From contig NZ_JAJFAX010000008.1 of assembly GCF_019710475.1 (NCBI RefSeq), positions 124,001 to 188,000 of the forward strand: a DNA stretch of 64,000 bases, in the 5' to 3' direction. Both the position numbers and the translations under genes were made by a program. Shown in pieces: positions 1-64,000 of the stretch (positions are counted from its first letter, which is position 1; each line of letters starts with the position of its first letter). The notes under the pieces were generated by a model. That model ran no database searches. It worked only from the letters and a program-made list of their open reading frames with translations, and was not told the origin of the DNA. The stretch comes from Glycomyces sp. TRM65418. GTDB lineage: Bacteria > Actinomycetota > Actinomycetes > Mycobacteriales > Micromonosporaceae.

Positions 1-1491
1 CTGCGCCGGCTCGCGGGCGGCGAAGGCAGTCCGTCCTCCATCGCCCGCGCCGTTCGAGCGGCCCGCGACCAGCGGGAGCTGGCCCGGCTCGCCGCCGCGG
101 GCGGACTGCGCCTCGCGCCGCTCTGGGAGCGCCTCGAGAACGCGGATGCGGAGGCGTCCAAGGCGATCGGGCACTACCTGAACCTCGAGACCGGCTCCGC
201 CGACCGACGCGACGCCGCCGCCCGCAGGGCCCTCGCGGAACTCGCCAACGCGCTGCGCACCGGCAACCGGCCGCAGCGCCGGTCCCGCCTGATGGGGGTG
301 AACCGCGAGGCGCTGCTGCGGGCGATGCCGCTGTGGATCGGCACCGTCGCCGACGTGGAGGACGTGCTCCCCGCTCGCGCGGGCATGTTCGACCTGGTGA
401 TCCTCGACGAGGCCTCGCACATCAACCAGCTGCGCGCCGCTCCGGTGCTGGCCCGCGCCCGCCGGGCCGTGGTCGCGGGCGACCCGAAGCAGCTGCGGTT
501 CGTGTCCTTCGCGAGCGCGGCGAAGACCGAGGACGTCCTGCATCGCCACGGTCTCTCGGACCGATTGGGCCAGTTGGACATCGGGAAGGTCAGCGCCTAC
601 GACCTCGCCTGCGGGGCCGGACCGGTGATCGAGCTGACCGAGCACCACCGCAGCGTCCCGCACCTGATCGGGTTCTCGGCCGCGAAGTTCTATCACGGCC
701 GGGTCCGACCGACCACCACGCATCCGCGCAACCACGAGGCCGACGTGATCGCCGTGCACCGCGTCGCCGCGAAGTCCTCGAAGGACGGTGTGGTGGAGGC
801 GGAGGTGCAGCGGTCGGTCGAGCTGCTGTCGGCGCTGGTGGACGCGGGCGAGGTCGGGCTGGCGGTGATCTCGCCGTTCCGGGCGCAGGCCGAGGCGATC
901 GAGGCGGCGATCCTGGAGCGTTTCGACCTGGAGACGATTCGCCGCCACCGGTTGCGGACCGGCACGGTGCACGCGTTCCAGGGCAGCGAGGCCGGGATCG
1001 TGATCGTCGCGCTCGGCGTGGCCGGGGGCGACGCGGCGGGACGCCGCCGGTTCGCGGCCGGGGCGAACCTGTTCAACGTGATGGTCACGCGGGCCAGGCA
1101 CCATCTGCACGTGGTGACCGCGATCGGCGAGGCGGACGGTCTGATCGGCGAGTTCCTGCGGTACGCCGACCGGCCGCCGCGCTCGCCGGGCGACGGCGCA
1201 GCGGTCGGCAAATGGACGGGGAATCTGGCGGATGCGCTGGAAGGCGCCGATGTCCCTGTGCGGCAGGCGTATCCGGTGGGACATTGGACGGTGGACCTGG
1301 TGGTGGGGGAGGCCGAGCAGGCGATCGGCGTGATCGCCGAATCGCACCCGGAGGGCCCGAGCGCCCACATCGCCCGCCATCGTGCCCTGCGACGAGCAGG
1401 CTGGCGAATCGTCGAGGCCTTCCCGTCGGCGTATGACGACGACCCGTCGCGAGCGGCGATCGACGTCCTCGCGGAGCTCGACCGGCGCTGA
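1..1491 (+). CDS. UPF1/DNA2-type superfamily 1 helicase, C-terminal part (5' end outside window)
   Basis: The reading frame is open from the first base, so the N-terminus with the Walker A motif lies upstream of the window. What remains shows the later SF1 helicase motifs in order: a DEAS Walker B box (VILDEASH), GDPKQL (motif III), HHRSVPHLIGF (motif IV), GTVHAFQGSEAG (motif V) and NVMVTRARHHLHVV (motif VI). This order and spacing are typical of UPF1/DNA2/NAM7-like ATP-dependent nucleic-acid helicases. The last 90 or so residues (YPVGHWTVDLVV then HRALRRAGWRIVEAFPS) resemble the Vsr/PD-(D/E)xK endonuclease-like tail seen on many bacterial members. No ExK is visible after the VDLVV strand, so that tail may be non-catalytic. 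The exact substrate is unknown. Such proteins are often cytoplasmic repair or defence factors; that is inference. Confidence 0.8.
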   Translation: MRRLAGGEGSPSSIARAVRAARDQRELARLAAAGGLRLAPLWERLENADAEASKAIGHYLNLETGSADRRDAAARRALAELANALRTGNRPQRRSRLMGVNREALLRAMPLWIGTVADVEDVLPARAGMFDLVILDEASHINQLRAAPVLARARRAVVAGDPKQLRFVSFASAAKTEDVLHRHGLSDRLGQLDIGKVSAYDLACGAGPVIELTEHHRSVPHLIGFSAAKFYHGRVRPTTTHPRNHEADVIAVHRVAAKSSKDGVVEAEVQRSVELLSALVDAGEVGLAVISPFRAQAEAIEAAILERFDLETIRRHRLRTGTVHAFQGSEAGIVIVALGVAGGDAAGRRRFAAGANLFNVMVTRARHHLHVVTAIGEADGLIGEFLRYADRPPRSPGDGAAVGKWTGNLADALEGADVPVRQAYPVGHWTVDLVVGEAEQAIGVIAESHPEGPSAHIARHRALRRAGWRIVEAFPSAYDDDPSRAAIDVLAELDRR

Positions 1492-1505
1492 GGACCACAC
1501 GGCAA

Positions 1506-1533
1506 GCCGGTCGCCGCTTCCCGGCGATCCGGC
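1506..1533. terminator. Hairpin between convergent genes
   Basis: GCCGG-T-CGCCG pairs with CGGCG-AT-CCGGC around a 5-base loop, between the helicase stop and the end of the convergent small membrane gene. There is no clear U-tract, so its role as a terminator is inferred from position. Confidence 0.35.
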
Positions 1534-1630
1534 GAACGCTGAGGAAAGGACTGCTTCGCGTCACGGTCCGTCAACCGCACCGGCGAACTCCTGGCCCCTG
1601 AGCAGGCCGCGAGGGCCGCCGCGCGGCGTC

Positions 1631-1903
1631 TCAATCGCTCAGTTCGCTCGGCTGGCTTCGGCGGCCTTGACGCCAGATCTCCATCAGCTGCATCCCGAGC
1701 AGGTTGATCATCATCCCGACGCCGTACAGCAGCGCCGCGGCCGCGAAGGTGCTGATGAAGATCCAGGCTCCGGTGCCGCCGCCGACCGTCACGCCGCCGA
1801 TGACACCCAGCAGCAGCGTCAGCGCCGCCACGATCGTGAGCGCGGCGGTGGCCCGGCCGGCCCGGTTGAGGACTCGCTCGACTTCGTTGTCAGTTCGCTC
1901 CAT
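1631..1903 (-). CDS. Small two-helix membrane protein of unknown function
   Basis: The 90-residue protein has a charged N-terminus (MERTDNEVERVLNRAGR) and two hydrophobic segments at about residues 19-43 and 45-70, the first ending in a glycine-rich turn. A short basic, polar C-terminus follows. I do not recognise the family. It resembles the many small actinobacterial membrane proteins with no assigned role. It converges on the helicase gene and runs in the same direction as the HAD gene 115 bases upstream, so it could be read through from there. Real coding is supported by the clean ATG, the hydrophobicity pattern and the absence of a better competing frame. Confidence 0.65.
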   Translation of the reverse strand: MERTDNEVERVLNRAGRATAALTIVAALTLLLGVIGGVTVGGGTGAWIFISTFAAAALLYGVGMMINLLGMQLMEIWRQGRRSQPSELSD

Positions 1904-2018
1904 TCACCCAGCGTAGCGAAGGTGTACCGGACCGAAGGGGCCCATGGGGCCAAGGGGGCCGCGGTCCGCTGCAGTGGCGGAAGGGCTGGACGGCAGCGGT
2001 ACTCGGAGCGCGGAGCGT

Positions 2019-2660
2019 CTAGCCGGCGGCGTGCTTGATCGCTTCGGCGACCGAGTCGGCGATGTGCGTCGAGGCGTAGGCCGTCCGGGACCAGGTGCGT
2101 CCCAAGTGGAGCCAGGCGCTCTGCAGGCCGAGACGGTGCGCGCCCAGGATGTCGGCGTCGTCGCGGTCGCCGATCATCCAAGCGCCGTCGAGGCCGGCGC
2201 CGACCGCTGCCGCTGCGGCGTGGAAGATCCCGGGCTCGGGCTTGCGGGAGCCGACGCCTTCGCTCACGACCCACGCGTCGACGAGCCGGTCGAGCCCGGA
2301 GGCCGTGATCTTGCCGGTCTGCTGCGGGACGGCGCCGTTCGTGACGATCACGACCTGGTGCCCGGCCGCCCGCGCCTCGCGCAGTGCGGCTTCGGTCTCC
2401 GCGGTGACCCGGGCGTGTTGGCGGGCGCCGCGCCGCAGGGATGCGATGACCTCGCCTTGGTCGAGGCCGTCGCCGTACCGGTCGATGATCGCCTGAGAGA
2501 CGACCGCGCGCGTGGCGTATCCGGAAGCGTCGACCTCCATGATCCAGTCGACGTCCTCGGCCGGCAGCCGGTGCGCGGCGAGGAACTCGGTCACGCCGGT
2601 GCGGAAGGCCGCGTCGCGGTCGACGAGCGTGTTGTCCAGGTCCATCATCAGCAAGGGCAT
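2019..2660 (-). CDS. HAD-superfamily hydrolase (YjjG-like phosphatase)
   Basis: All four HAD motifs are present. Motif I is MDLDNTLVD with the nucleophile and general acid at Asp7 and Asp9. Motif II is VIVTNGA. The motif III lysine is in GSRKPEPGIF, and motif IV is MIGDRDDAD. The 213-residue length and the alpha-helical cap between motifs I and II fit the cytoplasmic nucleotidase/phosphoglycolate phosphatase-like subfamily I. The substrate cannot be read from sequence; YjjG relatives dephosphorylate nucleoside monophosphates and other small phosphates. The gene lies alone between a small membrane gene and a terminator hairpin, so there is no operon clue. Confidence 0.85.
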   Translation of the reverse strand: MPLLMMDLDNTLVDRDAAFRTGVTEFLAAHRLPAEDVDWIMEVDASGYATRAVVSQAIIDRYGDGLDQGEVIASLRRGARQHARVTAETEAALREARAAGHQVVIVTNGAVPQQTGKITASGLDRLVDAWVVSEGVGSRKPEPGIFHAAAAAVGAGLDGAWMIGDRDDADILGAHRLGLQSAWLHLGRTWSRTAYASTHIADSVAEAIKHAAG

Positions 2661-2732
2661 GACCCGATGCTACGGAGGGCGCAACGGCGTCACATACGGC
2701 ATCCCGCTGCGCCGCCGTCTCATGGAGACTCG

Positions 2733-2761
2733 GCGGCACGGCTCCGCTGAGGCCGTGCCGC
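2733..2761 (-). terminator. Terminator downstream of the pectinesterase gene
   Basis: A perfect 10-bp inverted repeat, GCGGCACGGC and GCCGTGCCGC, with a 9-base loop sits just past the stop codon of the pectinesterase gene. It is GC-rich without a T-run, as is usual in actinobacteria. Confidence 0.6.
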
Positions 2762-2777
2762 GTTCGGCCGGGTCGGG

Positions 2778-4631
2778 TTAGAGCGGCGGCTCGGAAATCG
2801 ATTCGGGCCAGGTGATCTCGTCCGGATCGTGTTCGTGGTTCAGGCCGGTCAAGCCGCCCTTCATGAGACGCCGGCTCGCCGCCGCCTTCGCCACCAGGCG
2901 GGCCACTTCGATGGCGCCCTTCGCTTGGAAGTGGGTGTTGTCCTCGATGCCGTTCGGATAGTGCTCGTGGCCCGCGTCGAGCCACAGGAAGTGGTCCTTC
3001 GTGCCCTCCTCGCCGAGTCGGGCCCACAGCGCGAGGCTCTCGGCCTGGAGGTCGATCAGCGGGACGCCCTCCTCGTCGGCGAGCGCCCGCATCGCCTCCG
3101 GGTACTCCCCCAGCGACTCGACGGGTCGGCCGTCCCTGAAGCGGCGGCGTTCCACCGACGTCACCAGCACCGGGTGGGCCCGGCGCAGGCGCGCCACATC
3201 GATGTAGCCGCGCAGGTACTGCCGGTACGTCGTGTACGGGTCGGTGCCGCGGTCGGGATCGTCGGTCTTCTGGTCGTTGTGGCCGAACGAGATCAGGAGC
3301 CAGTCCCCCGGCGCGATCGCCGCGGCGATCGCGTCGAGCACGCCTTGGTCCGTGTGGCTCTTCGAGCTCGCCCCCGACCAGGCGCGGTTGTCGACCGTGA
3401 CGCCGCGGGTCGTGAAGACGTCCAGCGCCTGGCCCCAACCGGCACGCGGCCGGCGTGCCTGCGCGTACGTGGAGGCGGTCGAGTCGCCCGCGACGAAGAT
3501 CGTGAAGTCGCGGCTCCGCGGGGCCTCCGCCTCGGGCTCGTCCTGCGGGTTCCAGTCTCCCAAGTAGCCCTCCGCGGTGTGTTCGGCCGCTTCGTCTTCC
3601 GAGAGTTGGCGCGGCCTGGCGGCGGGGTCGACGATCGCGGCGCCGGGGCCGATGTTCGCGTATTCGGCGTAGCGCTGGTCCTGCCACGGGTGGCCGCTGC
3701 TCATGTTCGTGTACGGCGCGGCGGCGTCGACGCCGGGGCCGATCCACGTGTCGCGGACGGTGAGCGACGGCCAGGCGGTCGGGTTGGAGCTGGGCACCCA
3801 CGGCCGGGAGAGCTTGTATTCGGCGTCGCCGGCGTCGGAGGTGACGCGGCAGCCGACGGCGAGGTAGCCGTGGTCGAACTCGCCGGAGGTCGAGGGCGCG
3901 AACGGCATCCCCTTCGGCGTGAAGTCGACGTCCCGTTCCAGGCAGCGGATCTCGCAGCGGTCGAAGACGGCCGTGCCGCGCCCGAAGACGAAGTCGACGT
4001 CGCCTTCGATGTGGCAGCGCCGGTAGTACTGCCGCCCCACGACCGTCGCGGCGGGGCTGTCGGCGAGGAGGGTGTCCTGGTGGCCGAGGAAGCGGCAGTC
4101 GAAGAACGCGGACCGGTCGCCGCGAACGCGGCACGCGACGGCCTGGGTCCCGCTCACGCCCTGGTGGTCGGCGCGGAGCCAGTCGTTGGCGAAGGTGACG
4201 GCGCGGGCGGTGAAGTCGCCCGCGTCGAGCTTGACGGTGGCGGAACCGGAGGTGCCGTAGGTGGTGCCGTCCGGTTTCAAGGTCCCGGCGGCGAGGTCGT
4301 AGACGATGACCACGTCGTGGGGGTCGCCCGTCGCGCCGATGAACGTGAGGCCGGTCTGCGCCGAGGTGACGTGGACGAGTTCGCGGTACGTGCCCGCGGC
4401 GATGACCACCGTGGCGCCCGGGGCGGCGGCGTCCACGGCCGCTTGGACGGTGGCGTGGTCGCCGCGGCCCGCCGGGTGGACGTACAGCGTGTCGGCGGTG
4501 AGGCGCTCGTCGGGCGAGCCGTAGCGGCCGAAGGCCTTGCCGCCCTTCGCGTACGCGGCGGCGGGGACGGCGGTCGCGGCGGCTGCGGCCGTGGCGGCGA
4601 GGAGGAGCCGGCGCGAGAGGGGAGGGGCCAT
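2778..4631 (-). CDS. Secreted pectin methylesterase (CE8) fused to SGNH acetylesterase (CE12-like)
   Basis: The 617-residue protein starts with a Tat-like signal (SRRLLLAATAAAA, ending near AYAKG). Residues of about 40-340 form a CE8 pectinesterase beta-helix with GHQDTL (about 184-188), GDVDFVFG (about 210-217, holding the catalytic Asp) and SRPW (about 275-278). Residues of about 375-595 form a rhamnogalacturonan-acetylesterase-like SGNH hydrolase: GDST (382-385, nucleophile Ser), GHND (450-453) and DNTH (564-567, Asp/His). One exported protein would therefore remove methyl and acetyl esters from pectin. The ATG is preceded by a GAAAGGG ribosome site. A LacI-type palindrome lies 22 bases upstream. 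No pectate lyase is in the window, so the polymer would have to be cut by enzymes encoded elsewhere. Confidence 0.9.
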   Translation of the reverse strand: MAPPLSRRLLLAATAAAAATAVPAAAYAKGGKAFGRYGSPDERLTADTLYVHPAGRGDHATVQAAVDAAAPGATVVIAAGTYRELVHVTSAQTGLTFIGATGDPHDVVIVYDLAAGTLKPDGTTYGTSGSATVKLDAGDFTARAVTFANDWLRADHQGVSGTQAVACRVRGDRSAFFDCRFLGHQDTLLADSPAATVVGRQYYRRCHIEGDVDFVFGRGTAVFDRCEIRCLERDVDFTPKGMPFAPSTSGEFDHGYLAVGCRVTSDAGDAEYKLSRPWVPSSNPTAWPSLTVRDTWIGPGVDAAAPYTNMSSGHPWQDQRYAEYANIGPGAAIVDPAARPRQLSEDEAAEHTAEGYLGDWNPQDEPEAEAPRSRDFTIFVAGDSTASTYAQARRPRAGWGQALDVFTTRGVTVDNRAWSGASSKSHTDQGVLDAIAAAIAPGDWLLISFGHNDQKTDDPDRGTDPYTTYRQYLRGYIDVARLRRAHPVLVTSVERRRFRDGRPVESLGEYPEAMRALADEEGVPLIDLQAESLALWARLGEEGTKDHFLWLDAGHEHYPNGIEDNTHFQAKGAIEVARLVAKAAASRRLMKGGLTGLNHEHDPDEITWPESISEPPL

Positions 4632-4652
4632 GGCAACCCTTTCAAGAGAGGG

Positions 4653-4666
4653 TGACAGCGCTTACC
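4653..4666. promoter_or_regulatory. LacI-family-type operator upstream of the pectinesterase
   Basis: TGACAGCGCTTACC has the AGCGCT core with flanks typical of LacI/CcpA-class sites. It lies 22 bases before the pectinesterase ATG. It matches 11 of 14 positions of the complement of 17354-17367. That it binds a sugar-responsive repressor is inference. Confidence 0.5.
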
Positions 4667-4730
4667 TCGTCCACGGTAACCGATTGCCGCATAGCATTCA
4701 AGAGCTTCGATGAGCCGATCTCGCGCAGTG

Positions 4731-4762
4731 GGCGGCCCCGCCGCCACCGCGGCGGGGCCGCC
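4731..4762 (-). terminator. Terminator of the BASS transporter gene
   Basis: A perfect 14-bp stem (GGCGGCCCCGCCGC with its complement) around a 4-base loop begins 3 bases after the transporter stop codon. There is no T-run. Confidence 0.65.
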
Positions 4763-4765
4763 CCT

Positions 4766-5731
4766 TCAGGCGTCGACCGCCTCGCGGCCCTCCTTCTGCT
4801 TCGGAGCCTCGCCCACCGGGCGGCGGGACCAGTAGGCCGCCAGCAGGGAGCCGGAGATGTTGTGCCACACCGAGAACACCGCCGCGGGCAGGGCCGCGAC
4901 GGGGTTGAAGTGGGCGGTCGCGAGCGCCGCGGCGAGGCCGGAGTTCTGCATGCCGACTTCCAGGCCCACCGCGCGGCGCCCGGTCGCCGGGAGGCGGCAC
5001 AGCTTCGCCAGCGAGTAGCCGAGCGCGAGCCCGAAGCCGTTGTGGAGCACCACCGCCAGGAACACGAGCGCGCCGACCTCGAGGAGCGTGTCGGCGCTGC
5101 CCGCCACGACCGCCATGACGACGAGCGTGATGCCGAGGACCGACACCAGCGGCAGCGTGTCGAGGACCCTCGCGATCAGGCGCGGCGCGAAGCGGCGCAG
5201 GAGCAGGCCCACGACGACGGGAACGAGCACGATCTGGACGATCGAGACGAAGAGGCTCCCCGCGTCCACCGGCAGGAACTCCCCCGCCAGCCACAGCACC
5301 AGGACCGGCGTCAGCAGCGGCGCGAGCAGGGTCGAGACCGAGGTCATCGCGACCGACAGCGCGGTGTCGCCGCGGGAGAGGTAGACCATCACGTTGGAGG
5401 CGGTTCCGCCGGGCGCGGCCCCGACCAGGACCATGCCGACGGCGAGCATCGGGTCCATGTCGAAGACGCGGGCGAGGCCGTAACCGGCGAGCGGCATGAC
5501 GAGGAACTGGGCGAGGACGCCGATGAGGACGGGCCACGGCCGCCTGCCGATCACTGCGAAGTCCTTGGGCCGCAAGGTCATGCCCATGCCGAGCATGATG
5601 ACCATGAGGAGGTGGGGGACGGCGGGGCCGAGCGGGGTGAAGGTGCTCGGCGTCGCGAACGCGACGGCCGCCGCCGCGAGCACGATGACGGGCAGCCACA
5701 TGCCGGTGCGGTCGCTGATGCGCTTGATCAT
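4766..5731 (-). CDS. Bile acid:sodium symporter family (BASS) transporter
   Basis: The 321-residue integral membrane protein has nine to ten hydrophobic helices. It carries the family features GMGMTLRPKDF near residue 50 and GGTASNVMVYLSRGDTALS near residue 110, the conserved core-domain stretch of the SBF/BASS fold. Members use a sodium gradient to import organic anions such as bile acids, pyruvate, pantoate or other carboxylates. The substrate here is unknown. The C-terminal 20 residues are polar and cytoplasmic. The gene sits between pectin and mannan genes but has its own terminator. It may import a carboxylate released from polysaccharide, which is only a guess from location. Confidence 0.85.
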   Translation of the reverse strand: MIKRISDRTGMWLPVIVLAAAAVAFATPSTFTPLGPAVPHLLMVIMLGMGMTLRPKDFAVIGRRPWPVLIGVLAQFLVMPLAGYGLARVFDMDPMLAVGMVLVGAAPGGTASNVMVYLSRGDTALSVAMTSVSTLLAPLLTPVLVLWLAGEFLPVDAGSLFVSIVQIVLVPVVVGLLLRRFAPRLIARVLDTLPLVSVLGITLVVMAVVAGSADTLLEVGALVFLAVVLHNGFGLALGYSLAKLCRLPATGRRAVGLEVGMQNSGLAAALATAHFNPVAALPAAVFSVWHNISGSLLAAYWSRRPVGEAPKQKEGREAVDA

Positions 5732-5880
5732 CGGGAGGATCCGCTTTCTGTCGTACCTATGCGGGCGTCGGTACCTTGAACAGGGGCGGAGGGGTCTCGG
5801 AGGACGCCGGAACGGCAGTCACTCTACTCGCGGACCCGGATTCGGGAATCCGGTTCCCAGCATGTGATCGACCCGTGAGG

Positions 5881-5916
5881 GGCGTGCGGGCGGCCTCACC
5901 GCGCCGCCCGCGCGCC
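5881..5916 (-). terminator. Terminator of the mannan ABC/beta-mannosidase operon
   Basis: A 14-bp stem with one G-T pair (GGCGTGCGGGCGGC against GCCGCCCGCGCGCC) and an 8-base loop lies 12 bases past the beta-mannosidase stop codon. Confidence 0.6.
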
Positions 5917-5927
5917 CCTCGGTCCGG

Positions 5928-8354
5928 CTAGTCGTTGATCGCGCGCAGCACCGGCTTCGCGACCAGGGCCTTCCGCAGCTCCGGCGAGGCCGCGATCGCC
6001 TCGCTCGCGACGGTGAACGTGACCGCTTCACCCGGGACGAGCGTGATGAGGGCCTTGTCCACGACCGCGTCCGGGTCGAGGCGGTCGGGGAACAGGCACA
6101 GGTCGCGCAGGACGGTCTCGGCCGTCACGGTCACCGTCACGCCGCCGTCGACGACGGCGGTCTCGGCCGTGAACCGGGCCTTCGGCCAGTCCATGTCCTT
6201 GTCCTCCTTGGTGAACCAGGTCGCGCGAGGGAAGTCCTCGCGACCGGTCACCAGGAACTCGCCGTCACGGGGGATCGCGCCCGGTTCGAGTTCGAGCACC
6301 GCCGTCTCGCGCGGGTCGATCTCCATGGTCACGAGCGCGCGGCCGATGATGCGACCCTCGGTGTTGCACTTCCAGAAGCCGATCACGCCGTTCCAGGCCT
6401 CGGCGGCGTCGTTGACCACCACCATCTTCAGGCCGTCGCCCTCGGGCTGGAAGGTGACGAGGCGGTCGGCGTAGACGTCCTTGAGCGCGTACCACAGCGG
6501 CTTGAGCCGCTCCTCGCCGTCGATCGCGGCCCACGAGGTGACCGGCCAGCAGTCGTTGAGCTGCCACACGATCGACCCGGTGCAGTACGGCTGCAGCGAC
6601 CGGAAGTGCTCGATGCCGAAGCGGATCGCGCGGGCCTGGTTCACCTGCGTGAAGTACAGCCAGTCGTCGAAGTCGCGGACGGGCGGCAGGTGCGCGTCGA
6701 GGCCGCGCTGGAGCTTGGCCTGGCCGTCGTCGGCCTTCTGGTGCCACAGCATGGCGGGCGAATCGGCCTGGAGCGGCTCGTCGGTGACCATGCGCCGCAC
6801 CGTGGCCCACGTGGGCGGGGCCTGGTAGCCGAACTCGGCCACGAAGCGCGGCTTCCAGTCGCGGTAGCGGGTGTAGTCCTCGTCGTTCCAGACGTCCCAG
6901 ATGTGGACGGACGCGTGCGCCTGCTCGTTCGGGTGCAGTTCGCGCACACCGGAGTAGGGGCTGCCGGGCCAGTACGGCCGGGTGCCGTCCACTTCGGCCA
7001 CGAGCTTCGGCAGCAGGTCGTGGTAGTAGCCCGCGCCCCAGGTGCGGTCGCCGAGGTCGGGCTGCCAGTCCCAGTCATGCCAGCCCCAGATGTTCTCGTT
7101 GTTGCCCGTCCAGGTGACCAGGCTCGGGTGGGGGGCGAGCCGGGCGAGGTTGTCCCGCGCCTCGGCCTCCACTTCGGACCAGAACGGCTCCTCTTCGGGG
7201 TAGGCGGCGCAGGCGAACAGGAAGTCCTGGCCGACGAGGAGGCCGAGTTCGTCGCAGACGCGGTAGAAGTCCTCGGACTCGTAGACGCCGCCGCCCCAGA
7301 CGCGGATGTAGTTGATCCCGGCCGCGACCGCCTGCCGCAGGCGGCGCTCGACGCGGGCGGGGTCGATGCGGCTGAACAGCGCCTCGTCGGGGATCCAGTT
7401 GACGCCCTTGACCCACACGGCCTCACCGTTGATCCGCAGCGTGTACGGGCGGCCGTCGTCGTCCGGCTCGGTGTCGAGCTCGGCGGTGCGGAACCCGATC
7501 CGGCCGACCCAGGAGTCCAGATCCGACTCGCCGCCGCGAACGGTCACGGCGACGCTGTAGAGCGGCTGCTCACCGCGGTCGTGCGGGTGCCACAGCTCCG
7601 GGTCGGGCACCTCGACGCGCACGTTCGCCGTCTCGACCCCGGCCGCCAGGCGCACGGTCGCCGCGTGGCCGGCCACCTCGCAGAACAGGTCGACGTCCTG
7701 GTCGGCGGCCTTCTTGAGCCGCACCGAGAAGTCGACGATCCCGCGGCCGTCCTCGACGGTCGCGCGCGGCACGACCTCGTCCACGCGCGCGGTCGTCCAG
7801 CACTCCAGGCGCACGGGCCGCCAGATCCCCACCCCCGCCAGGTTCGGCCCCCAGTCCCAGCCGAAGTTGCAGGCGGCCTTGCGGATGAAGTTCCCCGGCT
7901 CGGGGTAGGCGTTCGGGCGGTCGCCGAGCCGCTCGCGCTGGGCCTCGGCATAGGCGTACGGCGAGGTGAACGCGACTTCGAGTTCATTGGCGCCCTCGCG
8001 GATCGCCGAACGCGCGTCGAAGCGGTAGCGGCGGTGCATGTTCGCCGTCTCGCCGAGGAGCGTGCCGTTGAGGCTGACGCGGGCGACGGTGTCGAGCCCG
8101 TCGAAGACCAGGTCGATCCCGTCCCAGTCGGCCGCCTCGTGCTCGAAGGCGGTGCGGTAGACCCAGTCGGTGCGGCCGATCCACGCGAGTTCGCGCTCGG
8201 CGTCGTCGACGTACGGGTCCGGGATGAGCCCGGCGGCCAGCAGGTCGGTGTGGACGACGCCCGGCACCGACGCGGGGACGCCCTCGACGGCCACCGGCGC
8301 CCCGGGGTCGCCGGAGACGGTCCAGCCTTCGTGGAGGGTTCGCTTGGCGCTCAA
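5928..8354 (-). CDS. Beta-mannosidase, glycoside hydrolase family 2
   Basis: A cytoplasmic exo-enzyme expected to release mannose from imported manno-oligosaccharides. I chose the TTG at 8354 because AGGAGT lies 4 bases upstream of it; a GTG 36 bases further out (8390) has no ribosome site. The resulting 808 residues match GH2 beta-mannosidases. They comprise an N-terminal sugar-binding jelly roll (GWDWGPNLAGVGIWRP motif), an immunoglobulin-like domain and a TIM barrel. The acid/base Glu is in TGNNEN at about 420 and the nucleophile Glu is in VAEFGYQ at about 507. There is no signal peptide. It is the last gene after the ABC permeases, separated from them by a strong hairpin, and faces the same way, so it is probably co-transcribed at a lower level. 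Confidence 0.92.
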   Translation of the reverse strand: MSAKRTLHEGWTVSGDPGAPVAVEGVPASVPGVVHTDLLAAGLIPDPYVDDAERELAWIGRTDWVYRTAFEHEAADWDGIDLVFDGLDTVARVSLNGTLLGETANMHRRYRFDARSAIREGANELEVAFTSPYAYAEAQRERLGDRPNAYPEPGNFIRKAACNFGWDWGPNLAGVGIWRPVRLECWTTARVDEVVPRATVEDGRGIVDFSVRLKKAADQDVDLFCEVAGHAATVRLAAGVETANVRVEVPDPELWHPHDRGEQPLYSVAVTVRGGESDLDSWVGRIGFRTAELDTEPDDDGRPYTLRINGEAVWVKGVNWIPDEALFSRIDPARVERRLRQAVAAGINYIRVWGGGVYESEDFYRVCDELGLLVGQDFLFACAAYPEEEPFWSEVEAEARDNLARLAPHPSLVTWTGNNENIWGWHDWDWQPDLGDRTWGAGYYHDLLPKLVAEVDGTRPYWPGSPYSGVRELHPNEQAHASVHIWDVWNDEDYTRYRDWKPRFVAEFGYQAPPTWATVRRMVTDEPLQADSPAMLWHQKADDGQAKLQRGLDAHLPPVRDFDDWLYFTQVNQARAIRFGIEHFRSLQPYCTGSIVWQLNDCWPVTSWAAIDGEERLKPLWYALKDVYADRLVTFQPEGDGLKMVVVNDAAEAWNGVIGFWKCNTEGRIIGRALVTMEIDPRETAVLELEPGAIPRDGEFLVTGREDFPRATWFTKEDKDMDWPKARFTAETAVVDGGVTVTVTAETVLRDLCLFPDRLDPDAVVDKALITLVPGEAVTFTVASEAIAASPELRKALVAKPVLRAIND

Positions 8355-8390
8355 AGAGACTCCTAATTGCCTTAGTAGGACTGTGGGCAC

Positions 8391-8424
8391 GCCGCTGAAC
8401 GCTCAACGCCGAGCGTCCAGCGGC
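8391..8424 (-). other. Intercistronic hairpin between permease and beta-mannosidase
   Basis: GCCGCTGAACGCTC and GAGCGTCCAGCGGC form a 14-bp stem with one mismatch and a 6-base loop, 37 bases upstream of the beta-mannosidase TTG. It could act as a partial terminator or protect the 3' end of the transporter mRNA. Confidence 0.5.
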
Positions 8425-8432
8425 GATGCCGG

Positions 8433-8486
8433 TTATGCCTTCAAATCCGAGAAGCCGATGCTCTTGTCCCGGTGCTGCCTGTTCAT
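8433..8486 (-). CDS. Possible 17-residue peptide between permease and beta-mannosidase
   Basis: An ATG-started frame of 17 codons ending in TAA (MNRQHRDKSIGFSDLKA) begins 14 bases after the permease stop. AGGAG lies about 12 bases before its ATG. It ends just before the intercistronic hairpin. It could be a leader peptide or chance; no family is recognised. Confidence 0.2.
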   Translation of the reverse strand: MNRQHRDKSIGFSDLKA

Positions 8487-8500
8487 CGCGGTCGCCGCTC

Positions 8501-9460
8501 CTAAGCCTTGATCCCGGAGAGAGCGATGCCCTTGATGAAGTGCTTCTGGAACAGGAAGAAGAACACCACGGTGGGCAGCGTAGCCAGCAGCGAGGCGGCC
8601 ATCGCCACGCCCATCTGGCCGGGGCTGGAGACGATCGCGTTGTTCAGGTTCGAGAGCGCCACCGGGAGGTTCATCAGCTCGTCGCTGCGGATGATGATCA
8701 GCGGCCACAGAAAGTTGTTCCACTCCCCCAGCGCGACGAAGATCGCCATCGCCGCCAGCGCCGGACGCAGCAGCGGCAGGATGATCTGCCACCAGATCCG
8801 CCACTCGCTCGCCCCGTCCACCCGCGCGGCGTGGACCAGGTCGTCGGGGATCGAGCGCAGGTACTGCACGAGGAAGAACACCACGAACGCCTTCGCCAGG
8901 CCCGGGATGATGTAGCCGAGGTACGAGTCGGTCATGCCGAGGTCGGAGGTCAGCAGGTAGTTCGGGATGAGGCTGACCTGCCAGGGGATCATCATCGAGG
9001 AGATGATGACGACGAACGCGGTCCGGCGGCCGGGCGCGGCGGTCTTGGTGAGCATGTACGCGGCCAGCGAGGCGATGAGCAGGCTCAGCACGGTCACGAC
9101 GACGGTGATGCCGAAGGAGTTGAGCGCGAAGCGGAAGAACCCGCCGGCCACGTCCTCCCAGCGCTGGAAGACGCCCGCGACGTGGTCGGGGTCGGGGTCG
9201 CCCCCGGGGCCCTGGTACTCCGGGTCGTAGAAGGAGTCCGCCGACGGGTTCTCGGGGAAGAACGTCGGCGGGTTCTTCATCAGTTCCGGGACGGTCTTGA
9301 ACGCGGCGATGATCATCCACCAGAACGGAATGAGCACCACGACCGCCCAGAGGTAGAGCGGGATGCGGGCGAGCTCGGCGGCGACGTTGACGCGCTTGGG
9401 GCGCTTGGTCCTGCGTCCCCGAACGACCTGGTCGGCCTCGACGATGGTCTTGACGCTCAT
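8501..9460 (-). CDS. Carbohydrate ABC transporter permease, MalG type
   Basis: The 319-residue inner membrane protein has six helices (the first is LYLWAVVVLIPFWWMIIAAF) and the EAA-type loop VHAARVDGASEWRIWWQIILP, which docks the ATPase. This is the standard MalG/CUT1 layout. The C-terminus SGIKA resembles the usual ending of this family. The ATG at 9460 lies 2 bases after the stop of the MalF-type gene, which shows an operon. No ATPase gene is in the locus, so a shared MsiK-like ATPase encoded elsewhere is the likely energiser, as in many actinobacterial sugar importers. The substrate is inferred to be manno-oligosaccharide from the flanking mannosidase and mannanase. Confidence 0.9.
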   Translation of the reverse strand: MSVKTIVEADQVVRGRRTKRPKRVNVAAELARIPLYLWAVVVLIPFWWMIIAAFKTVPELMKNPPTFFPENPSADSFYDPEYQGPGGDPDPDHVAGVFQRWEDVAGGFFRFALNSFGITVVVTVLSLLIASLAAYMLTKTAAPGRRTAFVVIISSMMIPWQVSLIPNYLLTSDLGMTDSYLGYIIPGLAKAFVVFFLVQYLRSIPDDLVHAARVDGASEWRIWWQIILPLLRPALAAMAIFVALGEWNNFLWPLIIIRSDELMNLPVALSNLNNAIVSSPGQMGVAMAASLLATLPTVVFFFLFQKHFIKGIALSGIKA

Positions 9461-9462
9461 CT

Positions 9463-10437
9463 CTAGAACTCCTTGAAGGTCTTCGTGACGCGCAGCTGGA
9501 CCAGGGTCACCAGGAAGATGATGAGGAACAGCACCCAGGCGATCGCGGAGGCGTAACCGAGCTGGAAGCGGTTGAAGCCCATGTCGTACAGGTAGGGGAC
9601 GATCGTGAGGGCGCTGTCGAGGGGGCCGCCGACGATCGAGGCCGAGCGGTTCCACAGCAGGTAGACCGGCTCGAAGATCTGGAACGCGCCGATGGTCGAG
9701 GTGATGACGACGAAGACCATGACCGGGCGCAGGAGCGGCAGCGTGATGTGCCAGAACTGGCGGGCCTTGGAGGCGCCGTCGATCGACGCCTGCTCGTACA
9801 GCTCCTCGGGGATGGCGTTGATGCCGGCCACGAAGAGGACCATCGCGTATCCGGCGCCGCCCCAGACGGCCATCGTGACCAGGATCGGGATGCTCAGGGA
9901 CGGCTCGGCGAGCCAGGCCTTGTTGGAGCCGCCGAAGAAGCGCACGACGGTGTTGCCGAGACCCCAGGAGTCGACCATGAAGATCCACTTCCACACCAGG
10001 ACCACGCCGACGCCCGCGGAGACGGAGGGCAGGAAGAAGACGGTGCGCAGGACGCGGTCGCGCAGGGAGGTGGTCTTGAAGGCGATGGCCAGGGTCAAGC
10101 CGAGCGCGATCGTGAGGACCACCGATCCGAGCACGTACTTGACGGTGTTCCAGATGGCCTTGTGGAAGCGTTCGTCGTTGACGAGGAGCTCGGTGAAGTT
10201 CTCGAGGCCGACGAGCTCGGGGGCCTTGATGCCGTTGAAGTCGGTGAGCGAGTAGTAGAACGAGCGGCCGAGCGGGTAGATCAGGAAGACCAGGAACAGC
10301 ACCGCGAAGGGCAGCAGCATGACGTAGGCGGGCCCGTATCGCTGGAGGCGGTGCGAGGGCCGGCCCTTGCGGCGCGGCGCGGCCCCGGTGTCGGGCGCTT
10401 CGGCCCGCTCGGGGCCGGCGGTCTCTTTGACGGTCAA
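9463..10437 (-). CDS. Carbohydrate ABC transporter permease, MalF type
   Basis: The 324-residue partner permease has a cytoplasmic lead of about 35 residues and then six transmembrane helices (first YVMLLPFAVLFLVFLIYPLG). The EAA loop reads LYEQASIDGASKARQFWHITLP. I keep the TTG start because GGAG lies 7 bases before it. It follows the binding-protein gene across a strong intercistronic hairpin and precedes the MalG-type gene by 2 bases. With that partner it should form the heterodimeric channel of a CUT1 importer. Confidence 0.9.
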   Translation of the reverse strand: MTVKETAGPERAEAPDTGAAPRRKGRPSHRLQRYGPAYVMLLPFAVLFLVFLIYPLGRSFYYSLTDFNGIKAPELVGLENFTELLVNDERFHKAIWNTVKYVLGSVVLTIALGLTLAIAFKTTSLRDRVLRTVFFLPSVSAGVGVVLVWKWIFMVDSWGLGNTVVRFFGGSNKAWLAEPSLSIPILVTMAVWGGAGYAMVLFVAGINAIPEELYEQASIDGASKARQFWHITLPLLRPVMVFVVITSTIGAFQIFEPVYLLWNRSASIVGGPLDSALTIVPYLYDMGFNRFQLGYASAIAWVLFLIIFLVTLVQLRVTKTFKEF

Positions 10438-10465
10438 GGGAGTACTCCGAAGCGGTGAGGGTCGC

Positions 10466-10495
10466 GGGGCGGGCGCGCCCGAGCGCGCCCGCCCC
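10466..10495 (-). other. Intercistronic hairpin between binding-protein and MalF-type genes
   Basis: A perfect 13-bp stem, GGGGCGGGCGCGC with its complement, and a 4-base loop sit in the 72-base gap. Such structures commonly keep binding-protein mRNA more abundant than permease mRNA. Confidence 0.6.
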
Positions 10496-10509
10496 GTCCG
10501 GTCGGCGGG

Positions 10510-11796
10510 TTACTGCGTCAGGGTCGCTTCCATCGCGGCCTTCGCTTCGGCGAGGGCGTCCTCGACGGGCGCGCCCTCGAGCACGATGGTCTGCAGGGCG
10601 CGCTGGACCTCGGGCGAGGCCGGCTCCCAGCCGGTGCAGTTCGGCGGGCCGACGGACGTCTCGAAGATCGTGGTCAGGGCCTCTTTGTTGGCCTCGTCGA
10701 GGTGGGTGTCCATGACCTTGTCGGTGCGCGGGGGCAGCCACAGGACGTTGTTCTCGGCGGCCGTGGTGAGCATCGCGTCGATGCCCGCGTCGGAGTAGAT
10801 CATGTCGATGAACGCGGCGGAGGTGCCGGGCGCCTCGGACTGGGCCATGATGCCCATGACGTTGCCGCCGATGAAGCTGCCGGCGTTGGCCGGGCCGGCC
10901 GGGAGCGGCGCGGAGCTCCACTTGCCCTCGAGCTCGGGGAAGCCGGTGGCGAGTCCGTCGTAGTTCCAGGAGCCGCCGGTGGCGAACACGTAGTCGCCCG
11001 CGGCCATGCCGGCGCCCAGGTCGGGCTGGTCGGTCGGGACGTTCTGCTCGCTGAAGCGCTTGGCCCAGTACTCGGTGCCCGTGACCACCTCGGGCGAGTC
11101 GATCGTGACCTCGGTGCAGTCCTCGTTGTAGAGGGTGCCGCCGGCCTGGTGCATGTAGTTGAACCAGTCGAGCCAGCCGATGGGCTCCCAGGTGGCGACG
11201 AACGGGGTCTCGTACCCGGCGCCCTGGAGCTGCGTGATGGCCGCGTCCATCTCGTCCCAGGTGGCGGGGACGGCGATGCCCTCGGCTTCGAGGATGTCGG
11301 TGCGGTAGAACATCGAGTACGTGGTCATGTTGAGCGGCACGCCGTAGAGCTCGCCGCCGGGGGACTCGATGGACTTCCAGAGGCCTTCGATCACATTGGA
11401 CTCGAGATTCTCGGTGTCGTACTGGCGCAGGTCGACCAGGCCGCCGAGCTCGCCGAACTCGATGCCCCAGGACAGGCCGCCGGTGAAGATGTCGGGGCCG
11501 TCGCCGCTCTGGATGGCGGTGAGGATCTGGGTGTGGGCGTCGGCCCAGTCGAGGGCTTCGACGGTGACGGAGACACCGTGCTCCTCCTCGAAGAGCGCAC
11601 CGACGGCCTCGATCATCGGGAGCTGCGTGGCGTCCCCGGTGTGCCAGACCGTGATGGTGTCGGCGTTCTCCTCTTCCATGGTGGTGCCGCCGCCACCGCC
11701 TTCGTCGTCCGAGCAGGCGGCCGCGGTGAACACGACGGCGGCCGCTGCCGCGGCCGCGCCGAAACGCTTGGTTCTCGAGATCACGGTGACGTTCAC
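10510..11796 (-). CDS. Sugar-binding lipoprotein of the ABC importer (family 1 solute-binding protein)
   Basis: The 428-residue exported lipoprotein has an N-terminal signal with a basic RTKR stretch, an alanine-rich core and a lipobox ending in TAAAC near residue 28, followed by an acidic/glycine linker. The mature part (ITVWHTGDATQLPMIEAVGALFEEEHGVSV onward; GDGPDIFTGGLSWGIEFGELGGLVDL) matches extracellular solute-binding protein family 1. It should capture oligosaccharide outside the membrane and hand it to the two permeases. The annotated GTG touches a GGAG box, so a second GTG 12 bases downstream (11784) is an alternative start. It is first in the operon, divergent from the LacI gene. 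A mannan-oligosaccharide substrate is inferred from context. Confidence 0.9.
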   Translation of the reverse strand: MNVTVISRTKRFGAAAAAAAVVFTAAACSDDEGGGGGTTMEEENADTITVWHTGDATQLPMIEAVGALFEEEHGVSVTVEALDWADAHTQILTAIQSGDGPDIFTGGLSWGIEFGELGGLVDLRQYDTENLESNVIEGLWKSIESPGGELYGVPLNMTTYSMFYRTDILEAEGIAVPATWDEMDAAITQLQGAGYETPFVATWEPIGWLDWFNYMHQAGGTLYNEDCTEVTIDSPEVVTGTEYWAKRFSEQNVPTDQPDLGAGMAAGDYVFATGGSWNYDGLATGFPELEGKWSSAPLPAGPANAGSFIGGNVMGIMAQSEAPGTSAAFIDMIYSDAGIDAMLTTAAENNVLWLPPRTDKVMDTHLDEANKEALTTIFETSVGPPNCTGWEPASPEVQRALQTIVLEGAPVEDALAEAKAAMEATLTQ

Positions 11797-11859
11797 TCCG
11801 TTCGGTGAAGGGGTTACCGGCCCGCGCCGCAGGCCCCATGAGCCGCCGAGACCAGGGCG

Positions 11860-11873
11860 CTTAACCGGATAAG
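11860..11873. promoter_or_regulatory. CCGG-centred palindrome, candidate operator
   Basis: CTTAACCGGATAAG is a 14-bp palindrome with one mismatched pair and a central CG, as in LacI-family sites. It lies 64 bases before the binding-protein start. A related half (TTAACCG) recurs at 13314-13320, ahead of the mannanase gene. Confidence 0.4.
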
Positions 11874-11972
11874 TGACCCGAATTTATATCCCCCGTCACC
11901 ACCAGTCAATGCATCGGCACTACCGTAACCGAATTGAAATCATGCCTGTCGATGTCTGGAACGAGGAAGGCT

Positions 11973-11982
11973 GAACCGGTTC
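11973..11982. promoter_or_regulatory. Second CCGG-centred palindrome
   Basis: GAACCGGTTC is a perfect 10-bp palindrome in the same divergent region, nearer the lacI-type gene. A variant with one extra central base, GAACCGGGTTC, occurs at 13213-13223 between the regulator and the mannanase. Confidence 0.35.
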
Positions 11983-12150
11983 GCGGATCGGTGCGCTACA
12001 GTCTGGAAACCGGCGGCGCAGCCCTGGGCCCCGGTGTTCCGCGCCCCCGGCGACGTCGGCGCCGACGTCCGTGCGGCCCGGCGCCGTCCGCGAGTCCCCG
12101 TCCGACCTCGACGGCCCGCAAGCCGTACCCGTGCCCTGAGAGGACCACCG

Positions 12151-13197
12151 ATGACCAGGCGAGTGACCATCGCCGACATCGCCGCCGCGGCGGGCGTGTC
12201 GAAGGGCGCCGTCTCCTACGCGCTCAACGGGAGGCCCGGCGTCTCCGAGGCCACGCGAGGCAAGATCCTCGCCATCGCCGCGGAGATGGGCTTCGTCCCG
12301 AACCGGGCCGCGCGCTCCCTGTCGGTCTCCTCCGCGCAGGCCGTGGGCATCGCGCTGCGACGCTCGGCGCGCACCCTGGGGATCGAGCCGTACTTCATGG
12401 AGCTCATCAGCGGCATCGAAGCGACCCTCTCGGCCGGGTCCTTCGGCCTGACCCTCCAGATCGTCGGCACCGTTGAGGAGGAGCTGGAGGTCTACCGGCG
12501 CTGGTGGGCCGAGCGCCGCGTCGACGGCGTGCTGCTGTGCGACGTGGGCACCAGCGACCGGCGGCTCGACTTCGTCGCCGACCTGGGCCTGCCCGCGGTC
12601 GCCGTCGGCGGCCCGATCGAGGGCGCGCGCCTCCCGGCCGTCTGGCACGACGACGCCGAGCCGTGCCGCGACATCCTGGAGTACCTGTACGCGCTCGGGC
12701 ACCGTCGCGTCGCCCGCGTCGCCGGACTCCCCCGCCTGCTGCACACCTCGATCCGCGACACGGCCTACGCCGAGACCGCGGCCGGGCTCGACCTCGAATC
12801 GATGGTCACGTTCCACAGCGACTACACCGGCGAGCAGGGCGCCCAGATCACCCGGCGGCTGCTCTCCTCCGCCCGGCGCCCCACCGCGATCATCTACGAC
12901 AACGACGTGATGGCCGTGGCCGGACTCGGCGTCGCCCACGAGCTCGGCCTCGAGATCCCCGAGCAGCTGTCGGTGGTGGCCTGGGACGACTCGCCGCTGT
13001 GCCGCCTCACCCACCCCGCGCTCACCTCGCTGGCCCGCGACATCCCGGCGTACGGGTCCAAGTCCGCCGAGGTGCTCATGTCGCTCATCAGCGCCGACGG
13101 CACCGAGCCGCCGAACGCGGCAGTGCGCACTTTCTCGGTTCAGTGCCGACCCGCGCAGCTCTCCCCGCGCGGATCGACGGGACCGGTCCCGGCCTGA
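12151..13197 (+). CDS. LacI-family transcriptional regulator of the mannan locus
   Basis: The 348-residue protein has an N-terminal helix-turn-helix and hinge helix (TIADIAAAAGVSKGAVSYAL, then GRPGVSEATRGKILAIAAEMG), followed by a periplasmic-binding-protein-like sugar-sensing domain. That domain shows YDNDVMAVAGLGVAHELGLEIPEQLSVVAWDD, the usual LacI signature region. The ATG at 12151 was chosen over an upstream in-frame start (12034) because it has a GAGAGGA site and puts the DNA-binding domain at the N-terminus. It stands between the divergent importer operon and the downstream mannanase, so it probably represses both until a manno-oligosaccharide binds. The effector is inferred from context. 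Confidence 0.9.
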   Translation: MTRRVTIADIAAAAGVSKGAVSYALNGRPGVSEATRGKILAIAAEMGFVPNRAARSLSVSSAQAVGIALRRSARTLGIEPYFMELISGIEATLSAGSFGLTLQIVGTVEEELEVYRRWWAERRVDGVLLCDVGTSDRRLDFVADLGLPAVAVGGPIEGARLPAVWHDDAEPCRDILEYLYALGHRRVARVAGLPRLLHTSIRDTAYAETAAGLDLESMVTFHSDYTGEQGAQITRRLLSSARRPTAIIYDNDVMAVAGLGVAHELGLEIPEQLSVVAWDDSPLCRLTHPALTSLARDIPAYGSKSAEVLMSLISADGTEPPNAAVRTFSVQCRPAQLSPRGSTGPVPA

Positions 13198-13355
13198 GCC
13201 GCCGCCGCGCCCGAACCGGGTTCGCGACCTCGGATTCGGGAGGCCACGGGAGGAAATCGCGCCCATGTCTTGAACCCCATCGATATTTATGGTTCTCTAT
13301 GTTGAGGTTGGGATTAACCGATTCACCTCTCACCGAACTCATAGATGGGATCGAC

Positions 13356-14780
13356 ATGGACATCGGCACAACCGACGCCGCCCCGGCATGGCGTCGACTG
13401 GCGCGGCAGGGACTGTCAAAGCACCGGCGGATGCGCAAGTGGCTCCTGGCCGCAGCGGCGACCCTCGCCATCGCCGTCGCCGGGCTGCTGCAGCTCGCGC
13501 CCGCCGGAGCCCAGCAGCAGGGCGGCTTCTCCATCGAGGGCACGCAGCTCATCGACGCCAACGGCAACCCGTTCGTCATGCGCGGCTCCACCCACCCCGA
13601 CGTCTGGTACCAGGGCGAGTTCGAAAGCTTCGGCGAACTCAGCGACCTCGGCGCCAACACCGTGCGCGTGGTCCTCGGCTCGGGCCACCGCGACTGGGGC
13701 GTCTCGAGCCCCGCGCGGGTGCAGCAGATCGTCGACGAGTGCAAGGCGCAGCGGCTCATCTGCGTCCTCGAAGTCCACGACACCACCGGTTACGGCGAGC
13801 AGGCCGGCGCGGCCACCCTCGACCAGGCCGTCACCTTCTGGGAGGGCCTCTACAGCGTCCTGGAAGGCGAAGAGGCCTACGTCCTCATCAACATCGGCAA
13901 CGAGCCGATCGGCAACCAGGACCCGCAGCAGTGGACGCAGGCGACGGTGAACGCGGTCGACCGGATGCGCGACATCGGCTTCGAGCACACCCTCGTCGTG
14001 GACGCTCCCAACTGGGGCCAGGACTGGACCAACACGATGCGCGACAACGCGCCCACCGTGGCCGCGGCCGACCCGCTCGGCAACACGCTGTTCTCGGTGC
14101 ACATGTACCAGGTCTACGGCAACGCGCAGACCGTCATCGACTACTTCGACGCGTTCGAGGCGATGAACCTGCCGCTCATCGTCGGCGAGTACGGCGACGT
14201 GCACCAGGGCGAGCCCGTCGCCTGGCAGACCGTCCAGAGCGAGGCGCAGGCCCGCGGCATCGGCTGGATCGCCTGGTCCTACTCCGGCAACGGCGGCGGC
14301 GCCGAGAACCTCGACCAGGTGCTCAACTTCGACCCGAACCAGATGACCGACTACGGCCGGAAGATCTTCGAGTCCCAGTACGGCATCCAGAACACCGCCG
14401 AGCGCGCCTCCGTGTACGGCGGCGACCCGGACCCGACGACCACGCCCCCCATTGAGGAGCCGCCGACCGGCGGCCCGATCGAGGGCGACTGCGAGGCGGC
14501 CATCGGCGTGGTCGGGAACTGGGACTCCGGCTGGCAGGGCAAGGTCGTCATCACCGCCTCCGAAGGGGCCGTGGACGGCTGGAGGCTGACGTGGACCTGG
14601 GCCGGATCGACCCGGATCACCAGCAGCTGGAACGCCGCCGTGACGGCCTCGGGCGCGAACGTGACCGCTGAGGACGTCGGCTGGAACGCCGTCATCGCCG
14701 GCGGCGAGAGCCGCGAGGTCTTCGGCTTCATCGCGTCGAGCCCGACCGGGACCCCGGCCGTGACCTGCGAAGCGATCTAG
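13356..14780 (+). CDS. Secreted endo-beta-1,4-mannanase, GH5 (subfamily 8-like) with C-terminal CBM2
   Basis: The protein has a signal peptide (MRKWLLAAAATLAIAVAGLL, cleaved after APAGA), then a GH5 barrel. The stretches NTVRVVLGSGHRDW, LICVLEVHDTTGYGEQAGAA and HTLVVDAPNWGQDW are characteristic of actinobacterial mannanases. The acid/base Glu183 is in NIGNEP and the nucleophile Glu278 is in VGEYG (numbering from the 13356 ATG). After a Pro/Thr linker (about 357-377) comes a family-2 carbohydrate-binding module (about 378-474) with a Cys near each end. An alternative ATG at 13431 removes 25 residues and leaves a more normal signal peptide. The exported enzyme would cut mannan into oligosaccharides for the adjacent importer. 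Confidence 0.92.
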   Translation: MDIGTTDAAPAWRRLARQGLSKHRRMRKWLLAAAATLAIAVAGLLQLAPAGAQQQGGFSIEGTQLIDANGNPFVMRGSTHPDVWYQGEFESFGELSDLGANTVRVVLGSGHRDWGVSSPARVQQIVDECKAQRLICVLEVHDTTGYGEQAGAATLDQAVTFWEGLYSVLEGEEAYVLINIGNEPIGNQDPQQWTQATVNAVDRMRDIGFEHTLVVDAPNWGQDWTNTMRDNAPTVAAADPLGNTLFSVHMYQVYGNAQTVIDYFDAFEAMNLPLIVGEYGDVHQGEPVAWQTVQSEAQARGIGWIAWSYSGNGGGAENLDQVLNFDPNQMTDYGRKIFESQYGIQNTAERASVYGGDPDPTTTPPIEEPPTGGPIEGDCEAAIGVVGNWDSGWQGKVVITASEGAVDGWRLTWTWAGSTRITSSWNAAVTASGANVTAEDVGWNAVIAGGESREVFGFIASSPTGTPAVTCEAI

Positions 14781-14790
14781 GAAGTCACAA

Positions 14791-14834
14791 CGGCGACGGC
14801 CGCCGGACCATGCGAGGTCCGGCGGCCGTCGCCG
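14791..14834. terminator. Bidirectional terminator between mannanase and small basic gene
   Basis: A perfect 19-bp stem with a 6-base loop (ATGCGA) lies between two convergent stop codons, followed by CGTTTC on the plus strand. Confidence 0.8.
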
Positions 14835-14849
14835 CGTTTCGGTGCTGGG

Positions 14850-15047
14850 TCAGCCGTTCTTGGTGGGGAGCTGGAACTTGCCCGGCCCGCCCTTCGGCGT
14901 CTGGGAGCGCACGTTCCCCTTCTTGGAGCCGATCGGCTGGTGGCCGGACTTGCCGGCCTTCTTGCCGCGGGCGAGCGCCCGGCGCTCCTCGCGGTTGAGC
15001 GGCTCTCGGGCTTCGCCCTCTTGCGGTTCTGGAGCTTCGGCGGTCAT
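14850..15047 (-). CDS. Small basic protein of unknown function
   Basis: The 65-residue, lysine- and glycine-rich protein has an acidic N-terminus (MTAEAPEPQEGEAREPLNREE), then an RRALARGKKAGKSGHQPIGSKKG stretch and a short polar tail. No domain or membrane segment is visible, and it is likely disordered, possibly binding nucleic acid or acting as a small accessory protein. AAGGGG lies 7 bases before the ATG, which supports translation. It ends at the strong terminator shared with the mannanase and starts from a region full of inverted repeats. Confidence 0.6.
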   Translation of the reverse strand: MTAEAPEPQEGEAREPLNREERRALARGKKAGKSGHQPIGSKKGNVRSQTPKGGPGKFQLPTKNG

Positions 15048-15075
15048 AGGGATCCCCTTCTCAGGTAGAGCATGA

Positions 15076-15116
15076 AGAGACGTGAGCGCGAAACGGAGTC
15101 AGGACTCGACGTCTCT
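15076..15116. repeat. Nested inverted repeats upstream of the small basic gene
   Basis: AGAGACGT (15076-15083) is mirrored by ACGTCTCT (15109-15116). Inside lies GAGTC-AG-GACTC. The block sits about 30 bases upstream of the small basic gene and could be an operator or fold into a cruciform. Confidence 0.4.
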
Positions 15117-15273
15117 AAGACTGCTTTCGACAAGCTGCACTCAGTCGTGTGGCGGCCTCATCGCAGGAGGCGGCCGAATCTCTTCTAAAGGATCATGTCG
15201 CTCACTCTAGCGTCCGGAGGCCTCCGGCACAACGGGGTTTGCGCGGCGCGTCCGGGTGACTACCCTCATACGC

Positions 15274-16554
15274 ATGACCCAGCCCAGTCGGCGCAGTCCG
15301 CAAGCCGGCCGTGAGCACAGTCCCGCGAAGCTCGCGCGCGTGCGCACGGTCGCCCAGGACGCCATGCGGGGCGCACGGTGGTGGACGCTCCTCGACCTCG
15401 AGCGGATGCTGCGCGCCGACGGCGAGTTCTGGCGGGACCTGTGGGCCCCTTCGCTCGCCATCGCGGCCCACAAGGTCGGCCTCAAGGCCGCGCGATCGCG
15501 GCTCGACGAGGCGATCGAGGCGGGCTTCCACCAGACCGACATGTTCGAGCCCGAGCTCTCGGCCGCGTTCGGCGCCGACCCCGACTGGGCGCAGGTGCTC
15601 GAACGGGCGCGGGCGAACGTGCCCGAGCCGCCGCTGCGGATCACCGCCTGGCCCGAGCCGGAGACGGGCGCGCCGCTGCGGCTCGACCGCGTCCAACCGC
15701 ACCGGGAGGGCTCGCTGCTGGCACGGCTGCCGCGGCCCTCCGGCGGGGCGTGGGCGACGGCGAAGACGGTGCTGGGCTGGACCTCGGCCCAGTGGCGGCA
15801 CACGAACGCCCGCATCAACGCCGGGGACGCCGTGGACGTCCTCGAGCAGGTCTCGAACGGAGCGCGGTACTCGTGCGTCGAGTATTCGATCGTGCTGGCG
15901 CAGGGGCTGAACGCGCTGCGCATCCCGGCGCGGCGGGTGTGGCTGCGGCGCGGGGGCTACCACGACGGCGTGGGCCAGGGACACGCCGTCGCCGAGGCGT
16001 GGATCGACGACCTGGACCGGTGGGTGCTGCTCGACGGGCAGCACGGGGCCTACTGGGCCGACGAGGCCTCCCGGCCCCTGGGCCTGCCGGAGCTGCAGAC
16101 GCGCGAGCGGCCCGCGAAGCCGGTGCACGTGGGGCCGCGGGCGGCCATGAAGGACCCGGCACTGTGGGCGGCGTACTTCGCGCACGCCTCGGTCACTGGG
16201 ATCGCTTGGGCCCCTGAGGGATTCGTGCCGGTGTTCCAGGACGGGCAGGTCGTCGCGACCGACCGGCTCGTACGCGACAGCGCCGCGGCCTACCCGAAGC
16301 TGTCGGACCTGAGCGTCGCGGTGGCGGACCTCGACGGTGCGCCGGCGGTGCGGATCGACCCGGAGCATCCGTACGCGGTGGGCGCGGCGTGGAACGGCGA
16401 GCCGATCACGGTGGCGCCGAAGAGCGCGCACGCGGCCGAACGGAAGTTCACGAAGGCGCTGGAACGCGAGCAGGGCGAGCACAAGGCCGACCTCGCGGCG
16501 GTGACGCCCTACGGGCAGCTGGCGACGAGGGAGCTGCACTGGACGGCGGCGTGA
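15274..16554 (+). CDS. Transglutaminase-like cysteine protease-fold protein
   Basis: The 426-residue protein has no signal peptide. Its central part shows a plausible transglutaminase-core triad: Cys201 in ARYSCVEYSIVLAQGL, His237 in GQGHAVAEAW and Asp254 in WVLLDGQHGAYW. The sequence RIPARRVWLR between them is also typical of this fold. Residues 1-190 are helical and charged and have no assignable domain. The C-terminal about 150 residues look beta-rich. Bacterial members act as peptidases or cross-linking enzymes; the target is unknown. The ATG at 15274 was preferred to a GTG six codons upstream. The gene is not in an evident operon. Confidence 0.65.
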   Translation: MTQPSRRSPQAGREHSPAKLARVRTVAQDAMRGARWWTLLDLERMLRADGEFWRDLWAPSLAIAAHKVGLKAARSRLDEAIEAGFHQTDMFEPELSAAFGADPDWAQVLERARANVPEPPLRITAWPEPETGAPLRLDRVQPHREGSLLARLPRPSGGAWATAKTVLGWTSAQWRHTNARINAGDAVDVLEQVSNGARYSCVEYSIVLAQGLNALRIPARRVWLRRGGYHDGVGQGHAVAEAWIDDLDRWVLLDGQHGAYWADEASRPLGLPELQTRERPAKPVHVGPRAAMKDPALWAAYFAHASVTGIAWAPEGFVPVFQDGQVVATDRLVRDSAAAYPKLSDLSVAVADLDGAPAVRIDPEHPYAVGAAWNGEPITVAPKSAHAAERKFTKALEREQGEHKADLAAVTPYGQLATRELHWTAA

Positions 16555-16809
16555 CCGCCGCGGAGCGGCCGGTCGGGCCGCCTCCGGGCGGGAACGCGGG
16601 CGAGGAACCCGTCCGCCTCGGGTCGGCAGCGGCCAGGGGCGGGGAACCCGCCGAGGGCAGGAGGCTGCGGTCCCGCTCGCGCCGCGCGGCCGGGCCGGGC
16701 CGCTGACCGCCGCGGCCCCGCCTCGGACGGGCCGGTTCGCCGCCGCCGGATTCGATCCCGCTTATGTGAGCCGGCTGCCAGAAGCCCCGCCCGCTGCCAG
16801 ACTCGGCCC

Positions 16810-17631
16810 ATGCAAGAACCCCCCTTCGCGTTCGCCCTCGTCGCCGGGGCGGTCGCCGCCGCAGGCGTGTGGCTCCTGATCGGCCGCGACCTGCCCTCGT
16901 TCGTGCCGAAGCTCGCCGAGCGCGAGGTGCAGCGCTCGCTCGGGTCGATGACGATGTTCGGGCTGTGCTTCGCGCTCGCCTGGCTGTCGTGCACCGTCGC
17001 GCCGTTCCTGGCGATCATGGCCCAGACCTTCCGGTCCGCGCCGGTCCTCGGCGGCACCGCCATGTTCCTGACCTGCGCGCTCGGCATGGCGATCGGCATC
17101 GGCGCGGTCTCCCTCGCGATCGCGCTCGCCCGCCGAGGCCTGGTGCACGAGCAGTTGGCGGCCCTCGTCGGCACGTCGCGGGAGACCACGATGAAGGTGC
17201 TCGGCGAGCTGGCCGAGAGCGGTGTCGCCAAGCTCGGCCGGGGCCGTATCACGGTGCTGAGTCCGTTGGGGCTCAAGGAGGCCGCCGCGGCCACGGGGCG
17301 TCGAGAACCGTACACGCGAGTACTTTACATTGACATTTGCCTATCCATTGACAGGCAAGCGCTCACACGGTACGTTTGCTTCACTTCCCTCAAATCCATC
17401 GAGAAGCCGCAGCCCGGCGGCGCTCCCCCATCCGAATGCGACGGCGCTCCCGCCCGTCCGCTTCTGGGAGCGCTCCACCCGTTGCGGTCGCACGTCGGCA
17501 TCGCGCCGCGCGCAAGGCGAAGACCCCCGGCTCCCGGCTCGTCGGAGGTCTTCGTCTTGTCCGTGCGAGAAGAAGGGCGGGGATCGCGCGCGCTAGGCGA
17601 GCGTCAACGCAGCGCTTCATCGAGGATGTAG
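16810..17631 (+). CDS. Chimeric ORF: truncated CcdA-like membrane segment joined to a Crp/Fnr-type winged helix (probable remnant)
   Basis: The start (PFAFALVAG) resembles the N-terminus of actinobacterial CcdA-like proteins. The usual first helices with the NPCG motif are missing. The sequence resumes with SLGSMTMFGLCFALAWLSCTVAPFLAIM and LGMAIGIGAVSLAIALARRGLV, the later helices of that family with the SCT cysteine. It then runs without a break into a Crp/Fnr C-terminal winged helix (EQLAALVGTSRETTMKVLGELAESGVAKLGRGRITVL). The last roughly 110 residues are arginine/proline-rich and overlap an intergenic promoter, so they are probably not real. I infer two gene fragments joined by deletions; a membrane-tethered regulator is the alternative. 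Confidence 0.5.
   Translation: MQEPPFAFALVAGAVAAAGVWLLIGRDLPSFVPKLAEREVQRSLGSMTMFGLCFALAWLSCTVAPFLAIMAQTFRSAPVLGGTAMFLTCALGMAIGIGAVSLAIALARRGLVHEQLAALVGTSRETTMKVLGELAESGVAKLGRGRITVLSPLGLKEAAAATGRREPYTRVLYIDICLSIDRQALTRYVCFTSLKSIEKPQPGGAPPSECDGAPARPLLGALHPLRSHVGIAPRARRRPPAPGSSEVFVLSVREEGRGSRALGERQRSASSRM
17330..17376 (+). promoter_or_regulatory. Strong sigma-70-type promoter with overlapping operator-like repeats, no gene downstream
   Basis: TTGACA at 17348-17353 is separated by exactly 17 bases from TACGTT at 17371-17376. A second TTGACA lies at 17330-17335. TTGCCT (17337-17342) and AGGCAA (17353-17358) form an inverted repeat across the -35 box. AAGCGCTCA inside the spacer is the complement of the LacI-type site at 4653. 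No plus-strand gene follows. Confidence 0.5.
17518..17554. terminator. Terminator-like hairpin
   Basis: CGAAGACC pairs with GGTCTTCG around a 21-base, partly complementary loop and is followed on the plus strand by TCTTGTCC. It may end a short transcript from the promoter at 17348, or serve the convergent phosphotransferase gene whose stop is 50 bases away. Confidence 0.45.
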
Positions 17632-18392
17632 CGCTCGGCGTCCAGCAGCCGCAGGTCCCGCGCCGGGCGGCGCAGATGCCCCTTCTCGACGATCCGCTCG
17701 AACGCCGGGTCGCCCGCCTGGGCCATTCGCCTGATGCCCTCGATGTGGTCCACGATGCGCTTGCGGATCACCTTGATGAAGCGCTGGCGGTCGCGGTCGG
17801 AGAGCCCGTAGGCGTCGGCGAACATCCGCAGCCGCCGCGCCCGGTCGGGCTTCTTCCAGCCCAGCGTGATCGAGTCGCGGTCGGTGAAGATCGGCACCCA
17901 GGTCCAGGCCGCGTACGCGACGTCGTAGATCCGCGCGCCGGGGCTGGCCAGGTCGAAGTCGATGAGCGAGAGCGTCCCGTCGGGCCGCCACACCACGTTG
18001 TGCGGCGCGGCGTCGTGGTGGCAGATGACCTCGGTGTCCGGCGGCGGCGGCCCGAAGGACCGCCAGGTCGCGCCCGGCGGCGGATGGAAGCCGTACTGCG
18101 CGTCGTGGAACATCCGCAGCATCTTCGCCACCGCGCACATGGTCTCGTCGGTGGTCCAGTGCGGCGCGAGCGGATACTTGCCCGGCTCACCCTCCACATA
18201 GGACAGCACTTCGCGGGCGTGCTCGTCGATGCCCAGCACCCGCGGCGCACCCGTGAAACCGGCGCCGTCGAGGTGCCGCAGCAGCGCGTGGACCGCCGGA
18301 GTCCACGGTCCGGTGTTCCGGCGGACCGTGTCCCCCAGCCGGATGACCGTGCTCGTGTTGCCGCCAATAAGCGGAATCTCGTCTTGGCTCAC
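17604..18392 (-). CDS. Aminoglycoside phosphotransferase-family (APH) kinase
   Basis: The 262-residue cytoplasmic protein has the APH/choline-kinase fold. The catalytic loop CHHDAAPHNVVW supplies the Asp and Asn, and SLIDFDLASPG is the metal-binding motif. The N-terminal lobe is short (GNTSTVIRLGDTVRR, resembling the nucleotide loop). Small APH proteins phosphorylate sugars, amino alcohols, antibiotics or macrolides; nothing here fixes the substrate, and a resistance role should not be assumed. It is transcribed towards the scarred region at 17.5 kb and lies 40 bases downstream of the start side of ftsY's stop, possibly as part of a loose upstream operon. Confidence 0.8.
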   Translation of the reverse strand: MSQDEIPLIGGNTSTVIRLGDTVRRNTGPWTPAVHALLRHLDGAGFTGAPRVLGIDEHAREVLSYVEGEPGKYPLAPHWTTDETMCAVAKMLRMFHDAQYGFHPPPGATWRSFGPPPPDTEVICHHDAAPHNVVWRPDGTLSLIDFDLASPGARIYDVAYAAWTWVPIFTDRDSITLGWKKPDRARRLRMFADAYGLSDRDRQRFIKVIRKRIVDHIEGIRRMAQAGDPAFERIVEKGHLRRPARDLRLLDAERYILDEALR

Positions 18393-18432
18393 CGGTCCCC
18401 GCCGTGCCTGCCGTGTCCGTCTTGAGTCGTCG

Positions 18433-19554
18433 TCAGGACTCGGCGCCGTCGACGATGGCGTCGACGAACGCTCCGACCTCGAACGGGGCCAGATCGTCCG
18501 GCCCTTCCCCGAGTCCGACCAGCTTAACCGGTACCCCCAACTGCCGCTGAACCGCGATCACGATCCCGCCCTTGGCACTGCCGTCCAGCTTGGTGAGCAC
18601 GATGCCGGTGACGTCGCAGACCTCGCCGAAGACCTTCGCCTGCTGGAGCCCGTTCTGACCGGTCGTGGCGTCGAGCACCAGGAGCGTCTCGGCCACCGGG
18701 CCCTGCTTCTCGATGACCCGCTTGACCTTCCCGAGCTCGTCCATCAACCCGGCCTTGTTCTGGAGCCGCCCGGCGGTGTCCACCAGGACCACGTCGGCCC
18801 CCTCCTCGGTCCCGGCCTTGACGGCGTCGAAGGCCACCGACGCCGGGTCGGCGCCCTCGCCGCGGCGGACCACCTTCGCGCCCACGCGCGAGCCCCAGGT
18901 CTCCAGCTGCTCGGCGGCGGCGGCGCGGAACGTGTCGGCCGCTCCCATGAGGACCGTCTTGCCCTCGGCGATGAGCACGCGCGCCACACGCCCGCAGGTC
19001 GTGGTCTTGCCCGAGCCGTTCACGCCGACCATGAGGATCACGGCCGGGCCCTCGCCCGAGGGCGGGGCCGTGGCGACGGACCGGTCGAGCTCCGGCCGCA
19101 GGACGGCGGTGAGCTCGGCCTTGAGCAGGCGGCGCAGCTCCTCGGGGTCCCGCGTGCCGAGGACCTTGACGCGCTCGCGGAGGCGCTCGACCACGGCGGT
19201 CGTGTCCGCCATGCCGACGTCGGCGCCCAGCAGGGTCTCCTCGACCTCGTCCCACACGTCGTCGTCGAGCTTGTCGCTCGCCAGGAGCGCCAGCAGGCCC
19301 TTGCCGAGCGCGTTGTTGGAACGGGCCAGGCGCGAGCGCAGCCGCACCAGGCGGCCGGCGACGGGCTCGGGCGTCTCGATCGCGGGAGCGGCGGCCTGAG
19401 GTTCGGCTTCCTTCGGGGCCTCGACCTGCGGTTCCTCCGCCGGGGCCTCGACAGGCTCGGACTTCGACCGAGACGCGCGCACGCCGAACGCGATGCCGAC
19501 GACGGCGGCGATCACGACGACGGCCGCGACCAGCCAGATCCACAGGTTGTCCAC
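18433..19554 (-). CDS. ftsY: Signal recognition particle receptor FtsY
   Basis: The SRP receptor GTPase docks ribosome-SRP complexes at the membrane for co-translational insertion. The GTG at 19554 follows GGAGG by 7 bases. It gives 373 residues with an N-terminal membrane helix (about 3-24), an acidic Glu/Pro/Ala A-domain (about 30-66) and the NG domain. The GTPase motifs are VGVNGSGKTTT (about 176-186), DTFRAAAAEQL (about 207), DTAGR (259-263) and TKLDGSAKGG (321-330). An N-terminal transmembrane anchor is usual in actinobacterial FtsY. It lies directly downstream of smc, a common actinobacterial order, with an 81-base gap. Confidence 0.96.
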   Translation of the reverse strand: MDNLWIWLVAAVVVIAAVVGIAFGVRASRSKSEPVEAPAEEPQVEAPKEAEPQAAAPAIETPEPVAGRLVRLRSRLARSNNALGKGLLALLASDKLDDDVWDEVEETLLGADVGMADTTAVVERLRERVKVLGTRDPEELRRLLKAELTAVLRPELDRSVATAPPSGEGPAVILMVGVNGSGKTTTCGRVARVLIAEGKTVLMGAADTFRAAAAEQLETWGSRVGAKVVRRGEGADPASVAFDAVKAGTEEGADVVLVDTAGRLQNKAGLMDELGKVKRVIEKQGPVAETLLVLDATTGQNGLQQAKVFGEVCDVTGIVLTKLDGSAKGGIVIAVQRQLGVPVKLVGLGEGPDDLAPFEVGAFVDAIVDGAES

Positions 19555-19597
19555 GAAAATCCTCCAGCAGCTTGCTTGCGAGCGTGCCTGCAATCAA

Positions 19598-19607
19598 TGC
19601 AATTGCA
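19598..19607. promoter_or_regulatory. TTGCA-rich palindrome upstream of ftsY
   Basis: TGCAATTGCA is a perfect palindrome in a stretch where TTGCA or TGCAA recurs several times within 30 bases (19589-19617), in the gap between smc and ftsY. It could be a regulator site for ftsY. Confidence 0.25.
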
Positions 19608-19635
19608 CGCGTTGCACCACTGTACTGGCAGGCCC

Positions 19636-22600
19636 TCAGTCCTCGTGTCGGGAGAACTTCTGGCTGATGACCTGCGTGACACCCGAGCGCATCGTCACGC
19701 CGTAGAGCGCGTCGCCGATCTCCATCGTGCGCTTCTGGTGCGTGATGATGAGCAGCTGCGAGTTCTCCTGCAGCTGGCGCAGCAGGTCGAGCAGGCGCCC
19801 GAGGTTGACGTCGTCGAGCGCCGCCTCCACCTCGTCCATCAGGTAGAACGGGCTGGGGCGGGCGCGGAAGATCGCGCACAGCAGCGCGAGCGCGGTCAGC
19901 GACCGCTCGCCGCCCGACAGCAGCGAGAGCCGCTTGACCTTCTTGCCGGGCGGGCGGGCCTCGACCTCGACGCCGGTGTGGAGCAGGTCGTCGGGATCGG
20001 TGAGCAGGATGCGGCCCTCGCCGCCGGGGAAGACGGTCTGGAAGACGTGCTCGAACTCGCGGGCGGTGTCCGCGAAGGCCTCGGCGAAGACCTGCTGGAT
20101 GCGGTCGTCGACCTCCTTGACGACCGTGGTGAGGTCGGCGCGGGTCTGCTTGACGTCCTCGAGCTGCTCGTTGAGGAACTTGTAGCGCTCTTCGAGGGCC
20201 GCGAACTCCTCGAGCGCGAGCGGGTTGACCTTGCCGAGGAGCTTGAGCTCCCGCTCGCCGCGGGCGGCGCGCTTCTCCATGGTGGCGCGGTCGAACTCGT
20301 ACGGCCCCGGTTCCGGTTCGCCCCGCTCCGAGGCGGCGTTGACCTCTTCGGCGGTGGGCGGGACGGGCCGGTCGGGCCCGTACTCGGCCAGGAGCGTCTC
20401 GATGTCGACGCCGAAGTCGGTGGCGGCCTTCTCTTCGAGCGCCTCGATGCGCAGGCGCTGCTCGGCGCGGGCGACCTCGTCGCGGTGCGCCGCGGAGGTG
20501 ATGCGTTCGAGTTCGGCCGCGGTCGCTCCGGCGCGGGTGCGCAGGTCGGCGAGGGCGGCTTCGCGGCGGGTCTGCTCGGCGGCCATGCGGTCGCGTTCGA
20601 TCGCGGCGGCCTCGAGGGACACGGTGAGCTGGACCCCGGCTTCCGCGGCGGCCTCGGCGACGAGCGCGGCGACCGCGGCCCCGCGGGCGCGGGCGGCGCG
20701 GCGGGCCTCGGCGCGGGCACGGGAGGCGCGCTCGGACTGGGCCTGGCGGGCGAGGGCGTCGGCGCGGCCGGCGAGCGCGGAGGCGCGTTCTTCGGCGGTG
20801 CGGACGGCGAGACGGGTCTCCATCTCGTTCCGGCGTGCGGCCTCGAGTTCGCGGGCGAGGACGTCCCGCTCGTCGGTGGAGGGCTCCTCGACCTCCGGCA
20901 GGGATTCGAGTTCCTCGAGCCGGACTTCGAGGTCGGCGAGCCCGGCGGTGTCGGTCTCGCGGGCGGCCTGGGCGCGGTCCCTGGCCTGGGCGAGGCGGGC
21001 GACCTCGGCTTCGGCGCCGCGGGCGGCGGCCCCGAGTTCGGCCAGGCGGCGGGTGACGGCGTTGTGGGCGGCCTCGGCCTGGCGCTGCGCGGCGCGGACC
21101 TCTTCGGCGGCCGCCTCGGCTTCGGCGTGGGCCTCGCGGGCGGCGTCGAACTGCTCGCGCAGCTGCGCCGCGAGCGACTCGGCGGCGATCTTGCGGTCGC
21201 GGGCCTCGTCCACGGCCGCCTGGACCTCGATATAGGACTGTCCCTTGGCGGATCCGCCGTGGGCGGCGGCCGCGCCGAGGACGTCGCCGTCGCGGGTGAC
21301 GGCGGTGAGCTCGGGGTGGGCCTCGGCGATCGCCCGGGCCGCTTCGAGGTCGTCGGCGACGACCATGCCGGCGAGGACGGCCCGCACGGTGGAGGCGAGT
21401 TCGGCGGGTGCCGAGACGGTGTCGACCACGGCCTTGAACTCCGGTGGGACGGCGGCGTGCGCCTGAGCGCCGGCCACCAGGAACGCGGCCTGGCCGCCGT
21501 CCTCGTCGCGGAGCAGCTGCAGCGCCGCGGCGGCGGTGTCCGGGCCGGTGACGGCGATGGCGTCGGCGAGGCGGCCGAGGGCCGCCGCGAGCACGGCCTC
21601 GTAGCCGGGTTCGACGGTGAGGAGCGCGGCGACGGAGCCGAGGACGCCGGGCACGGCCTCGGACCGGGCCAGGAGCGCGGCGGCGCCGTCCTTGCGGCGC
21701 AGGCCGACGGCGAGGGCCTCTTCGCGGGCGGCCCACTGCGAGGCTTCGCGGTCGGCCTCGCGTTCGGCGGCCTGGAGGCGGTCCACTTCGCCCTTGGCGG
21801 CGGCGACGCGGGCCTTGGCCTCGGCGACGGCCTCGTCGAACTCGGTGTCCGCTTCGACCGCTTCGCCTTCGGCCTCGGCTTCGGCGTAGGCCTCGGCGGC
21901 GGCCTCGGCCCGTTCGCGGGCCTCGGCGAGCGCCGTGGAGGCGCGTTCGAGCTCTTCGGCCGCGGCGGCGGTGCGGGATTTGAGGGAGTCGACGCGGCCG
22001 CGCAGCGTGGCGAGGGCTTCGCGGCGCTCGGCGGCGGCCTTCACGGCGGCGACGATGCGCTGCTCGGCCTCGGCGAGCGCGGCCTCGGTCTCCTCGCGGG
22101 CCTCCACAGCGGAGGCGAGGCGTTCGGAGTCCTCCGCGATGGACTCGCGCAGTTCGACCTCCTGCTCGCGGATGCGCTGCGCCTCGGTCTCCAGGACCTC
22201 GGGGTCGCGTCCGGCGCGGTCGTCCGCGGCGTCCTCGGAGAGGTAGCGGCGCCGTTCGGCGGCGAGCTGCGCGGTCGAGCGGAGGCGCTCGGCGACGGCC
22301 TGGAGCCGGTACCAGGTCTCCTGGAGGCGGGCCAGGCGCGGCTTGTCGCGGGCGTGCGCGGCCTCGATCTCGTCGATCTGGACGGTGAGGCGCTCGTGCT
22401 CGTCGGCGAGCACGGCCTTGCGCTCCTTGAGGGCCTCCTCGTCGGCGAGGTCCTTGGCGATGTTGCCGCGCAGCGAGGTCAGGTCGTCGGCGAGCAGGCG
22501 CAGGCGGGCCTCGCGCAGGTCCATCTGGATCGTCTGGGCGCGGCGGGCCAGCTCGGCCTGGCGGCCGAGCGGCTTGAGCTGGCGGCGCAGCTCGCCGGTG

Positions 22601-23181
22601 AGGTCGGCGAGGCGGTCGAGGTTGCCCTGCATGCCCTCGAGCTTGCGGAGGGCCTTCTCCTTGCGCTTGCGGTGCTTGAGGACGCCCGCGGCCTCTTCGA
22701 TGAACGCGCGGCGGTCCTCGGGGCGGGCGTGCAGATAGGAGTCGAGCTTGCCCTGGCCGACCAGGACGTGCATCTCGCGGCCGATGCCGGCGTCGGAGAG
22801 GAGGTCCTGGACGTCGAGCAGGCGGCAGCGGTCGCCGTTGATCTCGTACTCGCCCTCGCCGGAGCGGAACATGCGGCGGGTGATCGACACTTCGGAGTAG
22901 TCGATGGGGATGGCGCCGTCGGAGTTGTCGATGGTGAGGGTGACCTCGGCGCGTCCGAGGGCGGGACGGCCGGTGGTGCCGGCGAAGATGACGTCCTCCA
23001 TCTTGCCGCCGCGCAGCGACTTCGCGCCCTGCTCGCCGAGGACCCACGCGATCGCGTCGACGACATTGGACTTCCCGGAGCCGTTCGGGCCCACGACGCA
23101 GGTGATCCCGGGTTCGAAACGCAGGGTCGTGGCCGAGGCGAAGGACTTGAAGCCCTTCAGCGTGAGGCTCTTGAGGTACAA
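19636..23181 (-). CDS. smc: Chromosome segregation ATPase SMC
   Basis: The 1181-residue protein is full length for bacterial SMC, which organises and separates chromosomes with ScpA/ScpB. The N-terminal ABC half has GPNGSGKSN (Walker A, 31-39). Coiled coils fill about 170-500 and 680-1000. Between them is the hinge (about 505-650, VPGVLGSVAALLTVEPGYE and LVAGAQAHAAV). The C-terminal half carries the signature LLSGGERSLTALALL and Walker B FYLMDEVEAALDD. The coiled coil is rich in Ala, Glu and Arg, as usual at high GC. The scp genes are not in the window. It precedes ftsY and follows a small coiled-coil gene. Confidence 0.97.
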   Translation of the reverse strand: MYLKSLTLKGFKSFASATTLRFEPGITCVVGPNGSGKSNVVDAIAWVLGEQGAKSLRGGKMEDVIFAGTTGRPALGRAEVTLTIDNSDGAIPIDYSEVSITRRMFRSGEGEYEINGDRCRLLDVQDLLSDAGIGREMHVLVGQGKLDSYLHARPEDRRAFIEEAAGVLKHRKRKEKALRKLEGMQGNLDRLADLTGELRRQLKPLGRQAELARRAQTIQMDLREARLRLLADDLTSLRGNIAKDLADEEALKERKAVLADEHERLTVQIDEIEAAHARDKPRLARLQETWYRLQAVAERLRSTAQLAAERRRYLSEDAADDRAGRDPEVLETEAQRIREQEVELRESIAEDSERLASAVEAREETEAALAEAEQRIVAAVKAAAERREALATLRGRVDSLKSRTAAAAEELERASTALAEARERAEAAAEAYAEAEAEGEAVEADTEFDEAVAEAKARVAAAKGEVDRLQAAEREADREASQWAAREEALAVGLRRKDGAAALLARSEAVPGVLGSVAALLTVEPGYEAVLAAALGRLADAIAVTGPDTAAAALQLLRDEDGGQAAFLVAGAQAHAAVPPEFKAVVDTVSAPAELASTVRAVLAGMVVADDLEAARAIAEAHPELTAVTRDGDVLGAAAAHGGSAKGQSYIEVQAAVDEARDRKIAAESLAAQLREQFDAAREAHAEAEAAAEEVRAAQRQAEAAHNAVTRRLAELGAAARGAEAEVARLAQARDRAQAARETDTAGLADLEVRLEELESLPEVEEPSTDERDVLARELEAARRNEMETRLAVRTAEERASALAGRADALARQAQSERASRARAEARRAARARGAAVAALVAEAAAEAGVQLTVSLEAAAIERDRMAAEQTRREAALADLRTRAGATAAELERITSAAHRDEVARAEQRLRIEALEEKAATDFGVDIETLLAEYGPDRPVPPTAEEVNAASERGEPEPGPYEFDRATMEKRAARGERELKLLGKVNPLALEEFAALEERYKFLNEQLEDVKQTRADLTTVVKEVDDRIQQVFAEAFADTAREFEHVFQTVFPGGEGRILLTDPDDLLHTGVEVEARPPGKKVKRLSLLSGGERSLTALALLCAIFRARPSPFYLMDEVEAALDDVNLGRLLDLLRQLQENSQLLIITHQKRTMEIGDALYGVTMRSGVTQVISQKFSRHED

Positions 23182-23403
23182 CGGTCGCTCCGGGCTGGTG
23201 TGCGTCGAGTTGGGTGCAGGACCGTCCCAGCCTACAAGGCGCCTGTGACCGGCACCGGCGGTTCAAGGGCCCCGGCGGGGCGAACGGGGACGAGGAGGGA
23301 CGCCGCGTGGGCGGGCGCGGGCCCGAAAGAGGCCCGGACACGACAATGCGCGCCGGCTGTCCCGCAGCAGGCGCGCTGGTGTTCCTATGTCGCGAGTGAC
23401 GAC

Positions 23404-23592
23404 TTAAGTCAACGCGGGCTCGTGCAGCCGCATCAACTCCTCGACCTGATCGTGCTCGATCTCGTTCTCCCGTGCCCGCAGCTCGGCGAGCTCGGACTCG
23501 AGGTTGCGTACTCGCGCGCGTAGCTGGACCACTTCTTCGAGCAGGCGCTTGTTGGGAGCCTGGCCGATGTGGCCGTAGAGGGCTTTCGCCAT
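23404..23592 (-). CDS. Small conserved coiled-coil protein upstream of smc
   Basis: The 62-residue protein begins MAKALYGHIGQAPNKRLLEEV and continues as a single helix with heptad-like leucines (VVQLRARVRNLESELAELRAREN), a short coiled coil. Small proteins with this kind of MAKALxGH start occur widely in actinobacteria without assigned function. AAGGAG lies 6 bases before the ATG. It is 222 bases upstream of smc, and that gap holds no gene I can support. A role with the chromosome or cell-division machinery is only suggested by the neighbourhood. Confidence 0.75.
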   Translation of the reverse strand: MAKALYGHIGQAPNKRLLEEVVQLRARVRNLESELAELRARENEIEHDQVEELMRLHEPALT

Positions 23593-23941
23593 GGTTTCTC
23601 CTTGCGATCACGTCGAATGGTGGCGTTGGCGTACGCACCATGAAAAACGTCGCATTTCGATGAGTGAATTTTTTTAGCCGTTGGGGCCGATTGCCCCTCG
23701 ACGGACCAGTGGAGCACGGCTCGTGAACGCTGGCCGTCTCTCAACATCATCCGCCTGAACGGCGGTCTTCGTCAAGCTTTGCACATGCTTTGCCCTCGGG
23801 TTTCGACGGGGGTCACACCGGAGGGGGGTGGGTCACTCCCGGCGGGGTACTCCATGTCCCGTGCACGGCCGGGCGGAACCTGGTAAGGTCCGCGAAATAC
23901 GAACATTTCACACGTAACCCTACGTGACGAGGCCGTATCCC
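23593..23941. other. Intergenic region between divergent small coiled-coil and CAP genes
   Basis: This 349-base region contains both divergent promoters. Near 23660-23685 it is AT-rich with a run of seven T. Further right is a G-rich stretch with repeated GGTCAC (23813-23836), and at 23911-23926 an inverted repeat described separately. I see no gene and no riboswitch I can name. Confidence 0.4.
23911..23926. promoter_or_regulatory. CACGTA-N4-TACGTG inverted repeat before the CAP gene
   Basis: Two perfect 6-bp arms separated by ACCC end 15 bases before the CAP-protein ATG. The position is right for an operator or a translation-blocking hairpin. Confidence 0.45.
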
Positions 23942-24688
23942 ATGCGCAGACTCCAAGGCGGACGCCATCGCGATCCCTCTGAGAGCCGCCGCCGGACGTT
24001 CCTGACGATCCTGGCGACCTTCGGCCTCGCGACCGCCGCGACCTCACTGTGGGCGCTCGACACGCCACTCGACGGCGTCGCGGCCTCCACCGGCGGCGCC
24101 CCGGCGACCGCGGAGGCGACCTCGGAGGCCGGGGACGCCGCGGCAGTGGAGACGCTCGCGGAGTTCGCGACCGGCGAGGCGGACATCCGCCCGCAGGAGC
24201 CCGAGGAGGCCCCGACCACCGAGACCCCCGAGGAGACCTCCGAAGCGCCGCCTTCCGAGGACGAGGGCGACTCCGGCGACGGTGGCGGCGGGGGCCAGGA
24301 GGACTCCAGCCCCCATGCCGACCTCGAAGCGGCCGTGGCCGACCTCGCGGACCAGGAGCGCGGCGAAGCCGGCTGCGGGAGCCTCGAGCGCGATTCGCGC
24401 CTGGACGCCGCCGCCCGGCTCCACGCCGAGGACATGGCCGCCAACGACTACTTCAGCCACGACTCGCAGGACGGCCGCAGCCCCACCGACCGCGCCAACG
24501 CGCAGGGCTTCGAAGGCGGCGTCGGCGAGAACATCGCCATGGGCTATCCCGACGCCGCCGCGGCGATGGAGGGCTGGATGAACTCCGAAGGCCACCGCGC
24601 GAACATCCTCAACTGCGAGTACGACGTCATCGGCATCGGCGTGGCCGACCGCGACGGCACCCTCTACTGGGTCCAGAACTTCGGATAG
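23942..24688 (+). CDS. Secreted or membrane-anchored CAP-domain (SCP/PR1-like) protein
   Basis: The 248-residue protein has a basic N-terminus (RRLQGGRHRDPSESRRRTF), a hydrophobic segment at about 20-38 (signal or anchor), a long acidic, low-complexity Glu/Thr/Pro linker (about 60-120) and a CAP domain. The CAP part includes LDAAARLHAEDMAANDYFSH, GENIAMGYPDAAAAMEGWMNSEGHRANIL and YWVQNFG, with the conserved His and Glu residues of the family (YFSH, GENIA, SEGH). Function in bacteria is generally unknown; extracellular binding or protease-like roles are proposed. An upstream in-frame GTG (23924) overlaps the operator-like repeat, so I favour the ATG. Confidence 0.8.
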   Translation: MRRLQGGRHRDPSESRRRTFLTILATFGLATAATSLWALDTPLDGVAASTGGAPATAEATSEAGDAAAVETLAEFATGEADIRPQEPEEAPTTETPEETSEAPPSEDEGDSGDGGGGGQEDSSPHADLEAAVADLADQERGEAGCGSLERDSRLDAAARLHAEDMAANDYFSHDSQDGRSPTDRANAQGFEGGVGENIAMGYPDAAAAMEGWMNSEGHRANILNCEYDVIGIGVADRDGTLYWVQNFG

Positions 24689-24893
24689 TCGCCGCCGGCC
24701 CGCGGGCACGCTCGGCGGCGCTTTCGAGCCGGCGACGGGCCGCGCATTATCGCAGGTGCGCCGCGCGCATACCTCTTACTGTCGTCCATCCGACTCAACG
24801 CTGGACTGCGCGATTACCAACGGTCATGCTGGTATGGCCGCCTGCTGATCGGGCGCGCATCTGGGGAGGCGACCGCAAAACCTGAAGGACGAG

Positions 24894-25535
24894 GTGCCAA
24901 CCGTGCGTGTCATGCTGTACGACCCGAATCAGGTCTTCTCCGCCAGCATTCGACCTCTGCTCCACCGACGCGGTGACATCCCAGTCGAGGCCAGGAGCGC
25001 CAAAGCGCTCTTGGCGGCGGATGCGCAGATCGACTGCTGCCTGGTCGCACTCGAAGCGGTCTCCCGGAACCGGGTCCTGACCGAATGCAAGCGACCGGTC
25101 TTCCTCATCACCGACCGCGAGGACGGCTCGGTCCTCCGCAAAGCCGTCTCGGTCTCGGCCGCCGGGATCGCCAACACCCACATCATGCCCGGCGACCTGC
25201 TCAACGCCATCGACCGCGGGCTGCAGAGCCCGCCCTACTACGACCCGCAGCTGCTGCGCGCGGCCCTGCAGCCCGCGCCGCTCCTCGGCGACGACGACGC
25301 CCTCGAACTCGCGCACCACCTGACGCCGCGCGAGGACGACGTCCTGCGCCGCATCGTGCGCGGCGAGCCGACCAGCCACATGGCCGACCAGATGGGCGTC
25401 TCGGTGTCCACCGTCCGCTCCCACGTGCAGAACGTGCTCGGCAAGCTCGGCGTCAACTCACGGCTCGCGGCGATCGCCTTCGCCATCAACTACGGGATCG
25501 ACACGGTCAGGGAGAAGCACCCGCAGCTGAGTTAG
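24894..25535 (+). CDS. LuxR-type regulator with atypical receiver domain
   Basis: The 213-residue protein has an N-terminal receiver-like fold (VRVMLYDPNQVFSASIRPLL) and a C-terminal LuxR/NarL helix-turn-helix (about 141-200: LTPREDDVLRRIVRGEPTSH, then VSVSTVRSHVQNVLGKLGV). In the receiver the phosphate-accepting Asp is replaced (CLVALEAVS where LLDLRMP is typical). The conserved Lys of the fifth strand is also not evident (NTHIMPGDL). It probably does not respond to phosphorylation and no sensor kinase is adjacent. It ends 13 bases before mutM, suggesting co-transcription. The GTG at 24894 or one three codons later may be the true start. Confidence 0.8.
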   Translation: MPTVRVMLYDPNQVFSASIRPLLHRRGDIPVEARSAKALLAADAQIDCCLVALEAVSRNRVLTECKRPVFLITDREDGSVLRKAVSVSAAGIANTHIMPGDLLNAIDRGLQSPPYYDPQLLRAALQPAPLLGDDDALELAHHLTPREDDVLRRIVRGEPTSHMADQMGVSVSTVRSHVQNVLGKLGVNSRLAAIAFAINYGIDTVREKHPQLS

Positions 25536-25548
25536 TCATACTTGAGGA

Positions 25549-26379
25549 GTGCCAGAACTTCCCGAAGTCGAAACGGTCCGCCGCGGGGTCGACGCGGCCT
25601 TCCGCGGCGGACGCATCAGCGCCGTCGAGGTCTACAACCCGCGGACGGTGCGCCGCCACGCCCCCGGCGTCAGCGCCTTCCAGAACGACCTGAGCGGGCT
25701 GCTCATCACCGGGAGCGGGCGGCGAGGCAAATTCATGTGGCTCGACCTCGATGACGGACGCGCGCTCGTGTGCCACCTCGGCATGAGCGGCCAGCTGCAC
25801 GTCGTCACCGACGGGCGCGCCGTGCACAAGCACCTGCGCGGCCGGATGCGGTTCATCGACGAGCGCGAGCTGTGGTTCATCGACCAGCGGACCTTCGGGT
25901 TCTGGGAGATCGCCGAGATGGACGGCGCGGTGCCGAAGACCCTGGGCCACATCGCCCCGGACGTGTTCGAGGCCGAATTCGACGCGGCCGCGGCCGCCGC
26001 CAGGCTGCTGCGGCGGCGCATCGAGGTGAAGAAGGCCCTGCTCGACCAGGCCTGGATCAGCGGGGTCGGGAACATCTACGCCGACGAGGCGCTGTGGCGC
26101 TCGCGCCTGCGCGGCAGGCGCACCGGCGAGTCGCTCTCCCGGCGCAAGGCACTGGAGCTGATCGGGCACGTCAAGGACGTGCTCACCGAGTCGCTGGCCG
26201 TGGGCGGGACCTCGTTCGACGAGCTGTACGTGGACGCACGCGGCGAGGCCGGGTACTTCGCGCGGGAACTCGCGGTCTACGGCCGCGCGGGCCAACCGTG
26301 CAAACGCTGCGGAACCCCGATCCAACGGGAGGTCATCGGCGACCGCTCGGCCCACTTCTGCCCGAAATGCCAGCGCTAA
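25549..26379 (+). CDS. mutM: Formamidopyrimidine-DNA glycosylase MutM/Fpg
   Basis: A base-excision repair enzyme that removes 8-oxoguanine and ring-opened purines and nicks the abasic site. The GTG start is processed to the catalytic Pro-Glu (PELPEVETVRRGV). The sequence includes the DNA-binding GVGNIYADEALW helix and a C-terminal zinc finger with four Cys (CKRCGTPI and HFCPKCQ). At 276 residues it is normal length. The FARELAVYGRAGQPC region before the zinc finger is typical of Fpg. The gene follows a LuxR-type regulator by 13 bases. Confidence 0.95.
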   Translation: MPELPEVETVRRGVDAAFRGGRISAVEVYNPRTVRRHAPGVSAFQNDLSGLLITGSGRRGKFMWLDLDDGRALVCHLGMSGQLHVVTDGRAVHKHLRGRMRFIDERELWFIDQRTFGFWEIAEMDGAVPKTLGHIAPDVFEAEFDAAAAAARLLRRRIEVKKALLDQAWISGVGNIYADEALWRSRLRGRRTGESLSRRKALELIGHVKDVLTESLAVGGTSFDELYVDARGEAGYFARELAVYGRAGQPCKRCGTPIQREVIGDRSAHFCPKCQR

Positions 26380-26627
26380 CGAGCACCGGTGCCGACACCG
26401 AGGAAACCTGAGCGCCGGTGCGGAACCGGCCGCGGTCCGCGATGACCGGCGGCGGGCCCCGGCCATCGGCGCCCGGCCGCGGCTCGGCCACCGTTTCGAG
26501 TGACACGACCGCCGGACGGGCAGGTGCTCGTCGTACCCGCGCGGAACGATGGACGCTCCCCTTCCCCGGGCGGGCGGGGGTCAGGGACGGCAGTCGGTCC
26601 GCGTCCTTCCGTGTGCCCGCGCAGAGC

Positions 26628-26665
26628 GCGAGGACGGGAACCGGGGACCCGGTTCCCGCCCTCGC
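26628..26665. terminator. Terminator between mutM and rnc
   Basis: An 18-bp near-perfect stem (one A-C mismatch; GCGAGGACGGGAACCGGG and its partner) lies 7 bases past the rnc stop codon and 248 bases past the convergent mutM. It probably ends the rnc transcript. The rest of the gap (26380-26627) shows no gene. Confidence 0.65.
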
Positions 26666-26672
26666 GAACGGC

Positions 26673-27389
26673 TTATCGCTGCTTGACGCCGAGGCGTTCC
26701 GACAGCACCTGCCACGCCAACTGGGCGGCGATCTGCTCGGCGTCCTTCTTGGAGCCGCCGGAGCCCTCGCCGAACTCCTCGCCCGCCACGACCGCCCACG
26801 CCGTGAACTGCTTGGCGTGGTCGGGGCCCGACTCGGTGATCCGGTACTCGGGCACGCCGAGACCGGAGTCCGCCGTCAGCTCCTGGAGGCTGGTCTTCCA
26901 GTCCAGGGCCGCGCCCTGACCGGCCGCGGCCTCCATGAGCGGGTCGAAGAAGTCGTGCACCACGCGCTTGGCGGTCTCGATCCCGTACTGGAGGTAGACG
27001 GCGCCGAGCAGCGCTTCCACCGCGTCGGCGAGGATCGAGTTCTTGCCGCGCCCGCCCGAGGACTCCTCGCCCTTGCCGAGCAGGAGGTGCGGGCCGATGC
27101 CGCCCGCGCCCATGCGACGCGCCACCCCGGCCAGCGCCTTCATGTTCACCACCGACGCGCGCAGACGCGCGAGCTGCCCTTCGGGCAGATCGGGGTGCTC
27201 CTGATAGAGCGCGGTGGTGATCACCAGGCTGAGCACGGAGTCCCCGAGGAACTCCAGGCGCTCGTTGGTGGGCAGTCCGCCGTGCTCGTAAGCGTAGGAC
27301 CGGTGCGTCAGGGCGAGACGCAGCAGTTCGGGGTCGATCGCTCGAACCCCGAACACCGCTTCGAAATGTTGTACCGCCTTGTCGCCCAT
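26673..27389 (-). CDS. rnc: Ribonuclease III
   Basis: This double-strand-specific endoribonuclease matures rRNA and some mRNAs. The 238 residues hold the catalytic domain with the signature [14 protein letters not shown] near 40-55, supplying the metal-binding Glu and Asp. A second acidic site is in [21 protein letters not shown]-terminal double-stranded RNA-binding domain ([19 protein letters not shown], then [20 protein letters not shown]) follows. The ATG comes 12 bases after the rpmF stop, showing an operon DUF177-rpmF-rnc, the standard arrangement in actinobacteria. Confidence 0.96.
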
Positions 27390-27401
27390 GCGCGGGAGAG
27401 C

Positions 27402-27575
27402 TTAGGCCTCGAGGACCTGGCGGCCCTTGTACGTGCCGCAGACCTCGCAGACCTGGTGGCCGCGCTTCTTGGCGTGGCACTGCGGGCACTCGACCAGCTG
27501 GATCGGGGCAGCCTTCCACTGCGACCGACGGTGCCGGGTGTTGCTGCGCGACATACGACGCTTCGGAACAGCCAC
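27402..27575 (-). CDS. rpmF: 50S ribosomal protein L32
   Basis: The 57-residue large-subunit protein starts [20 protein letters not shown], the invariant L32 N-terminus. It ends with a four-cysteine zinc ribbon (CPQC and CEVC). The GTG start at 27575 lies 27 bases after the DUF177 stop. Its place between the DUF177 gene and rnc is highly conserved in bacteria and probably couples ribosome-protein supply to rRNA processing. Confidence 0.96.
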
Positions 27576-27602
27576 TTCAGAACTCCATACTTATTCGCTG
27601 TG

Positions 27603-28172
27603 CTATTTCGATTCGCCGTCGTTTTCGGCGAGCCGAAGCTTGTCCAAGCCCGCCCAACGGGGGTCCACGGTCTCGTGACCGTGGTCGTCGGGCAGTTCGT
27701 CCCAGGGGACGCCGCATTCGGCGCACAGCCCCGGGCAGTCAGGTCGGCACAGCGGCGTGACTGGCATCGCCAGTACCAGCGCGTCCCGGACCGCGGGCTC
27801 CAGATCGAGCAGGTCCCCCTCGAGCCGCATGATCTCATCGGCTTCTGTGGTCGCTTCGGTGACGGAGCCTTCGTAAGCGTACAGCTCCTGGAGCTGGACG
27901 CTGAGGGCGTCCTGCACCGGTGCGAGGCACCTCGCACACTCGCCTTCGGCGACCGCTTCCACCTGCCCGGTTGCGAGCACGCCCTCGCTGACGCCGGTCA
28001 GGTTCACGTCGATGTCGAGGACCGCGCCCTTGGGGACCGCGTACACCGCTTCGAGGCCGTACGCCTCGGGTGCGGGGATCTCGCGCGCGATGTGCATCAT
28101 CGTGCCCGCGCCACGCAGCTCCGCGGTGTCGAACACCAGCGGCGCGGCGGGATCCAGAGCGGTCTGCGTCAT
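27603..28172 (-). CDS. DUF177 (YceD-family) protein
   Basis: The 189-residue cytoplasmic protein belongs to the DUF177/YceD family, almost always encoded directly before rpmF, as here. It has a conserved CARC pair in the middle (ECARCLAPVQDAL). A cysteine-rich C-terminal part (CRPDCPGLCAECGVPW) suggests metal binding. In plants a homologue is needed for 23S rRNA processing, and in bacteria the family is thought to assist ribosome biogenesis. The acidic patch DEIMRLEGDLLDLEPAVRD is a second family hallmark. The ATG is preceded by GAAAGGA. Confidence 0.88.
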   Translation of the reverse strand: MTQTALDPAAPLVFDTAELRGAGTMMHIAREIPAPEAYGLEAVYAVPKGAVLDIDVNLTGVSEGVLATGQVEAVAEGECARCLAPVQDALSVQLQELYAYEGSVTEATTEADEIMRLEGDLLDLEPAVRDALVLAMPVTPLCRPDCPGLCAECGVPWDELPDDHGHETVDPRWAGLDKLRLAENDGESK

Positions 28173-28504
28173 GGGTGTGCTGCGGTCCTTTCAGGGAGAT
28201 GCGCCTCGATCGAGGCCGACCGGTAATGCTACATCAACGGCGACGGCCGCTCCAAGCCAGGGAGCGGGCGACGCGGGGCACGGCGAGTGCGCCCGGCCCG
28301 CGGGTGCGGATCGGCGCCGATCCGCGGCAGGCGGCGTGGCGCCGCCGGCACTCGGCCCGGATTCCGGGCGCGAGCGCCGTACCCGGGAGGGCAGGCCGGC
28401 CCGCCCCGGGTGGACCGATCGACCTCCCGCCATGCGACCGTCCGGCGCGCGAAAGCGGCCCTGGCACCGGGGTTCCCGGTGCCGGGCCTGCGCACGCGCT
28501 TCTC
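28173..28504. other. Gap between the SepIVA-like gene and DUF177 operon
   Basis: A 332-base stretch without a supportable gene. It contains a 7-bp GC palindrome with a 3-base loop (28330-28346) and, at the left end of the SepIVA-like transcript, a terminator hairpin. The promoter of DUF177-rpmF-rnc should lie at 28180-28320. Confidence 0.4.
28457..28488 (-). terminator. Terminator of the SepIVA-like gene
   Basis: GGCACCGGG and CCCGGTGCC form a 9-bp stem with a 3-base loop, extended by GGCC/GGCC arms, starting 16 bases after the stop codon. Confidence 0.55.
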
Positions 28505-29044
28505 CTAGATCTGCGGGAGCGGCTTCTCTTCTTCGTGATGCTCCGGCTGCCCGGGCGCGAAGGTGCCGATCTCCCGGAGGGTGTGCATCTTGTCGCGGCC
28601 GCGCTCGACGCCCGAGAGGGCGCGGTGCAGGAACTGCTCGAAGTTCGCGAGCGTGGTGTCGACGTACTCGTCGACCTCGTCGCGCAGCCGCTGGGCCTCG
28701 CCGCGGGCCTCCGCGATGATGCGGTTGCCCTCGTGCTCGGCGGAGACGGTGATCTCGTGGCGGGAGACGAGCCGCGCGTGCTCGGCCTCGCCCTCGGCGA
28801 TGATCCGCTCGGCCTCGCGCTCGCCGGCCTCGATGATCTTGTCGCGCTCCTGCAGCATGGCCTCGGCGCGGCGGAGGTCGCCGGGGAGTTCGTTCTGGAG
28901 CTCTTCGAGCATGGCGATCATCTCGGCCCGGTCCACTTTGCAGGCGCGGGACATGGCCACCGCCTTGGCCTGCTCCACGTAGGCGATGATCTCTTCTATC
29001 CGGTCGAGCGCACCCACCGATTTGCTCCCGTCGATGTCAGTCAT
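28505..29044 (-). CDS. SepIVA-like coiled-coil cell-division protein
   Basis: The 179-residue cytoplasmic protein is mostly helix. It starts with an acidic N-terminus and ALDRIEEIIAYVEQAKAVAMS, then a long coiled coil with repeated ERIIAEGEAEHARL and GNRIIAEARGEAQRLRDEV segments. These resemble ATP synthase b-subunit and DivIVA-type helices. Its position upstream of DUF177-rpmF-rnc matches mycobacterial SepIVA (between rnc and coaD side genes), a DivIVA-like factor for septation and cell-tip growth. Membership is inferred from synteny and architecture, and the acronym should be confirmed. The C-terminus is short and acidic. Confidence 0.7.
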   Translation of the reverse strand: MTDIDGSKSVGALDRIEEIIAYVEQAKAVAMSRACKVDRAEMIAMLEELQNELPGDLRRAEAMLQERDKIIEAGEREAERIIAEGEAEHARLVSRHEITVSAEHEGNRIIAEARGEAQRLRDEVDEYVDTTLANFEQFLHRALSGVERGRDKMHTLREIGTFAPGQPEHHEEEKPLPQI

Positions 29045-29079
29045 GGGGACATTGTCCCGGATGAGGGTTGGAAACGTGG

Positions 29080-29571
29080 CTAATCCTGCCTCAATCGCTC
29101 GACCAGTCGTGATTGGACGATTTCAGGCGCGTAGGGCGAGATGTCGCCGCCCCATTTCGCCACGTCCTTGACCATCGAGGACGACAGGAAGGAGTAGAGG
29201 GGGTTGGTCGGGATGAACACCGTCTCAATGCCTCGCAAGCCGTAGTTCATCTGGGCCATCTGCAGTTCGTAGTCGAAGTCCGAGACCGCGCGGACGCCTT
29301 TGACGAGGACGCCGGCTCCGTGCTTCTGGCAGAAGTCGACGACCAGGCCCTGGAAGGAGGCCACCCGCACATTGGGGATGTCCGCGGTGGTCTCGCGGAG
29401 GAGCTCCACCCGTTCCTCGACGCTGAACAGCGCGTTCTTGGAGGCGTTGTGGAAGACCGCGACCCACACTTCATCGTACAGCTGCGCGGACCGTCCGAAG
29501 ATGTCGAGATGACCGTAGGTCACCGGATCGAATGAGCCGGGGCAGACTGCGATGCGAGCTTCAGGTTTCAC
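29080..29571 (-). CDS. coaD: Pantetheine-phosphate adenylyltransferase
   Basis: It transfers AMP from ATP to 4'-phosphopantetheine, the penultimate step of coenzyme A synthesis. The GTG at 29571 gives 163 residues starting with KPEARIAVCPGSFDPVTYGH, which contains the nucleotide-binding TxGH motif. Further family motifs are KNALFSVEERVEL, KGVRAVSDFDYELQMA, the FIPTNPLYSFLSSSMVKDVA loop and the ending SRLVERL. Its start overlaps the rsmD stop in a GTGA, so the two are translationally coupled. Confidence 0.96.
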   Translation of the reverse strand: MKPEARIAVCPGSFDPVTYGHLDIFGRSAQLYDEVWVAVFHNASKNALFSVEERVELLRETTADIPNVRVASFQGLVVDFCQKHGAGVLVKGVRAVSDFDYELQMAQMNYGLRGIETVFIPTNPLYSFLSSSMVKDVAKWGGDISPYAPEIVQSRLVERLRQD

Positions 29572-30125
29572 AGGGCGTGACCGTAGCAAAGGGCCGTCGT
29601 GCCGTAACGGCGGACGCGGTCTTCTGCGATCTTCTCGGGCCACGGCACCGAGGCGCCCTTGCCGCCGCGTTCGACGACGACGTCGGCGTCGTCGGCGAGC
29701 CAGCCGTGGGCGACCAGCGCTTCGAGCACCTCGCCCACGCCCGCGTCCGCGACCGCGTACGGCGGGTCGGCGAAGACGATGTCGAAGGGCTCGGCCGGGC
29801 CGTTCTGGAGGGCCTTCTCCACCGGGGCGCCGATCACCTCGGCGCCGGTGACGCCGAGGTCGGCGATGTTGCGCCGCAGCAGCTTCACGGTCGGGGCGTG
29901 CGACTCGACGAAGAGGGCGGCGGCGGCGCCGCGCGAGAGCGCCTCCAGGCCGACCGCGCCGGAGCCGGCGTAGAGGTCGGCGAAGCGCAGGCCTTCGAGG
30001 TCGCCGCCGGGGGCGAGCGAGTTGAACAGCGCTTCGCGGACACGGTCCGAAGTGGGCCGGGTGCGGTCCCCCGGCGGCGTGGCGAGGCGGCGGCCCTTGA
30101 GGCTGCCGGCGATGATCCTAGTCAT
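29568..30125 (-). CDS. rsmD: 16S rRNA (guanine966-N2)-methyltransferase RsmD
   Basis: The 185-residue enzyme methylates G966 of 16S rRNA using S-adenosylmethionine. The sequence opens with RIIAGSLKGRRLATPPG, followed by RPTSDRVREALFNSL, the SAM motif FADLYAGSGAVGLEALSRG and the catalytic DPPY motif in DIVFADPPYAVAD. All are diagnostic of RsmD. The rsmD-coaD pairing is widespread in bacteria, and here the genes overlap by 4 bases. It follows recG across a 143-base gap with no gene. Confidence 0.96.
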   Translation of the reverse strand: MTRIIAGSLKGRRLATPPGDRTRPTSDRVREALFNSLAPGGDLEGLRFADLYAGSGAVGLEALSRGAAAALFVESHAPTVKLLRRNIADLGVTGAEVIGAPVEKALQNGPAEPFDIVFADPPYAVADAGVGEVLEALVAHGWLADDADVVVERGGKGASVPWPEKIAEDRVRRYGTTALCYGHAL

Positions 30126-30268
30126 TTGCCACAACAATAATCCGGCTCGGCGCGTTCGGCAGCCGTGCCGGGGCCACGCCCGCCGACGACGCGTCTCAGC
30201 GCACCGCCGCCGCCGGCCGCGCACACTCGCCGGTGCCCCGCGGCGACGCGGCGGCTCCGGTCGCCCGG

Positions 30269-32470
30269 TCAGCCCTTCTCCAGGTAGTCGCCGCGGTCGG
30301 CGGCGAGGTCGTCGACGAGGGCCGCGAAGTCCGGCTCCCCCTTCAGCCCCGGGTCGGCCTCGATGAGCGCCGCGGCCTCGGCCCGTGCCGCCTCGATGAT
30401 GTCGGCGTCCTTGAGCAGCGACAGGAGCTTGACGTGCGACTTCACGCCCGACTGGGCCGCGCCGAGCACGTCCCCCTCGCGGCGCTGCTCCAGGTCGAGC
30501 TCGGCCAGCGCGAAGCCGTCGGTGGTGGAGGCGACCGCTTCGAGCCGCTCGCGCGAGGTGCCGCCTTCGGCGGCCTCGCTCACGAGCAGGCACAGCCCCG
30601 GGTGGCTGCCGCGGCCGACCCGGCCGCGCAGCTGGTGGAGCTGGGAGATGCCGAAGCGCTCGGCGTCGAGCACGACCATGGCGGTCGCGTTGGGGACGTT
30701 GACGCCGACCTCGATGACGGTGGTCGCCACGAGCACGTCGATCTCCCCGGCGGCGTAGGCGAGCATGACGCGGTCCTTCTCGTCGGCGTCGAGCCGGCCG
30801 TGCAGCAGGCCGAGGCGCAGGCCCTGGAGCGGGCCGTTGCGGAGCTGCTCGACGACCTCGGTGACGGCCAGCGGGGGCCGCTTGTCCCCCGCGCCGTCCT
30901 CCCGCTCGTCGCCGCCGACGCGCGGGCACACGACGTAGGCCTGGCGGCCCGCGGCGACCTCTTCGCGCACGCGGCTCCAGGTGCGCTGCATCCACCGCTG
31001 GTCCGTGTAGGGGACGACATGCGTCGCGATCGGGCTGCGGCCGGCCGGGAGTTCGGTGAGGCGGCTGGTCTCCAGGTCGCCGTAGACGGTCATCGCGACG
31101 GTGCGCGGGATCGGGGTCGCGGTCATGACGAGCGTGTGCGGCGGCCGATCGGCCTTGGCGCGCAAGGCGTCGCGCTGTTCGACGCCGAAGCGGTGCTGCT
31201 CGTCGACGACGACGAGGCCGAGGTCGGCGAAGTCGACGCCGTCGTAGAGGAGGGCGTGGGTGCCGACGACGATCCCGGCCGCGTTCGACTTGACCGCTTC
31301 GAGGGTGGTGCGCCGCTGCGCGGCGGTCGCGGATCCGGTGAGGAGCACGACCCGGGTCGCCTCGGGCGGCGCGCCGAGTTCGCCGCCTCGGGCGAGGTCG
31401 CCGAGCATCTCCACGATGGACCGGTGGTGCTGCGCCGCGAGGACCTCGGTCGGCGCGAGGAGCGCCGCCTGGCCGCCGTGGGCGACCACTTGGAGCATGG
31501 CGCGCAGGGCGACGAGGGTCTTGCCGGAGCCGACGTCGCCTTGGAGGAGCCGGTGCATCGGATGCTCCCCGGCCAGTTCGGCGGCGATCTCGTCGCCGAC
31601 CTGCCGCTGCCCGGCGGTGAGCGTGAACGGCAGGCGTGCGTCGAAGGCGTCGGCGATGGGCCCGCCGCGCGGGTAGGCGGTGGCGGCCTCCGCGGCCGAC
31701 TCGGCCTTGCGGCGCACCAGCACCGCCTGCATGACCAGGGCCTCCTGCCATTTGAGGCGCTTCTTGGCCGCGCCCAGGGACTCGTGGGAGTCGGGGCGGT
31801 GGATCTGGCGCAGCGCCTTGCCGTAGTCGAGGAGGCGCAGGCGTTCGCGCACCGAGCGCGGGAGCGGGTCGGTCGGGCTCGGGACGAGGTCCAGCACGGT
31901 GTGGACGGCCTTGGCGATGTTCCACGTCGGGAGTTCGGCGGTGGCCGGGTAGACGGGGATGAGGGTCCCGGCGAACTCCTCGATGGCGCTCGCCGCATCG
32001 TTCGAGGGCCCTGTGGCGGCGTCCTCGGCGAGCAGCTGGTACTGCGGCGAGTTGAGCTGGAGTCGGCCGCGGAACTGGGCGACCCTGCCCGCGAACAGGC
32101 CCCAGCGCCCTGCGACGAGGTCCTTGGCGCGCCAGGACTGGTTGAAGAACGTGAGGGTGAGCGAGCGCCCGGCTTCGTCGGCGACGATGACTTCGAGCAG
32201 GTCGCGGGGTTTCCCGCCCGGCCGGGGCCCTCGGCCGCGTCCTTTGGGGACGAAGGATTTCTTGACGGCGGCGCGCACCTGGGCGGCGACGGTGACGTCC
32301 TCGCCGATCTGAAGGGCGCCGAGGTCGGTGCGCTCGCCGCGCCGGGCGTAGCGGAACGGATAGTGCCCGAGGAGGTCGCCCACGGTCTCCAGGCCCAGTC
32401 CTTCACTGAGCGCCTTCACCGTGGCCTTGCCCAGGACCTCCTTCAACCGGGTGTCCAGCCCTATGGTCAT
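30269..32470 (-). CDS. recG: ATP-dependent DNA helicase RecG
   Basis: RecG remodels stalled replication forks and branched recombination intermediates. The 733-residue protein has the N-terminal wedge domain with an OB-fold (VTVAAQVRAAVKKSFVPKGRG). The SF2 helicase core shows LLQGDVGSGKTLVALRAML (Walker A), DEQHRFGVEQRDAL (DExH), MTATPIPRTVAMTVYGD and the late motifs ATTVIEVGVNVPNATAMVVL and QLRGRVGRG. The ATG overlaps the upstream DhaL-domain stop in ATGA, showing an operon. The insert KGRGRGPRPGGKPR in the wedge is basic and low-complexity. Confidence 0.95.
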   Translation of the reverse strand: MTIGLDTRLKEVLGKATVKALSEGLGLETVGDLLGHYPFRYARRGERTDLGALQIGEDVTVAAQVRAAVKKSFVPKGRGRGPRPGGKPRDLLEVIVADEAGRSLTLTFFNQSWRAKDLVAGRWGLFAGRVAQFRGRLQLNSPQYQLLAEDAATGPSNDAASAIEEFAGTLIPVYPATAELPTWNIAKAVHTVLDLVPSPTDPLPRSVRERLRLLDYGKALRQIHRPDSHESLGAAKKRLKWQEALVMQAVLVRRKAESAAEAATAYPRGGPIADAFDARLPFTLTAGQRQVGDEIAAELAGEHPMHRLLQGDVGSGKTLVALRAMLQVVAHGGQAALLAPTEVLAAQHHRSIVEMLGDLARGGELGAPPEATRVVLLTGSATAAQRRTTLEAVKSNAAGIVVGTHALLYDGVDFADLGLVVVDEQHRFGVEQRDALRAKADRPPHTLVMTATPIPRTVAMTVYGDLETSRLTELPAGRSPIATHVVPYTDQRWMQRTWSRVREEVAAGRQAYVVCPRVGGDEREDGAGDKRPPLAVTEVVEQLRNGPLQGLRLGLLHGRLDADEKDRVMLAYAAGEIDVLVATTVIEVGVNVPNATAMVVLDAERFGISQLHQLRGRVGRGSHPGLCLLVSEAAEGGTSRERLEAVASTTDGFALAELDLEQRREGDVLGAAQSGVKSHVKLLSLLKDADIIEAARAEAAALIEADPGLKGEPDFAALVDDLAADRGDYLEKG

Positions 32471-34122
32471 TCGGCTCCGATCAGCAACAGCGGTTCGTCG
32501 TCTCCGGCGGGCAGCTGCTGGATCTCCACGAGCGGCCACGCCTCGTGGACATGATCGCTCAGGGCTGTGACAGTTTCGGGATCCGATCCGGCCCCGGGCA
32601 GGAGCGTGAGCAGTTCGGCCCCCGCGGAGCAGAGCCGGTCGGCGAGGTCGCGGGCGGCCGCGACGGCGTCGTCGGAGTCGGCGACGGTCTCGCCCGAGAC
32701 GACGACGGCGATCGCGCCGCCGCTGCGGCGCAGTTCGCCGGTGCGGCAGGCGGCCACGGCTTCGGCCATGGCGATGACGTCGTCGTCGAAGTGCCGTTCG
32801 GGGTCGTGGACGGCGAAGGCCGCGAGCGCCTGCATGTCGGAGGCGGCGGGGACCACGGTGACGCGGAAGCCGTCGCCGCGGGAGGTCTGGACGGCCGCCC
32901 CGGCGGCGCGGGCCGCTTCGGGGCCGACGGCGAGGACGACCGCGTCGCGGGCCCCGGCCGAGCGGATCTCGGCGAGCGCGGTGGCGACCGGGTCGGTGTC
33001 GCCGTCTCGAGCAGGGCGCGGAGCCGCCGCGACGGTGCGGCAGCCTTCGCGTTCGAGGAAGTCGCGCACCCGGGCCGAGGCGGTGACCGCGAGGACCACG
33101 CGATTCGGCGTCTCGTCCGGTGCGGCGGGGTGCGGCGCGGGCGCTTCGCGGCGCTGCGGGGCCGCATGTGCTCCGGCGGTGTCGTCGAAGCGGGTCACCG
33201 AGACCCGGTGCACCCGGCCGCGTTCGATGCCGGCCTCGATGGCCGCGCCGATGTCGTTGACGTGCACGTGGACGTTGAACGTGGTGACGGCCTTCGCGGC
33301 GCGCGAGCCGATGATGACCACCGAGTCGCCGAGGGCGGTGAGCCGGTGGCGCAGGTCGGCGGCGGCGGAGGCGTTCGCTTCGAGCAGGTACTGGACCTCG
33401 TAGCCGTAGACCTCCGAGCCGGTCTCGCGCGGCACCTCCTCGACTTCGGACACCGCCCGCACGCGGTGGCGTTCGAGCAGGTCGAGCGCGCCGTTCGACA
33501 CCGAACCGGTGAGGGTCTCCACCAGGGCCTCGAGGATGACGGTGAGGGCGAGCCCGCCGGCGTCCACGACCCCGGCTCGGGCGAGCGCGGGCAGCTGGCC
33601 GGGCGTGGCCGCGACGGCCTTCGCGGCGGCCTCGGCGGCGGCGCGCGCGGCCGAGACGAGCCCGAACGGGGCGGCCTTCTTGGCGGCCTCCGCCGCGGCC
33701 TCGGCGACGGTGAGGATGGTCCCCGCGGTCGGGACGGCCACGGCGGCGGTCGCGGCGTCGGTGGCCGAGCGCAGGCCGGCCGCGAAGTCCTTCGCGTCGA
33801 TCTGGTCGCTGTTCCACACGTCGGCGAGACCGCGCAGCATCTGGGCCAGGATCACCCCGGAGTTCCCGCGCGCCGACAGCAGGGCCCTTCCGGCGGCCTC
33901 GTCGAGGAGCGCTTCGAGGCCGAGTCCGGGCGTGCCGCCCTGGAAGGCGGCCTGGAGGGTCGCGACCATGTTCGTCGCGGTGTCGGAGTCGGCGACGGGG
34001 AACACGTTCAACTCGTCGACGCCGCGCCGGTGGCGGGTCAACGTGTGGATGCCGCGCGCGGCCCACTCGCGCATCATGTCGGCGTCGAGGACTTGGCGTC
34101 CGGTCTCAGGGATTTCCACCAC
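32467..34122 (-). CDS. DhaL/DAK2-domain protein (FakA/YloV-like kinase)
   Basis: The 551-residue cytoplasmic protein has an N-terminal DhaL kinase-like domain. ELNVFPVADSDTATNMVATL carries the two Asp that bind magnesium and ATP, and RGNSGVILAQMLRGL and TVAEAAAEAA follow. The C-terminal half, beginning near VYGYEVQYLLEA, is the conserved region found in FakA of fatty-acid kinases. In firmicutes FakA phosphorylates fatty acids carried by FakB (DegV family); no FakB is in the window and the actinobacterial role is not established. The gene sits in its usual place before recG and overlaps it by 4 bases, with rpmB divergent beyond the next gene. Confidence 0.88.
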   Translation of the reverse strand: MVEIPETGRQVLDADMMREWAARGIHTLTRHRRGVDELNVFPVADSDTATNMVATLQAAFQGGTPGLGLEALLDEAAGRALLSARGNSGVILAQMLRGLADVWNSDQIDAKDFAAGLRSATDAATAAVAVPTAGTILTVAEAAAEAAKKAAPFGLVSAARAAAEAAAKAVAATPGQLPALARAGVVDAGGLALTVILEALVETLTGSVSNGALDLLERHRVRAVSEVEEVPRETGSEVYGYEVQYLLEANASAAADLRHRLTALGDSVVIIGSRAAKAVTTFNVHVHVNDIGAAIEAGIERGRVHRVSVTRFDDTAGAHAAPQRREAPAPHPAAPDETPNRVVLAVTASARVRDFLEREGCRTVAAAPRPARDGDTDPVATALAEIRSAGARDAVVLAVGPEAARAAGAAVQTSRGDGFRVTVVPAASDMQALAAFAVHDPERHFDDDVIAMAEAVAACRTGELRRSGGAIAVVVSGETVADSDDAVAAARDLADRLCSAGAELLTLLPGAGSDPETVTALSDHVHEAWPLVEIQQLPAGDDEPLLLIGAE

Positions 34123-34200
34123 GGGCCATGAGGATACGCCTCCGGCGCGTCCGGCGGAAGCGCCGGCCGCGCGGCGGGGCCGCGGACCGGCGCGGAACCG

Positions 34201-34237
34201 CGACCGGCCCGCACGCGGTGAGCGTGCGGGCCGGTCG
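34201..34237 (-). terminator. Terminator of the Pro/Gly-rich membrane protein gene
   Basis: A perfect 16-bp stem (CGACCGGCCCGCACGC and complement) with loop GGTGA lies 45 bases past the stop codon at 34283. A second hairpin, CCCCGTC-CTTC-GACGGGG, lies closer at 34254-34271. Confidence 0.7.
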
Positions 34238-34282
34238 ACGCCGATGCCGTGCGCCCCGTCCTTCGACGGGGCCGCGTTCGGC

Positions 34283-35467
34283 CTACGAGCCGAAGCTGAT
34301 GCTGGAGCGGGCCGCTTCGAGCGCTTCGACCTGGTCGGCGGTGGCCGACCCGACGAAGCCCACGTAGTCGCTCCCGTCCTGGATGACCGCGGTCATCACG
34401 GTGACGTCCCCGACGGTGAAGGTCCGGAACTCGGCCGAGCGGGCGTCCACGCGGTACTGGGTCGCCTGCGCCCCTTCGGCGGCGCCGCCGGCCCAGCTCG
34501 CGGCCAGGTTCTGGAGGTTCTCGCCGAGCGTGGCGATCGGGACGTCCTCGGCGACGCCGATCTTCGCCGGGTCGAGCGCGCCGAAGTAGACCGTGGGGCC
34601 GGTCCCGCCCAGGACCGAGCCGGTCGCCGCGCTGAACGCGTCGGGCGGGGTCGCGGCCTCGGTCGAGCCCTCGGGAACCAGGATGCTCAGGCCGGAGGCG
34701 TCGGGGAGCACGGTGGTCGCCGCGGGGGCCTCGGGAGTGGCCGAGGCCTCGGCGCTCGGGGCGGCCTCGCCCGACGGCGTGGGCTCCTGCGCGGCGGAGG
34801 TCTCGATGGTGCCGGTCCGGTCGTCGGCGGGGCTGTCGTCCGGGTTGAAGAGGATGAAGCCGCCCACGCCCAGGGCCGCGGCGATGACCACGATGCCGAC
34901 GATCAAGAGCCACATCGGGCCCTTGCCGCCCTGCTTCTTGTTCTTCCGCTTGATCGTGTCGGGCGCGCCCCACGGCTGCGCGCCGCCGCCCGAGACCGGG
35001 ACGAGCTGGCCGCCCTGGGGACCGAACTGGCCGCCGCCGAAGGGCGGCTGGCCGTACGGGGGCTGGTGGCCGCCCGGGGCCGAGACCGGCATGCCCGAAG
35101 CCGGGATCGAGGAGACCGGGGGCATCCCGGAGACCGGCATGCCCGAGACCGGCATTCCGCCGCCGCCGAACGGGTCGGCGGCCGGCATCTGCTGGGGGGA
35201 CTGCGGCGGTGCGTCGAACGGCGAGACCGGGACGCCGGGAGGCGGGCCGTACGGCGGCGACTGCTGCGGCTGGCCCGGTCCGCCCACGTATTTGACGGTG
35301 CCGTCGTCCTCGACCGGGCCCTGCCGGCTCGACGAGGCCATGCGCTGGCTCTCGGGGGACCACGGCGGCGGCTCTTCGGTCGGCGGCTGCTCGTTCGGGC
35401 GGTACACCGGGGGCTGGTGCTGCGGCGGCTGCCAGCCGTCGGCAGGCTGCTGCGGGGTGTGGCTCAT
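34283..35467 (-). CDS. Membrane protein with long Pro/Gly-rich N-terminus and an extracellular domain, unknown function
   Basis: Of 394 residues, the first about 195 are a disordered Pro/Gln/Gly-rich cytoplasmic tail containing a five-residue repeat (GMPVS-like, several copies near 105-130). A basic stop (KRKNKKQGGKG) and a single transmembrane helix (MWLLIVGIVVIAAALGVGGFIL) follow. An extracellular domain of about 160 residues lies at the C-terminus, after a Ser/Thr/Ala/Glu-rich stretch. Similar architectures (Pro-rich tail, one helix, extracellular lobe) occur in actinobacterial envelope proteins of unknown function. The gene is divergent from rpmB and has its own strong terminator. Confidence 0.75.
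   Translation of the reverse strand: MSHTPQQPADGWQPPQHQPPVYRPNEQPPTEEPPPWSPESQRMASSSRQGPVEDDGTVKYVGGPGQPQQSPPYGPPPGVPVSPFDAPPQSPQQMPAADPFGGGGMPVSGMPVSGMPPVSSIPASGMPVSAPGGHQPPYGQPPFGGGQFGPQGGQLVPVSGGGAQPWGAPDTIKRKNKKQGGKGPMWLLIVGIVVIAAALGVGGFILFNPDDSPADDRTGTIETSAAQEPTPSGEAAPSAEASATPEAPAATTVLPDASGLSILVPEGSTEAATPPDAFSAATGSVLGGTGPTVYFGALDPAKIGVAEDVPIATLGENLQNLAASWAGGAAEGAQATQYRVDARSAEFRTFTVGDVTVMTAVIQDGSDYVGFVGSATADQVEALEAARSSISFGS
35080..35160 (-). repeat. Tandem GMPVS-coding repeat
   Basis: A 15-base unit encoding GMPVS is repeated with variations (SGMPVSGMPPVSSIPASGMPVS) inside the Pro/Gly-rich tail of the flanking gene. Boundaries are approximate. Confidence 0.5.
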
Positions 35468-35852
35468 GTTCGACTCACCAAAGAAGATATGGGCATCGGC
35501 ACATCATGTATGCGGCCAGCCTACGGGATCAGAACCCATCCTAGAGTCACCCAAGGGAGCCGACCGCGGCAGCCGCCACAGTACAGAGCGGCCGCCGAGC
35601 GTCCTGCCAGGACCGAGGAGGCGGCGCGCTCCGGCTTCGGGTCCGCTTGGGGCGCAGGCGTTCCCCGGGCAGCGGGCCGGTCGGCGCCGGGAGGGGCCGC
35701 CGCGACGCTCCGCCCGGACGCGCGGCTCCCGGGGCGGCTGTGGCGCAGGTCCCGCCACCTGGATGTCCGGCGGTCCGCCGGGTCCGTTAGAATTGCCGGG
35801 TTGCCCGCCGTTGGGGTGGGCCTATTGAACGTCAATGCAGGAGTTTTGGATT
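35468..35852. promoter_or_regulatory. Divergent region upstream of rpmB
   Basis: The 385 bases contain the promoters of rpmB (right) and the Pro/Gly-rich membrane gene (left). A reverse-strand frame at 35504-35758 is arginine- and proline-rich with no ribosome site, so I do not call it. Apart from the palindrome and -10 element near 35767-35793 I see nothing specific. Confidence 0.4.
35767..35793 (+). promoter_or_regulatory. rpmB promoter element with GC palindrome
   Basis: TAGAAT at 35788-35793 is a good -10 hexamer about 60 bases before the rpmB ATG. Immediately upstream, CCGGCGG-T-CCGCCGG (35767-35781) is a perfect palindrome that covers the -35 position, which otherwise lacks a recognisable hexamer. 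It may bind a regulator. Confidence 0.4.
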
Positions 35853-36044
35853 ATGTCGAGCGTGTGTGAAGTCTGCGCGAAGCGCCCGGGCTTCGGCAAC
35901 AACGTCCCGTGGTCCCACAAGAAGACCCGTCGTCGTTGGAACCCGAACCTGCAGACCATCCGCATCGCGACTGGCTCCGGTGACAACAAGCGCCGCGCCA
36001 AGGTCTGCACTTCGTGCATCAAGGCCGGCAAGGTCACCCGTTAA
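35853..36044 (+). CDS. rpmB: 50S ribosomal protein L28 (cysteine-containing form)
   Basis: The 63-residue large-subunit protein reads MSSVCEVCAKRPGFGNNVPW, then SHKKTRRRWNPNLQTIRI and CTSCIKAGKVTR. Two CxxC pairs make it the zinc-binding C+ form, so zinc-limited cells may use a separate C- paralogue. The ATG at 35853 follows AGGAG by 9 bases; an in-frame ATG 18 bases upstream lacks a ribosome site. It is divergent from the DhaL-domain gene and recG, a common order around rpmB, and ends at a strong terminator. Confidence 0.96.
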   Translation: MSSVCEVCAKRPGFGNNVPWSHKKTRRRWNPNLQTIRIATGSGDNKRRAKVCTSCIKAGKVTR

Positions 36045-36066
36045 GGGCTGACGCCGCGAAGACTTA

Positions 36067-36093
36067 CGCCGCCGGGGCAGTGCCCCGGCGGCG
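36067..36093 (+). terminator. rpmB terminator
   Basis: CGCCGCCGGGGCA and TGCCCCGGCGGCG form a 12-13-bp stem 22 bases past the stop codon, followed by CTTTGTCG. Confidence 0.8.
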
Positions 36094-36278
36094 CTTTGTC
36101 GTGCCCGAAATCGAGCTGCGGGTGATGTTCGCGACGCCCGGGCGTCGCCGTCGCACCCGGGCGGAACGGTGGCCGCGGGAAGACCCGTCCGCCCTGGGCG
36201 GGTGGAGCGGGGACCGCGCCCGGGCGTTGCGTGCGGGCTCCGGACCGGCGCGGGAGGCACGTCAGGCGCTGCGGACGG

Positions 36279-37235
36279 TCACTTCGTCGAGTCGCCGAAG
36301 TGGTCCCAGCCGGCCGGGCCCTGCCGCGGGCGGCCGTCGACCGTGACGCCGCTGCCTGCGGCGACCGTGCCGATCGGCCGCCAGCCCTCCGGAAGGGTCA
36401 CGTCGGGCGGGAACGCGGCGGCCAGCGCGTGGTCCTCGCCGCCGGTGAGCAGCCATCCGCGCGCGTCGGCGCCCAGGGCGTCGGCGGCGTTGCGCATCGG
36501 CTCGGCGATCGGCAGGGTCGCGGTGTCGACGTCGATCGCCACGCCGGAGGCGGACGCGATGTGGCCGAGGTCGGCGAGGAGGCCGTCGGAGACGTCGATC
36601 ATGGCGCGCACGCCCATGAGGGCGGCGTCACGTCCGGCCGAGTAGGGCGGCTGCGGCCTGCGGTAGGCGCTCACGAGCGCGCCCGGGGACCGGAAGCCGC
36701 GGGAGAGCACGTTCAGTCCGGCGGCGGCCCAGCCGATCCGGCCCGCGAGGGCGAGCACGTCGCCGGGACGGGCCCCGCCGCGCACGACCGGTTCGCGCCC
36801 TTCGAGGTCGCCCAGCGCGGTGACGGTGACGGTGAGCATCTCGCCGCGGGTGGTGTCGCCGCCGATGACGGCCGCGCCGACGGCGGCGGCCTCGGCGGCC
36901 ATGCCGGAGGCGAGGCCCTCGAGCCATTCGGCGGGCAGGTCCTGCGGGGCGGCGACGGCCGCGAGGAGCGCGGTGGGCCGGGCGCCCATGGCGGCGATGT
37001 CGGCGAGGTTGGCGGCGGCGGCCTTGTGGCCGACATCGGCGGCGGAGCACCAGTCGCGGCGGAAGTGGTTGCCTTCGACGAGCATGTCGGTGCAGGCGAC
37101 GACCCGGCCGTCGGGGGCGGTGACGACCGCGGCGTCGTCGCCGGGCCCGAGCACCACGGCGGGGGTGGTCGCGAAATGGCGCGTGAAGCGCTCGATGAGG
37201 CGGAACTCGCCGACCTCGGCGACGGTCTCGCTCAC
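36279..37235 (-). CDS. thiL: Thiamine-monophosphate kinase
   Basis: It phosphorylates thiamine monophosphate to thiamine pyrophosphate, the cofactor form. The 318-residue protein has the AIR-synthetase/PurM-like fold with the magnesium/ATP motif VVLGPGDDAAVV, then VACTDMLVEGNHFR, NLADIAAMGARPTALL, IGGDTTRGEM and DVSDGLLADLGHIA. All are hallmarks of ThiL. No TPP riboswitch precedes it, as expected for the kinase outside the synthesis operon. Its position beside an AsnC-type gene, DUF3515 and mpg is a familiar actinobacterial cluster. Confidence 0.95.
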   Translation of the reverse strand: MSETVAEVGEFRLIERFTRHFATTPAVVLGPGDDAAVVTAPDGRVVACTDMLVEGNHFRRDWCSAADVGHKAAAANLADIAAMGARPTALLAAVAAPQDLPAEWLEGLASGMAAEAAAVGAAVIGGDTTRGEMLTVTVTALGDLEGREPVVRGGARPGDVLALAGRIGWAAAGLNVLSRGFRSPGALVSAYRRPQPPYSAGRDAALMGVRAMIDVSDGLLADLGHIASASGVAIDVDTATLPIAEPMRNAADALGADARGWLLTGGEDHALAAAFPPDVTLPEGWRPIGTVAAGSGVTVDGRPRQGPAGWDHFGDSTK

Positions 37236-37378
37236 GTCGGGATCATTCCTCGGGCGGTTGAAGGTCGGTGAATCACTGGGTAATCTTCGCTCAACGGCGA
37301 TCGGGATGCAGTCGGCCCCCGCCCGTGTCGGGCTCGACCTCCGGTCCCTTCTCCGCCCCTTCCGTGAGGAGGCCTGTG

Positions 37379-37612
37379 ATGGTGCAGGCGTACATCTTGG
37401 TGCAGACCGAGGTCGGCATGGCCGCCTCAGTGGCCGACGCCGTGGCCGAGATCGACGGCGTGGTGCGGGTCGACACCGTCACCGGCCCCTACGACGTGGT
37501 GATCCTCACCGAGGCCGCCACCGTGGAGGACCTGGGGGCGTCGGTGGTGGGTAAAGTCCAGCGGGTGGCGGGCATTACGCGCACGCTGACCTGTTCGATT
37601 CTCAAGATCTGA
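37379..37612 (+). CDS. Lrp/AsnC-type ligand-binding (RAM) domain protein
   Basis: The 77-residue protein is only the effector-binding RAM half of an Lrp/AsnC regulator (MVQAYILVQTEVGMAASVAD, then TGPYDVVILTEAATVEDLGASV). It lacks a DNA-binding domain. Standalone RAM proteins form oligomers that bind amino acids and may act as sensors or partners. GAGGAGG lies 5 bases before the ATG; a GTG one codon upstream is also possible. It is divergent from thiL and 14 bases ahead of the DUF3515 gene, suggesting co-transcription. Confidence 0.88.
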   Translation: MVQAYILVQTEVGMAASVADAVAEIDGVVRVDTVTGPYDVVILTEAATVEDLGASVVGKVQRVAGITRTLTCSILKI

Positions 37613-37626
37613 GGAGCGCGGTCCTG

Positions 37627-38205
37627 GTGGGGTCTGAGGGGAAGTCGCGGCTTCCGGCGGTCGTGGCGACGGTCGTCGCGGTGCCGGTCGCGGTGGTGGC
37701 GGGCGTCTTCGTGTTCAACGCGATGGCGCCGGCGGCCGAGGATGCGCACCCGGCGCAGGCGGACCTGTCGCCCGTGTCGGTCGACGTCCCCGAGCTGAGC
37801 GAGGAGGACGCGCTGGTGTGCCTGGCGCTCACCGCGACCGCCCCGGAGTCGGCCGGCGGTCTGGCGGCGCGCCCGGTCGAGGGCGACGCCGTGGGTGACG
37901 GCGCGGGCGGAACCGGCATCGCCGCGGCCGAGGTGGTCATGGCCTACGGCGACCCGGCGACCGTGGCGACGTGCGGGGCCGAGCCCGTCGCGGTGGAGGA
38001 CACCGCGCCGGTGTTCAAGCTCAACGGCGTGTGCTGGTTCTCCGACGAGGCCGGTCGGGAATGGACCACGCTCGATCGGCAGGTGCCGGTGAGCGTGAGC
38101 GTGCCCGAGGAGAACGAGCAGCCGGTGGACGTCCTGAACGACCTGTCGACGGTCATCGGCGAGAAGGTCCCGGCCGCCGAAGACGCGCCGACCGGATGCG
38201 CATGA
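37627..38205 (+). CDS. DUF3515-family exported protein
   Basis: The 192-residue protein has one N-terminal hydrophobic helix (about 9-33; VVATVVAVPVAVVAGVFVF), which is a signal or anchor, then an extracytoplasmic domain with several cysteines (VCLALTATAP, VATCGAEPVAV, NGVCWF). It matches the DUF3515 family, which is regularly found next to thiL in actinobacteria; its function is unknown. The GTG start lacks an obvious strong ribosome site. Its stop overlaps the mpg start in ATGA. Confidence 0.8.
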   Translation: MGSEGKSRLPAVVATVVAVPVAVVAGVFVFNAMAPAAEDAHPAQADLSPVSVDVPELSEEDALVCLALTATAPESAGGLAARPVEGDAVGDGAGGTGIAAAEVVMAYGDPATVATCGAEPVAVEDTAPVFKLNGVCWFSDEAGREWTTLDRQVPVSVSVPEENEQPVDVLNDLSTVIGEKVPAAEDAPTGCA

Positions 38206-38810
38206 GCACGCCGCTCGACCGCTCGTTCTTCGAGCGGGACTCGGTGACCGTGGCCCCGGAGCTGCTGGGCTGCGCGGTGAGCGCCAACGGGGTGACGGTG
38301 CGGCTGACCGAGGTCGAGGCGTACCGCCAGGACGATCCGGCCTCGCACACCTTCCGCGGACCGACGAAGCGAACGGCGGTCATGTTCGGCCCGGCCGGGC
38401 ACCTGTACGTCTACTTCACCTACGGGATGCACTACTGCGGGAACCTGGTCTGCGGTCCGGAGGGGTTCGGGGCCGGTGTGCTGCTGCGGGCCGGGGAGGT
38501 CGTGGACGGGCTCGACGCGGCGCGCGAGCGCCGCGGGCCGCGGGCGACGGACCGGGACCTCGCGCGGGGGCCGGCGCGGTTGGCCCAGGCGCTGGGCTGG
38601 GGCAGGGACGACAACGGCCGCGACATGATCGGCGCGGTGTACGCGAGCGCTGAACCGGCGGCGGTGCTGGCCGGCCCGCGGACCGGCATCACGAAGGCGG
38701 CGGACGCGGCCTGGCGATTCTGGATCCCGGGCGACCGGTTCGTGTCCCCGTACAAGCGCCACCCGAAGGCCCCGGCGGCGGAGGCCGAGGACCGCGAGCC
38801 CGGGCGCTGA
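38202..38810 (+). CDS. mpg: DNA-3-methyladenine glycosylase, AAG/MPG family
   Basis: It removes 3-methyladenine, hypoxanthine and other alkylated or deaminated purines from DNA. The 202-residue protein has the family signature ELLGCAVS, EVEAYRQDDPASHTFRGPTKR (with the catalytic Glu), the GHLYVYFTYGMHYCGN motif holding the intercalating Tyr, and RGPARLAQALGW. The ATG at 38202 overlaps the DUF3515 stop, which I take as the coupled start rather than an ATG two codons upstream. The C-terminal Ala/Glu tail is dispensable. Confidence 0.93.
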   Translation: MSTPLDRSFFERDSVTVAPELLGCAVSANGVTVRLTEVEAYRQDDPASHTFRGPTKRTAVMFGPAGHLYVYFTYGMHYCGNLVCGPEGFGAGVLLRAGEVVDGLDAARERRGPRATDRDLARGPARLAQALGWGRDDNGRDMIGAVYASAEPAAVLAGPRTGITKAADAAWRFWIPGDRFVSPYKRHPKAPAAEAEDREPGR

Positions 38811-38819
38811 CGGGCTCGC
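38794..38819. terminator. Hairpin overlapping the mpg stop
   Basis: GCGAGCCCG and CGGGCTCGC form a 9-bp stem with an 8-base loop spanning the mpg stop codon, between convergent genes. Confidence 0.6.
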
Positions 38820-38873
38820 TTCCCCAGGCGCGGCGTCCGGTTCAGTCCACTCCGCGGAACGCGGCGCTCCGCC

Positions 38874-40772
38874 TCAGCTGCTCGGCCATTCCAGGCGTAC
38901 GTCGAAGTGGCGCGAGCGCATCAGGGATCTGAACGCGTCCAAGACGTCCTGGTGGCGGTGCACCTCCGAGTTGCGGCCCTCCGCGTCCGGCGACTCGAAG
39001 TAGACGATCGCCTTCAGGCGCGGATAGTGCGCCATCTGGGACTGGGCCGCGTTGAAGACCGCCGCCTGGTGCCCGGGGTACTCCTCCTCGTGGAACACCC
39101 CCCATTCGGCCAGCATCATCGGCTTGTCCGGGTGCTCCCGCGCCACCCAGTGGTAGAACCCCGGCCAGGAGCTCTCGCCCTTCGTCTGGTCCACGATCTC
39201 CCCGAAGTCCGACTTCCCGTCGTCGTGGAGGGACTGCCCGTAGCCCGAGAGGCCGATCCAGTCCACCACGTCCGCGCCGGGGTACAGGTCTCCGTGCCAG
39301 GGCTTCTCCACCCACTTGAGGTAGCCCATGTAGTTCATGACGGTCACGAGGTTGTCGACGCCGGCCCCGCGCAGGCGCTCGACGACGTAGCGGTACATCC
39401 GCGCGTAGTCGTCGGCCTCCATGCCCGAGCCCGCCTTCTGGATCACGTCGTTCTCGGGCTCGTGGTGCACGGTGAAGAAGAACGGCTTGTCGAAGTTCGC
39501 CTTGATGTGCGCGGCGAGGCGGTCGAGGTAGGCGTCCACTTCGGGATCGCCCGCGGCGATCTCGGCCCAGTCCGCCATGCGCGGCTTCCAGTTGATGAAC
39601 AGCGTCCGGGGCCGCAGCGGGTCCTCGGTCAGCGCGATCTGCTCCTCGGTCGGGAACAGTCGCGCATCCCCGCGCTCGTACGCGTGGTAGATCTGCTGCG
39701 TCCGCTCGACCGTGGACTCGAATTCCAGGAAGGCCTCCTCCTTGGGTCGAGACGTGTGGGCCCCCGCCGCGGCGCCGACGAGGGCGCCGCAGGTCGGGAT
39801 GAGCTTGTCCCCGGTGACGCAGGCGGCGAGCCGGTTCTCGTTCCGATCCGCTTCGGGCTGCATCGGCGGCTGCTGCGTGGCCGGCTCGGCGGCCGGCAGC
39901 GCCGGGTCCGCGCTCGGGTCCGCCGAGGGCGGCGCGTCCGGTGACGACGACGTCGGCGGCTCGGGCGTGCCGGGCGCGTCCGTCGGCGGCTCGGTCGCGC
40001 CGGGCGTCCCCGTCGCGTCCGGCGAGCCGGTCGGGTGCTGCGGCGACGCCGGGGCCTGCGTGGCCGGCGGCGCGAGGGGGCCGGCGCTCGGGCCAGGGTA
40101 CGGCGCGGTCGGCGGCGCCGGGCTCGCCGGCGGCACCACCGAGACGGTGCGCAGGTTCGGTCCCTCGCCGTATTCGACGCCCTCGAATTCGAGGTAGGCG
40201 TCGCGGTCGGGGGTCGTCACGGCGAACCCGTAGCGGCCGGGCGCGTCGATCGCGCCCGTCACGTCGAGCACGACCTCGGTGGTCTCCGCGTCGATCTCGA
40301 CGACGTCCCACACGGTCCCGTACGGCGGGGCCGTCGCCGCCGTCAGCGTGCACAGGCAGCTCACCGGGTGCACGGACGCGACCTCGACGGTCATGTCCTC
40401 GCTGTCGGGCGGGACCGCCACCGGCAGGCGCAGCTGCGCGGTGTGGCTGGGCCGCACGGTGGACTCGTCCAGCGCGAACTGGAGGTGCGTCACCGCGACG
40501 CCGAGGTCCTCGGAGAAGCCGACGGGCAGCACGGCGGGCGACTCGGGCGCGGGGGCCGTGACGGCCGTGGCGGTGAAGGAGGCGGCGAGCGGCGCGTGGT
40601 CGACGGTGCCGTCGCCGTCCTGCCAGACCTCGTCGACCGGGCCCTGGCGGTCGCCGTCCGATCCGACTCCGTAGCCGATCACGAATCCCGCCAGGATCAG
40701 CGGGAGCGCCGCCAGGACGGTCACGAGGCCTCGACCCGTCCAAAGGCTCTGGCGCGTGCCGGTGTCGCCCAT
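38874..40772 (-). CDS. Membrane-anchored protein with GH26-like glycoside hydrolase domain
   Basis: The 632-residue protein starts (ATG at 40772, preceded by AAGGTGG) with a short cytoplasmic tail and one helix (GLVTVLAALPLILAGFVIGYG). A beta-rich domain (about 60-210) and a Pro/Thr/Ala linker (about 212-303) follow. The catalytic-like domain (about 345-625) carries FFTVHHEPEND, where the acid/base Glu of GH26 is expected (about 438). It also has MLAEWGV (about 556), which would supply the nucleophile. GH26 enzymes cut mannans and related glycans. It is divergent from the polysaccharide genes, so it may trim or release the polymer. Family membership is a judgement from these motifs. Confidence 0.75.
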   Translation of the reverse strand: MGDTGTRQSLWTGRGLVTVLAALPLILAGFVIGYGVGSDGDRQGPVDEVWQDGDGTVDHAPLAASFTATAVTAPAPESPAVLPVGFSEDLGVAVTHLQFALDESTVRPSHTAQLRLPVAVPPDSEDMTVEVASVHPVSCLCTLTAATAPPYGTVWDVVEIDAETTEVVLDVTGAIDAPGRYGFAVTTPDRDAYLEFEGVEYGEGPNLRTVSVVPPASPAPPTAPYPGPSAGPLAPPATQAPASPQHPTGSPDATGTPGATEPPTDAPGTPEPPTSSSPDAPPSADPSADPALPAAEPATQQPPMQPEADRNENRLAACVTGDKLIPTCGALVGAAAGAHTSRPKEEAFLEFESTVERTQQIYHAYERGDARLFPTEEQIALTEDPLRPRTLFINWKPRMADWAEIAAGDPEVDAYLDRLAAHIKANFDKPFFFTVHHEPENDVIQKAGSGMEADDYARMYRYVVERLRGAGVDNLVTVMNYMGYLKWVEKPWHGDLYPGADVVDWIGLSGYGQSLHDDGKSDFGEIVDQTKGESSWPGFYHWVAREHPDKPMMLAEWGVFHEEEYPGHQAAVFNAAQSQMAHYPRLKAIVYFESPDAEGRNSEVHRHQDVLDAFRSLMRSRHFDVRLEWPSS

Positions 40773-40977
40773 CGTCCACCTTCTTCCGTCCAATGTGATC
40801 CGTACTCAAATGCAGCGAATCACCATATTAACGAACATAACGGTTCTTACCGGCCTGCTCGCGCAAACGCCGCCACTGTCCCGTGTCACACGCCCGCCAA
40901 CAGCGCTTCGGCCGTCACCTGGACGGCGTGTCGCTCGTTATGCAACCGAGATCCCAAGAACGAGAGAGGCTTTCGCG
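40773..40977. promoter_or_regulatory. AT-rich divergent promoter region of the polysaccharide cluster
   Basis: The 205 bases separate the GH26-like gene from the chain-length gene. The block at 40790-40860 is the most AT-rich stretch nearby (CCATATTAACGAACATAACG), fitting one or both promoters. No clean -35/-10 pair can be fixed by eye. Confidence 0.4.
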
Positions 40978-42645
40978 TTGAGGACCCCAGCCGCCCGCAC
41001 GCTCGCCGACTACGGCGTCATTCTCCGCCGCTCCTGGTGGCTCGTCACCGGAACGGTGGTCGCGGCGGTCGCCGCCGGGTTCGCCTACACCGCTCAGAGC
41101 GAGGAAGTCTACGAGTCCACCTCCTCGGTGCTGGTCCTGCCCACCGCGAGCGACACCGCCGTCACCGGGGCGCGCACCGCCGGGCAGGTCAATCTCGACA
41201 CCGAGGCCCAGCTCGTCAAGTCCACCGAGGTCGCCGAGGCCGCCGCCGAGGCGCTCGGGTCCGATCCTGACGCCGATCTGCTCTCGCGCGTGTCGGTCAC
41301 CGTGCCGCCGAACACCGCGGTCCTCGAGATCGGCTTCCGCGCCGGAGACCCCGAGGCGGCCCAGGCCGGAGCGGTGGCCTTCAGCGAGGCGTACCTCGCG
41401 CACCGCCGGGCCGGGGCCTCCGCGGCGCTGCAGAACGCGATCACCGCGGCCGCCGTCGGCCTCGACGGGGTCGAGGACGACATCGCCGCCGCCGAGAGCG
41501 AACTCGACCGGATGGACGAGGGCGAGGACCGCGCCGGCCGCGAATCCGATCTGGACGCGCTGCGCCGCGAAGCCGGGGACCTCGAGGCCGAGATCGCCGC
41601 TCTGGAGGCCCAGCAGGGCGCCATCGCGCCCGGCCGGGTCATCAACCAGGCGCCCGTGCCGCAGGCGCCGGTGAGCCCGAACGGGCTGTTCAACCTCGCC
41701 GCGGCCCTCGGGCTCGGCCTGCCGCTCGGCCTCGTCCTCGCGTGGGCCCGCCACCGCCTGGCCCGCAAGGTCGCCTACCCGACCGATCTGGTCGAACGCT
41801 GCGAACTCGACGTGCTCGCCTCCGTGCCCCCGACCGTGAAGTTCCAGCGGCGCGAGGTCTTCGGGGCCTACAGCCCCGGCGGCCGGGTGTTCGCGCAGCT
41901 CCGCAACGTCGTCGCCTCGCAGCTCACGCACGACCAGCGCGTCGTCGTCGTCGCGGGCGTCGCCCCCGGGCCCGCTGCGAGCGTCGTCGCCGCCAACCTC
42001 GCCACCGCCATGGCCCGCGCGGGCGACCGCGTCACCGTCGTCGCCGCGAACCCGAGCACCACGGTGGGTCTGCCCGAGCTGTTCGGCACCGATCCGGTGC
42101 CGGGCCTGGCCGACGTCTGGTCCGGTCGCGTCGACCTCGCCCAGGTCGCTCAGGCCGCGCCGCGGCAGCCGAGCCTCAACGTGATCGGCCCCGGCGCCGC
42201 CGCGCGCGCCGCCGGCCCCACGAGCGAGGCCGCCGCCGAGACCTTCGCGAAGCTCGCCGAAGCCGGGCGGTTCGTCGTCGTCGACGCCCCGCCGCTCTCG
42301 TGCTCGGCCGACGCGCAGCTCCTCGCCGGGCACGCCGACGCCGTGATCCTCGCCGTCCAGTCCCAGCGGGACGCGATCGGCGAGACCGCGGCCGCCGCGG
42401 TCGCCATGCGCCAGATCGACACGACGCTGCTCGGGGCGATCCTGCTCCCGAGCGTGCTCGGTCCGATGACCACGGTGCCGCTGCCCACGGCGCGCCGCGA
42501 TGCCGGCGGCGACGCCCCGGCGCGGAGCCCGCGGCAGGTCTCCGCCGACGAGACGCCCACGGATTCGCTCGAACCCGTCGAGGACGAGGGCCGGGAGGCG
42601 ACGACGCCGGCGATGCCGGCCGTGCCTTCGGCCGAGTCGCGATGA
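40978..42645 (+). CDS. Wzz/BY-kinase-like chain-length protein with degenerate kinase site
   Basis: I chose the TTG at 40978 (GAGAGAGG 8 bases upstream), giving 555 residues. TM1 (about 20-37), an extracytoplasmic domain with coiled coil (about 150-215) and TM2 (about 237-256) form a Wzz-type chain-length fold. The cytoplasmic P-loop domain (about 320-480) resembles bacterial tyrosine kinases. Its Walker A region reads GVAPGPAAS (no Lys, no Ser/Thr at the phosphate position) and Walker A' reads VVAANPS (no Asp). Walker B VVVDAPP is kept. The C-terminal tail has no tyrosine. It likely regulates polymer length or Wzy without kinase activity. It is the first gene of the cluster. Confidence 0.85.
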   Translation: MRTPAARTLADYGVILRRSWWLVTGTVVAAVAAGFAYTAQSEEVYESTSSVLVLPTASDTAVTGARTAGQVNLDTEAQLVKSTEVAEAAAEALGSDPDADLLSRVSVTVPPNTAVLEIGFRAGDPEAAQAGAVAFSEAYLAHRRAGASAALQNAITAAAVGLDGVEDDIAAAESELDRMDEGEDRAGRESDLDALRREAGDLEAEIAALEAQQGAIAPGRVINQAPVPQAPVSPNGLFNLAAALGLGLPLGLVLAWARHRLARKVAYPTDLVERCELDVLASVPPTVKFQRREVFGAYSPGGRVFAQLRNVVASQLTHDQRVVVVAGVAPGPAASVVAANLATAMARAGDRVTVVAANPSTTVGLPELFGTDPVPGLADVWSGRVDLAQVAQAAPRQPSLNVIGPGAAARAAGPTSEAAAETFAKLAEAGRFVVVDAPPLSCSADAQLLAGHADAVILAVQSQRDAIGETAAAAVAMRQIDTTLLGAILLPSVLGPMTTVPLPTARRDAGGDAPARSPRQVSADETPTDSLEPVEDEGREATTPAMPAVPSAESR

Positions 42646-44042
42646 CGCTCCTCGCGGCCGCCCGCTCGGCCGGGCGCAACCGGACCGACCCGGCCGCCCG
42701 GGGCGCGAACGAGGGCGCGTCGATCACCTGGCTCCTCGCCGCCTACCCGCTGTGGTGGGCGCTCGGCCTCGGCGTGCTCGCGATCCCGTTCGTGGCGGCC
42801 GTCGCCGCGGTCAAACTCGTGCGCCGCCGGGCGATCGCGGTCCCGCCCGCCTTCGGGTGGTGGCTGCTGTTCCTCCTCGCCGTGACCCTGAGCCTCGCGA
42901 ACCTCGGCGTGGACCCGCCCGGCACGGTGGCCGAGACCTGGTTCTCCAGCCTCCCCGGCGCGACGTTCCGGTTCGGCTTCTACTGCTGCTGCACGCTCAT
43001 CGCCCTGTGGGCCTACAACCTCGTCGTCGAAGGGAAGCTCAGGCGCGAGCGGCTCGTCCGGCTCCTCGCGTGGCTGTTCGCCGTCACCGTCGCGGGCGGG
43101 CTCCTCGGGACCTTCGCGGGCGGTTTCGAGTACACCTCCCCGGTGGAGGCGCTGCTGCCGAAGGCCGTCGCGAAGGACGGCTTCGTCCAGTCCCTCGTGC
43201 ACCCGGCGGCGGCGCAGACCATGGACTTCCTCGGCTACGAGACGCCGCGCCCGGCCGCGCCGTGGGGGTACACCAACACGTGGGGCAACAACTTCGCGAT
43301 CACCTCGGTGTGGCTCGTCGTCGCCGCGTTCGGCGTCCCGACGAGGACCCGCTGGCGCGTCGGCGCGGTCGCGCTGCTCGCGGTCTCGCTCGTGCCGGCC
43401 GTGTACTCGATGAACCGCGGCCTGTGGCTCGGTCTGGCCGCGATCGCCGTCTTCGCGGCCCTGCGGCTCCTGATCTCCGGGCGGCCCGGCGGCATGCTGG
43501 CCCTCGGCGGCGCCGGCTGCGCCGCCGTGCTCCTGGTCGTGCTCACGCCACTGGGGACGGTGGTCCAGGCCCGCATGGACAACGGCCACTCCGACGACGG
43601 GCGGGCCTTCTCCTCCGAGCGCGCCACCGAACTCGTCGTCGAGCACTCCCCCGTCATCGGCTTCGGCTCCACCCGCAAGACCCTCGGCTCGGGCGAGTCG
43701 ATCGCCGTCGGTCCCACGCCCGAGTGCCCCCGCTGCGGCGGCCGCACGCTCGGCGGGAACGGGCAGCTCTGGCAGGTCCTGTTCGCCCACGGCATCCTCG
43801 GCGCGGTCACCTACCTCGGGTTCGCGTTCGCCGTGCTGTGGCGGTTCCGGCACGACCACACCGCGGTCGGCATCGCCGGGAGCGCCGTCGTCGGCTTCTC
43901 GCTGATCTCGATGTTCTACTACAACGCCCTCGTCACGCCCCTCCTGCTCACCCTGCTCAGCTACGTCCTCCTCGCCACGGGCCGCCCGAGCGCGCCCGAG
44001 GCCCGAGTTCCTCACCAAGGCCCAGAGACGGAGAACCGATGA
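42642..44042 (+). CDS. O-antigen-ligase/Wzy-type polysaccharide polymerase, membrane protein
   Basis: The 466-residue protein has about ten transmembrane helices and a large extracytoplasmic loop (about 135-215). The stretch MNRGLWLGLAAIAVFAALRLL and the following helices are typical of the Wzy/WaaL family. It includes a cysteine-rich insert ECPRCGGRTLGGNGQ in the late loop. Such proteins join repeat units at the outer membrane face. The ATG overlaps the upstream stop in ATGA and its own stop overlaps the next start, so the three genes are translationally coupled. Wzy-type proteins vary widely, so the polymer cannot be predicted. Confidence 0.82.
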   Translation: MTLLAAARSAGRNRTDPAARGANEGASITWLLAAYPLWWALGLGVLAIPFVAAVAAVKLVRRRAIAVPPAFGWWLLFLLAVTLSLANLGVDPPGTVAETWFSSLPGATFRFGFYCCCTLIALWAYNLVVEGKLRRERLVRLLAWLFAVTVAGGLLGTFAGGFEYTSPVEALLPKAVAKDGFVQSLVHPAAAQTMDFLGYETPRPAAPWGYTNTWGNNFAITSVWLVVAAFGVPTRTRWRVGAVALLAVSLVPAVYSMNRGLWLGLAAIAVFAALRLLISGRPGGMLALGGAGCAAVLLVVLTPLGTVVQARMDNGHSDDGRAFSSERATELVVEHSPVIGFGSTRKTLGSGESIAVGPTPECPRCGGRTLGGNGQLWQVLFAHGILGAVTYLGFAFAVLWRFRHDHTAVGIAGSAVVGFSLISMFYYNALVTPLLLTLLSYVLLATGRPSAPEARVPHQGPETENR

Positions 44043-45277
44043 GCCGTGCCCTGAAGACCGCCGACGACCTGCGCAGGCGGGCGACCTACCTCGCGGAGGT
44101 GGTCGACCAGCTCTATCCCGGCACGGGAGCGGGCGGACCGGCCAGGCCCTACATCGTGGTGCCCGGGCGGCGCAAGCCGCGCGTGCTCATCCCGGCCGCC
44201 GACCGCAAGGTCGCCGCGGCCGCGCTGCGGCGCTACGCCCGGCCCGCCGCGCGCGGCGCGCGCCTCAAGCGCGACGCCGCCGTGTGGGCCCTGCGCCTGG
44301 GCGTCGACCGCGTGCTGCTGCCGCACCGCCTCAAGGTCGGCGGCGCCGAAGGCATCGACGACCACCTGGCGTCGGTCCTCGGCCACGAGGTGCACCTGAG
44401 CATCCACATCGGACCGGCTCGGGCCAATCGCAAGCCCGTGCTCCAGATCCTCGACGGCGACGCGACGACCGTCGCGTTCGCCAAGCTCGGCGTCAACCCG
44501 CTCACGCGCGAGCTCGTGGAGGCCGAGACGAACGCCACGAGGCGCCTGAGCGAGTTCTGCGACCTGCGGCTGCTGCGGGTGCCCGAGCTGCTGCACGCCG
44601 GGAACTGGAACGGCCACAACCTCATGGTGACCTCCGCGCTCCCCTCCTGGGAGGCCCCGGCCGACCTCGGGACCTCCCGCCGCACCGCCGCGATGCGCGA
44701 GCTCGCCGACGCCTGCGGCAGCGCCCGCTCGCCGCTCGGCGAGTCGGACTACGCCGCGCGGCTGCGCTCGCGGCTCGCCGCGCTCGCCGAGCGCGGCGAA
44801 CCCGACGCCGACACGCTCCAGACCGCCGGGACGACCCTCCTCGACCGGTACGCCGCCACCGAGTTCACCTTCGGGTCCTGGCACGGCGACTGGTCCCCGT
44901 GGAACACCCGCGAGACCGAGTCCGCGGTGTACCTGTGGGACCTCGAGCGCTTCGAGACCGGCGTGCCCTACGGCTTCGACGCCGCCCACTACCGCCTCCA
45001 GGACGACATCGTCACCAAGGGGGCCGACCCGACCACGGCCGTGCTCGGCCTCGTCGCCGACGCCTCGGCCGTCCTGGCGCCCATGGGCGTCACCTCGGCC
45101 GAGGCCGAGCCGACGACGCTGCTGTACCTCGTCGACCTCGCCGCCCGCTACATGGGCGACCAGGCCGAACGGGCCGGAGCCGCACTGGGGGCCCTCGGCC
45201 GCTGGCTGCTGCCCACCCTGCTTCGCCACATCGCGCGCCAGCGCACGTCCCCGACCGAGAGCACCGGCGGGCAGTGA
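44039..45277 (+). CDS. Kinase-fold (APH-like) protein of the polysaccharide cluster
   Basis: The 412-residue protein has no membrane segment. Its C-terminal half holds a kinase-like catalytic loop (GSWHGDWSPWN, near 279-288) and a metal motif (YLWDLERFETGVPYG), matching aminoglycoside-phosphotransferase-type kinases. The N-terminal half includes HLSIHIGPARANRKPVLQIL, possibly the nucleotide lobe. It is coupled to the polymerase gene by a 4-base overlap and followed by a sulfotransferase after 10 bases. It might phosphorylate a sugar or lipid intermediate of the polymer; this is inferred from context. Confidence 0.65.
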   Translation: MSRALKTADDLRRRATYLAEVVDQLYPGTGAGGPARPYIVVPGRRKPRVLIPAADRKVAAAALRRYARPAARGARLKRDAAVWALRLGVDRVLLPHRLKVGGAEGIDDHLASVLGHEVHLSIHIGPARANRKPVLQILDGDATTVAFAKLGVNPLTRELVEAETNATRRLSEFCDLRLLRVPELLHAGNWNGHNLMVTSALPSWEAPADLGTSRRTAAMRELADACGSARSPLGESDYAARLRSRLAALAERGEPDADTLQTAGTTLLDRYAATEFTFGSWHGDWSPWNTRETESAVYLWDLERFETGVPYGFDAAHYRLQDDIVTKGADPTTAVLGLVADASAVLAPMGVTSAEAEPTTLLYLVDLAARYMGDQAERAGAALGALGRWLLPTLLRHIARQRTSPTESTGGQ

Positions 45278-45287
45278 GGAGAACCCG

Positions 45288-46172
45288 ATGAGCCAACGGA
45301 CCCTGCGCGAGCGCATCCCGAACCAGTTGAAGGCCGCAGTCGGCCACTCGTCCCGCACGTTCGGCCGCCTGACGGCCGCGTCGCGGATCCTGCCGGGCCT
45401 GCTGATCTGCGGCGGGCAGCGCTGCGGCACCACGTCCCTGTACCGGGCCCTGGCCCAGCATCCGGCGATCCTGAAGCCGGTGTTCCACAAGGGCGTCCAC
45501 TACTTCGACACGAACTACGAACGCGGCATGGCCTGGTACCGGGGGCACTTCCCGACCCAGGCGAGCGCGCGGCGGATCGCCGACCACACCGGGCTCGCGC
45601 CGATCGGCTTCGAGTCGAGCCCGTACTACCTGTACCACCCCCTGGCGGCCGAGCGCTTCGCCCGCGACCTGCCCGGGGTGAAGGTGATCGTGCTCGTGCG
45701 CGACCCGGTGGAGCGGGCCTGGTCGCACCACGCGCACGAGGTGGCGCGCGGGTTCGAGCCGATCGCGGACTTCGCGGAGGCCGTGGCCGCCGAAGACGCG
45801 CGGCTCGACGGGGTCGAGGAGCGGCTGCGCGCCGAGCCCGGGCGCTACAGCTTCGACCACCAGCACCACGCGTACACCGCCCGCGGCCGGTACACGGACT
45901 TCCTCGAGCCGCTTGCGGAGCGGGTGGGCCGGGACCGGGTGCTGGTGCTCGACTCCGGGGAGTTCTTCTCGCGGCCCGAGGACGCGTTCGAGCGGGTGCT
46001 CCGGTTCCTGGGGCTGCCGTGGCTCGGCGAGTTCGCCTTCGCGCGGCACAACGCGCGCGGGCGTCCCTCGCCGATGTCGGATGCCCTGCGCGAAGCGCTG
46101 ACCGCTCATTACGAGCCCTACGACGAGCGGCTCGCGGCCTGGCTCGGGAGCGTGCCGAGTTGGCGGCGCTGA
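45288..46172 (+). CDS. Sulfotransferase, heparan N-sulfotransferase type
   Basis: The 294-residue protein has the PAPS-binding loop LLICGGQRCGTTSLYRAL near 38-55. GFESSPYYLYHPLAAERFA, the 3'-phosphate-binding VLVRDPVERAWSHHAHEV and DRVLVLDSGEFF follow, in the order of the Sulfotransfer_1/heparan type. There is no signal or membrane helix, so it works in the cytoplasm, presumably on the polymer precursor. It lies between the kinase-like gene (10-base gap) and the flippase gene (overlapping by 13 bases). PAPS-synthesis genes are not in the window. Confidence 0.88.
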   Translation: MSQRTLRERIPNQLKAAVGHSSRTFGRLTAASRILPGLLICGGQRCGTTSLYRALAQHPAILKPVFHKGVHYFDTNYERGMAWYRGHFPTQASARRIADHTGLAPIGFESSPYYLYHPLAAERFARDLPGVKVIVLVRDPVERAWSHHAHEVARGFEPIADFAEAVAAEDARLDGVEERLRAEPGRYSFDHQHHAYTARGRYTDFLEPLAERVGRDRVLVLDSGEFFSRPEDAFERVLRFLGLPWLGEFAFARHNARGRPSPMSDALREALTAHYEPYDERLAAWLGSVPSWRR

Positions 46173-47623
46173 CGGCGACCGCCGTCGCGGACGAGGCCGG
46201 CCGCGAGGAACTGCGCGGCACCGCCCGCGGCGGCCTCGTCAACCTGGCCGGGGCGGCGGTCTCCGGTCTCGGCGGCCTCGCGGTCACCTGGCTGGCGGCG
46301 GTCGCGATGTCGCCCGCGGAAGCGGGCGCGTTCTTCGCGGCGACCTCGGTGTTCCTGCTGGCCGGCGCGACCGCGCGCCTCGGCACGCCGACGGGCCTGG
46401 TGTACTGGGTGGCGCGCCTGCACAAAAGCGGCCGGGACGGCGCGGTCGGCTCGGTGCTGCGGCTGGGCCTGTGGCCCGCCGCGATCGCGTCGATGGCGGC
46501 GGCGCTGGCGCTGCTGCTGACGGCGCCGATGTTCGCCCGCCCGGACCTGGTGCGGCTCATCGCGCTCTTCCTGCCCGCGTCGGTCGCGCTGGAGGCGCTG
46601 CTGGCGGCCACCCGCGGCTACCGGCTCATGGGCCCCACGGTGATGATCGACAAGCTCGGGCGCACCGCGGCGCAGCTGATCGGGCTGGCGGCGATCGCCT
46701 TGGCCGGGACCGCTTCGGCGCTCACGATCACGTTCGCGTGGGTGCTGCCGTACCTGCCCGCGGCGTTCGCGGCGGGCTGGTACCTGCTGCGAAGGCACCG
46801 CCGCTCCCGGCCCGACCCGGGCTTCCCCGATCGAGTCTCAGCACGGGCGTTCTGGGGGTTCACCGCACCGCGGGCCGCGGCCGGGGTCGCCCAGCTGGGC
46901 TTGCAGCGGCTCGACATCATCATGGTCGCGGCGCTGGCCGGGCTCGGCCCGGCGGCGGTCTACACGGTCGCGACCCGGTTCGTGATCGTGGGCCAGATGG
47001 CCTCGGGCGCGGTCGGGCAGTCGGTGCAGCCGCGGGCGGCGGCCGCGATGGCGGCCGGGGAGCCCGCGTCGGCGCGGGCGCTGTACCAGGCCTCGACGGC
47101 GTGGATCGTGGCGCTCACCTGGCCGGTGTACCTGGCCGTCGGCCTGCTCGCCGACTGGTATCTGCGCCTGTTCGGCCAGGACTACGTCGGCGGGGACGCC
47201 CGCCTGGTGGTGTGGATCCTGGTGCCCGCCATGATGCTCAGTTCGGCGTGCGGGGTGGTCGACTCGATGCTGGCGATGGCCGGGAAGACCTCGTGGCAGC
47301 TGATCGACGTCTCGATTTCACTCGTCGTCAACATCGGGTTGAACCTGGCGTTGATCCCCTCGATGGGCGTCGTCGGCGCGGCGATCGCATGGTCCGCGGC
47401 CGTTCTGGTCAATAATTTGGTTCCACTCGCGCAACTGTGGCGCACGTTCGGCTTGCACCCGTTCGGGGCGTTGACGAGGCGGGCGCTGCTTGCGGCCGGC
47501 CTCGGATTCGGGGTCCTGCCGCTGGCGGCCATGCCGCTCGGCCCGCTGTGGACGTCGGCCGCGCTCGCGGCCGCGGGCCTCGCGTGGGGGGTGGCGCTGC
47601 TGCGCTACCGGACCAGGATCTGA
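46160..47623 (+). CDS. Polysaccharide flippase, Wzx/MATE-like membrane protein
   Basis: The 487-residue protein has about twelve to fourteen hydrophobic helices in the arrangement of polysaccharide flippases. It opens with LRGTARGGLVNLAGAAVSGLGG and has the mid-protein GFTAPRAAAGVAQLGLQRLDI stretch. It exports lipid-linked repeat units across the membrane for the Wzy-type polymerase. The TTG at 46160 follows GGGAG by 9 bases and overlaps the sulfotransferase end; an upstream in-frame start at 46019 would overlap that gene by 150 bases and has no support. The gene ends 15 bases before the methyltransferase. Confidence 0.88.
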   Translation: MAALTATAVADEAGREELRGTARGGLVNLAGAAVSGLGGLAVTWLAAVAMSPAEAGAFFAATSVFLLAGATARLGTPTGLVYWVARLHKSGRDGAVGSVLRLGLWPAAIASMAAALALLLTAPMFARPDLVRLIALFLPASVALEALLAATRGYRLMGPTVMIDKLGRTAAQLIGLAAIALAGTASALTITFAWVLPYLPAAFAAGWYLLRRHRRSRPDPGFPDRVSARAFWGFTAPRAAAGVAQLGLQRLDIIMVAALAGLGPAAVYTVATRFVIVGQMASGAVGQSVQPRAAAAMAAGEPASARALYQASTAWIVALTWPVYLAVGLLADWYLRLFGQDYVGGDARLVVWILVPAMMLSSACGVVDSMLAMAGKTSWQLIDVSISLVVNIGLNLALIPSMGVVGAAIAWSAAVLVNNLVPLAQLWRTFGLHPFGALTRRALLAAGLGFGVLPLAAMPLGPLWTSAALAAAGLAWGVALLRYRTRI

Positions 47624-47638
47624 CTTGAAAGGGACTTC

Positions 47639-48370
47639 GTGGCCAGCAACTACACCGAGGTGTTCCAGGACCCGACCGCCGTGGAGAAGTACGCCGAGCG
47701 CACCTACGCGCCCGGGACGTTCTCCTCGATAATCTCCAGCCGCCAGGCCGGCTGGCTGCGCGGATTCGTCCCCAACGCGTTCGGCGCCCCGCCGACCCAC
47801 CACGACTTCGCCTGCGGGACCGGGCGGGTCTCGCGCATGCTCGCGGGGCTGGTCGCGGTCTCGCACGGCTACGACACGTCCGAGGCGATGCTCCAGAAGG
47901 GCCGCGAGCTCGGCACGCCCGGGCACGCGCACCTGGTGCAGCCCGGGCTCGCCGAGCCGAGCGTCGACCCGACCCGGCCGGCGCTGGTGACGGCGTTCCG
48001 GTTCGTGCTCAATGTGGACCTGCATCTGCGGGACCAGCTGATGGACTTCGCGGCGGCGGCGCTGCCCGACGCCGACGCGGGGCTCCTGCTCATCGAGAAC
48101 CACGGCAACGCGACCTCCCTGCGGCACCTGCGCCGGACCTTCGGGCGGCTCGACGCGAGCACGTGGTTCCAGGAGCTGTCGCATCAGGAGATGCAGGACC
48201 TGTTCGACCGGCACGGCTTCGAGCTGATCGGCATGCAGGGCTTCACGCTGTTCACGCAGGGCTGCTACCGGGCCCCGTGGGGCTGGGCCGCGAAGGCCGC
48301 GGACGGCGCCCTGGCCTCGCCGCTGTCCAAGTGGGCGACCGACGTCGTCTACATCGCCCGCCGCCGCTAG
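47639..48370 (+). CDS. Class I SAM-dependent methyltransferase
   Basis: The 243-residue protein has the Rossmann-type motif I THHDFACGTGRVSRMLAGLV near 55-73. YDTSEAMLQKGRE (motif II region) and LVTAFRFVLNVDLHLRDQLM follow, typical of class I methyltransferases. Its location in the polysaccharide cluster suggests it methylates a sugar residue or lipid intermediate. The GTG at 47639 follows GAAAGGGA. It converges on the TagA-type gene with only 11 bases between the stops. Confidence 0.85.
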   Translation: MASNYTEVFQDPTAVEKYAERTYAPGTFSSIISSRQAGWLRGFVPNAFGAPPTHHDFACGTGRVSRMLAGLVAVSHGYDTSEAMLQKGRELGTPGHAHLVQPGLAEPSVDPTRPALVTAFRFVLNVDLHLRDQLMDFAAAALPDADAGLLLIENHGNATSLRHLRRTFGRLDASTWFQELSHQEMQDLFDRHGFELIGMQGFTLFTQGCYRAPWGWAAKAADGALASPLSKWATDVVYIARRR

Positions 48371-48381
48371 CGCACGGCCGC

Positions 48382-49272
48382 TCACGCCGCCGTCGTACCG
48401 TCTCCGCGCCAGGCCTTGCGGCGTTCCCGACAGGCCTCGGCGAGGAGCCGCAGCGCCTCGGGGAGGTCGTCCTTGAGGTAGCGCCTCGCGAGGCGGCGCG
48501 GTTCCGACAGCATCCGGAAGAGCCATTCGGTACCGGTGCGCTGCATCCACTTCGGGGCGCGGCGCCGGTATCCGGCGATGAAGTCGATGCTCGCCCCGCA
48601 GCCGAGGAACCACGCCTGCGGCGCCACCGCGCGCAGCCGCACGGTGACGTGCTCCTGCTTCGGGAAGCCCAGGCCGACGTAGACCAGGTCGGGCGCGGCG
48701 GCCCCGATGCGATCGACGAGCGCGCTCCACTGCGAGTCGTCCCGGTCGAAGCCCATCGGCGGGCACCACGCCCCGACCACCTTCAGGCCCGGATGGCGGA
48801 CCTCGAGGATCTCGGCGGCCCGCTCGGTCGGTCGCGCGGCGCCGTCCGGGGTCCCGCCCAGCAGCGCGACGCGGAGGCCGCGCGCGGCGGCGGCCTCCGC
48901 GAGGCTCCACACCAGGTCCGAGCCCGCCACGCGCGCCGGGAGCGGGTTCCCGGCCACCCGGGAGGCCCACACCAGCGGCGCGCCGTCGGCGACCACGAGA
49001 TCCGCGGCGTCGACGAGGCGGCGCAGCTCCCGGCTGTTCCTGGCGGCCGCGACGATGTCCACGTTCGGGGTGACGATCCGCCCGCCGCGCCCGGACTCGA
49101 GCGCGTCCAGGACCCGCCGCACCGCCTCGGGCTCGGTGACCGGGTCGATGCCGATGCCGCCCAGGCGCACCCGCTCCGCGGATCCTGAGTCGGGTCGAGG
49201 CGGCGCACCGGCGTCGACCCGGGCGACCGCATCGCCCGCGTCGGCCGTGCGCGAAGGGCCCAAGCGCTCCAT
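48382..49272 (-). CDS. WecG/TagA/CpsF-family glycosyltransferase
   Basis: The 296-residue protein shows GGIGIDPVTEPEAVRRVL, TPNVDIVAAARNSRELRRLVD, the catalytic VADGAPLVWASRVAG and LGGTPDGAA. VYVGLGFPKQEHVTVRL follows. All are signatures of the GT26 family. Members add N-acetylmannosamine(-uronic acid) or a related sugar to a lipid-linked acceptor. I chose ATG 49272 over a start 32 codons upstream, where the extra residues look non-family. It is on the opposite strand within the cluster. Confidence 0.9.
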   Translation of the reverse strand: MERLGPSRTADAGDAVARVDAGAPPRPDSGSAERVRLGGIGIDPVTEPEAVRRVLDALESGRGGRIVTPNVDIVAAARNSRELRRLVDAADLVVADGAPLVWASRVAGNPLPARVAGSDLVWSLAEAAAARGLRVALLGGTPDGAARPTERAAEILEVRHPGLKVVGAWCPPMGFDRDDSQWSALVDRIGAAAPDLVYVGLGFPKQEHVTVRLRAVAPQAWFLGCGASIDFIAGYRRRAPKWMQRTGTEWLFRMLSEPRRLARRYLKDDLPEALRLLAEACRERRKAWRGDGTTAA

Positions 49273-49385
49273 GCGATCAGACGTTAAGGCCCCGCGCGCG
49301 TTTTTCCGGGTTTTTTCATTGCAGGGCGTGTCCCCCACCCCACCCCGAGTCGTTATACGAATCGTCAAGGGGCATACGCAGGTTT

Positions 49386-49400
49386 CCGAGCCCGGCTCGG
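49386..49400. promoter_or_regulatory. Perfect CCGAGCC-C-GGCTCGG palindrome upstream of the second sulfotransferase
   Basis: A 15-base perfect palindrome lies 68 bases before the sulfotransferase GTG in the 195-base gap after the TagA-type gene. It may be an operator or a hairpin. Confidence 0.3.
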
Positions 49401-49467
49401 ATCGCGCCCCCTCCCGGCCGGGTCGCCGGGGACCGCACGAACCGCACCTAGGGTGAGCGAGGGATCA

Positions 49468-50502
49468 GTGAGCGCCAAGATCGCCGACACGGCCGAGCAG
49501 TCCGAGAACCGCGTGAAAGTGGTCTTCATCGGAGGACTGGGCCGCAGCGGCACGACGCTCCTGGAGCGCCTGCTGGGCCAGCTCCCCGGCGTGGTCCCCC
49601 TCGGCGAGATCACGCACCTGTGGGAACGCGACCTCGTCGGCAACGAGATGTGCGCCTGCGGGGCCACGTTCTCCCACTGCGAGTTCTGGCAGCGGATCGG
49701 CCACCGCGCCTTCGGGTCCTGGGAGGCCGTCGACGTCGAGCGGCTCACCGCCCTCAAGGCCACCGTGGACCGCACCCGGCACATCCCCGCGCTCGCGGCC
49801 AAGCGCCTCGCGCCGGCCCAGCACCAGCTGGTCACCGAGTACGCCGAGTACTTCGAGAAGATCTACACCGCCGCCGCGAAGGACACCCGCGCGCAGGTCG
49901 TGGTCGACTCCTCCAAGCACGCCTCGCTCGCCTACTGCCTGCGCTGGTCCCCGAAGATCGACCTGCGGGTGCTGCACGTGGTCCGCGACTCACGCGGGGT
50001 CGCCTACTCGTGGACCAAGCAGGTGCGCCGCCCCGAGTCCCCCACCGGCGACCAGATGACCCGCTACTCCCCCGCGAAGGCCGCGATGCTGTGGAACGCG
50101 CAGAACGCCGCGTTCAGCCTCCTGGCCCGCCGCGGCGTGCCCGTGCGCCGGGTCCGCTACGAGCGGATCATCCAGCGCCCCCGGAAGGTCATCGCCTCGC
50201 TGGGCCGGTTCTGCGGACTGGACCTGGCCGAGTCGGACTACAACTTCATCGGGGACGGCTGGGCCGACCTCGGCCCGAGCCACTCGGCGGCCGGCAACCC
50301 CATGCGGTTCACCGTGGGCCGCATCCCGATCATGCCCGACGAGGCCTGGACCGAGGACCTCCCCGAAGGCACCCGGCGCATGGTCTCGACCCTGACCCGC
50401 CCCCTGCTGGGCCGCTACGGGTACCTCGACGAGGACGAGGCGCCCGCCGAAGCGGACCCGGCCGAGGAGCCCGCCCGCGAGGAAGTGAGCGTCCGTGACT
50501 GA
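49468..50502 (+). CDS. Second sulfotransferase, with CxC/HCEFW cysteine motif
   Basis: The 344-residue protein starts near a PAPS-binding loop (VVFIGGLGRSGTTLLERLLG, about 16-35). The CACGATFSHCEFW motif of a large bacterial sulfotransferase group follows, then VVVDSSKHASLAY, the 3'-phosphate loop VLHVVRDSRGVAYSWTKQV and YERIIQRPRKVIASLGRF. There is no membrane helix. GAGGGA precedes the GTG at 49468; a GTG five codons further up is possible. It overlaps the glycosyltransferase start by 8 bases. It is not closely similar to the first sulfotransferase, so the two probably act on different positions. Confidence 0.87.
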   Translation: MSAKIADTAEQSENRVKVVFIGGLGRSGTTLLERLLGQLPGVVPLGEITHLWERDLVGNEMCACGATFSHCEFWQRIGHRAFGSWEAVDVERLTALKATVDRTRHIPALAAKRLAPAQHQLVTEYAEYFEKIYTAAAKDTRAQVVVDSSKHASLAYCLRWSPKIDLRVLHVVRDSRGVAYSWTKQVRRPESPTGDQMTRYSPAKAAMLWNAQNAAFSLLARRGVPVRRVRYERIIQRPRKVIASLGRFCGLDLAESDYNFIGDGWADLGPSHSAAGNPMRFTVGRIPIMPDEAWTEDLPEGTRRMVSTLTRPLLGRYGYLDEDEAPAEADPAEEPAREEVSVRD

Positions 50503-51409
50503 CTGGCCTTCCGTCGGCGTCGTGATCCCCACGCACAACCGACCGCAGCAGGTGCGCGCCGCCCTCCGCTCGGTGCTGACGCAGTTCTACCCCGGCGAGA
50601 TCGAGGTCGTCGTGGTCTTCGACCGCGCCAAGCCCGACGAGGACCTCGCCACCGAGCCCGCGGCGGGCAAGCGCCCGGTGCGGGTGGTCAAGAACGAGCG
50701 CACGCCGGGCCTGGCCGGGGCCCGCAACACCGGGATCACCGCGCTGGAGACCGACCTCGTGGCGTTCCTCGACGACGACGACGAATGGCTCCCCGGGAAG
50801 CTCGCGGCCCAGGTCGCCGCGCTAGGCACCGAAGCCGAGCTCTGCACCACCGCGATCGAGGTCGACTACCGCGGCAGGCGCACCGCCCGCCTCGCGCAGA
50901 AGACCATGGTGCGCCACGCGGACCTGCTCCGCTCGCGCATGATGATGCTGCACTCCTCGACGTTCCTGTTCCGCCGCTCGGCGCTCATGGGCGGGCTCGG
51001 GCTGGTCGCCGAGGACGCGCCGGGCAGCCAGAACGAGGACTGGGACATGCTCCTGCGGGCCGCCCGCCGCCGGCCCATCGCGCACGTGGACACGCCGTAC
51101 GCGCTCGTGAACTGGGCCGGCTCGCACTTCGAGACCCGCTGGGACACCAAGATCTCCTCGCTGCGGTGGATCCTCGACCGCCACCCGGAGATCCACGGCA
51201 GCCCCGAGGGCGCGGCCCGCGTCTACGGCCAGATCGCCTGCTGGCACGCCGCCACGGGCGACCGCAAAGAGGCCCTGCGCTGGGCCCTGCGCGCGACCAA
51301 GGCGAACCCCGGTGAACCCCGCGCGGCCGTCGCCGCCGCGGCCGCCGCCGGCATCGTCGGCGTCCCCGCGGTCATGGCGGCCCTCCACCGCCGCGGCCGC
51401 GGCATCTGA
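50495..51409 (+). CDS. Family 2 glycosyltransferase
   Basis: The 304-residue protein has the GT-A fold: VGVVIPTHNRPQQVRAALRS at the N-terminus, LVAFLDDDDEWLPGKL with the DxD motif, and NEDWDMLLRAARRRP near the catalytic base. It adds a sugar from a nucleotide donor to a growing polysaccharide or lipid carrier; the donor is not predictable. The last about 40 residues are an Ala/Arg-rich tail. The GTG overlaps the sulfotransferase by 8 bases, which couples a sulfation and a glycosylation step. It is the last gene of the cluster before a 188-base gap. Confidence 0.92.
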   Translation: MTDWPSVGVVIPTHNRPQQVRAALRSVLTQFYPGEIEVVVVFDRAKPDEDLATEPAAGKRPVRVVKNERTPGLAGARNTGITALETDLVAFLDDDDEWLPGKLAAQVAALGTEAELCTTAIEVDYRGRRTARLAQKTMVRHADLLRSRMMMLHSSTFLFRRSALMGGLGLVAEDAPGSQNEDWDMLLRAARRRPIAHVDTPYALVNWAGSHFETRWDTKISSLRWILDRHPEIHGSPEGAARVYGQIACWHAATGDRKEALRWALRATKANPGEPRAAVAAAAAAGIVGVPAVMAALHRRGRGI

Positions 51410-51500
51410 GCGGTTCCCCTGGGGACGCCGCCAAAGCGGGCGGGCGGGACGGCAACCGCCCGTTCACCGCTCGACCGGCCCCTGTTCATGTTGTCCGGCC

Positions 51501-51533
51501 TTTATGCACGGCTTATCGGTGCCTTAACCTCTG
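51501..51533 (+). promoter_or_regulatory. Triple 11-bp CTTA direct repeat upstream of DUF4956-VTC
   Basis: TTTATGCACGG, CTTATCGGTGC and CTTAACCTCTG lie head to tail at exactly 11-base period. The same array occurs at 55101-55133. Period and orientation match OmpR/PhoB-family binding sites, and an OmpR-type regulator is encoded 3 kb away. Confidence 0.6.
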
Positions 51534-51597
51534 CGCGCCTACGGTTCTCCTCATGCCGCCCCGGCGGCCCCGAACCCGTTCCACCGAGGAGGACCCG

Positions 51598-52197
51598 TTG
51601 AGTCTCGCGCTCGCACTCGCCTTGCCCGTCGACCTGTTCGCGATCACCGTGCTCGCATGGGCCGTCTACTACCAGCGCCACCACCGCACGGACCTGGCGC
51701 TCGCCTACGTGGCGCTGAACGTGGGCGTCTTCGCGGTCTCGGCGCTCATGCTGTCGCAGCAGGTGAGCCTGGGCCTGGCGTTCGGACTGTTCGGGGTGCT
51801 GTCGATCCTGCGGCTGCGGTCCGACCAGATCTCGCAGCGGGACGTCGGCTACTACTTCACGGCGCTCGCACTGGGACTGGTCAACGGGATCGGGGCGTCG
51901 CGCCCGGCGGTCGTGATCGGCCTGAGCGTGCTGCTCGTGCTGACGATGTACGTGGCCGACCATCCGCGCCTGGCGAACCGGGCCCGGCACCGCCTGGTCG
52001 TGCTCGACACGGTCCACCGCGACGAGGCCCGCCTGAAGGCGGACCTGGAGCGGCGGCTCGACGGGACCGTCCGCAAGTTCGAGGTGATCGACACCGACTA
52101 CGTGCGCGAGACGATGACCGTGGACGTCCGCTTCCAGCCGCTCCCGTCGCCGGTCTCCGCGCCCGAGCGCACCGTCCCCCTGGCGAGGACCCCGTGA
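51598..52197 (+). CDS. DUF4956-family membrane protein
   Basis: The 199-residue protein has four transmembrane helices (about 2-22, 36-55, 58-75 and 84-123, the last as a pair). A cytoplasmic C-terminal part with DTVHRDEARLKADLERRLDG follows. It matches DUF4956, often encoded with VTC-domain polyphosphate polymerases. GAGGAGG lies 5 bases before the TTG. An alternative ATG at 51553 would start 20 bases after the CTTA array. Its stop overlaps the next start in GTGA, so the pair is coupled. Confidence 0.85.
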   Translation: MSLALALALPVDLFAITVLAWAVYYQRHHRTDLALAYVALNVGVFAVSALMLSQQVSLGLAFGLFGVLSILRLRSDQISQRDVGYYFTALALGLVNGIGASRPAVVIGLSVLLVLTMYVADHPRLANRARHRLVVLDTVHRDEARLKADLERRLDGTVRKFEVIDTDYVRETMTVDVRFQPLPSPVSAPERTVPLARTP

Positions 52198-52952
52198 GCG
52201 GCTTGGAGGCGTTCGCGGGGATCGGGCTCGACGCGGTGGCGGCCGCCGCGGACCTCCAGACGCGGGTCGACACGAAGTACCTGCTCGCGTCGGACGCGTA
52301 CCGGCGGTTCCGGGGCCACCTCGCGGCCGGGGGCGACTGGGCGTGTCTCGACATCGGCGGCAGGCGCCGCTTCTCGTACGAATCGGTCTACTTCGACACC
52401 CCTGACCTGCTGACGTACCGGCAGCACCGGCAGGGCCGCCGGCGCCGTTTCAAGGTCCGCACGCGGCTCTACGCCGACTCGGGCGAGTGCGCCTTCGAGG
52501 TGAAGGTGAAGGGGGCCCGGCAGGACACGGTCAAGGAGCGGCTGCCGTACACGGCCGCCGACGCCGCCCGGATCACTCCGGAGGCCGCCGAACACCTGGC
52601 GGCGACACTGTGGAAGGCGTACGGCATGGCCGTCCCGCCGGGCCTGGAGGCTCGGTTGCGCACGGACTACCGGCGGCACACGCTCGTGAACGCGGCGGCG
52701 GGCGTGCGCGTCACGTGCGACGAGGACCTGCGCTGCGTCTCGTCCGCGGGCACCGCGGTCGCGCGGCCGGTGTGCCTGGTGGAGGTCAAGTCGGCCCGGC
52801 CCGGCGGCCCGGCCGACCGTCTCCTGTGGGCGATGGGGGCGCGGCCGGTCCCGGTCTCGAAGTACTGCCTGGCGGTCGCGGCCCTGTCGCCGGGAATGCG
52901 CGGCAACCCGTGGGCGCGCGCGATGCGCGAGTGCTTTCCAGGGCCTGGCTGA
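52194..52952 (+). CDS. VTC-domain protein, polyphosphate polymerase-like
   Basis: The 252-residue cytoplasmic protein has the CYTH/VTC tunnel fold signature: TRVDTKYLLASDAYRRF, YESVYFDTPDLLTYRQH, RRRRFKVRTRLY and CAFEVKVKGARQDTVKERLPY, then RRHTLVNAAAGVRVTCDEDL and LVEVKSARPGG. These include the basic and acidic residues lining the polyphosphate tunnel in yeast Vtc4, which makes polyphosphate from ATP. Whether this copy is active, and whether it pairs with the membrane DUF4956 protein, is inferred. GTGA coupling supports a joint complex. Confidence 0.85.
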   Translation: MSGLEAFAGIGLDAVAAAADLQTRVDTKYLLASDAYRRFRGHLAAGGDWACLDIGGRRRFSYESVYFDTPDLLTYRQHRQGRRRRFKVRTRLYADSGECAFEVKVKGARQDTVKERLPYTAADAARITPEAAEHLAATLWKAYGMAVPPGLEARLRTDYRRHTLVNAAAGVRVTCDEDLRCVSSAGTAVARPVCLVEVKSARPGGPADRLLWAMGARPVPVSKYCLAVAALSPGMRGNPWARAMRECFPGPG

Positions 52953-53089
52953 ACACCCCTGGCGGTGCGATGTCCGCCGCTCGCACTGCCGATGTACGAC
53001 GCGCAAGCGGCGCCGAGGCCGCGGAAGACCCCCCGATGCAACGCGGCGAACGGGCCGGATGGCGCCCGGCCGGGAGGTCGAGCCGGGTC

Positions 53090-54343
53090 CTACCCCAGTT
53101 CGAGCCTGATGAGCGCCCCGGTGCCGCCCGGGCCTTGGCCGAACACCAGCTGGCCGCCCGAGGCCGCGGCGGCGCGCCGCGCGATGTCCAGGCCCAGCCC
53201 GGTCGAGCCGCCTTCGCTGCGGCCCCGGTTGAACACCCCCAGGTTCGGCAGGCCGGGCCCCTCGTCGGCGACGTCCACGGTGGCCCCGCCTTCGTAGCGC
53301 GGCGTCAGCCGCACCTCGAACGCGGTGCCGTCGGGGGTGTGCGCGAAGACGTTGGCGAGCAGGGAGTCCATGGCGGCGGCGAGGTCGGCGGCCGACAACT
53401 GCACCGGCAGCGGTCCGGGGGCGAGCCGCACCCGGCACTCGCGGGCGGTGTCCTCGGCGAGCGCGGACCAGAACTCGACGCGCTCGGCCACGACGGCGGC
53501 CGCGTCGCACCTCCCGGCCTCGGCGGGGTTGCGGGCGTCCTGAATGGCGGCGTTGACGGCCCGCTCGACCTCGGCCACGGCCTGCTCGACCGCTTCGCGC
53601 TGCGCGTGGTCGCCGAGCGCCTCGGTCTCGAGCTTGAGGACCGTGAGCGGGGTGCGGAGCCGGTGCGAGAGGTCGGCGACGCGCTCGCGCTCGGCCTCGA
53701 GGAGGTCCTTGATGCGGTCGGCGAGGGTGTTCAGCGCCGTCCCGACCTCGCGCAGCTCCTCCGGGCCGCTCGCCTTCGCCCTGGCCTCCAGGTCGCCGCT
53801 CGCGAGCCGGTGCGACACACCGGACAGGTCGTTCAGCGGTATCAGCAGGACCCGGGAGAACCGCGTCGCCAGCAGCAGTCCGAAACCCAGGAGCGCGACG
53901 GCGATCGCGCCGAGCAGCAGCCATGATTCGGCGACGCCGTCGGTCAGCTGCCGGTCGGTGACGAGGACGCGGATGACGGCGGTGCCCTCGGCGAGCCCGA
54001 CGCCGAAGAGGATCTCCCGCCCGCCGTCGGTCGCGGCCGTCAGTGACCGGCCCCTGGCGGCCAGCTCCACCGCGGGCGAGCGGGGCGCCTCGGCGCCCGA
54101 GGTCGTGCCGTCGGGCCAGAAGACGGTGACCGGGTAGGGCGAGTCCACGTTCTGGAGGGCGGCCTCGACCTGGCCGACGTCGCCGCCGATGATGACCGGC
54201 GTCAACAGCTGGCCCTCCTGCTCGGCGGCGTCGATCGCGTGCTGCGCGGCGCTGTTGCGCAGCAGGATGCCCATCGGGAGCGCGAACGCCAGGAGGATCA
54301 TGGTGGCGGTCGCGGCCACCAGGAGCGTCAGCCGGGCCCTCAC
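53090..54343 (-). CDS. Sensor histidine kinase (HAMP, HisKA, HATPase)
   Basis: The 417-residue membrane protein has TM1 (about 3-27), a sensing domain of about 130 residues with DSPYPVTVFWPDGTTSG, TM2 (ESWLLLGAIAVALLGFGLLLA) and a HAMP segment. The phosphorylation box SHRLRTPLTVLKLE and an ATPase with DSLLANVFAHTPDGTAF, ADEGPGLP and GGSTGLGLDIARR follow. The GTG start overlaps the regulator stop in GTGA. Extracytoplasmic signal unknown. The partner is the adjacent OmpR-type gene. Confidence 0.93.
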   Translation of the reverse strand: MRARLTLLVAATATMILLAFALPMGILLRNSAAQHAIDAAEQEGQLLTPVIIGGDVGQVEAALQNVDSPYPVTVFWPDGTTSGAEAPRSPAVELAARGRSLTAATDGGREILFGVGLAEGTAVIRVLVTDRQLTDGVAESWLLLGAIAVALLGFGLLLATRFSRVLLIPLNDLSGVSHRLASGDLEARAKASGPEELREVGTALNTLADRIKDLLEAERERVADLSHRLRTPLTVLKLETEALGDHAQREAVEQAVAEVERAVNAAIQDARNPAEAGRCDAAAVVAERVEFWSALAEDTARECRVRLAPGPLPVQLSAADLAAAMDSLLANVFAHTPDGTAFEVRLTPRYEGGATVDVADEGPGLPNLGVFNRGRSEGGSTGLGLDIARRAAAASGGQLVFGQGPGGTGALIRLELG

Positions 54344-55038
54344 CGCTCGCCCCCGTCGGTCGGGTCGACGAGTTTGACGCCGACGCCGCGGACGGTGTGC
54401 AGGAAGCGCGGGGCCTGCGCGGTCTCGCCGAGCTTGCGCCGCAACCACGCCAGGTGCACGTCCACGGTCTTGTCGGCGCCGCCGAACGGCAGATCCCACA
54501 CGTCGGTGAGGAGCCGGCGCTTCGCGACGACTTCGCCGACGCGGGCGGCAAGGTAGTGCAGCAGATCGAACTCCTTGGGGCTCAATTCGAGCGCGGCCCC
54601 GTCGAGGTGCGCGGAGCGGCCGCGCGGGTCGATGCGCAGGGGACCGACCGCGACGGTCGCGTCCGTCGGTCCGGCGCCGCCGACGCGGCGCAGGACCGCC
54701 TGGATGCGGGCGTCGAGCTGCTTGGCGGTGAAGGGCTTCACCACGTAGTCGTCGGCGCCGGAGCCGAGGACGCGGACGATCTCGTCCTCGTCGTCGCGGG
54801 CGGTCGCCACGATCACCGGGACGTCCGAGACGCCGCGGAGCATCCTGAGCATCTGCGAACCGTCGAGGTCGGGGAGGCCGAGGTCGAGCACGACCAGGTC
54901 GGGCCGGTGGTCGACCGCGGCGCGCAGTCCGCTCATCGCGTCGGACGCGGAGGCGACCTGGTGGTTCAGGTCGCGCAGGGACCGCAGCAGGGCGGAGCGG
55001 ACGCGCTCGTCGTCCTCGATCAGCAGCAGTTGGGCCAT
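54340..55038 (-). CDS. OmpR-family response regulator
   Basis: The 232-residue protein has a receiver domain with acidic pocket EDDERVR, phosphorylation site Asp52 in VVLDLGLPDLDG and Lys101 in DYVVKPFTAKQL. The C-terminal winged helix (SPKEFDLLHYLAARVGEVV and KTVDVHLAWLRRKLGE) binds DNA as direct repeats. It is coupled to its kinase by GTGA and divergent from the Asp-rich gene, with a triple CTTA array between. It likely controls that gene and DUF4956-VTC; this is inference from the repeat period and layout. Confidence 0.93.
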   Translation of the reverse strand: MAQLLLIEDDERVRSALLRSLRDLNHQVASASDAMSGLRAAVDHRPDLVVLDLGLPDLDGSQMLRMLRGVSDVPVIVATARDDEDEIVRVLGSGADDYVVKPFTAKQLDARIQAVLRRVGGAGPTDATVAVGPLRIDPRGRSAHLDGAALELSPKEFDLLHYLAARVGEVVAKRRLLTDVWDLPFGGADKTVDVHLAWLRRKLGETAQAPRFLHTVRGVGVKLVDPTDGGER

Positions 55039-55100
55039 GGCCGGAATGCTATGCGGCCGAAGTCCTCCGAATCCACCCTCGGAGCGGTGACCTCCGCAGG

Positions 55101-55133
55101 CTTAGAGCGGCCTTATCGCGGTCTTAACGTCGC
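55101..55133 (+). promoter_or_regulatory. Triple 11-bp CTTA direct repeat upstream of the Asp-rich gene
   Basis: CTTAGAGCGGC, CTTATCGCGGT and CTTAACGTCGC form an exact 11-base-period array ending 18 bases before the Asp-rich ATG. The last unit probably overlaps the promoter -10. It matches the array at 51501-51533. Confidence 0.65.
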
Positions 55134-55151
55134 AGCGGGCAGGCTGGTGTC

Positions 55152-55685
55152 ATGCAGAGGAAATGGGTAGTGAGCGGATGGGCCGCGGCCGCCGCGGTCG
55201 CGGTCGCCGCGGGGATCGGCGCGGTGGCGCTGGCGCAGGGCGGGAGCCTCGCGGGCCCCGAGCAGCCGATGCCGGAGGAGGAGGTCGTCTCGGAACTGGC
55301 GAATGCCGACGACGCGACGCCGTCCGCCGCAGCGGACGAGCCGTCCGCGCCCGCTTCGGCGGACCGCTCCCCCACGGCCGAGGCGCCGACGGGGCCGTTG
55401 GAGACCGCGCCGAGCGCGGCCCCGGACGGGCACGTCCTGGGCGGCGACGGCGGCACGTTCCAGGCCGTCTGCGAAGGGGGCCGGGTGCGCCTCGACTGGT
55501 GGGCGCCCGCCCAGGGCTGGAGCACCGGCGCGGTCGACCCCGGACCTGGGACCACGGCCTCGATCGCGTTCACCGGCACGGGTGACGACGACGATGACGA
55601 CGACGGCTTCGTCTACGAGGTCGCCTGCGTCGACGGCGTCCCCGACGCGGCGCTCCGCTCCGACGACGATGACGCCGACGACTGA
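55152..55685 (+). CDS. Secreted Asp-rich protein, target of the two-component system
   Basis: The 177-residue protein has a signal or anchor helix (WVVSGWAAAAAVAVAAGIGAV) and an Ala/Ser/Pro/Glu linker to about residue 95. A small domain with two cysteines (TFQAVCEGGRVRLDWW and YEVACVDGV) and long Asp runs near the C-terminus (seven Asp in a row, then DDDDADD) follow. No family is recognised. The acidic tail could bind cations or keep the protein soluble. Its promoter region carries the CTTA array shared with DUF4956-VTC. Confidence 0.75.
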   Translation: MQRKWVVSGWAAAAAVAVAAGIGAVALAQGGSLAGPEQPMPEEEVVSELANADDATPSAAADEPSAPASADRSPTAEAPTGPLETAPSAAPDGHVLGGDGGTFQAVCEGGRVRLDWWAPAQGWSTGAVDPGPGTTASIAFTGTGDDDDDDDGFVYEVACVDGVPDAALRSDDDDADD

Positions 55686-55711
55686 TCGCCGCTGACCGTT
55701 CGCCTGGGGAG

Positions 55712-55754
55712 ACGGAACGGCCCCGGAGCGCTTCGCGCTCCGGGGCCGTTCCGT
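55712..55754. terminator. Strong terminator after atpD
   Basis: A perfect 19-bp stem with loop CTTCG, followed by TCGG, lies 20 bases past the atpD stop and 26 bases past the Asp-rich stop. It ends both transcripts and occupies the place where atpC normally follows atpD. Confidence 0.85.
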
Positions 55755-55774
55755 TCGGATTCCGCTCGTCGGGG

Positions 55775-58143
<2,369 letters not shown>

Positions 58144-58145
58144 GG

Positions 58146-59780
58146 CTAACCCTTCTTGACGCGCTTGACGGTCTCGACGTCGACGTCGCCCTCGAGGGCT
58201 TCTTCGGCGGCGTCGGTCACGTTCAGGTCGTCGGCGTTGGCCTTGAACATCTGCTTGAACTTGGCGATGGCGCGCTTGAGGGTGTCCTCGATGTCGCCGG
58301 CCACCTTGTCCTTGCCCGCGTTGAGCTGGGCGACGACGTCCTTGTGGTTCGAGCGCATGTAGGAGAGGAACTCGTCCTCGAAGCGGCGGATCTCGCCGAC
58401 CGGGACGTCGTCGAGCGAACCCGAGACGCCCGCCCAGATCGAGATGGTCTCCTCGCCCATGGGCAGCGGCGCGGCGACGCCCTGCTTGAGCAGCTCGACC
58501 ATGCGGAGACCGCGCTCCAGCTGCGCCTTCGACGCGGCGTCCAGGTCGGACGCGAAAGCCGCGAAGGCCTCCAGGTCACGGTACTGGGCCAGGTCCAGAC
58601 GCAGCGAGCCCGCGACCGAGCGCATGCCCTTGGTCTGCGCGGCGCCGCCGACACGGGAGACGGACGTACCGACGTTGATCGCCGGACGCACACCCGAGTT
58701 GAACAGGCCCTCTTCGAGGAAGACCTGGCCGTCGGTGATCGAGATGACGTTGGTCGGGATGAACTGCGAGATGTCGCCGGCCTTGGTCTCGATGATCGGC
58801 AGACCCGTCAGCGAACCGCCGCCGAGCTCGTCGGAGAGCTTCGCGCAGCGCTCCAGCAGGCGGGAGTGCAGGTAGAAGACGTCACCGGGGAAGGCCTCGC
58901 GGCCCGGAGGGCGACGCAGCAGCAGCGACACGGTGCGGTAGGCCTCGGCCTGCTTCGACAGGTCGTCGAAGACGATGAGGACGTGCTTGCCGCCGTACAT
59001 CCAGTGCTGGCCGATGGCCGAACCGGTGTAGGGCGCCAGGTACTTCAGGCCCGCGGGCTCGTCGGCGTTGGCCGCCACGATGGTCGTGTACTCCATCGCG
59101 CCGTGCTCTTCGAGCATGCCCTTGATGCCGGCGACGGTGGAGCCCTTCTGGCCGACCGCGACGTAGATGCAGCGCAGCTGCTTGTTCGGGTCGCCGGACT
59201 CCCAGTTGGCCCGCTGGTTGATGATCGTGTCGATCGCGACCTGCGTCTTGCCGGTCTTGCGGTCGCCGATGATCAGCTGGCGCTGGCCGCGCCCGATCGG
59301 GGTCATCGAGTCGATGGCCTTGATGCCGGTCTCGACCGGCTCGAACACCGACTGGCGGTCGATGACGTTCGGGGCCTGCGCCTCGAGTTCGCGCTCGCCC
59401 TCGGCCTCGATCGGGCCGAGGTCGTCGATGGGGTTGCCCAGCGCGTCGACGACACGGCCGAGGAACTTGTCGCCCACCGGCACGGAGAGGACCTTGCCGG
59501 TGCGCTTGACGGTCTGGCCCTCGCCGACCTTGACCGGGTCGCCCAGGAGGACGGCGCCGATCTCGCGGACGTCGAGGTTCAGGGCCAGGCCCATCACGCC
59601 GCCTTCGAACTCCAGGAGCTCGTTGGCCATGGCCGAGGGGAGGCCCTCGACGACGGCGATGCCGTCGCCGGCGCTGGTCACGGTACCGACCTCTTCGCGG
59701 GTGATCTCCGGCCGGTAGGACGAGACGTAGGCGTCGAGCGCGCTGCGAATCTCGTCTGAGGAGATGGTCAATTCAGCCAT
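58146..59780 (-). CDS. atpA: ATP synthase F1 subunit alpha
   Basis: The regulatory nucleotide-binding subunit. The 544-residue protein has the P-loop [23 protein letters not shown], the [28 protein letters not shown] stretch and [25 protein letters not shown], all diagnostic. The C-terminal extension of about 35 residues ([31 protein letters not shown]) is longer than in Escherichia coli, similar to mycobacterial alpha tails that limit ATP hydrolysis. The similarity in role is inferred. It sits between atpH and atpG. Confidence 0.97.
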
Positions 59781-59814
59781 CTGAACGTTTCCCTTTCTGT
59801 TGATACCGGCTGGA

Positions 59815-60636
59815 TCAGCGTCCGGCCAAGGCTTGGCGGGCTTCGTCGAGGCGACGCGAGACGGAACCGTCCCACAGGTCCGAGCCCACTTGCACCCGGA
59901 TGCCCCCGACGATCGCGGGGTCGACGGTGACCTTGAGGGCCACCGGGCGGCCGTAGACCAAGCTGAGCTTGGCGGCGAGCTGGCGCTCCCCGGCCTCGTC
60001 GAGCGGCTTCGCGACGGTCACGTAGGCCACGGACTCGTCGCGGGCCGCCGCGGCGGCCTCGACCAGGTGGGCCAGCGAGGCGTGGAAGCTGCGTCCGCCG
60101 ATGCCGTGGCACGAGGCGGCCGCGAGCTTCACCGTCACCGGTTCGGCCTTGCCGGCGAGCAGGCCCTCGACCAGCCCGGCCCGGCCCTTCGGGTCGGAAC
60201 CCGTAGCGCCCAGGACCGAGCTCAGCTCGGCGTCGCCGTCGACGAGCCGTCCGAAGCGGAACAGCTCGTCTTCCACGTTCGCCAGCGAACCGTCCTTCTC
60301 GGCGGCGAGCAGCAGCGCCTTGACGGCGAGCTGCTCGGTGCCGCCGACCAGTTCGGACGGCGTGCCCCAGCGACCGCGCACCAGCGCGGCCACCACGTCG
60401 GCCGCGAGCGCGCCCACTTCGTCGGCGAGAAGCCGCCGGACCAGGCCCTCCCGGTCGTCCGCCGCACGGGCGGGGTCGGACAGGGCGCGACGCAGCCGAG
60501 GCTGGTCGACGAGGAACCGCGTCACTCCCAGCAGCTGATCGCCGCACTCGGTGAGCTGCTCGGCCGAGGCGCTGGAGGCGGCGGCCTCCAGCACGGCCCG
60601 GCCGGCCTCGATGCTTTCGCGTCCAGTCGTCGACAT
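59815..60636 (-). CDS. atpH: ATP synthase subunit delta (OSCP)
   Basis: The stator subunit linking F1 and the b stalk. The 273-residue length is normal for actinobacterial delta proteins, with a helical N-terminal domain ([26 protein letters not shown]). A C-terminal ending ([23 protein letters not shown], then [28 protein letters not shown]) carries the delta signature. The ATG overlaps the atpF stop by one base (TGATG). It is not a b-delta fusion like the mycobacterial protein, since b is encoded separately. Confidence 0.94.
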
Positions 60637-61178
60637 CAGCGCGCTCCGCTCGTCTCGGCCGTGTCGTCCGCGATCTGCGCCAGGAACTGGTCGACGGTCG
60701 CGGTCGTGTCGGCGTCGCCGGCGAGGCGCTGGCCGATGATCTTTCCGGCCAGGTCGACGGCCAGGTTGCCGACCTCGCTGCGCAGTTCGCGGACGAGCTG
60801 CTGGCGAGAGGCCTCGACCTGCGCGTGGCCCGCCGCGATGATGCGGTTGGCCTCTTCACGCGCGGAGACGAGGATCTCCTCCTTGGCTGCCACGGCGTCG
60901 GCACGAGCCTCGTCGCGGATCGCGGCGGCCTCTTCCTGCGCGGTGGCGAGCTTGCGTCGGTATTCCTCGAGCGTCTGGTTGGCCTCTTCTTGAGCCCGCT
61001 CAGCCCGCTCGATGCCGCCTTCGATCGCGTCGACTCGTGCCTCGAACGTCTTCTCCATGCGGGGGAAGACGAACTTGATGAGCACGAAGCACAGCAGACC
61101 GAAGGCGATCGCCCCGACCAGCATTTCCTGCCAGATCGGGAAGAGGATGCCGGCTCCTCCTTCGGCGGCGTGAATCAT
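60636..61178 (-). CDS. atpF: ATP synthase F0 subunit b
   Basis: The 180-residue peripheral stalk subunit has one membrane helix (WQEMLVGAIAFGLLCFVLIKFV), then a long charged amphipathic helix (about 40-160) for dimerisation, with QEEANQTLEEYRRKLATAQE and SEVGNLAVDLAGKIIG. Size and order fit b. It lies 18 bases after atpE and overlaps atpH by one base. Confidence 0.95.
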   Translation of the reverse strand: MIHAAEGGAGILFPIWQEMLVGAIAFGLLCFVLIKFVFPRMEKTFEARVDAIEGGIERAERAQEEANQTLEEYRRKLATAQEEAAAIRDEARADAVAAKEEILVSAREEANRIIAAGHAQVEASRQQLVRELRSEVGNLAVDLAGKIIGQRLAGDADTTATVDQFLAQIADDTAETSGAR

Positions 61179-61196
61179 GATGACTCCCTTGAAGGG

Positions 61197-61412
61197 TTAG
61201 TTGGCCCCGCCGATGGCGAAGGCGAGAACGAGGCCGAACAGCGCCAGAACCTCGACGAGGGCGAAGCCCATGAACAGCATCGGACGGGTGATGCCGGCCG
61301 ACTCGGGCTGACGCGCGGTGGCGGTGATCCACGCGGCGAAGATGAGGGCAACACCGATACCGGGGCCGATCGCAGCGAGACCGTAACCGATGACGTTGAC
61401 GGAGCCTTCCAT
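61197..61412 (-). CDS. atpE: ATP synthase F0 subunit c
   Basis: The ring-forming proteolipid. The 71-residue protein has two helices joined by the polar loop TARQPESAG. The proton-carrying Glu lies in the second helix (MLFMGFALVEVLALFGLVLAF). The first helix has the GIGVALIFAAW repeat of glycines and alanines. ATG with GGAGAAAA just upstream. The preceding 95-base gap contains a palindrome GCGTGAC-C-GTCACGC (61439-61453) that could affect atpE translation or processing. Confidence 0.96.
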   Translation of the reverse strand: MEGSVNVIGYGLAAIGPGIGVALIFAAWITATARQPESAGITRPMLFMGFALVEVLALFGLVLAFAIGGAN

Positions 61413-61507
61413 CAGGTTTTCTCCTAGGTGTCAGCGTGGCGTGACCGTCACGCGCACGATGTGTTCAATTGCGAAATCTGTGAAAAGTGGGGTGGAACTC
61501 GGCGGGC

Positions 61508-62329
61508 CTAGTGCTCGTCTGCGAGGGACCCCTGGATGTACATGCCGGTCAGGAGGGTGAACACGTACGCCTGGAGCAGGATGACGATGAGTTCGAAGAA
61601 CGTCATCGCGATGCCCATGGCGAACGAGAAGACCGACAGGCCTTGGATGAGCAGGTTGCCGGAGTTCAGCATCTCGAAGCCGCCGAGGATGAACACCAGC
61701 AGGATGAGGTGGCCGGCGAACATGTTCGCGAAGAGCCGCAGAGCGAGGGTGACCGGCCGCAGGATGATGTTCTGCAGGAACTCGATCGGAATGAGCAGCG
61801 GGTAGATGAACCCGGGGGCGCCCGGGGGCACGCAGGTCATCTTGAAGAACTTCACGAGTCCGTGCTGCTTGATGCCGATCCACATGTAGATCGCCCACGA
61901 GAGCACCGCGAGCGTCGCCGGGAAGGCGATGTGGGCGTTCGGGGAGATCTGGATGCCGGGGACGATGGCCCAGAAGTTCATGAAGAGGATGAAGAGGAAC
62001 AGCGTCGCGAGGTACGGGGCGAAGCGCACGCCGTCCTTCTTGCCCATGAGGTCGATGGCGACGGTGTTCCGGATGAAGCCGTAGGCGGTCTCGGCCAGCC
62101 ACTGCTTCTTGGTGGGGACGATCTGGGGTTTGCGGTAGGCCCACAGGAAGAAGGCGATGAGGATCGCGACCGTCGCCCAGACCGCGAAGGTCAGGGTGGT
62201 GAACATGTGGGCGAGGGCGGTGTCGCTGAGCCCGGAGAACCAGTCCGCGAAGTCAAAGCTGTGAATACCGGGCGGGAAGTGGGAGTCCCCTTCGGCCAGC
62301 ACGATGGCTGAGTCGGTCACGCGAGCCAC
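61508..62329 (-). CDS. atpB: ATP synthase F0 subunit a
   Basis: The 273-residue proton-channel subunit has five to six transmembrane helices. The essential Arg region is LALRLFANMFAGHLILLVFI. Earlier come AETAYGFIRNTVAID and LATLFLFILFMNFWAIVPG, and the C-terminal helix LLQAYVFTLLTGMYIQ closes the protein. Its C-terminus is a short acidic tail. It begins the F0 part of the operon, 25 bases after the AtpZ-like gene. Confidence 0.96.
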   Translation of the reverse strand: MARVTDSAIVLAEGDSHFPPGIHSFDFADWFSGLSDTALAHMFTTLTFAVWATVAILIAFFLWAYRKPQIVPTKKQWLAETAYGFIRNTVAIDLMGKKDGVRFAPYLATLFLFILFMNFWAIVPGIQISPNAHIAFPATLAVLSWAIYMWIGIKQHGLVKFFKMTCVPPGAPGFIYPLLIPIEFLQNIILRPVTLALRLFANMFAGHLILLVFILGGFEMLNSGNLLIQGLSVFSFAMGIAMTFFELIVILLQAYVFTLLTGMYIQGSLADEH

Positions 62330-62354
62330 GCCTCTCAGTCAGTGTCGGTCAAAT

Positions 62355-62573
62355 TTACGGCGACATCTGCTTGATGAGCAGGTACATTCCCGCTCCAGCA
62401 CCGACAAGCATCCCTACCAGGAGCCCGACTCTGGGCAGATCGAGCCACAGGTCGACGAGAAATCCGAGACCACCCCAGAAGACGATCCCGGAAATGAGAT
62501 ATCCCAGCGCGCGCCAGCCCATTTCCGAACCATCAGGCTGCGGCTTGTGGTCAGGGGGGTGTTTGTCGGCCAT
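62355..62573 (-). CDS. Small AtpZ/AtpI-like membrane protein
   Basis: The 72-residue protein starts MADKHPPDHKPQPDGSEMGW and has two helices separated by a short loop (GYLISGIVFWGGLGFLVDLWL and GLLVGMLVGAGAGMYLLIKQ), the AtpZ/AtpI pattern. Such proteins help c-ring assembly or ion supply to the ATP synthase. I took the ATG at 62573 and not an upstream one, because the added residues are not family-like. It is directly before atpB. Confidence 0.8.
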   Translation of the reverse strand: MADKHPPDHKPQPDGSEMGWRALGYLISGIVFWGGLGFLVDLWLDLPRVGLLVGMLVGAGAGMYLLIKQMSP

Positions 62574-62666
62574 GTCGAGCTGAACTCTAACAGCTACTAC
62601 ACAGGAACTGCCCAGCGGGTTCGCTGAGATGAGCGCCATCCGTGCGCGTTTGTCAACCTCAGCGAA

Positions 62667-62692
62667 ACACGGCATGTCGCATGGTGCCGTGT
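62667..62692 (-). terminator. Hairpin between the two AtpI-like genes
   Basis: ACACGGCA and TGCCGTGT pair over a 10-base loop, 16 bases past the stop of the gene at 62709. A TTGACA on the minus strand (62651-62656) just downstream may be the -35 box of an ATP operon promoter, though a matching -10 is not clear. Confidence 0.45.
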
Positions 62693-62708
62693 GGCGCGAC
62701 CCGATGGA

Positions 62709-63110
62709 TCAGGGGCGCCGCTCCAACTCGATGTAGGGGATTTTCGCTTTGTAGGCCCAGACAACCTGGGCGGCGAGCCACGCGACGGCGCCCCCGATGA
62801 TGCCGAACGCGAACGGCGTCAACGCGTCGGGCAGCAGGGCCCGCACGGCCGCCAGCGCCGCGAAGGCGATGCCCAGTTTCACTGCATACGTGATCAACGC
62901 CATAGGGAGAGTGAGACGCAGGTCTATTTTCTCGGCCCACGCGACCGCCCACACCGAACCTGCGAACCCCAACGCCGCCAACGCTACTCCCGCCGGCGCC
63001 GCCCATGCGCCGGTCCCGCCGGACGTGATCCCTCCGACGACGGCGGCGACGACCGCCGCGATCCCCGCGACGGCGAAGCACGGCTTCAGGAATCCCCTGG
63101 CGGTCTTCAC
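62709..63110 (-). CDS. AtpI-like membrane protein
   Basis: The 133-residue protein has four predicted helices (FAVAGIAAVVAAVVGGI, AAPAGVALAALGFAGSVWAVAWA, LTLPMALITYAVKLGIAFAALAA and FAFGIIGGAVAWLAAQVVWAY), ending in a basic/acidic tail. The layout and location ahead of the ATP operon match actinobacterial AtpI-like proteins. GTG start overlaps the phosphatase stop in GTGA, so it is coupled to the upstream gene. Confidence 0.75.
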   Translation of the reverse strand: MKTARGFLKPCFAVAGIAAVVAAVVGGITSGGTGAWAAPAGVALAALGFAGSVWAVAWAEKIDLRLTLPMALITYAVKLGIAFAALAAVRALLPDALTPFAFGIIGGAVAWLAAQVVWAYKAKIPYIELERRP

Positions 63111-63658
63111 CGCGCCCCTTGGAGCGCGGTGGCGACGGGCTTGAGGGCGTCCTCGAGTTGGGAGGCGACCTGGCTGAAGGCGTTCCGGCCCATCCCCCAC
63201 GGGTCGGCCAGGTCGAGCTCGTCGTAGTCCCCGCGGCGCTCGTCGGCCGCGGCGACCAGGGCCTTGCCGCGGGTCGCGACGTCGCCGTCGGGCAGCTCGG
63301 GGATCAGGTCGGCGGCCATGCGCCCGAAGGATCGCACCAGGAAGGTCTTCCCGATCGCCTCGGGGAAGCGGTCGGCGAGGTACTCCAGGTGGCCGATCGT
63401 GGCGACGAGGACGAGGTCCGACGCCTCGACGTGGGCGCGCTCGACGTGGCGGGCCTTGAAGCCCTCGCAGTCGTAACCGCGCGCTTCGAGCTCGTCCATC
63501 GAGGTCGTGTGCATGCCTTCGCCGTCGTGGTAGGCCGAGATGCCCGCACCGTGGTTGAACACGTCCTCGCCGGTGAGCCCGTCGAGGATGCGCTCGGACA
63601 TCGGTGACCGGCAGATGTTGCCGGTGCACACGTGCAGGACGGTGAACGGCGCGATCAC
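63107..63658 (-). CDS. Low-molecular-weight protein-tyrosine phosphatase
   Basis: The 183-residue cytoplasmic phosphatase has the nucleophile loop VLHVCTGNICRSPMSERIL (Cys, then Arg five residues later) at the N-terminus and a likely acid Asp in LDLADPWGMG near residue 150. Two middle stretches (SAYHDGEGMHTTSMDELEARG and KARHVERAHVEASDLVLVAT) also match the family. It could dephosphorylate protein tyrosines or arginines. The gene is coupled by GTGA to both the Sua5 gene upstream and the AtpI-like gene downstream. Confidence 0.88.
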   Translation of the reverse strand: MIAPFTVLHVCTGNICRSPMSERILDGLTGEDVFNHGAGISAYHDGEGMHTTSMDELEARGYDCEGFKARHVERAHVEASDLVLVATIGHLEYLADRFPEAIGKTFLVRSFGRMAADLIPELPDGDVATRGKALVAAADERRGDYDELDLADPWGMGRNAFSQVASQLEDALKPVATALQGAR

Positions 63659-64000
63659 GCCTGCGCCTCGTCGGCCTTGGTCTCGACGGGCTCGTCGCCG
63701 GTCGCCGCCTCGACGGCCTCGGCCTCGTCCTCCGCCGCCGGGCCGTGGTCGTCCGGGCGCTCGCCGGGGCCGAAGCCGTCGCGGTCGAGCGTCTCGGGCA
63801 CGATCTTGCGGATCTGCTCCAGCGACAGGACGCCCTCGCGCAGGATCTGCGGCGGGTGCGCCACGCAGTCCACAATGGTCGAAGGCAGGTTGTCCTCGCT
63901 GGGCCCGGCCTCCAGGTACACGGAGACGTCGGAGCCGAGCTGCGCCTTCGCGTCGGCGGCGGTCTCGGCCGGCGGCTGGCCGTGCTTGTTCGCGGAGGAC
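63655..64000 (-). CDS. Sua5/YciO/YrdC-family L-threonylcarbamoyladenylate synthase, C-terminal part
   Basis: Only the last about 115 codons are in the window; the gene runs off the right edge. The sequence reads SSANKHGQPPAETAADAKAQ, then EAGPSEDNLPSTIVDCV and PQILREGVLSLEQI, the C-terminal core of the enzyme that makes threonylcarbamoyl-AMP for the t6A modification of tRNA. A long acidic tail (EDEAEAVEAATGDEPVETKADEAQA) follows and is not part of the catalytic fold. In actinobacteria this gene often precedes the ATP operon through the phosphatase and AtpI-like genes, as here. Confidence 0.85.
   Translation of the reverse strand, partial: SSANKHGQPPAETAADAKAQLGSDVSVYLEAGPSEDNLPSTIVDCVAHPPQILREGVLSLEQIRKIVPETLDRDGFGPGERPDDHGPAAEDEAEAVEAATGDEPVETKADEAQA

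Follow-up and report, generated by a model that had tools for sequence, protein, structure and literature searches.

The window analysed in our study, a stretch of 64,000 nucleotides from Glycomyces sp. TRM65418, contains a response regulator (RR) gene and a histidine kinase (HK) gene between two triple direct repeats, sites A and B (Table 1). This arrangement had been proposed by a sequence-only reading and was borne out by domains and coordinates. The RR combines a receiver with a winged-helix Trans_reg_C domain and is operonic with the HisKA kinase, the two genes overlapping by GTGA. The sequence-only reading had named a DUF4956 protein and a VTC protein as targets, and both assignments were confirmed by Pfam. 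The DUF4956 gene starts with TTG behind AGGAGG (alternative ATG at 51553) and its product is 77-90% identical across 10 relatives. The VTC gene overlaps the DUF4956 stop by GTGA and encodes a protein of 252 aa, for which Pfam shows the VTC domain only. Behind site B lies the gene of an Asp-rich protein, which had no match in Pfam and NCBIfam and is one of a group of homologous short proteins that are secreted or anchored.

Table 1. Features of the regulator locus; positions are those of the window.
Feature	Position	Strand	Remarks
Weak extra unit	51490..51500	+	GTTGTCCGGCC, upstream of site A; sequence read, putative unit
Site A	51501..51533	+	Three direct repeat units of 11 bp, TTTATGCACGG CTTATCGGTGC CTTAACCTCTG, ahead of DUF4956-VTC
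-10-like hexamer, site A	51540..51545	+	TACGGT, exactly 10 bp past the 7-mer CTTAACC; picked by eye
DUF4956 membrane protein	51598..52197	+	Pfam PF16316, E 1.9e-58
VTC-domain protein	52194..52952	+	Polyphosphate-polymerase-like; Pfam PF09359, E 4.1e-28
Sensor histidine kinase	53090..54343	-	HAMP, HisKA, HATPase_c (Pfam); second gene of the RR-HK operon
OmpR/PhoB-type RR	54340..55038	-	Response_reg and Trans_reg_C (Pfam); proposed binder of both sites
Site B	55101..55133	+	Triple 11-bp direct repeat CTTAGAGCGGC CTTATCGCGGT CTTAACGTCGC; intergenic between RR operon and Asp-rich gene
-10-like hexamer, site B	55140..55145	+	CAGGCT, exactly 10 bp past the 7-mer CTTAACG; picked by eye
Asp-rich protein	55152..55685	+	Predicted secreted or membrane-anchored, two conserved Cys; first putative target

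Three CTTA or TTTA units at 11-bp spacing had been claimed for both places, with strong agreement of units 2 and 3 between them. The sequence and the pattern counts agree with the former, each interval comprising three full units, and the latter was evident from the sequence. The core of site A (51501-51526, TTTATGCACGG CTTATCGGTGC CTTA) has one mismatch to CTTA-N7-CTTA-N7-CTTA and the core of site B (55101-55126, CTTAGAGCGGC CTTATCGCGGT CTTA) has none. Allowing one mismatch, this pattern matched sites A and B only in the window and nothing in 100 dinucleotide shuffles of it, while the 5.09-Mb genome contained two matches (A and B) versus one for the reversed control pattern. Moreover, the two-unit word CTTAKCGN4CTTAAC has two exact matches genome-wide, which are again sites A and B. 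The twin-array observation is far from chance. A large genome-wide regulon was ruled out, as the 25 matches to CTTAKCGN4CTTAAC with up to two mismatches in the own genome do not exceed the 51 of the reversed control. At one one-mismatch place (G000:C12:536077) no same-strand gene of the filtered open reading frame list begins behind the match. The weak extra unit GTTGTCCGGCC upstream of site A reads CTTGTCC in four relatives.

The distance between the last unit and the -10-like hexamer, a word chosen by eye, is 10 bp in 23/23 Glycomyces sites. PhoB promoters show a 10-bp distance to the -10 element as well. The site A hexamer reads TACGGT in eight, TACGTT in two and TACCTT in one of 11 genomes, and the site B hexamer follows CANNCT in 12/12 genomes. 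The start codon lies 25 bp from site B, the transcript of which is probably leaderless or nearly so, and 26-71 bp from site A, depending on the start chosen. Fourteen positions (TTA, CTTA, C, CTTAAC) are invariant in 23/23 Glycomyces sites; the CTTA letters belonged to the search pattern, yet a search with two mismatches returned 22 of the 23 sites as exact. The CTTA words occupy the expected promoter position, and promoter elements could explain part of this conservation. The fixed 10-bp gap, the weak unit upstream of site A and the conservation had all been overlooked by the sequence-only reading.

Within Glycomyces the array was found to follow the RR. We searched 22 Glycomyces genomes for the extended array pattern, allowing one mismatch. 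The RR is present in 12 of them, and these carry 23 arrays, all at RR-linked places: the 11 genomes that have DUF4956-VTC hold two apiece, and the genome without the module holds one. No extended array within one mismatch was found in the 10 RR-less genomes; RR and array agree in 22/22 genomes, occurring together in 12 and both missing in 10. With the short pattern at one mismatch, five of the 10 RR-less genomes showed one match each (5 versus 24 for the reversed control). Site A was present in 11/11 genomes with a close DUF4956 orthologue and site B in 12/12 genomes with the RR, and the RR recognition region DKTVDVHLAWLRRKLGETAQ is identical in 11/11 aligned sequences. The genome without the module (G016) also lacks site A and retains RR, HK, Asp-rich gene and site B. 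In the RR tree its RR pairs with that of a module-bearing genome (90/74), and DUF4956-VTC was probably lost again in this one species. Besides, a distal Asp-rich paralogue in three genomes (G013, G016 and G020) carries an array with the same geometry (3/3). The array is not common genome-wide outside this gene context, with two occurrences in the own genome and RR linkage throughout the 12 array-bearing genomes of the genus.

Arrays were also detected at homologous RRs of other actinomycete families. Among loci of other genera with an RR identity of at least 65%, 24 of 40 contained an array, and the remaining 16 had none near the RR within two mismatches. Near the RR start we counted 34 arrays in 29.6 kb versus 19 in 638.8 kb elsewhere, and all 34 point away from the RR. 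Since no array is directed at the RR gene itself, autoregulation is unproven. A matrix built from the Glycomyces sites alone, with the best hit scored per locus (up to 8.7 kb), placed this hit at the RR-adjacent promoter in 23/40 loci at 65% identity or more, in 4/12 at 62-65%, in 3/20 at 58-62% and in 0/8 below 58%. Some of the loci without an array (L153, L154, L157 and L167) gave nothing with the matrix either, so not every RR of this family goes with the CTTA word. In a survey of 24 RR-bearing genomes all exact matches to the extended pattern lay at RR loci (12/12), and 24 comparison genomes had no exact match; of the one-mismatch matches, 9/16 were located away from RR loci. In the other families the array precedes homologues of the Asp-rich protein, PepSY genes and, in one case (G328), DUF4956 with the gene order of Glycomyces. 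The predicted system extends beyond two targets and beyond Glycomyces, both of which had escaped the sequence-only reading. Its proposal of a two-component regulon is supported by the co-occurrence of RR and array in the genus and by these arrays at homologous RR promoters.

The CTTA word resembles a known operator, a likeness that the sequence-only reading had missed. The PmrA (BasR) box of enterobacteria is composed of CTTAAT, CTTAAG or CCTAAG half-sites arranged head-to-tail with five bases between them (PMC3973317, as excerpted). It shares with the Glycomyces arrays the CTTA half-site core, the 11-bp period, the head-to-tail direction and an OmpR/PhoB-type regulator. However, the PmrA box as described there has two units, whereas the Glycomyces arrays have three or more with CTTAAC as the third. 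In the same excerpt 170 bp separate the box of Klebsiella pneumoniae from the downstream start codon, much unlike the distances at sites A and B, and the targets of PmrA are unrelated to those of the arrays. The Glycomyces array is thus predicted to work only like a PmrA box, and the RR scored too low to be a PmrA orthologue (model NF007928, 146.2 bits versus a cut-off of 330). It was likewise rejected as PhoB (164.5 versus 296.2 bits), MtrA (NCBIfam, 170.6 versus 300) and CseB (NCBIfam, 169.2 versus 350).

PHO boxes of PhoB/PhoP pair two direct repeats of 11 nt, with GTTCACC as the unit in S. coelicolor (excerpts of PMC4415409 and PMC7866108). The tandem head-to-tail 11-nt repeats and the PhoB-like promoter geometry are shared, but the Glycomyces half-site is CTTA. 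Site A overlaps a PHO-like word, the window copy of which is without the 22-bp spacing. We did not assign the sites to a PhoP/PhoB phosphate regulon, as the arrays consist of CTTA words and the PHO-like word, noted here as a side finding, is imperfect at site A of the window and absent at site B. The consensus TAWATAAA reported for CutR (excerpt of PMC12802291) does not fit as a source of the CTTA word, and the excerpt of PMC10433416 held no motif for comparison. The HbpS-SenS-SenR system of Streptomyces, as excerpted in PMC4991794, likewise includes a secreted protein within an actinomycete two-component system. Compared by description only, the Asp-rich protein of Glycomyces differs in being a predicted target, and an accessory role for it would be a guess.

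Taken together, the observed sites, their promoter geometry and their co-occurrence with the RR make it highly likely that A and B are the operators of the RR encoded between them, in a PhoB/PmrA-like regulon that would activate both promoters. The units are direct, not inverted, repeats at an 11-bp period upstream of the putative targets. In this regulon the kinase would phosphorylate the RR upon an envelope signal, and the phosphorylated RR would bind along the CTTA units in head-to-tail order. Its last subunit would end 10 bp before the -10 hexamer, take the place of the -35 element and recruit RNA polymerase, resulting in a PhoB-like class II promoter. Thereby the RR would turn on the DUF4956-VTC operon as well as the secreted Asp-rich protein, the transcript of which is probably leaderless.

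Activation rather than repression is suggested by the promoter geometry alone. Other OmpR-type RRs repress from -35-like positions, and the -35 contacts of RNA polymerase fall on the last unit, so occupancy could block both promoters until a signal removes the RR. We regard this as improbable, since an activator-dependent promoter agrees with the exact 10-bp gap in 23/23 sites and with -10 words that are poor (CANNCT) and lack an evident -35 partner. Slightly less probable still is that the arrays serve another RR, e.g. PhoP or another OmpR-type protein, and that the neighbouring pair is a bystander. OmpR-type RRs are numerous and cross-talk is common. Moreover, site A has a PHO-like GTTCA 22 bp before (T)TCAC in 8/11 genomes, and PHO-like repeats number 52 in the genome versus 10 in the control, one of them before a gene read as polyphosphate kinase. 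However, site B is without the TTCAC word, the site A of the window itself is without the 22-bp GTTCA spacing, and the CTTA array is absent (within two mismatches) from all eight Glycomyces loci that surround the other DUF4956-linked RR. RR and extended array, by contrast, agree throughout the 22 genomes, and the array accompanies homologous RRs in other families. Shared ancestry or chance, with the promoters being duplicated DNA or look-alike AT-rich elements, would suit just two copies 3.6 kb apart but is highly improbable, as the shuffles gave none and A and B diverge outside the CTTA units (unit 1 with TTCAC versus GAGC, GACC, GAAC or AGGG, the spacers, the -10 words) while the 14 positions stay identical.

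If the RR activates both promoters from its own operators, the Asp-rich gene with the RR-adjacent site would be an old core that other actinomycete families have too, with PepSY genes as further targets there, and DUF4956-VTC would be an output added to it. More speculatively, the VTC protein may polymerise polyphosphate and DUF4956 may anchor or export it, while the acidic secreted proteins may bind cations or exert feedback on the kinase. In a fold search of the PDB with the VTC structure model (pLDDT 85.3), the nine best matches were yeast VTC chains with the tunnel-domain fold (best E 1.3e-10, TMq 0.56-0.61, rmsd 4.6-16.9). The sequence profile found no PDB match at E <= 0.01 and three Vtc chains weakly at E 0.25-0.98; the link to yeast Vtc comes from the fold search. 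R82, R83, R85, K87, R89, R91, E197 and K199 are invariant in 15/15 VTC sequences and may include counterparts of the catalytic Vtc4 residues R264, R266 and E426. By its model the protein is closest to the yeast tunnel domains of the eukaryotic polyphosphate polymerase complex (excerpt of PMC9911596), and its operon also encodes a membrane protein. It differs from this complex in having no SPX domain in Pfam, and DUF4956 has no PDB fold match at E <= 0.001. Nor is an MgtC-like fold of DUF4956 supported (structure model with pLDDT 72.5 and pTM 0.44).

The accessory genes cotH-PPP-DUF4956-DUF4832 adjoin Pel clusters in streptococci and clostridia (excerpt of PMC7112168). There, too, DUF4956 adjoins a polyphosphate-polymerase-like gene; the excerpt mentions neither a two-component system nor an operator array. 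The CTTA array is not a general DUF4956 feature, as it occurred within two mismatches only in the G328 locus of 29 class loci (L239-L267, about 1.5-kb flanks). Other DUF4956-VTC modules have unrelated RRs of the OmpR type as neighbours, together with 11-bp arrays whose half-sites are CTCAT or CATAGG, words read by eye. In a period test of 20 DUF4956 upstream regions, period 11 was top in sum (76 versus 42-57 for periods 7-10 and 12-16); singly, nine of the 20 reached shuffle p < 0.05, and the top triples of L271, L277 and L283 differ from the words read by eye. A wider reading, which we put forward as doubtful, is that DUF4956-VTC is a signal-switched machine making polyphosphate at the membrane and moving it outward, like the eukaryotic VTC. 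On three or more occasions this bacterial machine would have come under unrelated RRs of the OmpR type, each via an 11-bp direct-repeat array with a half-site of its own (CTTA, CTCAT, CATAGG). In Glycomyces it would be induced along with the acidic secreted proteins, forming a polyanion response to envelope or cation stress.

In our study operator, promoter geometry, regulator and targets were all defined from sequence, and the CTTA word predicts targets in several other actinomycete families. DUF4956-VTC, a module little covered in the literature, is tied to specific signal transduction systems, which offers a route to when the module is made. The differing half-sites in 11-bp arrays before DUF4956-VTC represent a testable general rule.

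The two triple arrays of 11-bp period at the DUF4956-VTC locus of Glycomyces sp. TRM65418 are a real, specific and conserved pair. The sequence-only reading had placed three units starting CTTA or TTTA before DUF4956-VTC (site A) and again before the gene of a secreted Asp-rich protein (site B), with an OmpR-type response regulator (RR) and its kinase in between. Both arrays were borne out by reading the sequence. At up to one mismatch they are the sole array matches both in the window, whose 100 shuffles gave none, and in the whole 5.09-Mb genome, where the reversed control pattern gave one match. CTTAKCGN4CTTAAC matches the genome exactly at sites A and B only; at up to two mismatches it gives 25 matches versus 51 for the reversed control. 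GTGA overlaps join DUF4956 to VTC as well as the RR to its kinase. Judged from sequence, sites A and B are very probably operators of the neighbouring RR.

Positions of sites and genes in the window, and of the second DUF4956-VTC module at locus L039 (own genome, G000, contig C9)
Feature	Position	Sequence	Strand	Basis
Site A	51501-51526	TTTATGCACGG CTTATCGGTGC CTTA		sequence reading
Site B	55101-55126	CTTAGAGCGGC CTTATCGCGGT CTTA		sequence reading
DUF4956 gene	51598-52197			
VTC gene	52194-52952			
Kinase gene	53090-54343		opposite to DUF4956-VTC	
OmpR-type RR gene	54340-55038		opposite to DUF4956-VTC	
Asp-rich gene	55152-55685			
Second DUF4956-VTC module, L039	G000:C9:20731-21300			

Across 22 Glycomyces genomes, YTTAN7CTTAKCN5CTTAAC found 28 sites at up to two mismatches (22 exact, one with one mismatch, five with two). 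All 23 sites with at most one mismatch lie at RR loci, two in each of the 11 genomes with a close DUF4956 orthologue and one in G016, and the ten RR-less genomes hold none at this threshold. The RR is present in 12 of the 22 genomes and a DUF4956 match in 13, including the 11 with the close orthologue. Among named loci, the ten most similar to the window DUF4956 protein are nine from Glycomyces and one from an actinomycete MAG. A shorter 12-letter pattern at up to one mismatch matched once each in five of the ten RR-less genomes, a total of 5 versus 24 for the reversed control. Two of the five two-mismatch sites precede a second Asp-rich gene, and three lie outside the RR locus (G017:C29:122346, G012:C16:73509, G007:C12:446556). 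G016 carries the RR (87% identical), the kinase (76%) and the Asp-rich gene (52%), whereas the surrounding 10 kb gave neither a DUF4956 nor a VTC match below E 0.06. Since its RR pairs in the tree with that of the module-bearing G013 (90/74), loss of DUF4956-VTC in G016 is the simpler reading.

The arrays also share a promoter geometry. All 23 Glycomyces sites have exactly 10 bp between the 7-mer CTTAACN and a downstream hexamer. Of the 11 A sites, eight have TACGGT as this hexamer, two TACGTT and one TACCTT; the 12 B sites have CANNCT. At window site B the start codon begins 7 bases past CAGGCT, from which we infer that this transcript would have little or no leader. In PhoB promoters the operator stands in for the -35 element, and the geometry of sites A and B is similar. 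PHO boxes are built of 11-nt direct-repeat units (PMC4415409). Site A overlaps a PHO-like pair (window 51484-51509), with GTTCA and, 22 bp on, (A)TTCAC in 8 of 11 genomes; the window's own pair has TGCAC and 20-bp spacing. PHO-like pairs at up to one mismatch number 52 in the genome versus 10 in the control. At G000:C33:184715 (L290), GTTCACCACGAGTTCAC stands about 24 bp ahead of a gene whose product we take to be a polyphosphate kinase. The nearest known operator word to the CTTA array is the PmrA box (PMC3973317). By NCBIfam cut-offs the RR is no orthologue of PmrA, MtrA, CseB or PhoB.

With up to nine candidates scored per genome, RR matches at E <= 1e-65 occur in 98 of 296 genomes sampled from the class, at no fewer than 116 places with the window's own included, and 80 of the other 115 loci were studied. 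In 30 of the 80, the stretch from -20 to +350 relative to the RR start holds an array at up to two mismatches; by RR identity these were 24/40 at >=65%, 3/12 at 62-65%, 3/20 at 58-62% and 0/8 below. The stretches add up to 29.6 kb and contain 34 arrays, versus 19 in the remaining 638.8 kb, and all 34 are directed away from the RR. In an independent test, a matrix made solely from the 23 Glycomyces sites had its best hit of the locus within the RR promoter in 23/40, 4/12, 3/20 and 0/8 of the same identity classes. Nevertheless, 16 of the 40 loci at >=65% have no array within two mismatches near the RR, which counts against the array as its operator; in at least four close loci (L153, L154, L157, L167) the matrix found nothing either. 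STTRN7CTTARCN5CTTARC matched exactly 12 times in 24 RR-bearing genomes, always at RR loci, and never in 24 comparison genomes (20 RR-less by the RR search, four from outside that search). Its 16 one-mismatch matches comprise seven at RR loci and nine elsewhere, two of the latter in comparison genomes. Six loci (L141, L142, L143, L150, L152, L155) also have small secreted genes behind arrays beyond the kinase; all three such genes submitted to Pfam were PepSY.

In other genera the gene behind the RR-adjacent array usually encodes a homologue of the Asp-rich protein. These proteins have a short membrane segment at the N-terminus, then a linker, then a domain whose two Cys are invariant in 40 of 40 aligned family sequences. 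With a profile of 11 sequences from Glycomyces (E values for 10,000 sequences), all 29 others, 28 from other genera plus a distal paralogue, scored E <= 7e-5, and 23 of the 29 reached <= 4e-13; none of 29 shuffled sequences matched at E <= 10. Most homologues outside Glycomyces confine their Asp-richness to a short acidic end, and Pfam gave no family above cut-off for the two members tested. The array ends 25-28 bases from the start codon in 18 of 30 loci and 36-37 in five, leaving room for one more unit; the other seven distances arose where the automated choice took a different ORF or start. L146 (G055:C17) has two complete arrays, 63 bp apart, ahead of one secreted gene. The distal paralogue, another Asp-rich secreted gene (39-45% to the first over the matched part), is preceded by GTTAGAGN4CTTAGCGN4CTTA in G013, G016 and G020, the only ones among 22 genomes with its close form (62-99%), and the ORF lists around it show no two-component system. 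In all three the array ends 26 bases ahead of an ATG of the gene, with GACGCT or GATGCT, counted by eye, at the expected -10-like position. The paralogue is a candidate further target.

The target set of the predicted regulon is unusual. Our literature search, which covered few subscription papers, recognised no title or opening of an abstract on this regulon, and found no paper in which any three of the topics Glycomyces, DUF4956, response regulator and two-component system come together; DUF4956 is mentioned in three of the papers covered, one of them on Pel clusters (PMC7112168). In a fold search the VTC model (pLDDT 85.3) came nearest to the tunnel domains of yeast VTC (best E 1.3e-10; nine best TMq 0.56-0.61, rmsd 4.6-16.9). 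All 15 VTC sequences compared share certain unvarying Arg, Lys and Glu residues, which may be counterparts of functional residues in yeast Vtc4. Exchange of R264, R266 and E426 is reported to inactivate Vtc4 (PMC9911596; for R264 and R266 also PMC8749416). DUF4956 is modelled at moderate confidence as five helices plus one small alpha-beta domain, with no match in the fold search. Polyphosphate synthesis and export by DUF4956-VTC are therefore plausible.

The module also occurs in other families. In G328 an array precedes DUF4956 and the gene order is that of Glycomyces; its locus (L279, G328:C45) is a whole DUF4956-VTC-kinase-RR-Asp-rich locus outside the Glycomyces family. In the RR tree the G328 regulator groups as sister to those of Glycomyces (96/94, long branch), while the RRs of G024 and G234, two genomes from within the Glycomyces family, branch away; horizontal transfer of the whole locus is a likely reading. 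G289 has the same gene order and, before DUF4956, two CTTAACC words 22 bp apart followed by 10 bp and TAGCGT, the middle CTTA unit being missing. When 20 DUF4956 loci of the class were compared with wider flanks, two (L279, L283) carried the window-type RR family, eight had no RR match within the stretch compared, and ten (L269-L278) had a kinase and another OmpR-type RR directly upstream of DUF4956-VTC, the identity of that RR to the window RR being 34-37% along its length. Nine of these ten (L269-L277) show, by eye, a triplet of CTCAT-like words spaced 11 bp apart immediately ahead of DUF4956, imperfect in L275 and L277; the words are weaker in L278. The L269-L277 clusters belong to another family. 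Glycomyces itself has a second DUF4956-VTC module (eight loci, L039-L046), where VTC adjoins another RR, with 33-36% identity to that of the window, in 8/8 and no CTTA array occurs within two mismatches. Its DUF4956 promoter carries two to five CATAGG-like words in 11-bp steps, several imperfect and both of L046 read by eye, then a TATA-like -10. At L039 such words also lie on the strand facing the next, divergent gene, which we take to encode CotH. Across these loci, then, DUF4956-VTC recurs under apparent OmpR-type control, the half-sites (CTTA, CTCAT, CATAGG) differing.
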